Shown here piece by piece: positions 1 through 27,706 of a stretch of 27,706 nt of DNA. The DNA comes from a virus. The stretch spans positions 1-27,706 of IMG/VR virus record IMGVR_UViG_3300027791_000105. One strand, written 5' to 3'. Position numbers and translations under genes: made by a program. Numbering within the stretch: position 1 is the first letter of the stretch; each line of letters begins with the position of its first letter. The notes under the pieces were generated by a model, which ran no database searches, was not told the origin of the DNA, and saw nothing but the letters and a program-made list of their open reading frames with translations.

Positions 1-218
1 ATTGAACCACTATAGTCTTTGTTTAGTCCAACTGCTTTAAAAGCCTTGCCCATCTTAGTATTCATTTTAATACCACAAATGTTAACCCAAGCAAAACCAC
101 ATGCATATTGGTCTTCACCACCAAGTTTTTCTTTAAAAAACTTGTCAGCAGCTTTAAATGCGGCATCTTGTGCTTCTGCAACTATTGCTGGAATTTGAAT
201 TTCTGTAACTGTTGTCAT
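1..218 (-). CDS. Unknown phage protein, N-terminal part (runs off the window)
   Basis: An open frame reads leftwards from an ATG at 218 and leaves the window without a stop, so only about 72 residues are visible. The start is supported by an AGGAG Shine-Dalgarno a few bases upstream (about 223-230) and by a sigma-70-like promoter just before it. The visible part begins MTTVTEIQIPAIVAEAQDAA and has an Ala/Lys-rich amphipathic stretch followed by a hydrophobic patch with two cysteines (CGFAWVNICGIKMN). I do not recognise the family. It is the last gene of a run of small early-type genes and shares its leader sequence with the gene at 781-1158, so the two are probably expressed at the same time. 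Confidence 0.7.
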   Translation of the reverse strand, partial: MTTVTEIQIPAIVAEAQDAAFKAADKFFKEKLGGEDQYACGFAWVNICGIKMNTKMGKAFKAVGLNKDYSGS

Positions 219-226
219 TTAACTTC

Positions 227-260
227 TCCTTTTGTTTAACTTACTATTATATAATAGCAC
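227..260 (-). repeat. Copy 1 of a duplicated promoter/leader element
   Basis: About 34 bases that recur almost exactly at 1167-1199, differing by one extra A in the leader. The element covers the -10 box and leader up to the AAAGGA Shine-Dalgarno. It contains a perfect 14-base palindrome, CTATTATATAATAG, at 244-257. The two copies precede different genes. Confidence 0.85.
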
Positions 261-278
261 CTTTACAGGATCTGTCAA
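251..278 (-). promoter_or_regulatory. Sigma-70-like promoter for the gene at 1-218
   Basis: On the minus strand a TTGACA -35 box (273-278) is separated by 16 bp from TATTAT (251-256), inside TATTATATAAT. The -35 overlaps the last codons of the HD-domain gene. A perfect 14-base palindrome covers the -10 and could be an operator; that role is inferred. Confidence 0.65.
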
Positions 279-781
279 CCTTTTATCTGTCTTTGTGCTA
301 ATTTAAACAAAGGTGTTTGTTTAATACTGTCTAACATACCGTTAAGTATAAGTTGCTTTTCAAAAAAGTACACTTTTGCAAAGCCAGGATCGTTTTTAGC
401 AATGCAAGCCGTATTATCTACTAAATCAGCCAACTTAATAAACTGTGCTTCAAAAGGTGCTTTTAGTATATGATTACGATCTGTTGCTTTACGAACTGTA
501 CGATTGCCATCTTCGGGTCTACTTTGGTCTGTTAACCAAAAAACAAGTTCTGCAATAGTAGTACCAAACTTAATAGAAATATCATCAAGTGTAAAATCAG
601 TGTCTTCAACTACATCATGTAATAATGCTGCGGCAACCTGGTTAGTAGTACCGCCGTTATCATGTACAAGTTGAGCAACGTCAATAGTGTGTGTTACATA
701 AGGAAGATCAGTGTACTTACGTTTCTGATCTCCATGTGCAACTATTGCAAATTTAAGTGCTTTAGTTACCGTACTATTCAT
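275..781 (-). CDS. HD-domain (p)ppGpp hydrolase-like protein (SpoT/MESH1 type)
   Basis: A 168-residue single-domain metal-dependent phosphohydrolase of the HD superfamily. The motifs follow the SpoT/MESH1 pattern: AHGDQKRKYTDLPYVTH at 15-31 with metal-ligand candidate H31, the HD pair H55-D56 in LLHDVVED with E59-D60 as likely catalytic acids, and D119 in KLADLVDN. In that family these residues hold Mn2+ and remove the 3'-pyrophosphate of (p)ppGpp. The length matches a free-standing small alarmone hydrolase, with no synthetase or TGS domain. I chose the ATG at 781, not the TTG 18 bases upstream, because it has an AGGAA Shine-Dalgarno and a TAATG overlap with the preceding gene. The likely role is to clear host alarmone during infection. 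The substrate is inferred; another nucleotide pyrophosphate is possible. Confidence 0.8.
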   Translation of the reverse strand: MNSTVTKALKFAIVAHGDQKRKYTDLPYVTHTIDVAQLVHDNGGTTNQVAAALLHDVVEDTDFTLDDISIKFGTTIAELVFWLTDQSRPEDGNRTVRKATDRNHILKAPFEAQFIKLADLVDNTACIAKNDPGFAKVYFFEKQLILNGMLDSIKQTPLFKLAQRQIKG

Positions 782-1158
782 TAAGAAATTCCTGTCCAAC
801 GTATAATTGATGTATTCTTGGCATCTGTAAAAACATTACCACGTTTAAAGTTTGTTGCTGGAGCATTATAACTAGCCGCTTTTAGCATATCACCTTCTAC
901 AAAACCTTTTGTTGCTTTTTTAACAATAAAGCCATTAACACCACCACCGCCATGATGTCCACCACGCCCTATAGTCCACTCTGTTTTAATTAACTTAATA
1001 TAAGTAGGACCTTCTTTAATTTCAATATTAAAATTATCTAGAGCTTCTTGATGGAAATTACTAACTGGCTTCTTTCCGCCCTGTGTTGCCCAGTTAATAT
1101 AGTCTTGTTTCATTGTTTTAACTACTTGCTCTACTGCTTCTAAAAGTTCTACTTGCAT
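781..1158 (-). CDS. Unknown 125-residue early protein
   Basis: Starts with ATG after an AAGGAACT Shine-Dalgarno and a sigma-70-like promoter. Its stop codon overlaps the start of the HD hydrolase (TAATG), so the two should be translationally coupled. The N-terminal 40 residues look helical (LLEAVEQVVKTMKQDYINWA). The middle holds a striking glycine/histidine loop, GRGGHHGGGGVNGF (around residues 64-77). The C-terminal part is basic and ends near TSIIRWTGIS. No signal peptide or membrane segment is visible. I do not recognise the family; the His/Gly loop could bind metal or phosphate, but that is a guess. Its operon position suggests early expression with the alarmone-hydrolase-like gene. Confidence 0.75.
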   Translation of the reverse strand: MQVELLEAVEQVVKTMKQDYINWATQGGKKPVSNFHQEALDNFNIEIKEGPTYIKLIKTEWTIGRGGHHGGGGVNGFIVKKATKGFVEGDMLKAASYNAPATNFKRGNVFTDAKNTSIIRWTGIS

Positions 1159-1166
1159 ATTTTAGT

Positions 1167-1199
1167 TCCTTTTGTTAACTTACTATTATATAATAGCAC
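1167..1199 (-). repeat. Copy 2 of the duplicated promoter/leader element
   Basis: Nearly identical to 227-260. It includes the perfect palindrome CTATTATATAATAG at 1183-1196 and the leader running to the AAAGGA ribosome-binding site. It precedes the gene at 781-1158. Confidence 0.85.
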
Positions 1200-1217
1200 T
1201 ATTAGCAGATAAGTCAA
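1190..1217 (-). promoter_or_regulatory. Sigma-70-like promoter for the gene at 781-1158 and the HD hydrolase
   Basis: TTGACT (1212-1217), 16 bp spacer, TATTAT (1190-1195), in the same geometry as the promoter at 251-278. It lies just downstream of the terminator hairpin of the preceding gene, so it starts a new transcription unit. Confidence 0.65.
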
Positions 1218-1230
1218 CCGTTTTAGTCAC

Positions 1231-1254
1231 AAAAAAACCCTTGATTAACAAGGG
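1231..1254 (-). terminator. Rho-independent terminator after the gene at 1275-1466
   Basis: On the minus strand a 6-bp stem (CCCTTG/CAAGGG, loop TTAAT) is followed immediately by seven T residues. It sits about 20 bases after the stop codon. Confidence 0.8.
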
Positions 1255-1274
1255 CTTAAAAAGTTTTTTACTTT

Positions 1275-1466
1275 TTAATAATCTAGTTCAAATTTTCTCT
1301 TAGTATTTGCTTCACAGATACTAATAATTTGCAATTTTTCTTCAAAATCGTAATATTCAGCAATCAATGCTTTTTCAACTGCTACTTTATCTTCTGCCAT
1401 CATTAACACACTTCGTTCGTCTGTGTTTTGATCAGTATTAAAGTTTACAATATATCTGTTTCTCAT
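1275..1466 (-). CDS. Unknown small 63-residue protein
   Basis: A short gene with good boundaries: its own sigma-70-like promoter, a GAGGAGA Shine-Dalgarno about 6 bases before the ATG, and a terminator after the stop. The product begins MRNRYIVNFNTDQNTDERSV. It reads as a beta-strand (RYIVNF), an acidic middle, a helix (VAVEKALIAEYYDFEEKL) and a second strand (IISICEA). This is compatible with a small alpha/beta fold. No motif allows a function. As a self-contained monocistronic early gene it fits the class of small host-interaction proteins, but that is only context. Confidence 0.75.
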   Translation of the reverse strand: MRNRYIVNFNTDQNTDERSVLMMAEDKVAVEKALIAEYYDFEEKLQIISICEANTKRKFELDY

Positions 1467-1492
1467 ACTATTCTCCTCTATGTATATAATAT

Positions 1493-1521
1493 ACTATACA
1501 CTGAAAAAGAACACTTGTCAA
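1493..1521 (-). promoter_or_regulatory. Sigma-70-like promoter for the gene at 1275-1466
   Basis: TTGACA (1516-1521), 17 bp spacer, TATAGT (1493-1498), in the short gap after the FkbM gene. The leader leads to GAGGAGA before the ATG. Confidence 0.7.
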
Positions 1522-1524
1522 GAA

Positions 1525-2385
1525 CTAATTTGGATTTATTGGCTTTTGCCTTGATTTTATTTTATTTAGAACTCTGTTGTACATCTTTTGGTATGTATCA
1601 TCAAAGCCTTCAACCGGCTCAAGTACACCATCTAGTTCAAATATTGGTGTCTTTTCTTTTGGTCCACAAAATATGTCAATAATGCCACCATTTGAGAATA
1701 TGTTTATTTTGTTACCAAAGAAGTTATGTGGATTATAATTACGTACAGGCAGCCACCACATTATATAGTCAATTTCGTGTAACATATTCCACATATACTC
1801 TAAATGTGTAGTACTATTGTTAACTTCGATTAACATTTGTGGTCTACATCTCTTTATAGTTTCTGTTGCACCAAATAGTACTTCCTTTTCAAAGCCTTCA
1901 ACATCAATTTTTATAAAATCTACACGTCCAAAGTTTAAACTATCAATTTTAATCATCGGCTTTGTTTCGTACAAACCTCCAGGGTTGACTTCAAGTACAC
2001 TACACTCTCCATAATTACCCGGAAGACTTGGATTAAAAGAACTTATAATGCTTTGTCCGTTTCGATCTCCAACAATGTTTCCGTACACTTGTACATTCTT
2101 ACAACCATTTTGTTCAATGTTTTTTACTAGTAAGTTTCTATTGAACTCATTAGGCTCAAATGATGCTACATGCCCTTTAAATGCATGTTTTGCAAACCAG
2201 ACTGTGTGCAGTCCAATATTAGAACCAATGTCTAAAACAAAGTCGGTAGGCTGTACTATGTGATTTAGTAACAAAAACTCGTTTTCTGAGTACTCGCCGT
2301 AGAGCTCTAGGCTCTTACCGATGATTATATCATTAGTAAAATAACTAAACAACCCGTGCTTACATAACTTAGTTTGAATTCCCAT
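1525..2385 (-). CDS. FkbM-family SAM-dependent methyltransferase
   Basis: A 286-residue class I methyltransferase. The SAM-binding motif VLDIGSNIG lies at 50-58, the ribose-binding acid follows in ASFEPNE (E77), and the family-typical segment FIKIDVEGFEKEVLFGA is near 155-172. FkbM-type enzymes usually O-methylate sugars or polyketides. Phage copies sit among glycan genes, so a sugar of the host surface or of a phage-modified glycan is the likeliest acceptor (inference). Its ATG overlaps the stop of the nucleotidyltransferase-cupin gene (TAATG), making the two a coupled pair. The Shine-Dalgarno is weak, consistent with coupling. The C-terminal 80 residues contain a Trp/Asn/Phe-rich stretch (MWWLPVRNYNPHNFFGNK) and no membrane segment. 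Confidence 0.85.
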   Translation of the reverse strand: MGIQTKLCKHGLFSYFTNDIIIGKSLELYGEYSENEFLLLNHIVQPTDFVLDIGSNIGLHTVWFAKHAFKGHVASFEPNEFNRNLLVKNIEQNGCKNVQVYGNIVGDRNGQSIISSFNPSLPGNYGECSVLEVNPGGLYETKPMIKIDSLNFGRVDFIKIDVEGFEKEVLFGATETIKRCRPQMLIEVNNSTTHLEYMWNMLHEIDYIMWWLPVRNYNPHNFFGNKINIFSNGGIIDIFCGPKEKTPIFELDGVLEPVEGFDDTYQKMYNRVLNKIKSRQKPINPN

Positions 2386-3143
2386 TAATCTCTGCGTTCA
2401 ATGTCATCTTCTGTACAGGGTACGCCAATTTGTACCTCAATTACCTTACATGACTCATTTGTATTATTACTTGCTTGATGCCATACTTTTTTACTGATGG
2501 TGTAGACGGTGCCATGTGCAGTTAATGTTATTACATCTTGTACCTTGTTGTACTCCGTAGTCATCTGACATGATCCTTGTACTACATTCCATCGTTCGTC
2601 TCTATGCTCGTGTCTTTGCATACTTAACTGTTTGCCTGGTAATATCTCTAATTCTTTTACTTTATAGTCGGGTCCTTGGTCTATTGTTCTAAACCAACCC
2701 CAATTTCTGTAGACCTTGTCACCGTTCCATTTAGCAAGTAAGATGGAGCTGCTATTCTGCTTGTCTTCTCCTCCAACACCAAACTCAAAGTTTAAGTTTT
2801 TATCATCCATTGTCATCTCCGGTATGTTATCTGCAGTTCTATCGCCACCGTTGGCAAATATAATACTACTGTCAGGCCAGTTTTCTCTAACCTGCTTTAT
2901 TGCATCAATTGCAGAATTATCTGAGTCATCAAATAATACATAATCATCGACCATTCTTAAGTTTTGTATAATACCTACTCTATCAAGTAACGGCATAAAC
3001 GGCTTACCTTTTTTACTGGTTAACCACTCGTCGCTATTGATGCCTACTACTAGTTTGTCGCCAAGTTTTTTTGCTGACGCAAGGTATGACAAATGCCCAG
3101 AATGTAGTGGATCAAATCCACCTGTTACTAAAACAATCTTCAT
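2385..3143 (-). CDS. Cytidylyltransferase-like / cupin (mannose-6-phosphate isomerase-like) fusion
   Basis: A 252-residue fusion. Residues 1-135 form a nucleotidyltransferase of the RfaE/TagD superfamily: the N-terminal strand MKIVLVTGGFDPLHSGH carries the H14-x-x-H17 nucleotide-binding signature, VGINSDEWL follows, and SSSIL (131-135) fits the C-terminal phosphate-binding position. Residues 146-245 form a cupin like the C-terminal domain of type II mannose-6-phosphate isomerase/GDP-mannose pyrophosphorylase: RNWGWFRTID, then LPGKQLSMQRHEHRDERWNVVQG with H178 and H180, and a later WH (H222). Together they suggest activation and handling of a sugar phosphate as an NDP-sugar. The exact substrate cannot be read from the sequence. 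A putative AAGGA ribosome-binding site lies about 11 bases before the ATG. It overlaps the FkbM gene and follows a terminator-like hairpin. Confidence 0.85.
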   Translation of the reverse strand: MKIVLVTGGFDPLHSGHLSYLASAKKLGDKLVVGINSDEWLTSKKGKPFMPLLDRVGIIQNLRMVDDYVLFDDSDNSAIDAIKQVRENWPDSSIIFANGGDRTADNIPEMTMDDKNLNFEFGVGGEDKQNSSSILLAKWNGDKVYRNWGWFRTIDQGPDYKVKELEILPGKQLSMQRHEHRDERWNVVQGSCQMTTEYNKVQDVITLTAHGTVYTISKKVWHQASNNTNESCKVIEVQIGVPCTEDDIERRD

Positions 3144-3175
3144 TAATAATAGTTATCCTTCTGTGGTTAATTCAT

Positions 3176-3197
3176 AAAAAAAGCTGGCTTAGCCAGC
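3176..3197 (-). terminator. Rho-independent terminator after the methyltransferase at 3202-3948
   Basis: A 6-bp GC-rich stem on the minus strand (GCTGGC/GCCAGC, loop TAA) followed directly by seven T residues, starting five bases after the stop codon. No clear promoter fits in the 32 bases before the next gene, so read-through or partial attenuation may supply that gene. Confidence 0.8.
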
Positions 3198-3201
3198 ATA
3201 T

Positions 3202-3948
3202 TTAAACTTTGGAATAATCAATTAACGTTCCATCAATCCAGTATAAAAGTAGATCTTTGTTGGTTAAATATCCAAACTTGTTTAGTTGTTTCTTGCATGC
3301 CTCAGGTAAGAAATCTGTATACTCATATAAAGTTTTTTCACCATATTTAAAAGTATCCTCGGAATCTTTATATACTAATGCATTGATGATATTTGAGTTT
3401 GGTTGCTTGATAAAGTAACCATCGTCGCAGTTAAAACCACTTAGTACTAACATATGTATTAAGTCGACTATAGTAATACTGTTAGGTGCTTCAGAGTAAA
3501 CTCTATAATCTGGTTCTCCATAAAAGTTGTTTATAGTCGTTGGAAAAGTTAAGCACAACATTCCTCCTAAGTTAGTACATTTATTCATCTTATGCAAAAA
3601 CTCTAACGGGTCTCTTGATTGATGTAAAACACTATGGGCCCATACTACATCATATGCATTGTCTAGTTGATGATCAAGTATATCAGCATTGATAAAGTTT
3701 ATATTTTCGTGTGCATATTGATCATCAAATGCATCTGCATTGCTATCAATAGCAGTTACATTAATATCTAAAGATATCGGATTGTCTTCATCACCGTTGT
3801 CTACATTTGCCCACCAGTGGCTAGCAAATCCTTGTCCACAACCTACATCAAGTACATTGTCGATACTCTCTAACATTGTTGGATATTGCCTTAATACTTC
3901 AAGAAATTCTTCGCAGTGTGATCTACTATTACTTAATAAAAAATCCAT
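3202..3948 (-). CDS. Class I SAM-dependent methyltransferase
   Basis: A 248-residue protein with the Rossmann-fold SAM motif VLDVGCGQG at 32-40, the second acidic motif TAIDSN (65-70), an adenine-contact segment NFINADILD (84-92), and motif IV-like VVWAHSVLHQ (101-110). The substrate cannot be deduced; such stand-alone enzymes next to sugar genes usually methylate small molecules or glycans. Its first 20 bases overlap the upstream coiled-coil gene and its end is followed by a strong terminator, so it is the last gene of the uvsX/uvsY transcription unit. The upstream AAAGG is rather far from the ATG, so translational coupling is likely. I cannot exclude a nucleic-acid base as substrate, but no target-recognition domain is visible. 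Confidence 0.8.
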   Translation of the reverse strand: MDFLLSNSRSHCEEFLEVLRQYPTMLESIDNVLDVGCGQGFASHWWANVDNGDEDNPISLDINVTAIDSNADAFDDQYAHENINFINADILDHQLDNAYDVVWAHSVLHQSRDPLEFLHKMNKCTNLGGMLCLTFPTTINNFYGEPDYRVYSEAPNSITIVDLIHMLVLSGFNCDDGYFIKQPNSNIINALVYKDSEDTFKYGEKTLYEYTDFLPEACKKQLNKFGYLTNKDLLLYWIDGTLIDYSKV

Positions 3949-4201
3949 CAGTTAACATGCCTTTTAAAAATTCTATGTTTAGTTGTTCTAAGTTGTCTCT
4001 AGCATTATTTACTTTAAATTCTAACTGCTCTTCTTGAATACGATTATGGTTCTGTAAGTCAAGAAAAAGTTGATCTACTACAAACTTTTTCTTTTTTATA
4101 GCAGATGTACTCTTGAACTTAACAATATGCTTGTTAAACTCTGCTGAGAACTGTTTGTACTCGGTTTGTAACTTATCTATTTCAGTGTTATAGTGTGACA
4201 T
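3929..4201 (-). CDS. Small predicted coiled-coil protein
   Basis: A 90-residue charged protein, largely helical with heptad-like spacing of hydrophobics: a first helix at about 5-33 (IDKLQTEYKQFSAEFNKHIV), a basic joint (AIKKKKF at 34-40), and a second long helix from about 42 to 80. This resembles a two-helix hairpin. It overlaps the UvsY-like gene by 14 bases at its start and the methyltransferase by 20 bases at its end, so it is made with the recombination proteins. I do not recognise the family; an accessory to the recombination or replication machinery is only contextual inference. Confidence 0.65.
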   Translation of the reverse strand: MSHYNTEIDKLQTEYKQFSAEFNKHIVKFKSTSAIKKKKFVVDQLFLDLQNHNRIQEEQLEFKVNNARDNLEQLNIEFLKGMLTDGFFIK

Positions 4202-4640
4202 CTTCCATACCAGCTGTTCTTAGCCTAACAATATGACCCATTTGCCATTGCTTTGCTTCTAAGCCTTTCATGATGCCTAGCCAGCGATTTCTTGCTAGTG
4301 CAACTTCATTAACAAGTGTTTCAAAGTCAATAACTTCATCTTCACCGTCAACATATTTTTCTGCATCTCTACTTGATAATGCACGTTGGTATCCTTCTAA
4401 GTACTTTTGAAAGTGCTTACGTCGTATCTTTCTAAGTTGGATATTAAGGTAGTTAAGCACCGCTTCAATTTCTTGTAATTGATTGAAACGATGCTCTGTA
4501 ATACCAGGCAGATCTCGTAAGTGACGCTCTACACTTCCGTCAATGCTAGTTTCTTTTTTAGCATTAAGTAACTCTTTTTCATAAAATGAAATAAAGTCAG
4601 GAAGTGCAGATAAGTCTCTAGTAACTTTACCATACCACAT
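4188..4640 (-). CDS. uvsY: UvsY-like recombination mediator (candidate)
   Basis: A 150-residue, mostly helical, highly charged protein. The call rests on position (two genes after uvsX, translationally linked), size close to T4 UvsY (137 residues), and general resemblance of the second half. Basic helices LRKIRRKHFQKYLEGYQRAL are followed by an acidic patch (YVDGEDEVIDFE) and a helix RNRWLGIMKGLEAKQWQMGHI ending near RLRTAG, comparable in layout to the C-terminal part of T4 UvsY. In T4, UvsY is a hexameric mediator that loads UvsX onto gp32-covered single-stranded DNA. The ATG overlaps the upstream stop as TAATG. The alternative is an unrelated conserved phage protein: the match is from memory of the family pattern, not an alignment. 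Confidence 0.5.
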   Translation of the reverse strand: MWYGKVTRDLSALPDFISFYEKELLNAKKETSIDGSVERHLRDLPGITEHRFNQLQEIEAVLNYLNIQLRKIRRKHFQKYLEGYQRALSSRDAEKYVDGEDEVIDFETLVNEVALARNRWLGIMKGLEAKQWQMGHIVRLRTAGMEDVTL

Positions 4641-4879
4641 TAATCGTCTTCGTATCTGTAGTCGTCGTCATCATACGAATCATCTTCTTCATCTTCGCCT
4701 AACTGATCTGCTACTGCTTGAGCCATGTTCTTATCGCACCCTTTTAGGGCATATAAGATATCGTCACTAGCACCAGCATCAATTAGTATGCCAATCGAAT
4801 GATCTGCGGCTGTTTGTCTTTCTTTTGCTGGAACGTACTCTTTTATTATATTCCAAAACTCTGCAAACATCTCGTCCAT
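4640..4879 (-). CDS. Small protein with very acidic C-terminal tail
   Basis: A 79-residue protein between uvsX and the UvsY-like gene. Residues 1-60 are predicted helical (MDEMFAEFWNIIKEY, then HSIGILIDAGASDDILYALKGC). The last 20 residues are almost only Asp, Glu and Tyr (GEDEEDDSYDDDDYRYEDD). A tail like this can mimic DNA or dock on single-strand-binding or recombinase proteins. This is notable because the gp32 of this phage lacks the usual strongly acidic tail. An AAGGAT Shine-Dalgarno precedes the ATG and overlaps the uvsX stop region. It is conserved-looking by context; I cannot name a family. Confidence 0.7.
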   Translation of the reverse strand: MDEMFAEFWNIIKEYVPAKERQTAADHSIGILIDAGASDDILYALKGCDKNMAQAVADQLGEDEEDDSYDDDDYRYEDD

Positions 4880-4882
4880 TGC

Positions 4883-5983
4883 TTATCCTTCTGCTACTTC
4901 TTTTTCCATATCAATAACATCAGTAACTAATTGTTCATCAGTTACCACTTCTTTAGTATCTAGTGCAGTTCCCTGAAGTGCAATGTCCTCCATAACTGTG
5001 TCAAGTTTTTCACCAACCCAGTTTTTACGAAACTCAATAATAACTTCTCCAGTACGTTTACTAGTATACTCGAGTCTATTACCGCTTTTCTTTAAAAGTC
5101 CTGCTTTCTCAAAGATATCAACTAAACCACTGTACGGATTCATTCCTGTTTCATAAGGAATCTCTACCTGTACACCTTCAAACGGTTTTGCATAACGTGT
5201 TTTCATTACTTTACAAGCGGCTCTGATACCATGTACTTGTGATGTTTTAACACCGTCTGCATCTGTTTTTAGTTTAAGTTTCTTCATAGCAACCACAATA
5301 CTACTTGCATATACAAATCCTTGTCCACCTGATATCTTATCATCAGGGTCAAACATATCTTGTGATTGGTAAGTGTGGTTTGTTGCTACTAGCCCTACAT
5401 TGTAACTACCAAACATATTAACACAGTTCATTACTAATGCTTTTAGAGCTTTTGCTTTACGACCCATATCGCCTTTCATGTCACCTGCATCAAACTGATT
5501 AAGTTCTGTTGGTGTCATCATCATGCCTAATGAGTCAATTACGAATAGTACTTTAGGTCTTTCACCTGCGTCCATATTCCTATAGTCTTTCATAAACGTA
5601 CTAATAGTCTTAGCAACATCATCTAGCATTGCCATATTAAGTTTAAGGAGTTTATCTTCTCCTGTGTCAACTTTTAATGCCTGTAGCCATGTTTCATCAA
5701 GTGCATTTTCTGAGTCAATTAATACTACATAGATGCCTTGATCTTGTGCTGCCTTAATAATGTTTCCGCTTGCAATATAACTTTTACCAGCACCAGATTC
5801 TCCAGCAAATACTGTAACCTTACCTAAAGGAATCCCTTTATGAAAGTCACCACTTACTAAGTAGTTGAGTGCATAGTTACCAGTACTAATCCAATCTGTC
5901 GGGTCATTAAAACCAACAGATAAACCGTCAATACTTTTTGTTATATCTTTTCTAAATTTACTTACGTCAAATGGTCGTCCCAT
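4883..5983 (-). CDS. uvsX: UvsX RecA-like recombinase
   Basis: A 366-residue strand-exchange ATPase of the RecA/UvsX family, which forms filaments on single-stranded DNA for recombination-dependent replication and repair. Walker A is GESGAGKS (61-68) and Walker B is VLFVIDS (145-151). The stretch LVATNHTYQSQDMFDPDDKISGG (about 198-220) holds the DNA-binding loop region. The C-terminus is acidic (DEQLVTDVIDMEKEVAEG), as in other UvsX proteins. I chose the ATG at 5983 because GGAG lies 8 bases before it. The ATG 18 bases upstream has no ribosome-binding site and abuts the gp32 terminator hairpin. It heads a tight run with the acidic protein, the UvsY-like protein and the coiled-coil gene, 53 bases after gp32. 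Confidence 0.95.
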   Translation of the reverse strand: MGRPFDVSKFRKDITKSIDGLSVGFNDPTDWISTGNYALNYLVSGDFHKGIPLGKVTVFAGESGAGKSYIASGNIIKAAQDQGIYVVLIDSENALDETWLQALKVDTGEDKLLKLNMAMLDDVAKTISTFMKDYRNMDAGERPKVLFVIDSLGMMMTPTELNQFDAGDMKGDMGRKAKALKALVMNCVNMFGSYNVGLVATNHTYQSQDMFDPDDKISGGQGFVYASSIVVAMKKLKLKTDADGVKTSQVHGIRAACKVMKTRYAKPFEGVQVEIPYETGMNPYSGLVDIFEKAGLLKKSGNRLEYTSKRTGEVIIEFRKNWVGEKLDTVMEDIALQGTALDTKEVVTDEQLVTDVIDMEKEVAEG

Positions 5984-6003
5984 ATTGTAATCTCCAGTCA
6001 TTG

Positions 6004-6030
6004 AAAAGTAGGGGGTATTAACCCCCCACT
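6004..6030 (-). terminator. Terminator-like hairpin between gp32 and uvsX
   Basis: On the minus strand a 9-bp stem (AGTGGGGGG with CCCCCTACT, one G.T pair, loop TTAATA) is followed by TTTTC. The U-tract is short, so it may attenuate and give more gp32 than UvsX transcript. It lies only 7 bases after the gp32 stop. Confidence 0.7.
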
Positions 6031-6036
6031 ATATAG

Positions 6037-7074
6037 TTACTTGTTACCTTGACGTGATCTGATCATTGCTAGAATGTCTTCAGCACGTTGATTACCACCT
6101 TCTTCGGCTGCAGGAGCCGGTGTTGCCACTGGAGCTGCTGGTGCAATTTCTCTAGTTGCTACTGGAGCAGGAGCAGTTTCTACTGCAATCGGTGCCGCTA
6201 CCGGAGTAGGAGCAGTTTCTACTGCAATTGGCGCTGCAGTTGCAACTGGTGTAGGTGTTGGAGCAGATGAGCCTTCAGGCTTTGCCATTCCAGCCGGACG
6301 ATAATATGATGCATACTTACTTGCATCATATGGTTTACCATCTACACTATCTTCAAACATTTGTTTAATGATTGCTAGTTCTGCTTCTGACGGTTTCTTA
6401 GGTAAGAAGTCATTTAAATCAAACAATCCGTTTGTATCTACTGCTGACTGTTCTACTTCAGTAATAGCAGTCTCTTTTCGAGCCCAATTACTTGTTGAAT
6501 AGTCTGCATAGCCACCTTTTGATGTTTTTACAACACGGAAGTCTAATCCTTTTGAGTAATCTGTTGGTAATTCTTCCATATCTGGATCCATCAAACTTGC
6601 TTTAATAATATTAAACAGTTGTGGTCCCATAATGAATCTACGAACTGGATTCTCAGGAGATGATTCTTCTAACGGGTTTTCACGAACAAAGCCTTGGAAT
6701 AAGTATGATTTCTTTTTCCAGTACTTCCTGCCCATATCTTCAAGACTTGAGTCTTTAAACCATGGACGTACTTCTGCAAGGATTGGGCAAGAACCAGTTG
6801 GTCCCCACATTTCCATACAAGGTACTTGTACTACTGTAGTCTTTGATTCGTTTTCGCCAACAATACCTGCAAACGGTAAACGAATCATTGCTCGCTCTAC
6901 CCAAAAGAATGTATTGTTAGGACTGGAGTCTGGAAGGAAACGTAGAGTTGCTGTTGTTCCTTCGTCGATGTTCCAGTGTGGATAAATGGCGTTGTCGCCA
7001 TATGAGTTGGAGTTTCCGTTTGTACGGGTTTCTTGTGCTTGTAGTTTTGCACGTATTTCTGCTAGTGATGCCAT
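6037..7074 (-). CDS. 32: gp32-like single-stranded DNA-binding protein
   Basis: A 345-residue T4 gp32-family protein coating single-stranded DNA in replication, recombination and repair. The N-terminal helix MASLAEIRAKLQAQE is the cooperativity-type region. The core runs from about 30 to 205, with aromatic and basic DNA-contact segments (YPHWNIDEGTTATLRFLPDS; WKKKSYLFQGFV) and a reduced Cys pair, C86 and C96, in VPCMEMWGPTGSCPI, where T4 has a His-Cys3 zinc site. Residues 268-325 are a Pro/Ala/Val-rich linker with a 13-residue repeat (APIAVETAPTPVA). The end is a short helix, RAEDILAMIRSRQ, instead of the long acidic tail of T4. I start at 7074 because GAGG lies 9 bases upstream; 30 further codons are open upstream but have no start signal. 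It has its own strong promoter. Confidence 0.93.
   Translation of the reverse strand: MASLAEIRAKLQAQETRTNGNSNSYGDNAIYPHWNIDEGTTATLRFLPDSSPNNTFFWVERAMIRLPFAGIVGENESKTTVVQVPCMEMWGPTGSCPILAEVRPWFKDSSLEDMGRKYWKKKSYLFQGFVRENPLEESSPENPVRRFIMGPQLFNIIKASLMDPDMEELPTDYSKGLDFRVVKTSKGGYADYSTSNWARKETAITEVEQSAVDTNGLFDLNDFLPKKPSEAELAIIKQMFEDSVDGKPYDASKYASYYRPAGMAKPEGSSAPTPTPVATAAPIAVETAPTPVAAPIAVETAPAPVATREIAPAAPVATPAPAAEEGGNQRAEDILAMIRSRQGNK
6164..6241 (-). repeat. In-frame 39-bp tandem repeat in the gp32 tail
   Basis: Two adjacent copies (starting at about 6164 and 6203) of a 39-bp unit encode the 13-residue repeat APIAVETAPTPVA. Part-copies lie on both sides. Slippage between the units would change linker length without shifting frame. 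Confidence 0.75.
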
Positions 7075-7163
7075 AATAATTTGCCTCTTTCTGTTTAGCC
7101 ATAATGGTCGATTACTGTGTTTTGCCTCGATAGTACATACTAGATCTACTAGTATTACTAACA

Positions 7164-7192
7164 ATTATATTTATCTTTGCGGTAAAAGTCAA
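7164..7192 (-). promoter_or_regulatory. gp32 promoter: sigma-70 boxes with overlapping late-type box
   Basis: TTGACT (7187-7192), 17 bp spacer, perfect TATAAT (7164-7169), about 90 bases before the gp32 ATG. A GATAAATA sequence at 7168-7175, resembling the T4 late box, overlaps the -10. The same DNA could therefore serve both host sigma-70 and the phage late sigma factor. Confidence 0.7.
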
Positions 7193-7231
7193 CCACTTTT
7201 TTAAAATAAACATAATGTCTTTTCTCTAAGC

Positions 7232-7268
7232 ATGTTATTATAGTAACATAGTATTATAACAAGGTCAA
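7232..7268 (-). promoter_or_regulatory. Possible second upstream promoter with operator-like palindrome
   Basis: TTGACC (7263-7268), 17 bp spacer, TACTAT (7240-7245). The -10 is covered by a perfect inverted repeat ATGTTA-N6-TAACAT (7232-7249). The -10 match is poor, so a protein-binding site upstream of the gp32 promoter is as likely as a promoter. Confidence 0.4.
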
Positions 7269-7369
7269 GAGAAATCTGCATTTTTTTTGCATATAGTAGC
7301 GAATTATATACAAAAGGTAAGCAGACAACCTTGTGACGCCTGTATCGCTATAACAGCGGTCCTAAGCGT
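7269..7369. other. Non-coding interval upstream of gp32 with RNA-hairpin potential
   Basis: About 100 bases between the gp32 upstream region and the end of the 974-residue gene, with no credible gene. It holds several inverted repeats: AAGGT/ACCTT around 7315-7333, and CTGT/ACAG flanked by GAC/GTC around 7336-7362. A T8 run lies at 7281-7288. A segment at about 7347-7366 resembles a conserved 23S rRNA stretch (see findings). No tRNA cloverleaf fits. Confidence 0.45.
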
Positions 7370-10294
7370 TTACTTTAACCCGGCTAAGCCAAGTATTTTG
7401 TTAATTTCTGTTTCGTAATTTGCACTTTCGTCTTCCTTAATTGGTAAATCAGGATCAAGTGCTTTCCATTCTTCATAACTCATGTACATATCTGTATCTG
7501 GGTCGTAATATTTGCCTTCTGCATTGTCGTAATAAACAACTTTACCCGAGCCTGTCATAATAGGACCTTCTAGTCCATCTCTTGCTACATACTTGTCAGG
7601 CATTGATGGAAGGACTTTATAACCTTCATTTGCATTTTTTTCAGTAGTTCCGTTAAGTGCAGCGGACAATCTTTGCATTAATGCAACTGCGTCAATTTCT
7701 TCAACTTGTACTGTGTCAACTTTTTTTGCTGGTTGGTTCTCGTCCATTGACTCACCAATATCATACATAAACAATTTGCTATAGACCTCTGAGTGTCCTT
7801 GCTTGATTGCATGTTTTAACTCTTGCATAAAATCTTCTCTTGCAATAGTATCCGATGGACCTGAACTTGCAAGATCAACAATGTCATTACCATCAGCATC
7901 ACCTTGTTTCATAAGTCTTTTAATTGCATCAATTTTATCTTCTAAATCATCAATGTTTGTATAACTTACAATATCATCATCCATGTTAAACACATCAGTT
8001 TGTATTTGTTTTGGATCTGTTACACCTTTAGCTCTTACTTCTTTTTCTAATTCAGTGTAAGCATTATTCCACTCGTTAGCATCTGCTTCATATGAGGCTA
8101 ACATTTTTTCAATTGCTGGCTTAACCATATCAAGTGTTACACTGCCTCTATCGATATTTGATAATTCTTCTTCACGACCAGTGTTAGTAATTTCTTCTGA
8201 ATCTTCGTCTACAAGCCCACTTAATGCTTTAAGTGTATCTAGTTCTGTTGTATCTTCTTGTTTAACTGCGATGTCATCATCACCATCACCATCAACGTCA
8301 ACTTTAACCCAATTTGCACCATTTGGATCATTACAGTCATGTTCACAATCTGTAGTAGGGTTTCCTAATGTGTCTCCACAATCTTTACATTGTAGCATCG
8401 ATTCACTATAACTTTCTTGTGCAACATCTTCGTCAGCATGTTGCTTTGACATTGCGGATCTAACTGCATCAACAGTCATATTTAATTCTTTAGCAATCTC
8501 TTCAATACTTTTTCCGTCTTGTTGTAACTTAAACATATACGGAATTGTTTCGTTCATGTCTTCTTCTACAGACTCGTCTGTTGTTCCATCATCATAATCT
8601 ACTGCTACCATTGCACGTTTTATTAACTGCTCATCTATATCGTAACTTTGAATATTTGCTAATACCCATGTTTGTATAATCTTACGAGCATCTGCGTTTG
8701 GATCTTCATCACTAAGTTCACCTAAGTCATCAAATAAGCTATCATTACCAATAATGTTGCCTAATGCATTACTAGCATTTTGTGCATCGGGTCCAACTGG
8801 TAAAGGGTTTAAGAATAGTTTTTCAAGTGCTTCAATTGCCTCTGCGGTATCCGGAATAGTCCAAGTACCTTCGATAAGATTGTTAGCCCAATCTTCTAAT
8901 TGTACTTCTTCTTTTTTCAACTTTCGCTTTTCAGCAGGTGCAGTCATTTTAACTTTACCTTTAAGATACTTTAACGCAACGCCCATTGCTGCATCTGTCT
9001 GTTGTTTATTATCATAATCAATGTTACCAATTGCATTAGCAAGATCGCTGTCTACAACGTTCTTTTCCAAGTAATCCATTATCTGCATAACTATATTATG
9101 ATTCTTTTGTTGCGTATTCATTTTGCTGTTATGCTTAACTACTTCCATATCAGCTTCAAGTGCTGATTTACTGCCTGGATTATTTTGTATTTCAATGTCA
9201 TCAGGTGCTTTAGCAAACTTTATTAACTCTTGAGCACGATTTGCTATTTTTGCATCTTGCTCTTTCTCAAAATCTATATCTGCCTGCGACAATGCTGGTT
9301 CAGCTTCATCTACTTGTTTTTCATTCATTGTTTTAATTCCTCGGGCTAAACTTGGTAAAACAGAATCCACAATGTTATCACGTTCGATGCGGACTAATTT
9401 ACTACGTATATCATCTAAGTCTGCCTGTTCAACAGTAGACTCAGTAGGCTCGTATTGCTCTACATACGTCTTGTATCCTTTTGGACCAGATAATGTTTTT
9501 AGGGTTGCTACTAAGCCAGTTGCACGTTCTTTGGCTTGTTCAATAATACTTTGTGCTTCATCTTGCTCTGCAAAATTATCAGCACGTCTAAATGCTTTTA
9601 CAAACTTTTTAAGATCAATAACTTCTTGATTCATTTCATGTATGTGCTGCCCAAGTTCGTCAACTTGGTCTCCACCTTGATTAACATGTTGTGCCATTGC
9701 TCTAGCACCTGCTAAGAACCTAAAAGGAAATTTTGTGCGTTCTTTAGCACTATTTTCAATAAACAAACTGTGTATTTGTCTTGTTCTTGATCCACGTTTT
9801 TCTTCATCTACAGGCTTTGAATGTTTAATAACTACACGAACTTCACCTATGTCTTGGTAACTAGTTTTAATACTTCCGTGTAACTTACTTTCTGTTACAT
9901 CATCAACACTTGGACTTGCATCATTCTGTTTAATGTAAGCATAGTCTTTCTTGTCTAACTGTTGCTTGCCGATATTTCTAACATCAAATCCCATAAGGTT
10001 TCTTTTTGCAAAATATCTTAATTCTTTTAAAAATGTGTACCAATCTTTTTTGTCGTCATAACGCATGTCTTCAGTAATGTTGTTGTTATAATATACCACT
10101 AGTGTATCTGGATCAACAATATTTACTGTAACACTTCCGTAACTTTTTCCACTACCTGAATACTCAAGTGTAAAAATTCTACCAGCATCTGGCTCGATTG
10201 TACTTTGTGCTTGCTCGTTTGCAATAGTTAGTTTGTCAAACTTTTTGGCTAAAATACTACTTAAATCTGTCGCTATTTTGTTATGTATTTGCAT
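7370..10294 (-). CDS. Large 974-residue acidic mosaic protein, unknown (possible virion protein)
   Basis: An unrecognised multidomain protein. Residues 1-300 hold a structured part with YGSVTVNIVDPDTLVVYY (52-69) and the well-conserved-looking segment IHSLFIENSAKERTKFPFRFLAGARAMAQHV (174-204). This is followed by a long helical region and DWANNLIEGTW (468-478). Residues 594-615 read like a helix-turn-helix (KSIEEIAKELNMTVDAVRSAM). A Cys4 zinc-ribbon-like cluster (C636, C639, C650, C654) is followed at once by an Asp-rich calcium-loop-like motif, DVDGDGDDD (666-674). The protein ends with a Tyr/Asp-rich section and ILGLAGLK. It is 4 bases downstream of the 130-residue gene and cotranscribed with gp17. 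Size, acidity and similar-looking cyanophage proteins suggest a virion component; function unknown. Confidence 0.85.
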   Translation of the reverse strand: MQIHNKIATDLSSILAKKFDKLTIANEQAQSTIEPDAGRIFTLEYSGSGKSYGSVTVNIVDPDTLVVYYNNNITEDMRYDDKKDWYTFLKELRYFAKRNLMGFDVRNIGKQQLDKKDYAYIKQNDASPSVDDVTESKLHGSIKTSYQDIGEVRVVIKHSKPVDEEKRGSRTRQIHSLFIENSAKERTKFPFRFLAGARAMAQHVNQGGDQVDELGQHIHEMNQEVIDLKKFVKAFRRADNFAEQDEAQSIIEQAKERATGLVATLKTLSGPKGYKTYVEQYEPTESTVEQADLDDIRSKLVRIERDNIVDSVLPSLARGIKTMNEKQVDEAEPALSQADIDFEKEQDAKIANRAQELIKFAKAPDDIEIQNNPGSKSALEADMEVVKHNSKMNTQQKNHNIVMQIMDYLEKNVVDSDLANAIGNIDYDNKQQTDAAMGVALKYLKGKVKMTAPAEKRKLKKEEVQLEDWANNLIEGTWTIPDTAEAIEALEKLFLNPLPVGPDAQNASNALGNIIGNDSLFDDLGELSDEDPNADARKIIQTWVLANIQSYDIDEQLIKRAMVAVDYDDGTTDESVEEDMNETIPYMFKLQQDGKSIEEIAKELNMTVDAVRSAMSKQHADEDVAQESYSESMLQCKDCGDTLGNPTTDCEHDCNDPNGANWVKVDVDGDGDDDIAVKQEDTTELDTLKALSGLVDEDSEEITNTGREEELSNIDRGSVTLDMVKPAIEKMLASYEADANEWNNAYTELEKEVRAKGVTDPKQIQTDVFNMDDDIVSYTNIDDLEDKIDAIKRLMKQGDADGNDIVDLASSGPSDTIAREDFMQELKHAIKQGHSEVYSKLFMYDIGESMDENQPAKKVDTVQVEEIDAVALMQRLSAALNGTTEKNANEGYKVLPSMPDKYVARDGLEGPIMTGSGKVVYYDNAEGKYYDPDTDMYMSYEEWKALDPDLPIKEDESANYETEINKILGLAGLK

Positions 10295-10298
10295 AAAG

Positions 10299-10691
10299 TT
10301 ATTTATCCAATCTGTTCAATCTTGCTTTTGTTAAAATAGCCAGATCTTGTTGTATTAATACAGGAGTAGGTGTACTATGTCCGCCATAACAAGGATGACT
10401 GTACAACCACTCTTCGTCTGATCTACATTCATTTAACCTATTATGCACTTTGCATAACAGTCTGCCACTAGCATGTTTGTGTATCCACATCCTAGCAACA
10501 TAGTTATTTAGAGGTGTAATATTGTGTTCACCTTTCCATTGTTGTACGTCTATACTTTGCTTTTGCCAGTAAGACTTACTCCATGGACAAACACTAATAA
10601 TTGAAGCAAAATACTCGCTCCAATTGATATTACTTTCTTTTTCCGCCTTTTCCGCCACGTTTTGCCATTTTAAGACTCCTTTGTTATGCAT
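10299..10691 (-). CDS. Unknown 130-residue protein downstream of gp17
   Basis: A His/Trp/Cys-rich soluble protein lying between terminase and the 974-residue gene. The central part, SEYFASIISVCPWSKSYW (25-42) through NNYVARMWIHKHASGRLLCKVHNRLNEC (62-89), looks conserved and compact. C35, C80 and C89 with several histidines could bind metal, but no standard motif is complete. The ATG at 10691 has AGGA 7 bases upstream. However, a stronger ribosome-binding site (AAAGGAG) just inside serves another frame (10630-10668). The first 20 residues (MHNKGVLKWQNVAEKAEKES) may therefore not be the true N-terminus. I do not recognise the family. Confidence 0.7.
   Translation of the reverse strand: MHNKGVLKWQNVAEKAEKESNINWSEYFASIISVCPWSKSYWQKQSIDVQQWKGEHNITPLNNYVARMWIHKHASGRLLCKVHNRLNECRSDEEWLYSHPCYGGHSTPTPVLIQQDLAILTKARLNRLDK
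10630..10668 (-). CDS. Nested 12-residue basic peptide (MAKRGGKGGKRK), possible true N-terminus of the 130-residue protein
   Basis: An ATG at 10668 sits 8 bases after the strong Shine-Dalgarno AAAGGAG and encodes MAKRGGKGGKRK before TAA. It overlaps the start of the 130-residue frame and would join it (at NINWSEYF) with a single +1 shift near the A-rich stop region. It may be a real mini-gene, the disrupted original N-terminus, or a frameshift leader. Sequence alone cannot decide. Confidence 0.35.
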   Translation of the reverse strand: MAKRGGKGGKRK

Positions 10692-10705
10692 GTATTTATC
10701 CTGTG

Positions 10706-12271
10706 TTAAAACAAAATAAACGGCATAGGTTCTATTATGTCATCAAGACTGTCTTTCATGCGTTCTTCGATACTAGCATCATAATTACGAACTACGTTTG
10801 TCATCCGTATTGCTAGTACTAAACTCATTACTAGATCGTCTTTTTCGCCTGGCTTTGCACGATAGCTGTTACCACTTGCAACAAACGACTTCATTTCACT
10901 AATAAGATTCTTGCTTTTAACTACAAGTCTGCCTGTTTCCACTAAAGATTTCATCTTTGCACAAGCAGATAACTTACTTCGGTGTGTAGTATTAAATCCC
11001 TTACGAAAACGTTTAGAGTTTCCATGCGATCTAGGTTCACTTAGAAATACACCAGGTATATTTTCCTCACCAATTTCTGCAATACTAACGAGTGCTGCTT
11101 CACCGAGTGTATTATTTTCAACACTATAATATACGTCATTTGGCTCGCCTATCATATCAGCCAAATAACTACATATCTCTCTCATAATTGCAACTTGTTG
11201 CACAATAGGTGTCTTATTATGCATCCACTCTGCTACTTGTATCAAGTTTGGTAATTCTAGTATCTGTATTGCAGAGTTATCTCCGCCGGTACCTAAACTT
11301 GGATCAAGTGCTACCATGTATGTTTGTCCTTTAACCGGCTTCTTATACCAACGTACTTGTCCTTGTTTCTCAATTGGGTCAACACCTTGTAACTCTGCTA
11401 ACCTAACTGCATTAATTAATGTTTCTTCGTAGATAATAGGTTCACATTCCATTTCACGTCTGAAACGTTCTTCTCCAATTCTACCACGTTCTTCTAGTGC
11501 CCATTGCTCATCTCTATCTGGATGCTCTTGCCATAAGCATTTGTAAGGAGCAAATCCGTTTGTTCCTGCATCACTTTCGTTACCATACTCATCAACATTA
11601 TCGTTTGCTTGTGTCCATAATAGCCAAAACTGATCTTCATCACTGTTAGGTGTACTTGTAATAATTGCACTACCACCTGTTGCTAGTGTAGGAGATATTG
11701 ATGTCCAAAATTCTGTAGCAATAGTATTACGAACAAATGCAAACTCATCACAGTACAGTAATGTAATACTCATACCTCTTCCTGTGTTATCAGTTGTTGC
11801 TTGTGCTACAATTCTACTTCCGTTTTCAAATTCAATTGAACCTTTGTTGTAGTTAGTAACACCTGCTCTAATATGATCTGGACAAAGTTCATATGCGTAT
11901 CTAATACGTTGCATAATTTCTTGAGCACCACTGAACTTGTGTGCTGCAATAAGAATAGTACTATCAGCAATAAACATTGCATGCCAAAGCAAGTAACCTG
12001 CGGCGGTAGTAGTCTTACCCATCTGTCGGCTCAGTAAGTTAATACTAAAACGATTATTGTGATAACTATTAACAAGAATCTCCTGAAAAGGAAAAGGCTT
12101 GTACAACATTTTTCCTTGAACAGGATGTTGTATGTGAAAGTAATTTGACATGAAGTGATTTGGTCCATTGGCACTATCGGCACAACTTATAAATTCTCCT
12201 AACTGCTCTTCAGAAAATTTCTGTGTTTTGTGGGCTCTTTTTACTAAAACCCCATCTAAACTCTTGCTCAT
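10706..12271 (-). CDS. 17: Terminase large subunit gp17
   Basis: A 521-residue DNA-packaging motor of T4 gp17 type: an N-terminal ATPase and a C-terminal RNase H-fold nuclease that acts at the prohead portal to cut and pump DNA. Walker A is SRQMGKT (81-87), Walker B with the catalytic acid is LLYCDE (171-176), and the coupling motif STPNS lies at 206-210. The nuclease acids are D323 (ALDPSLGTGGDNS), E385 (SVENNT) and D479 (EKDDLVMS). It is shorter than T4 gp17 (610 residues), mainly at the ends. GAGAAG precedes the ATG, and a late-type box GATAAATA lies about 40 bases upstream. The small subunit is encoded some 2.3 kb upstream in the same direction, separated by three small genes and an opposite-strand HNH gene. 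Confidence 0.96.
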   Translation of the reverse strand: MSKSLDGVLVKRAHKTQKFSEEQLGEFISCADSANGPNHFMSNYFHIQHPVQGKMLYKPFPFQEILVNSYHNNRFSINLLSRQMGKTTTAAGYLLWHAMFIADSTILIAAHKFSGAQEIMQRIRYAYELCPDHIRAGVTNYNKGSIEFENGSRIVAQATTDNTGRGMSITLLYCDEFAFVRNTIATEFWTSISPTLATGGSAIITSTPNSDEDQFWLLWTQANDNVDEYGNESDAGTNGFAPYKCLWQEHPDRDEQWALEERGRIGEERFRREMECEPIIYEETLINAVRLAELQGVDPIEKQGQVRWYKKPVKGQTYMVALDPSLGTGGDNSAIQILELPNLIQVAEWMHNKTPIVQQVAIMREICSYLADMIGEPNDVYYSVENNTLGEAALVSIAEIGEENIPGVFLSEPRSHGNSKRFRKGFNTTHRSKLSACAKMKSLVETGRLVVKSKNLISEMKSFVASGNSYRAKPGEKDDLVMSLVLAIRMTNVVRNYDASIEERMKDSLDDIIEPMPFILF

Positions 12272-12286
12272 TTGCTTCTCTCATTG

Positions 12287-12317
12287 TATAATGTATACAT
12301 ATTATAACTTATTTATC
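12287..12317. promoter_or_regulatory. Divergent regulatory region between gp17 and the HNH gene
   Basis: Contains an imperfect palindrome centred on GTATAC (12287-12306), with TATAAT on both strands. On the minus strand a late-type GATAAATA box (12310-12317) lies about 40 bases before the gp17 ATG. The late box is the better-supported part. Confidence 0.5.
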
Positions 12318-12328
12318 GGTAAAAAATT

Positions 12329-12883
12329 GTGAGTGATTGTTTAGTACTAAATGGTAATTATCAACCGTTAAGTTTACTACCATTAAGTGTAGTAGGCTGG
12401 CAACAGGCTGTTAAATTATATTTCTTAGATCGTGTTAGAATTATTGAAACATATGATAACTGGGAAGTACACAGTCCTAATATGGATTTTAAAGTACCTG
12501 CTCTTGTAGCATTACGAAAATACTACCCTGTGAAAAAACAAATAAGATTTACTCGTTATAATTTGTTTTTACGTGATATGTATCAGTGCCAATACTGTAC
12601 TGATACTTTTCCTACTACTGAATTAACTATTGACCATGTACTTCCACTAAGCAAAGGTGGAAAAACAAATTGGCAAAATTGTGTTAGTGCTTGTAAAAAA
12701 TGTAATACAAAAAAAGGTAATACTGTTGGGCAAATGATTCCTATTAGGAAAGCATTTACGCCAGATTACTTTAACTTATCTAGTATTAGACGCACTCGTC
12801 CATTTACTGTACGGCATAGTAGTTGGTTAGAATATATCGGAAATGTAGATGACTTTAAGTTTAGTAAGGATTCTCACCAGTAA
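12329..12883 (+). CDS. HNH homing-type endonuclease
   Basis: A 184-residue HNH nuclease encoded against the surrounding genes. The zinc/HNH core is complete: CQYC (C87, C90), the catalytic IDHVLPLSKGG (D102-H103), N114/N117 in KTNWQNCVSA, and CKKC (C122, C125) followed by N126. The N-terminal LVLNGNYQPLSLLPLSVVGW with FLDRVRIIETYDN is the usual companion segment of this HNH subfamily. The only possible start is GTG at 12329, directly after an in-frame stop and without a clear Shine-Dalgarno, so expression may be low. Its 3' end overlaps the convergent 68-residue gene by 23 bases. Free-standing HNH genes beside terminase are typical mobile elements of T4-like phages. Confidence 0.92.
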   Translation: MSDCLVLNGNYQPLSLLPLSVVGWQQAVKLYFLDRVRIIETYDNWEVHSPNMDFKVPALVALRKYYPVKKQIRFTRYNLFLRDMYQCQYCTDTFPTTELTIDHVLPLSKGGKTNWQNCVSACKKCNTKKGNTVGQMIPIRKAFTPDYFNLSSIRRTRPFTVRHSSWLEYIGNVDDFKFSKDSHQ

Positions 12884-13067
12884 GATGTGTTTGTGAAAAC
12901 CATAATTTAAACCATTCTGGTGTTCCTGGTTTAATATTTTTCTTCTTCATATGTTTAGATTTTTTATCTCCCACATAAGAGAGATTCTCACTATAAGGGG
13001 TCAAACCTTTATACGATTCAACCCCTGCTAGTTTTTTTAAATTCTTTAACTCTTCATCAAAAGTCAT
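12861..13067 (-). CDS. Small basic protein with GTPEWFKLWF motif, unknown
   Basis: A 68-residue protein starting one base after the stop of the acidic 307-residue gene, with no separate ribosome-binding site, so it depends on coupling. N-terminally it carries LKKLAGVE (10-17), a short motif that also occurs in two neighbouring large proteins. The middle is basic (KKSKHMKKKNIKPG). The end, GTPEWFKLWFSQTHLTGENPY, is aromatic-rich and looks like a conserved phage peptide. I cannot assign a function; a packaging- or head-associated role fits its position between the acidic proteins and gp17. Confidence 0.7.
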   Translation of the reverse strand: MTFDEELKNLKKLAGVESYKGLTPYSENLSYVGDKKSKHMKKKNIKPGTPEWFKLWFSQTHLTGENPY

Positions 13068-13068
13068 G

Positions 13069-13992
13069 TTACTTTGACATTAAGTCTTTTAGCTGTTGTG
13101 CTAGTTTAGCTGCCAATGGATTATCTCCATCTTTATTATGCATTTGTGCTTTTGGTCTGTTTAGTCCTCCGGACAATTTGTTTAATTGCATATCCGCATC
13201 CATGTAATCTTCGTCTGGTGAGTTAGAATACTCGTCCAGTTCAGTAGTTGCCTGTGGTGTGTGTTCTAGCCCAGCTAAGGACATAAGTGATGCTAAGTCA
13301 TTGACTGCAACTTCTACTGTTTCTTGTACTTCTGGCTCTTCAGATGCTTCACTTACTCCGCCACCTGTATCCATATAATTTTGTATAACCCAATTATGGA
13401 ATTCTTCCATTTCTTCTAATTCTGCCATGTCTGCATCATCAACTTCTGTACCGTCTGTGTAAAACACAGGAGCATTCACTGTAAACATCTGATCACTGAT
13501 ATCGTCCATATCATAATCTAGTTTGTTCATATCAACTTCTTTATCTTTAAACATTATTGGTTGGTCGTTTTGTTGAATAAGTTCAGAAACTATTTCTTCT
13601 TCTACTGGCTCTTCTACTGATTCATATTCCATTCCGTTATCGTATTCATGATTACTACGGAATTCTTTTACAAAGTCTGCAATAGTATCACCATCTAAAT
13701 ATCTAATTAGATCAGCAAATATAGGATGATCTGGATCACAACCTACTTCATCACATAAATCCAAAATTGGATCTGCAAAAGAACCTACTGCTTCTGTTTC
13801 AATACCTTCATTTGCTTCTTTAGAATCTTCCCAAAATTTGCCAGCTTCTTCATCACTACCAAGTGTACTTGAGTGCATTTTGATAAAGTCTTCTTTGCTA
13901 TTATCTTGTGCATCAATATCTATATCAGACATTCTGCTTTCAGACACATCTTTTTCCTGGCCTGAATATTTTAATAATGTTGTTAAATCCAT
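13069..13992 (-). CDS. Acidic protein of unknown function in the head/packaging block
   Basis: A 307-residue very acidic protein, rich in Asp and Glu. I use the ATG at 13992, which has AGGAAT 7 bases upstream, and not the TTG 30 bases before it. Visible parts are an N-terminal MDLTTLLKYSGQ; a compact cysteine-containing helical segment, DPILDLCDEVGCDPDHPIFADLIRYLDGDTIADFV (74-108), that looks like a conserved domain; then disordered Glu-rich sequence; LMSLAGLE (236-243); and a basic, helical C-terminus (AKLAQQLKDLMSK). Its high charge and location between gp16 and gp17 would suit a scaffold-like or head-associated role, but this is inference. I do not recognise the family. Confidence 0.75.
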   Translation of the reverse strand: MDLTTLLKYSGQEKDVSESRMSDIDIDAQDNSKEDFIKMHSSTLGSDEEAGKFWEDSKEANEGIETEAVGSFADPILDLCDEVGCDPDHPIFADLIRYLDGDTIADFVKEFRSNHEYDNGMEYESVEEPVEEEIVSELIQQNDQPIMFKDKEVDMNKLDYDMDDISDQMFTVNAPVFYTDGTEVDDADMAELEEMEEFHNWVIQNYMDTGGGVSEASEEPEVQETVEVAVNDLASLMSLAGLEHTPQATTELDEYSNSPDEDYMDADMQLNKLSGGLNRPKAQMHNKDGDNPLAAKLAQQLKDLMSK

Positions 13993-14002
13993 TTTTTTAT
14001 TC

Positions 14003-14503
14003 CTATTTTTCTTTTTTAGCAAGCACTACTTCAGGAGTTCCACGTTCTAGCTCTTTAAGCATATTTGTGTTGTACTCGTCGCCAAATGTTGCATCTTTTT
14101 TTTCTTGGTTATATTCGCTGTCTAGCAAAGGCTTGTACTCTTCTTCTTTAGCTCCAGCTGCTTCTTCTCTGGCAATTTCTTCTGGGTGCTCAGCGTTAAT
14201 AACGACTAAGTGCGACCCTGAAATGCCGGCGTATTCTTGTAATTCATTTCTTAGTACTTCTGAAGTACACGGATAATTAACTGCCACGTCAATCATGCTA
14301 ACTTCTGAATTTCTTAATGTTTGGAAATCCATTGGATGTTCCTGGATAGGTGTTGTTTTTGGCTTACTCATGTCAGTTACGCTGTACTTGCCAAGTGCCA
14401 TTTCAATTCTTTCAACTTGCTGATCTTCAAGAGTTCCGGCATATTTAATACGGAATTTGTATTCTTTTTTACTTTCAGTTAAGTATTCTTTAAATGATTT
14501 CAT
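14003..14503 (-). CDS. Conserved T4-like protein, possible processed head protein
   Basis: A 166-residue protein. The N-terminus, MKSFKEYLTESKK, has the look of T4-type prohead leader peptides, with LTE matching the (L/I)-x-E prohead-protease signature at residues 8-10. A compact domain follows: YKFRIKYAGTLEDQQVERIE, a beta-strand/helix pair, then KPKTTPIQEHPMDF and SEVSMIDVAVNYPCTSEVLRNEL with a final strand, HLVVINAE (about 12-105). The last 50 residues are Glu/Lys-rich and probably flexible. GAGG lies upstream of the ATG, and a GATAAATA late-type box sits about 30 bases before it. The layout resembles a cyanophage protein of unknown function, known to me only as a pattern. The virion role is inferred. 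Confidence 0.7.
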   Translation of the reverse strand: MKSFKEYLTESKKEYKFRIKYAGTLEDQQVERIEMALGKYSVTDMSKPKTTPIQEHPMDFQTLRNSEVSMIDVAVNYPCTSEVLRNELQEYAGISGSHLVVINAEHPEEIAREEAAGAKEEEYKPLLDSEYNQEKKDATFGDEYNTNMLKELERGTPEVVLAKKEK

Positions 14504-14532
14504 TTTATCCAGACCTCTATATAATATATGTA

Positions 14533-15018
14533 TTATTTATCGTTTTTCATCAGTTTCTCTAATAAAGCGTTTCTATCTAATACTACTGCATCACCGTCTG
14601 ATTCAGTACCACCATCATGCTTTGCTTGTACTTGATCAATTCTTGCTTTCTTTAACTGCAAGTCGATCATTTTTAGTTTTCTATCAATCTTTGCACCTTT
14701 TGCATTTAATGCAGTATCTAACATTCGGGCTGCGGTACTAAAAATATCTCCAGCATATCTTGCTTCAACATTCATACCTAAATCCATTAAGTCTTTAAAT
14801 GTATCTTTTGCAGTATCTGCAATCTCATCCATCTCAATGTCACTTGATTCAAGGTTTTCGACCATCGGAAGTGCGGCATCAATTTTATCCGCTTTTGACA
14901 TAGCATTTTGATAGTTTTCAGTGTCAGGAACAGGAATAATGTCCTGTTCTTCACTAACTTCTTGTACTACTTCATCAACCGGTGCTAGGTTTAATAAATC
15001 TTCTAATTTTTTTGTCAT
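14533..15018 (-). CDS. 16: Terminase small subunit, gp16-like
   Basis: A 161-residue mostly helical protein similar in size to T4 gp16 (164 residues). The first 50 residues are acidic (LEDLLNLAPVDEVVQEVSEEQD). The central helical pair AKDTFKDLMDLGMNVEARYAGDIFSTAARMLDTALNAK (70-107) followed by KIDRKLKMIDLQLKKARIDQ (109-128) matches the coiled oligomerisation core of gp16 proteins. The tail ends LEKLMKNDK. gp16 forms rings and stimulates the gp17 ATPase while recognising DNA to be packaged. Unlike in T4, it does not sit directly before gene 17; four genes lie between them. The assignment is by pattern, not alignment. Confidence 0.72.
   Translation of the reverse strand: MTKKLEDLLNLAPVDEVVQEVSEEQDIIPVPDTENYQNAMSKADKIDAALPMVENLESSDIEMDEIADTAKDTFKDLMDLGMNVEARYAGDIFSTAARMLDTALNAKGAKIDRKLKMIDLQLKKARIDQVQAKHDGGTESDGDAVVLDRNALLEKLMKNDK
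14534..14541 (-). promoter_or_regulatory. Possible late-type box GATAAATA before the gene at 14003-14503
   Basis: GATAAATA on the minus strand, about 30 bases before the ATG at 14503, a suitable distance for a late promoter. It also encodes the last codons (Asp-Lys-stop) of the gp16-like gene, so coincidence is possible. Confidence 0.35.
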
Positions 15019-15026
15019 ATAATTAC

Positions 15027-15464
15027 TTACCTTGATTTGCCTTTGTGGAAAATGTCATCTTCTGTTACAACTCTAAATTTAATTCTATTTTGCTTACACC
15101 ATCTACTAGCGGCTTCCCATTTAGCCATATTAACAACTACACGAGCTTGAGCCATTTGACTTTTGCCTGCTTGTTCCATTGTTGTTTCTTTTTTAGGCTT
15201 TACTTCGATAAGTTCTGCACTTTGTCTACCATTTTTATCTGAGTATACAACTAAAAAGTCTGGAAGATATATTGATGATCTTCCTGTAAGTGGGTTTTTG
15301 TATGGTATCTTGACACTTTCGCTTGACCATTGTGTTATGCCAGGATGATTATCGCAAAACTGCATAAAAGCCCATTCCCAACTACTACGATAGGTAGGAG
15401 TTTTTAAGCCAGCATACTTTTCTGGAAATTTTAGAGTAAACTTACCCTGTGCATATTTTGCCAT
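15027..15464 (-). CDS. 4: gp4-like head-completion nuclease (TnsA-type PD-(D/E)xK fold)
   Basis: A 145-residue protein resembling T4 gp4 (gp50/gp65), which completes filled heads before tail joining and is related to TnsA-like restriction-fold nucleases. The active-site pattern is present: E30 in YRSSWEWAFM, SSESVKIPYKNPLTGR (47-62), D69 in YLPDF, and E87-x-K89 in LIEVKPKK. The C-terminal half is basic and helical (WEAASRWCKQNRIKFRVVTEDD). It lies two genes downstream of tail-tube-type proteins and just before gp16. No clear Shine-Dalgarno precedes the ATG; only 4 bases separate it from the upstream stop. The fold assignment is confident; the exact in vivo cleavage role is family knowledge. 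Confidence 0.85.
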   Translation of the reverse strand: MAKYAQGKFTLKFPEKYAGLKTPTYRSSWEWAFMQFCDNHPGITQWSSESVKIPYKNPLTGRSSIYLPDFLVVYSDKNGRQSAELIEVKPKKETTMEQAGKSQMAQARVVVNMAKWEAASRWCKQNRIKFRVVTEDDIFHKGKSR

Positions 15465-15468
15465 TGTT

Positions 15469-15828
15469 TTAACTTAATATGTTGCGAGCAACTAGATTAT
15501 TTGGTGCTTGGCTCTTGTTAAATCCTAGCATACTTGTGTCATTACGTGTCTGATTAAGTAAACTAATAATACTTTGTTGTATATCAGTTAGCCCATATTC
15601 TGCTAACTCGTCGATTATTATCATTGGACTGTCGCCAAGATTAGTAGCAATCTGTATTACTGTGTCTGTTAGACTACTAGCGATTGTACTATTGCCTTCT
15701 GTCTTTTGTAAGAAAAATCCCATAACTGCATCATACTCGCCTGTTGTCGCCGTGACACTTTCGTTTGTATTATACGAATCAAATACATCAGTTGATGTTG
15801 TTGTTTTAGTTGATGGTAAATTAGCCAT
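15469..15828 (-). CDS. Conserved small protein of the tail/head-completion block
   Basis: A 119-residue protein with GAGGT 6 bases before the ATG. A Ser/Thr-rich N-terminus (MANLPSTKTTTSTDVFDSYN) leads into a helical domain, YDAVMGFFLQKTEGNSTIASSLTDTVIQIA (33-62), and SPMIIIDELAEYGLTDIQQSIISLLNQTR (67-95). It ends with an asparagine-rich stretch. The domain pattern (a FFL..T motif, then a helix, then a LLNQTR-type end) looks like a short protein I associate with T4-like cyanophage structural clusters, but I cannot name it. Position between the tube-fold protein and gp4 suggests a role in tail or neck assembly. Confidence 0.7.
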   Translation of the reverse strand: MANLPSTKTTTSTDVFDSYNTNESVTATTGEYDAVMGFFLQKTEGNSTIASSLTDTVIQIATNLGDSPMIIIDELAEYGLTDIQQSIISLLNQTRNDTSMLGFNKSQAPNNLVARNILS

Positions 15829-15837
15829 TTATACCTC

Positions 15838-17247
15838 TTATGTTGCTAGTTGTGTTGGCAAACCTTTAGTTATTTTTGATACACCTTTTGGACTTGGACT
15901 AAGATTTCCACCAAATGCTTTTCCTAGTTCGCCTTTAAATGATCCCGGTCCGCTACCCTTCATAAAATTGTTTGCTTTGCCTAAATCATTTTGAAGGTTA
16001 GTTTGTAGTGCTGGATTATCAACAAAACCACTTAAATTGCCAAATGTTTTGGTTATTGCTGAAAGTGCATTTGAACCTAAGCTAAATGCTTGTGCAGCAC
16101 CGCCTTCTAACGATTGCATGTTAAACTTACCTGCTACATTACCTAATGCCTGCTTTAAGTTAGCACCTACTTGAGCGCCATTACTATTAATTGCGTTCTG
16201 CGAAGGTGGTATAAAATTACCAGCCACTGTTCCAACTTTAGGTACGTTAGGCAATGGATTAGCACCTCCGGTGCCGCCTGATCCACTACTTGGAAACTTG
16301 AAATCACCAATTGGGTTATTTCCTCTAAGTGCGTTGGTTGCCATTCCAGTAAGCTCTGATTTTAACATACTTTTAAGATTGGCACCTTTTAAATTCTGAG
16401 CACCCCTTAATCCTGTAACAACTGCTCCTGCTAGGTTTCCGCCAGCTAAGTCGCTACCAATGCTACCTGCAGCATCAACAAGTCCTCCAGGTCCAAACAT
16501 ACTAGTAGTTCCTCCGCCTTGCGGTGTTAGTGGGCTTGCAGTTTTATCGTAATGCAGTTCTCCAAATCCCGCCGGACCATCTCCTGCAACAAGACCTGAT
16601 CTGTACTTAACAGTTTCAAACTGAACTGTCATTTGGTTCTCTAGTAATCCTGCACTATCTGCATAATCGTGTCTATCATGTTCAAAACTTTGAATAATAG
16701 GGTTAACTAACCAATACTCTGTATACTTCTTTTGGTATATACTGTAAATTTTTATGTGACTAAAGAAGTTACCCGAGTTTCTATCTAATCCCCAGTTACG
16801 TGCTGAATTAGGCATTTTTGAGTATGTGTCTTTTAACGAGTAAGTTCCGCTACTTTCGTAATTAGGATCGTTGTTATAGTATGCATAATACGCATACCAC
16901 ATGTTTCGAATTATATCACTGTTATCATCGTGAAACGTAAGACGTACTGGCTCGTAATTTATCTTATTCATTGTATAACGTCTTCTGTTATACTGATTAT
17001 GTGTTTGTAAATCGTAGGAATATTTAGGCAGGTCTACACTCTTTACGAGAAAACTTGCCTCTAATTGCTCACTTCCTGAAAAGGAAAATCCTAGTCCTGG
17101 GTTAATTCCAAACGTGCAGTGGAATAAAAATCTATGCTTCGGAGCAAGACGGTAATTACCGTCAACAAAGGTTTTAGATGCGTGTCGAAAATCTCGAACG
17201 TTATCCCCAGTTGAAAGAGCAGTTAGAAAAGAGTTTAATACACTCAT
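15838..17247 (-). CDS. Tube-fold protein with Gly/Ala-rich tail (baseplate-tube junction candidate)
   Basis: A 469-residue protein directly after the tail tube gene (18-base gap, AGGAT Shine-Dalgarno). Residues 30-220 read like a second gp19-type tube beta-fold: APKHRFLFHCTFGINPGL, FLVKSVDLPKYSYDLQTHNQYNRRRY, PVRLTFHDDNSDIIRNMWYAYYAYYNND, and the closing strand LENQMTVQFETVKYRSGL. In T4-like phages such duplicated tube folds are gp48 and gp54, which connect baseplate and tube, so that is the best candidate role. From about 235 onward the sequence is Gly/Ala/Asn/Pro-rich low complexity with short amphipathic segments, longer than in those T4 proteins; it may fill the tube lumen or be disordered. 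The assignment to gp48 or gp54 is not certain. Confidence 0.65.
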   Translation of the reverse strand: MSVLNSFLTALSTGDNVRDFRHASKTFVDGNYRLAPKHRFLFHCTFGINPGLGFSFSGSEQLEASFLVKSVDLPKYSYDLQTHNQYNRRRYTMNKINYEPVRLTFHDDNSDIIRNMWYAYYAYYNNDPNYESSGTYSLKDTYSKMPNSARNWGLDRNSGNFFSHIKIYSIYQKKYTEYWLVNPIIQSFEHDRHDYADSAGLLENQMTVQFETVKYRSGLVAGDGPAGFGELHYDKTASPLTPQGGGTTSMFGPGGLVDAAGSIGSDLAGGNLAGAVVTGLRGAQNLKGANLKSMLKSELTGMATNALRGNNPIGDFKFPSSGSGGTGGANPLPNVPKVGTVAGNFIPPSQNAINSNGAQVGANLKQALGNVAGKFNMQSLEGGAAQAFSLGSNALSAITKTFGNLSGFVDNPALQTNLQNDLGKANNFMKGSGPGSFKGELGKAFGGNLSPSPKGVSKITKGLPTQLAT

Positions 17248-17265
17248 TACAAAATCCTAACTCTA

Positions 17266-17883
17266 TTAACCTGTAACAACCTCACCAATTGTTCTTGCTA
17301 CTGTAGCACCAATTCCAGTACCGATTGGTGTCTGTACTGCGTTATCAAAACGAATTGTTAAAGCAATAGTTGCTGCTTCACTACTCGAATAGTTTAAATC
17401 ACCGTAGTTTACATTGGTAATGAAACAACCGTATAATTCCCAAGTCTCAAGTACGTTTGGTGCACTAGCGCCGTTTCCGCCATCTAATACTTCACAACGT
17501 GTGATAAACTTGAAATCAATACCAGATGCTGCACTTGACTGTTCCATCATATCAAACTGCTTCTGTGTTTGCTCACCAACTAATTTTGCAACTTGACCTG
17601 ACGCATCGTCACGTAAGTTAACTGTACATGGATCCCATGTATGTTTACCTTGGATATACACTTTACTGTTATAGATATCAATCGGAACATCTTCAAATGT
17701 TACGGCTGGACGTGCAAAATCAATTACTTGTTTTGTTAATTCGCTACGTGGAGTTGAAACACCAAAGTTTTCAAAACTTACACGGAAGCGATATTTTAAT
17801 TTCGGCATTAACAGGCCTTGAGCTGATGCGGACTGATCCGATGCTAAAGGTACTGTAAATTTGCTTAATGAACTTACTGACAT
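17266..17883 (-). CDS. 19: Tail tube protein gp19
   Basis: A 205-residue major tail tube protein that stacks as hexameric rings inside the sheath. The pattern is typical: a flexible start, then KLKYRFRVSFENFGV (29-43), LTKQVIDFARPAVTFEDVPIDIYNSKVYIQGKHTWDP (49-85), CTVNLRDDASGQVAKLVGEQTQKQFDM (86-112), and the final strand ATIALTIRFDNAVQ. Its length is close to T4 gp19 (163 residues) with a slightly longer N-terminus and tail. TAGGAG lies before the ATG, and a CTAAATAC late-type box is about 25 bases upstream, so it can be transcribed independently of the sheath gene. A stem-loop on the sheath stop codon separates the two messages. Confidence 0.92.
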   Translation of the reverse strand: MSVSSLSKFTVPLASDQSASAQGLLMPKLKYRFRVSFENFGVSTPRSELTKQVIDFARPAVTFEDVPIDIYNSKVYIQGKHTWDPCTVNLRDDASGQVAKLVGEQTQKQFDMMEQSSAASGIDFKFITRCEVLDGGNGASAPNVLETWELYGCFITNVNYGDLNYSSSEAATIALTIRFDNAVQTPIGTGIGATVARTIGEVVTG

Positions 17884-17904
17884 ATTTTTTGCTCCTACTT
17901 ATTA

Positions 17905-17912
17905 GTATTTAG
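17905..17912 (-). promoter_or_regulatory. Late-type promoter box CTAAATAC for gp19
   Basis: CTAAATAC on the minus strand, preceded by TTGA. The context GACTAAATA followed by ACTAATAA recurs at the gp13-like gene (22966-22973), supporting a real, shared late element. Confidence 0.6.
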
Positions 17913-17940
17913 TCAATGTTGTTACTGCTAATTCATACAT

Positions 17941-17964
17941 CACAAGCTCTAGATAGAGCCTGTG
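17941..17964 (-). other. Stem-loop on the sheath stop codon (mRNA processing or stabilising element)
   Basis: A 10-bp stem with one G.T pair (CACAGGCTCT / AGAGCTTGTG) and an ATCT loop. The sheath TAG stop (17949-17951) lies at the loop edge. No U-tract follows, so it is not a standard terminator. Confidence 0.65.
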
Positions 17965-20900
17965 TTTTGTATGCGAACTGGAATATAAATGTATTCAACT
18001 GCCTTAACAGGTTCAACTGCAATATCAATATACAATTCGTTACGATCGATTCTATCGTTTGTGTTGTTTGATTCATCACAAACTACTAGGTAATCATATA
18101 AGCCTCTTTTTGCAACTAAGTCATTCATTAACTGTTCAACTACTTGTTTGACTTCATCTCTTGTTAACTTGTCATTTGGCTCAAATACAAACGGCTTAGT
18201 AATAACTGCTAATCTTTCACGTACATAAGCAACTAAACGTGCTACGTTAATACGATCTAATGCACTTGCAGTTGCTGTGCGTGTTTTGTTACCATAGTTA
18301 AGTATTCCATTACCTGGAAAGAATGATATCGGGTTAATACTGTTACTGTACAATGTATCACGTAAACTTTCACGTACACCTGTTGGAGTAAACTCACCTG
18401 TTACAGTATCTAAGTAACCAAGTCCTGTAGCATTGTCAACTATACCACGTCTTACACCTGCTGGTGCAAACCATGGAAAACTTGCTTCATCTGAACGTAT
18501 TAATGTTCTTAAAAGCATATGACTTGCTGGAACCATAATACTGTTTCCATCTAAGTCAGTTGAAATACCACTTGGATAAAATACACCCATATACGTATCT
18601 GCACTAACTAGTCCGTCATCACCATTATCTGATGCTAAGTTACTGTTTAATGCCCAGTTTTGAATATCAGTACTGTTTGCCGCTAATCTCATAGGAGCGT
18701 CAGCAACAATAAAGCCTGTGTTACGTCTATCGTTATTTAATGCAATCAAGTTTGCCATTAGCTCTGGATAACCTGGTGCTGATAATACGTTAAAGTTTCT
18801 TTGATCTTCACGTAACTCACCACTTGTATCAACTACTGATTTTAGTTTTTCTACAATAACTGCACGAACTGCGTTTCTGCCCATATAAGGTGAACCATCA
18901 GTTTTGTTACCTGCAGTACTTACCCATGCATCTGCTTCGTTTGGTAATACTTTACCCGGAAACGCATCTGCATTAAAGTGATCTTTTCTAAACTCTTTAA
19001 TGTTGTAACTACTACGTCTTGTGTTAAACAATAGTGTACCACGTGGATAAAGCGACTTGCTTGGTGCGTCTAAATCAACTACGTCACTTGTTAACAATGT
19101 TTTAATTGTTGCTACTGTGCCTGTTACAACATCTGTTGTTGTATCGCCCATGTAACGTGCATCAGCAAATAAGATACCATCACTACTTGTTTGATCACTC
19201 TTATCAATTACTACCCACTTCTGCTCGCCGTCAACAGTTTGATAACGTTTTAAAAACGGAAAGTTTTCTAAGTCACTTGTGTCAACCCATAAATCACCAT
19301 TAACTAGTGCGGATGCATCTGACTGTTGTGTCGGAGCACTTGCACTTATAAAAGGTCCATTTGGATTAGTTTGACTTAAATCAAATCCTCTTGCATCAAC
19401 TGTTACGCCTTGGTAACCTTTCCAGGTTGTACCGTTATGAATCATAATGTCAATTTCATTAGTAACATTTTGATACCACATACGTTTATTTGCTGGGTTT
19501 GCAGTAGGTTGTGTTGCACCAACAACATATACCAACGGTTGGAAATTACTTAAAATAATTTCTCCTGTTGTTAGGTCATCTCTTGCATATGTATTTGTAT
19601 TTGTAAGTCCTGCATCTGCAATCGGTGTACCTGTTGTTTCGTCTAATTTAACAAAACCACCTAAACTATGTGTAATAGTAATTGCACCAGTTGCTTCTAA
19701 CTTAGCAGTAACGTATGTTATTCCTGCCGCATTAAAGTCATTTACAAATAACTCTTTAGTTGCTCCACTTAATACAATATTTGTAGATGTTGTTGCTACT
19801 GTATTCTTACCAGAGGATATAACTGTAAATGCGTCAGATGCAGTAAATGTAGGAGCAACTAAGTTACCTGTGGCAACTGTTTCACCTTTTATTTTACGCT
19901 CGTATAACTTGTAAGTCATTTCGCCTGTTGTTGTAGATTCTGCCATTGCAATTACTTTGCCTTTTGCAATGTTTAAACCACCGCCAATTGCATCAACATC
20001 ATACATTGCAGCTTCTTCTGCCTTGTATAACTTAACTGCTTTGTCTGCAAATAAATCTGTTATTGAACTGTATGCACTAACATCAATGTCTGCGCCTGTG
20101 TTTGAACTTGTTGTTTTAATCCAAATACTACCAGTTGGTCTTGATGCAGTATCACCGTTACGCCATTCTGGAATTGCAGTGTGTGGATCAATTTGAACTG
20201 CTGGAATATAAAATGTTCCTGCTGATATACCAAGATCAGTTAATATCGTACCACTTCCTGAAATTATAATTCTTCCACTTGCAGTAGATGAAGTTCCAAA
20301 CAAACGAACGTTTCCTGCAGTACTTAACGCGGCAGTAACACCTGTTACTGCGGCTGCATTAATGTCTGCAACTACTTGTGCGGCAGTTGTACTTGTCATT
20401 GAGACTGCATTGCCGTTAACTGTAAGAATGTTTCCTACTGTAACTGTTGGGTTTGTCACTGTACCTTGTAAAGTTGACCATGTGTTGTACCATGAATCAA
20501 CACCAACAACTTGCCAACCTGCACTTGTTTTTAAGAACAGTTTGTTGTTTGTTGTTGTTGCATCAATCGCATAATCAGCTGTTGATCCAATTTGTGCTTT
20601 TGGTACACCACCTGAAACATCTGTTGTAGCTGTAATTACAATTGGAACTTTATTAGTGAATGTCTGTGTACTTGAGGACCATTGAAAAATGCCCCATTTA
20701 CTTTTGGTAGAGTTTAACCAGTGTGTTCCGTTAGCCGGATCACCTGCAGGACGTCCTGCACTTCCTGTTAACTCGCCTAAATCAATATCTGCACGAACAA
20801 CGTATGCTCTGTTGCTTACGCCTAGTAAACTGTACGCAGCCATTAAGCCATGCTCGTTTAATTCGTAACCATGTAAAGCCGTTCCGCCTGTGCTTTGGTA

Positions 20901-21125
20901 ATATGAAGGTTCTCCAAAAGTTGTTACCAACTCTCTTTGTGAACCAATTAAATATGCTTTTTCAGCATTTGCTTTTGTAGTTCCACTGGCTGTTCCGCCT
21001 GTGGTTGGATCTTTCTTGTCTTGGGCTGATGCTATCACTAACATTGGTACTGTACCAACCGCGGTACTTGCGTACTGTGATTCATCTATAACCTTGACCT
21101 CGATACCGGGTGAAATAAGTGCCAT
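17949..21125 (-). CDS. 18: Tail sheath protein gp18, giant form
   Basis: A 1058-residue contractile sheath subunit (T4 gp18 has 659). Conserved ends are clear. Residues 1-115 begin LISPGIEVKVIDESQYASTA and hold the N-terminal handshake arm. Residues 680-1058 carry the core, with FRKDHFNADAFPG, APGYPELMANLIALNNDRRNTGFIVADAP, WFAPAGVRRGIVDN, NPISFFPGNGILNYGNKT and RINVARLVAYVRERL, ending in the strand-exchange arm VEYIYIPVRIQNTGSI. Between about 120 and 660 is an insertion containing two modules like the flagellin/hook IN motif (223-303 and about 425-505) and several short Trp-containing motifs. These probably form surface knobs on the tail. GAGGT precedes the ATG and a perfect TATAAATA late box lies upstream. 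It is the most expanded gene in the window. Confidence 0.95.
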   Translation of the reverse strand: MALISPGIEVKVIDESQYASTAVGTVPMLVIASAQDKKDPTTGGTASGTTKANAEKAYLIGSQRELVTTFGEPSYYQSTGGTALHGYELNEHGLMAAYSLLGVSNRAYVVRADIDLGELTGSAGRPAGDPANGTHWLNSTKSKWGIFQWSSSTQTFTNKVPIVITATTDVSGGVPKAQIGSTADYAIDATTTNNKLFLKTSAGWQVVGVDSWYNTWSTLQGTVTNPTVTVGNILTVNGNAVSMTSTTAAQVVADINAAAVTGVTAALSTAGNVRLFGTSSTASGRIIISGSGTILTDLGISAGTFYIPAVQIDPHTAIPEWRNGDTASRPTGSIWIKTTSSNTGADIDVSAYSSITDLFADKAVKLYKAEEAAMYDVDAIGGGLNIAKGKVIAMAESTTTGEMTYKLYERKIKGETVATGNLVAPTFTASDAFTVISSGKNTVATTSTNIVLSGATKELFVNDFNAAGITYVTAKLEATGAITITHSLGGFVKLDETTGTPIADAGLTNTNTYARDDLTTGEIILSNFQPLVYVVGATQPTANPANKRMWYQNVTNEIDIMIHNGTTWKGYQGVTVDARGFDLSQTNPNGPFISASAPTQQSDASALVNGDLWVDTSDLENFPFLKRYQTVDGEQKWVVIDKSDQTSSDGILFADARYMGDTTTDVVTGTVATIKTLLTSDVVDLDAPSKSLYPRGTLLFNTRRSSYNIKEFRKDHFNADAFPGKVLPNEADAWVSTAGNKTDGSPYMGRNAVRAVIVEKLKSVVDTSGELREDQRNFNVLSAPGYPELMANLIALNNDRRNTGFIVADAPMRLAANSTDIQNWALNSNLASDNGDDGLVSADTYMGVFYPSGISTDLDGNSIMVPASHMLLRTLIRSDEASFPWFAPAGVRRGIVDNATGLGYLDTVTGEFTPTGVRESLRDTLYSNSINPISFFPGNGILNYGNKTRTATASALDRINVARLVAYVRERLAVITKPFVFEPNDKLTRDEVKQVVEQLMNDLVAKRGLYDYLVVCDESNNTNDRIDRNELYIDIAVEPVKAVEYIYIPVRIQNTGSI

Positions 21126-21162
21126 TCTATACCTCGCGAATACTATAATATTTTTGTACTTG

Positions 21163-21170
21163 TATTTATA
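21163..21170 (-). promoter_or_regulatory. Late promoter box TATAAATA for the sheath gene
   Basis: Perfect match to the T4 late -10 element, about 40 bases before the gp18 ATG and with no sigma-70 -35 box. A second TATAAATA on the same strand lies further upstream at 21236-21243, overlapping the start of the opposite gene. Confidence 0.8.
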
Positions 21171-21200
21171 CTTTTGTAGTCAAAACACGTCTATTAGACT

Positions 21201-21243
21201 CAGATACCACGGACCCTTTAAAGGGCGCCGGTAAATATTTATA
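21201..21243. other. GC-rich palindromic intergenic segment and second late-type box
   Basis: Contains the perfect 12-base palindrome CCCTTTAAAGGG (21214-21225) overlapping GGCGCC (21224-21229), unusual in this AT-rich genome. It is followed by TAAATATTTATA, which gives TATAAATA on the minus strand (21236-21243) and TAAATA on the plus strand just before the ATG at 21243. Confidence 0.5.
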
Positions 21244-21590
21244 TGGAAAACAGACCTATATGTACTAAATGCAAGAAGAAGTTTGCTGCCTTTAACTACC
21301 GAAAAGGGGAAAAGGTGTACTATCGTAAAAAGTGCGATAGTTGCAATCGTAAACATAAAGCAGACAGTAAAAAAAGCCCATGGGCAAAAGCAGGTTATCA
21401 AAAGAAAACCCACTGTGAAAAATGTGGGTTCAAAAGTAAGTATTACGACCAAGTAGAAGTATACTATGTAGATGGTAATATGATAAACATTAGGCATACT
21501 AATCTTAAGTCAGTATGTTTAAACTGTTTAACAGAATTAGGACATGAAGGCTGGAATACTAAGCAAGGTGATTTAGTACCTGATTTTTAA
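21243..21590 (+). CDS. Zinc-cluster protein with degenerate HNH-like end
   Basis: A 115-residue basic protein on the strand opposite its neighbours. It has four CxxC pairs: C7/C10, C31/C34, C58/C61 and C92/C95. The third and fourth frame a segment VEVYYVDGNMINIRHTNLKSVCLNC, which has the spacing of an HNH beta-beta-alpha-metal core (VDGN...N...NLK..C..C). The usual first histidine before the aspartate is a tyrosine here, so nuclease activity is uncertain. No good Shine-Dalgarno is visible; AAGGG is about 17 bases before the ATG. Its end overlaps the convergent dNMP kinase gene by 32 bases. It may be a mobile HNH gene, a relic, or a DNA-binding zinc protein. Confidence 0.75.
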   Translation: MENRPICTKCKKKFAAFNYRKGEKVYYRKKCDSCNRKHKADSKKSPWAKAGYQKKTHCEKCGFKSKYYDQVEVYYVDGNMINIRHTNLKSVCLNCLTELGHEGWNTKQGDLVPDF

Positions 21591-22170
21591 GATCTTCGAT
21601 AGTTCCGTTATTATATAATATTGAATCAAATTTATCATTAGTATCAATCCATTTCCATTCACTAGGATGAATATCATACTTTGACATTAAATTGTTGTCT
21701 GTTTGGTTATCTAGTATTGCACTACTAAACCATTCAGGATCTGTACCTCGTTTAACTTGCCAAACTTTTCCACCTAAATCTCTTATAACATCTTGTTCAT
21801 TGCGGAATCTTACATCAGGTATTACAAAGTCTTTATCAGGATTTTGTACTAGTTTTTGCTTGACTAAACTTACCCATATTCCATCAAAGAATCCACTTCG
21901 CATACAATCAGTACCAAACAACTGAAGTACAAGTCTAGGAGTAATATCTTTTCCTGTTTCATTAGTCCAAAACGGGTCTGGCTTTTCTCTCCATTCTCTA
22001 CTTTCGTTAGTATCACCTTCGAGCATATCTCTGTTCCAGCCAAATACGGTTGCAACACCATCCTTTAGTTTATCAGCAAAACTAATTTTTTGAAATCCGT
22101 GATCTTGGACTAGCATATCAGCAGCCGTGCCTTTACCACTACCGATAAGGCCACATACTCCAATTATCAT
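21559..22170 (-). CDS. 1: Deoxynucleoside monophosphate kinase (T4 gp1-like)
   Basis: A 203-residue P-loop kinase that phosphorylates dNMPs to dNDPs for phage DNA synthesis. The Walker A, GLIGSGKGT, is at 7-15, followed by SFADKLKDGVATVFGWNRDMLEG (30-52), and TPRLVLQLFGTDCMR with the lid/substrate region. DFVIPDVRFRNEQDVI (114-129) is a strong signature of the phage dNMP kinase family. GAGGT lies 8 bases before the ATG. T4 gp1 is 241 residues, so this is a compact version. It is placed among virion genes between the gp13-like neck protein and the sheath, and its 3' end overlaps the plus-strand zinc protein by 32 bases. Confidence 0.92.
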   Translation of the reverse strand: MIIGVCGLIGSGKGTAADMLVQDHGFQKISFADKLKDGVATVFGWNRDMLEGDTNESREWREKPDPFWTNETGKDITPRLVLQLFGTDCMRSGFFDGIWVSLVKQKLVQNPDKDFVIPDVRFRNEQDVIRDLGGKVWQVKRGTDPEWFSSAILDNQTDNNLMSKYDIHPSEWKWIDTNDKFDSILYNNGTIEDLKNQVLNHLA

Positions 22171-22197
22171 AAAGTACCTCTTTAGTAAATTTTAGGG

Positions 22198-22941
22198 TTA
22201 GCCCATGACCCACGTCATTGGCATTTGTCCATCAACTAGGTTGAGCAAGTCTGTCTCAAGTTTGTCAAGTTCTGTCTGTGCTTCTACTTTGAGTGCATCA
22301 CCATTTAAACTTGTGCCACCTTGCGGACCGGCAATAGTTGCAAATTTGGAACGTGCTTCACCTAACATATACTTGCTTCTTGCTAAAGCATAATCGTATA
22401 CCCATGGCTTACAACGTGTATCAGTTAACAATGCTGTATCAGGTCTAGTGTTATACATCCATAACATTACTGTTTCTCCATCAGAGCGAACATTTCTAAT
22501 TATTGTTAACTTCTTAGTAACAGGATTAAAAGTAAAGTTAATATATGCTCCAAACATACGTCCGGCCATTTCTTGATACTGCTTGTAAAAATCGTAAGTA
22601 GCAAGGCCACCCATTTTTCCAGCAGTTAACATATATGTATTCATGTAACCTGCTTCAAAAGGCTCAAATACACTTCCTACATTACCTGTAGTACTACGAA
22701 AGACTTGTCTAACGTTCTCTACTTCATTTGGTAACGTGTACTCTGTCTGTCCTGTAACAAGAGCTAAAAACCCGTAACTTTCTTCAACTGCATTACTGCT
22801 TTTTTGACGATACACATCTAGTGCTTTCTGGAAAGCCATTTCATAGTGTGCTGCATCAAGTTCAACGTCAACCATGCCTCCACCGAGACTAAGTTCAATG
22901 TAATTAAAAAGTTTTTGTTTTTCAGTTGTTAAGTCAGACAT
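22198..22941 (-). CDS. 13: Neck protein, gp13-like
   Basis: A 247-residue protein whose N-terminal half fits the T4-like gp13 neck (head-completion) pattern. It has an initial helix, LFNYIELSLGGGMVDVELDAAHYEMAFQKALDVYRQKSSNAVEESY (10-56), and a strand region GQTEYTLPNEVENVRQVFRS. Then come beta-rich segments, a helix-rich C-terminus with a long helix (ALKVEAQTELDKLETDLLNLV), and a final PMTWVMG. In T4, gp13 and gp14 form the neck that seals the filled head and receives the tail. AAGGAT lies upstream of the ATG, with a CTAAATAG late-type box. Its partner gp14-like gene lies 1.4 kb away on the other strand, an uncommon separation. The distinction between gp13 and another neck adaptor is by pattern only. 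Confidence 0.7.
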   Translation of the reverse strand: MSDLTTEKQKLFNYIELSLGGGMVDVELDAAHYEMAFQKALDVYRQKSSNAVEESYGFLALVTGQTEYTLPNEVENVRQVFRSTTGNVGSVFEPFEAGYMNTYMLTAGKMGGLATYDFYKQYQEMAGRMFGAYINFTFNPVTKKLTIIRNVRSDGETVMLWMYNTRPDTALLTDTRCKPWVYDYALARSKYMLGEARSKFATIAGPQGGTSLNGDALKVEAQTELDKLETDLLNLVDGQMPMTWVMG

Positions 22942-22965
22942 GTGTAGTAATCCTTTTTATTAGTA

Positions 22966-22973
22966 CTATTTAG
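22966..22973 (-). promoter_or_regulatory. Late-type promoter box CTAAATAG for the gp13-like gene
   Basis: CTAAATAG in the context GACTAAATA, the same as before gp19, and about 25 bases before the ATG. It includes the stop codon of the upstream gene. Confidence 0.55.
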
Positions 22974-24207
22974 TCACTTTTAAAAGTATTGTCTGATCAT
23001 TAATACGTCCGTTTAGTTTAGTATCAGTTGTTTTTATGCTGTCTATAAACTTTTTTACAAACACTTTGTTACCTTTATTAAAAGATGCCAACTGCTCTAA
23101 CGGTTTCCTTAGTGTTTTTTGTACACTTAGTTTCTCATTAAAAAACAATATTGTAGTTCCTTTTACTTGCAACGTCGCATGTTCTTCTGCAACATATGTT
23201 CCTAACTTACGAGTTTTAACATTGTATACCCATAATTGTGTTGCTTCTAGTATATCTACTGGATTAACACTTGCAACTTTTAGCCCTGTATCTTCTTTTT
23301 GATACTTTAATCTTGCTACAATCTTATCTTTAGCAACTGGCTTTTTTGTTCTTGTTTGTGTTGCTTTCTGACTTGTAATAATCATATCACATGCTGATAC
23401 TACTGCGTTATATATTTGTGCAATTTTCTTCTGTGACTTTGTGTCAAGATAACTGTATCCTTCAACTAGTTGATCATACATATCATCATCTTTTTTCTTT
23501 GGACCAATTAACTCATTATACTCTTGTGCTACTGGCTTAAAATACTCTCTAATAATACGAGCATGATTGCCTTTAACCTCAAGTCTTCTTAAAGACGAAA
23601 CCGGATTGAATTCCTTTACGTTAAACTTTTGTATGTCATCAAGTGCAACGTCTATTTCTTCTTCAAGTTTTGTTGCATAAACCATACTTGCATTTTTTAA
23701 CTTTTGCTGAATACTTAGTACAGGTGCAATATTCTTTATTTTTTCTTCTTTCTTAATTTCATCAGCTAATAAAGACCCTGCGGCAACTGCTTCATCAACT
23801 TTAGGCTTAAGATACTCTGTAATAGGTCGCATACTATTCATAGTTCCTGGACATGACTCCCAATACTCGTTATGTGGTTCATAGTAGTCAGGACATCCTG
23901 TTAACAATAACTTACTATAAATTGCAACTGTTGGACTAATTTGTCCTTTCTTTGCAGAAGAAATGTCTTTCCTACTGTATCCTTCGTGTTTCATCCATTC
24001 GTAAATGAAAGGAACAACATCACTTGATTTGTAATTTTGATAATAAAACTGTACTGCGTCTTGCCTCAACCTATGAAACTCGTATCCAGACAGTTTATTA
24101 AAGTCAACAAAACTAGGTCCTGTTAGTTTAGCACCTCTTTTAACTCTAGGTGCTCCTTTTACTACTTTCTTCTTAGGCTTTTTAATAAGTGATTTTGCAG
24201 ATGCCAT
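22966..24207 (-). CDS. Unknown lysine-rich 413-residue protein
   Basis: A basic protein with its own sigma-70-like promoter and a strong AAGGAG Shine-Dalgarno. The first 30 residues are a Lys/Arg/Pro tail (KKPKKKVVKGAPRVKRG), which suggests nucleic-acid contact. Residues 35-135 form a helical domain (YEFHRLRQDAVQFYYQNYKSSDVVPFIYEWMKHEGYSRKDISSAKKG) that resembles a small DNA-binding or recruitment module, with CPDYYEPHNEYWESCPG nearby. The middle is a long charged helix bundle. From about 300 it becomes beta-rich (LWVYNVKTRKLGTYVAEEHATLQVKGTTILFF). I do not recognise the family. Its early-type promoter sets it apart from the late virion genes around it, so it may be expressed earlier and act on DNA or transcription; this is inference. 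Confidence 0.75.
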   Translation of the reverse strand: MASAKSLIKKPKKKVVKGAPRVKRGAKLTGPSFVDFNKLSGYEFHRLRQDAVQFYYQNYKSSDVVPFIYEWMKHEGYSRKDISSAKKGQISPTVAIYSKLLLTGCPDYYEPHNEYWESCPGTMNSMRPITEYLKPKVDEAVAAGSLLADEIKKEEKIKNIAPVLSIQQKLKNASMVYATKLEEEIDVALDDIQKFNVKEFNPVSSLRRLEVKGNHARIIREYFKPVAQEYNELIGPKKKDDDMYDQLVEGYSYLDTKSQKKIAQIYNAVVSACDMIITSQKATQTRTKKPVAKDKIVARLKYQKEDTGLKVASVNPVDILEATQLWVYNVKTRKLGTYVAEEHATLQVKGTTILFFNEKLSVQKTLRKPLEQLASFNKGNKVFVKKFIDSIKTTDTKLNGRINDQTILLKVTK

Positions 24208-24233
24208 TTCATTCTCCTTTAAGTTATATTACT

Positions 24234-24261
24234 ATAATACACTGTTTTGTTTGTATGTCAA
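24234..24261 (-). promoter_or_regulatory. Sigma-70-like promoter for the gene at 22966-24207
   Basis: TTGACA (24256-24261), 16 bp spacer, TATTAT (24234-24239), with leader to AAGGAG before the ATG. The geometry equals that of the left-end early promoters. Confidence 0.7.
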
Positions 24262-24273
24262 CCTTTATCTTTA

Positions 24274-24281
24274 TATAAATA
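24274..24281 (+). promoter_or_regulatory. Late promoter box TATAAATA for gp14-like and gp15
   Basis: Perfect TATAAATA on the plus strand, 20 bases before the ATG at 24302. It is back-to-back with the sigma-70-like promoter at 24234-24261, so the 94-bp gap is a divergent early/late control region. Confidence 0.8.
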
Positions 24282-24301
24282 TAGTATAACAAGGATTTGA
24301 C

Positions 24302-25495
24302 ATGCCCAGACTATCACTATGGAAGCCAGAACGCAACAAAGACTTTACGTTTTTTGACAATAGAATACGTGAAATGTTTACTATTGGCGGTACTGGTATT
24401 AATATACACAAGTACTTAGGTCCTGATACTGCTAACAATGACGGTACAGATTCAACTCAACCCAACTATGCTAGCCAAAGTGCAACAAACATACAAGACT
24501 TATTGTTCCTGGAAAACCGTGATCGTAAGTACGATTCTAGTATATACCAACTCAGAGGTATTTATAACGTAAGTGATATTGACTTTGATTTAACGCAATT
24601 TGGACTGTTTTTACAGAACGACACGCTCTTTATTAGTTTTCACATAAACGATATGATTAACTCTATTGGTAGAAAACTTATTAACGGAGATGTATTTGAG
24701 TTACCTCATTTACGAGACTTTTATCCACTAGATAGTGCATTGCCGGCAGCATTACGTCGATATTATGTAGTACAAGATGCTAGTAATAGCTCAGAAGGGT
24801 TTAGTCCAACGTGGTATCCGCATGTATGGCGTGTTAAATGTACACCATTAGTTGACAGCCAAGAATATAAAGATATCTTTGATGATACTGCAAAGAAAGC
24901 AGACGGTTCAGATGTTACTGGTACTGATAACAAGTTAAGAGATTTACTAAGTACATACAAGAAAGAACTTGAAATTAATACTGCTATTATTGCCGAAGCA
25001 GAAAAAGAAGTTCCTAAAAGCGGTTACGATACTGCTAAATTCTTTGTTGTTCCTACAGAGGCAGATGGAACTCCTGCAGATGCAGAAGAAACTGAAAGTG
25101 CGGATAACACTGGTTTGAAAGCCAGTAGCACGTTGGTAACAGCAGATGAGGTACCTACTACACCGTTGCATAACGGATATCAAGGACACTTAGTAGGCGA
25201 CGGGTTAGCACCGAATGGATTTCCTGTTACGCCAGGTATAGCGTTTACTCATAACCCTAGTGTAGGTGACTATGTGCTAAGACTTGACTTTACACCAAAT
25301 AGATTATTTAGATATGATGGTGCTAGATGGGTTAAAGTTGAAGATGCCGTTCGTACAAGTACAACAGGTGGACTTGGCACTACGCAAAAAGACCAGTTTA
25401 TTGAAAATACTAAACAATATAAAGATGATGCAAATCAAACATTTAATAGTAGACAAACACTAAGTGATGCACTAAAACCAGAGGCAGATAGTTAA
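24302..25495 (+). CDS. 14: Neck protein, gp14-like
   Basis: A 397-residue protein of the T4-like neck family. The conserved N-terminal 185 residues include FFDNRIREMFTIGGTGINIHKYLGP (17-41), NIQDLLFLENRDRKYDSSIYQLRGIY (63-88), DIDFDLTQFGLFLQNDTLFISFHINDMI (92-119) and GRKLINGDVFELPHLRDFYPLD (123-144). This is the segment I associate with marine T4-like gp14. It is longer than T4 gp14 (256 residues). After a helical middle it has an acidic Thr/Ala-rich linker, then RLDFTPNRLFRYDGARWVKVED (327-348), a Trp motif that recurs in other virion proteins here. AAGGAT serves as ribosome-binding site. Its TAA overlaps the gp15 ATG, so the two are coupled. The gp14 label is by pattern. Confidence 0.7.
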   Translation: MPRLSLWKPERNKDFTFFDNRIREMFTIGGTGINIHKYLGPDTANNDGTDSTQPNYASQSATNIQDLLFLENRDRKYDSSIYQLRGIYNVSDIDFDLTQFGLFLQNDTLFISFHINDMINSIGRKLINGDVFELPHLRDFYPLDSALPAALRRYYVVQDASNSSEGFSPTWYPHVWRVKCTPLVDSQEYKDIFDDTAKKADGSDVTGTDNKLRDLLSTYKKELEINTAIIAEAEKEVPKSGYDTAKFFVVPTEADGTPADAEETESADNTGLKASSTLVTADEVPTTPLHNGYQGHLVGDGLAPNGFPVTPGIAFTHNPSVGDYVLRLDFTPNRLFRYDGARWVKVEDAVRTSTTGGLGTTQKDQFIENTKQYKDDANQTFNSRQTLSDALKPEADS

Positions 25496-26904
25496 TGGCT
25501 AGACAATTTTTTTACGATAACCAAATACGCAGATTCTTGCTACAATTTGTACGAATGTTTAGTAACTTCCAAATTGAAACAGGAGCTCCGGATGCATCTG
25601 GCATTAGAGATCTGCTTACAGTACCAGTTCGTTACGGAGATATGAGTCGTAATGCAGCCGCTATACTTAGAGAAAACAGTGAGAATAAAGTACTAGGTGC
25701 TCCGATGATGAGTTGCTATATCAGTAGTTTAAAGTATAGTAGAGAACGTGTGCAAGAACCAAACTTTGTTGATAAGTTACATGTTAGACAACGAAAGTAT
25801 AACGCAAGTACTGAAACATATAGTCGCACTCAAAGTAATGCAATTACTGTTGAAAGACACATGCCAGTTCCTTATAATTTAACCATGAACTTGGATATAT
25901 GGACTACTAATACTGAAATGAAGTTACAGTTGCTTGAGCAAATGCTGTGCTTGTTTAATCCGTCACTTGAGATACAGAGTACTGATAACTATGTTGACTG
26001 GACTAGTCTAAGTTTAGTTGAGTTAACTGATGTTAACTTTACTAGCAGAACAGTTCCGACAGGAACAGAAGATAGTATAGATGTTGCAACACTAACATTT
26101 GATATGCCAGTATGGTTAACAATGCCTGCTAAAGTTAAAAAGATGGGTGTCATACACAAGATTATTAACAGTATATACGACGGTAATGGAGATCTAGTAA
26201 GTTCTATAGGAAAAGATGACTTAGTGTTAGGACAACGATTAGTTGTTACACCGGGCCGTTACGGTACAATATTATTAAACGGACAAGCAGAGCTTGTTGA
26301 TTATAGTATAGAGCCAACGTCTGATACTATACATACTAGTCAAATTCTTAAAGAGTCAGCAGGTAAACCAAAATGGAAATCAGTACTTGAACAATACGGT
26401 GCAGTTAATCCTGGTATTACACAGTTAAGATTTATACAACCAGACGATAGCGAAGTTATAGGAACAGTTGCATACCATCCAACTGATAGCCATGTACTAT
26501 TAATAACTATTGATTCTGACACAATTCCTACTAACAGTTTAACTGCAATAGATGCAATTATTAAGCCTAGCACAGTTAACGTAGATACATTTGTTAAAAA
26601 TACAAACTCAAGGTACTTAATACTTGAAGATATTAAAACTGCCGCAGGTAAAGATAGTTTAGATAATGACATTAGTTCTAGTTTTTGGCAAAGCACTGGT
26701 GGCGCTGACTTTAGTGCAAGTGCAAACGATATAATACAATGGGACGGGTCTCAATGGAGTGTATCTTTTGATAGTTCAGCTACATCAGTTATTAATTATG
26801 TAACAAATGCAACTACCAGCATACAGTACAAATGGACTGGTACTGCATGGTTAAAGAGCTTTGAAGGTGAATACAAGCCGCAAGATTGGCGAGTAGTTAT
26901 CTAA
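25495..26904 (+). CDS. 15: Tail completion/sheath terminator protein gp15
   Basis: A 469-residue protein whose first 215 residues match T4 gp15: FFYDNQIRRFLLQFVRMFSNFQIETG (5-30), LLTVPVRYGDMSRNAAAIL (40-58), ISSLKYSRERVQEP, PVPYNLTMNLDIWTTNTEMKLQLLEQMLCLFNPSLEIQ (125-161) and ATLTFDMPVWLTMP. gp15 caps the tail tube and sheath and joins the tail to the neck. T4 gp15 has 272 residues, so about 200 C-terminal residues are extra. They include two Trp-motif repeats, IIQWDGSQWSV (413-423) and IQYKWTGTAWLKS (443-455), and end at DWRVVI. It starts by a TAATG overlap with gp14. Its stop overlaps the convergent gene's stop by 4 bases. Confidence 0.88.
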   Translation: MARQFFYDNQIRRFLLQFVRMFSNFQIETGAPDASGIRDLLTVPVRYGDMSRNAAAILRENSENKVLGAPMMSCYISSLKYSRERVQEPNFVDKLHVRQRKYNASTETYSRTQSNAITVERHMPVPYNLTMNLDIWTTNTEMKLQLLEQMLCLFNPSLEIQSTDNYVDWTSLSLVELTDVNFTSRTVPTGTEDSIDVATLTFDMPVWLTMPAKVKKMGVIHKIINSIYDGNGDLVSSIGKDDLVLGQRLVVTPGRYGTILLNGQAELVDYSIEPTSDTIHTSQILKESAGKPKWKSVLEQYGAVNPGITQLRFIQPDDSEVIGTVAYHPTDSHVLLITIDSDTIPTNSLTAIDAIIKPSTVNVDTFVKNTNSRYLILEDIKTAAGKDSLDNDISSSFWQSTGGADFSASANDIIQWDGSQWSVSFDSSATSVINYVTNATTSIQYKWTGTAWLKSFEGEYKPQDWRVVI

Positions 26905-27635
26905 CCTATATCAAGTTCACTAATATAATCTCTATAATTTTTTAATTTTAAGTTTTTACACCATTTCCACGGATCTGGGCATATGTAGTCTGCATTAGGA
27001 TGAATGTAGTGAAAAGTAGTGTCTAAATAAGCATCAAATATTCTTTTCATATTTGCTTCCCATTTGATACTGGTAACGTTCTCATCATTGTTTTTGTATG
27101 CGTTAGTGCCTGCGTATCGGTTATTGTTGTACCCTTCGGCTTGTTGGTTATCAAAGCCTATTAAATAGATATTTGCATGTTCGTGAAATGCTGCCAAGTA
27201 TGTTGCTACTGCACCTGCGTTCATTGTATAATTTTGAGGTACTAAGTGAAACTTACCCGGGTACTTAACCATCAAAGCTGCACTACTGTAAACAATATTC
27301 TTACTACAGTAATCAGTTTGTACAATCTCTTCCATCATAACAGGAGTGTTACAAACTAAGAAGTCTGGACTAAAATCTCTGTATAGTGCGTTGCATCCAT
27401 AAGATTGTAATTTTAAACTAGCGAATAACCCACCTTTGTGTTTTGCTAATAATCTTAAATCAAACTTTTCTCTACTGTCGCCATTACCAATAATAACTGC
27501 ATTACCTCTGTGGTCGTTGTTATCAAGTGTAGCCGGTACCCATTCGCGTTCTTCTTCACGTTGTCCGTCTTTGATGATAGTAGAGTGAATAATAAACTCG
27601 CCTTCATATTCTGCGGCATAAAAAGGAAGTTTCAT
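26901..27635 (-). CDS. Predicted glycosyltransferase-like protein (DUF115/sialyltransferase-like fold, tentative)
   Basis: A 244-residue soluble protein. VIIGNGDSREKFDL (48-61) is a nucleotide-sugar-binding type motif. The segment YGCNALYRDFSPDFLVCNTP follows, then MNAGAVATYLAAFHEHANIYLIGFD (about 142-166). This order (GNG-S, then a CN-Y loop, then a G-A helix leading into YLIGFD) is shared by DUF115/MptE-like proteins and small bacterial sialyltransferase-type enzymes. The substrate is unknown. I start at the ATG at 27635, which overlaps the preceding stop (TAATG). The TTG 15 bases upstream is weaker. The C-terminal part is aromatic and basic (CPDPWKWCKNLKLKNYRDY). It could modify a virion or host-surface glycan, together with the methyltransferase/NDP-sugar cassette at 1.5-3.9 kb. 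Confidence 0.6.
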   Translation of the reverse strand: MKLPFYAAEYEGEFIIHSTIIKDGQREEEREWVPATLDNNDHRGNAVIIGNGDSREKFDLRLLAKHKGGLFASLKLQSYGCNALYRDFSPDFLVCNTPVMMEEIVQTDYCSKNIVYSSAALMVKYPGKFHLVPQNYTMNAGAVATYLAAFHEHANIYLIGFDNQQAEGYNNNRYAGTNAYKNNDENVTSIKWEANMKRIFDAYLDTTFHYIHPNADYICPDPWKWCKNLKLKNYRDYISELDIG

Positions 27636-27706
27636 TATACAACTACCCAAGCAGTACTTTCTTCATTCCATTTATACATGTTTTCGTGACCTGTTGGATG
27701 ATTTAC
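27635..27706 (-). CDS. C-terminal end of an unidentified protein (enters from the right)
   Basis: Only the last 23 residues are in the window, reading HPTGHENMYKWNEESTAWVVV before the TAA that overlaps the next ATG. The YKWNEESTAW motif resembles the Trp motifs at the ends of gp14 and gp15 here, which suggests a virion protein such as a tail or fibre component. Identity cannot be determined from this fragment. Confidence 0.6.
   Translation of the reverse strand, partial: VNHPTGHENMYKWNEESTAWVVV

Follow-up and report, generated by a model that had tools for sequence, protein, structure and literature searches.

The window, by which we mean the whole stretch of 27,706 nucleotides analysed here, is a fragment of a virus genome, and its ORF at 17949-21125 on the minus strand encodes a contractile tail sheath protein of the T4 gp18 type (Table 1). 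According to a Pfam search, residues 954-1052 of the 1058-residue product match the sheath C-terminal domain PF17482 (E = 4e-17), while phrog_10581, the full-length sheath family of PHROGs, covers residues 1-1056 (E = 4e-220). The model of the full chain returned T4 gp18 (9mkb) as its top Foldseek match (E = 1e-22), with the KP1 sheath also among the matches, and tube and neck genes, the usual company of a T4 gp18-type sheath, lie in the neighbourhood. The two tube genes are adjacent paralogues, the 469-aa copy matching tube profiles in its N-terminal half only.

Among isolates, the terminase of the window is closest to those of PA5oct (52% identity) and Sinorhizobium phage Phosso (50%). Since, in addition, contigs carrying relatives of the sheath reach 307 kb, the source phage probably belongs to a jumbo-type lineage. 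Elsewhere in the window, the terminase large subunit (521 aa, 10706-12271, minus strand) matches only the second half, from position 435, of the 890-aa profile phrog_36964, and a 317-aa ORF in the structural region (13069-14022, minus strand) has no PHROG match. The product of 2385-3143 (minus strand), which matches a heptose/nicotinamide nucleotide adenylyltransferase family and whose C-terminal part weakly matches cysteine dioxygenase, possibly represents an auxiliary metabolic gene.

Table 1. Sheath gene, its parts and associated genes (window coordinates unless a contig is named; neighbours assigned by PHROGs).
Feature	Position	Strand	Remarks
Tail sheath protein gene (gp18-like)	17949..21125	-	1058 aa; AlphaFold2 pLDDT 89.2, pTM 0.72
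Conserved N-terminal part, residues 1-112	20790..21125	-	aligned to T4 1-83
Inserted multi-domain block, residues 113-650	19176..20789	-	about 540 residues; folds alone in model
Trp-containing beta region W1/W1b, residues 113-222	20460..20789	-	invariant W136, W204
Flagellin-IN-like module IN1, residues 225-304	20214..20453	-	profile and model
Middle region, residues 311-423	19857..20195	-	conserved W335; high-confidence beta strands and helix
Flagellin-IN-like module IN2, residues 424-512	19590..19856	-	profile and model
Trp-rich region W3/W4, residues 513-650	19176..19589	-	W550, W568, W613, W637; rejoins core
Conserved C-terminal sheath part, residues 651-1058	17952..19175	-	PF17482 and T4 alignment
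Tail tube gene	17266-17883	-	205 aa; sheath neighbour
Tail tube gene	15838-17247	-	469 aa; sheath neighbour
gp13-like neck protein gene	22198-22941		sheath neighbour
Sheath stabiliser-like gene	25495-26904		sheath neighbour
Giant virion structural protein (phrog_10938)	L174:470-13495	+	one IN module at residues 2619-2689

The initial annotation had described nucleotides 19130-20770, which correspond to sheath residues 119-665, as an insertion of about 540 residues without a counterpart of this size in T4. In relatives two shared motifs bound the block, RADIDL at about residue 113 and GILFADAR at about residue 650. On the N-terminal side, RAD111-113 aligns with RAV81-83 of T4 gp18, and on the C-terminal side residues 819-1057 align with T4 gp18 424-650 (E = 1.5e-26). 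Between these anchors T4 gp18 has about 340 residues and the window sheath about 706; with both ends aligned, the net excess over T4 gp18 is about 395 residues, not 540. The extra block is thus real, but the corresponding site in T4 is not empty, being occupied by domain I of T4 gp18.

Tryptophans conserved in the relatives punctuate the block. They had been placed after the repeats, where W550, W568, W613 and W637 indeed lie, but W136 and W204 precede the repeats and W335 stands between them. By hhalign, the stretches containing W136 and W550 resemble each other (86%, E = 5e-6), and the middle region gave no significant family match. Isolate phages match the sheath at about 34-46% identity, chiefly in the core. 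The block itself was matched by tblastn in 16 phage records only, over its last third or less, so that the W3/W4 region is nearly the sole part of it found in isolates. This combination of a conserved core with an unmatched block indicates either an exchange of the outer part or a much faster divergence of it.

Two segments of the block, given as residues 223-303 and 425-505 in the initial annotation and recovered by profile as 225-304 and 424-512, are true duplicates. A profile-profile alignment of IN1 with IN2 yields a probability of 98.6%, E = 6e-16 and a score of 82.8, far above the best score of 20.2 from 100 column shuffles, so the repeat is not due to chance. The two modules share the predicted fold bb-a-bbb-a, with a short last helix: strands 233-236 and 239-242, helix 248-257, strands 263-267, 273-277 and 285-290 and helix 294-298 in IN1, and strands 432-438 and 445-451, helix 457-466, strands 472-476, 482-486 and 492-498 and helix 501-504 in IN2. 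In a tree of the modules the IN2 copies of the family form an exclusive group, and the IN1 copies group together with one sequence from a further two-module sheath. This separation into two clades indicates that the duplication predates the family.

The comparison of domain number across related sheaths that had been proposed as a check showed none to three IN modules. With an iterated profile, exactly two were found in each of 42 non-redundant close relatives, two in the sheaths of Atu_ph07 and Phosso, and one in PA5oct and in many sheaths of about 940-1020 aa. Five sheaths of 1226-1367 aa had three, and many relatives with sheaths of about 790-860 aa had none. The count for Atu_ph07 is less certain, because a search of its whole record with the module alignment gave nothing at E 0.01 and only the broader iterated profile detected the modules. 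Sheaths bigger than that of the window (1226-1367 aa) occur in L134, L150, L161, L156, L162 and L106, and five of these six are the three-module ones.

Modelled alone by AlphaFold2 (residues 113-668), the block reaches a pLDDT of 87.5, and block means stay above 90 through almost the whole of residues 132-533, where its secondary structure agrees at 98% with that of the full model; in the W3/W4 region confidence drops without the core. The prediction, named beforehand as a possible refutation, is thus confident, and since the fold is the same with or without the core, the segments lie outside the core sheath fold. T4 gp18 was not among the best fold matches of the block modelled alone.

The suggested likeness to the flagellin IN motif held up. 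With the block searched as a whole, the best PDB fold match is D2/D3 of Pseudomonas aeruginosa FliC (E = 3.3e-3, probability 0.99), and flagellar proteins, comprising FliC D2/D3, FliD caps and Vibrio cholerae flagellins, occupy ranks 1, 2, 4 and 6-10, among others. These E-values are modest: Foldseek gave no PDB match of the block below E 0.001, and the TM-score of the best flagellar match, normalised by target, is 0.36. Against PDB sequences the module profile placed Vibrio flagellin B second (E = 0.037). Pfam assigns the matching Vibrio segments to PF07196 (Flagellin_IN), and the module profile scores 27.8 against them, whereas the highest score among 300 shuffles was 16.7. At the fold level, as predicted, the resemblance to flagellin is therefore good, and in sequence it is suggestive. 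Formal members of Flagellin_IN the phage modules are not, as the curated cut-off of PF07196 gave no match in the sheath, its 42 relatives or 22 module sequences, and more permissive Pfam thresholds did not bring one up either.

Other candidate families were discarded. No Ig-like Pfam family matched the 42 relatives, even at permissive thresholds, at which weak matches to Phage_holin_3_2 (0.002-0.06) and BclA_C appeared that we take as chance. A SUN1 entry was the best PDB sequence match (0.01 with the module profile, 0.002 with the block profile); we also judge it a chance hit, because the fold search lends it no support.

The same module occurs in another virion protein. Four related contigs (G001, G002, G003 and G007) carry it, at E-values from 1e-10 to 2e-17, in a reading frame of about 4185-4348 aa, which in G002 encodes the virion structural protein phrog_10938 with matches to CBM5/12 and FG-GAP; homologues of phrog_10938 are present in PA5oct, Atu_ph07 and Phosso. 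In the window and in the initial set of related loci, genes other than that of the sheath gave no IN module. The BFVD fold matches of the block comprise baseplate J-like proteins besides a sheath.

Insertions comparable to this one have been described in relatives, so that the refuting condition named in the initial annotation, identical insertions already known there, applies in part. In the 112 sheaths modelled by Evseev and colleagues in 2022, the additional domains are positioned away from the tube, Ackermannviridae and jumbo phages have sheaths of five or more domains, and the analogy between sheath and flagellin architecture was already remarked on (PMC9230969). In our models, the two termini of the window sheath together build the core and further domains are added to it, at least three domains in all, which is type 3 as defined there (PMC9230969). 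A 2025 paper reports that the lateral sheath domain of Adele, phiTE and Sf14 is common to nozzle proteins, auxiliary capsid proteins, FliD and flagellin, names 8erm and 5h5w as sharing its fold, and assigns it no direct part in contraction (PMC12846349). Both 8erm and 5h5w are among the fold matches of our block, flagellin 8erm at the top. These type 2 sheaths, compared by description, likewise carry a domain outside the core with the FliD/flagellin 8erm fold, but a single lateral one as opposed to the longer, two-copy block here.

The nearest parallel among isolates is the type 3 sheath of Atu_ph07 (1086 aa, listed with "5+" domains in PMC9230969), encoded by the same gene, with a core about 45% identical, the same insertion site and two IN modules; however, its block is recognisable by BLAST near its end only and its modules have diverged (E = 5e-9 and 7e-10). 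The sheath of PA5oct (Arenbergviridae, 879 aa), which belongs to the isolate group closest by terminase, is 46% identical in the core but 179 aa shorter, with one weak IN module. In BFVD, the predicted structure of the 1037-aa sheath of Myoviridae sp. ctWb16 (A0A8S5SZY6) aligns over the whole block (E = 3e-37, TM-score 0.63), although the two are only 23% identical in sequence there. T4 gp18 shares the core fold and the anchors and differs in length. Like the modules in fold, profile and order of elements, the D2/D3 domains of flagellin and FliD also lie on the outside of a helical filament, but they belong to another core protein and assembly. The block is thus a conserved, duplicated instance, in an uncultured clade, of a kind of multi-domain sheath that was already described.

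We favour, with a probability of about 0.6, a type 3 sheath of a large myovirus related to PA5oct and Atu_ph07, in which the flagellin-IN-like block would project as an outer layer that adds lateral contacts and weak adhesion. The N- and C-terminal parts would form an ordinary contractile core, and the block, predicted to be a string of beta-rich modules, two of them diverged flagellin-IN-like copies, would branch off where T4 has its smaller outer domains. Most likely it projects outwards from each subunit as a second outer layer round the tail, where it would probably add lateral contacts and a weakly adhesive surface, as the outer domains of flagellar filaments do, and would take no part in contraction. 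Display on every subunit, proposed earlier, is suggested by analogy with published sheaths, both the modelled ones (PMC9230969) and that of phiKp24, whose outer component points outwards (PMC9700779). Adhesion, stabilisation or both are plausible functions. Assuming a tail of about 25 rings, like that of phAPEC6, each virion would carry about 300 IN modules.

Conservation bears on what the block does. All 42 close relatives, which are 53-87% identical, have kept it. Pairwise identity among them averages 0.73-0.76 in the parts nearest the N- and C-termini (0.73 in residues 1-112), 0.67 in residues 651-868 and 0.50-0.57 in the IN modules and the middle region. For 24 pairs more than 85% identical, the median dN/dS is about 0.18 in the block (0.12-0.20 by region) versus about 0.09 in both core parts, and no sign of diversifying selection was seen at the region level. 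The block is therefore maintained under purifying selection, with a rate of evolution about double that of the core. Selection on every part of it would also be expected of a purely structural cement, which would tie adjacent subunits to one another in the extended tail and play no part in binding. Such a cement has precedents in the outer domains of flagellin, which can dimerise into an outer sheath (PMC8931119), and in phage 812, where, as cited in PMC9230969, an additional domain touches an adjacent subunit and has been proposed to make the disk more stable. But many relatives manage with the shorter sheaths that lack an IN module, conservation is among the lowest in the IN modules, unlike in an interface-rich layer, and the outer component of phiKp24 is not involved in subunit-subunit interactions (PMC9700779). 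We regard a pure cement as possible but clearly the less probable account.

A bolder version of the favoured reading, in which a full flagellin-like outer shell, with two IN-type modules per subunit common with the giant virion protein, mediates attachment along the whole tail, seems unlikely to us. The block might instead anchor the hair-like whiskers of related jumbo phages, since tail or capsid hairs are reported in CBB, phAPEC6 and Atu_ph07, and enlarged sheaths occur in hair-bearing phages or their close relatives. The hairs of phAPEC6, however, sit at three annular positions only and not on every ring, those of Atu_ph07 are mainly on the capsid, and in GAP32, closely related to CBB, a similarly large sheath comes with no reported hairs, which makes such an anchor improbable. 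Least probable is a decoy that imitates the flagellin or surface of the host as a protection from the defences of hosts or grazers: the fold does resemble flagellin outer domains, but the likeness is to a fold that many phage and flagellar proteins share (PMC12846349) and not to any single host sequence, and the dN/dS values at the region level do not speak of diversifying selection.

The block shows that flagellin-IN-like outer domains, which are costly for a sheath, were duplicated and retained within a large branch of jumbo-type phages, most of it uncultured. The family provides natural comparisons, with 42 non-redundant two-module members and others that have none to three. The finding fits the view that sheaths and flagellins alike combine a conserved core, which forms the filament, with outer domains that can be exchanged.
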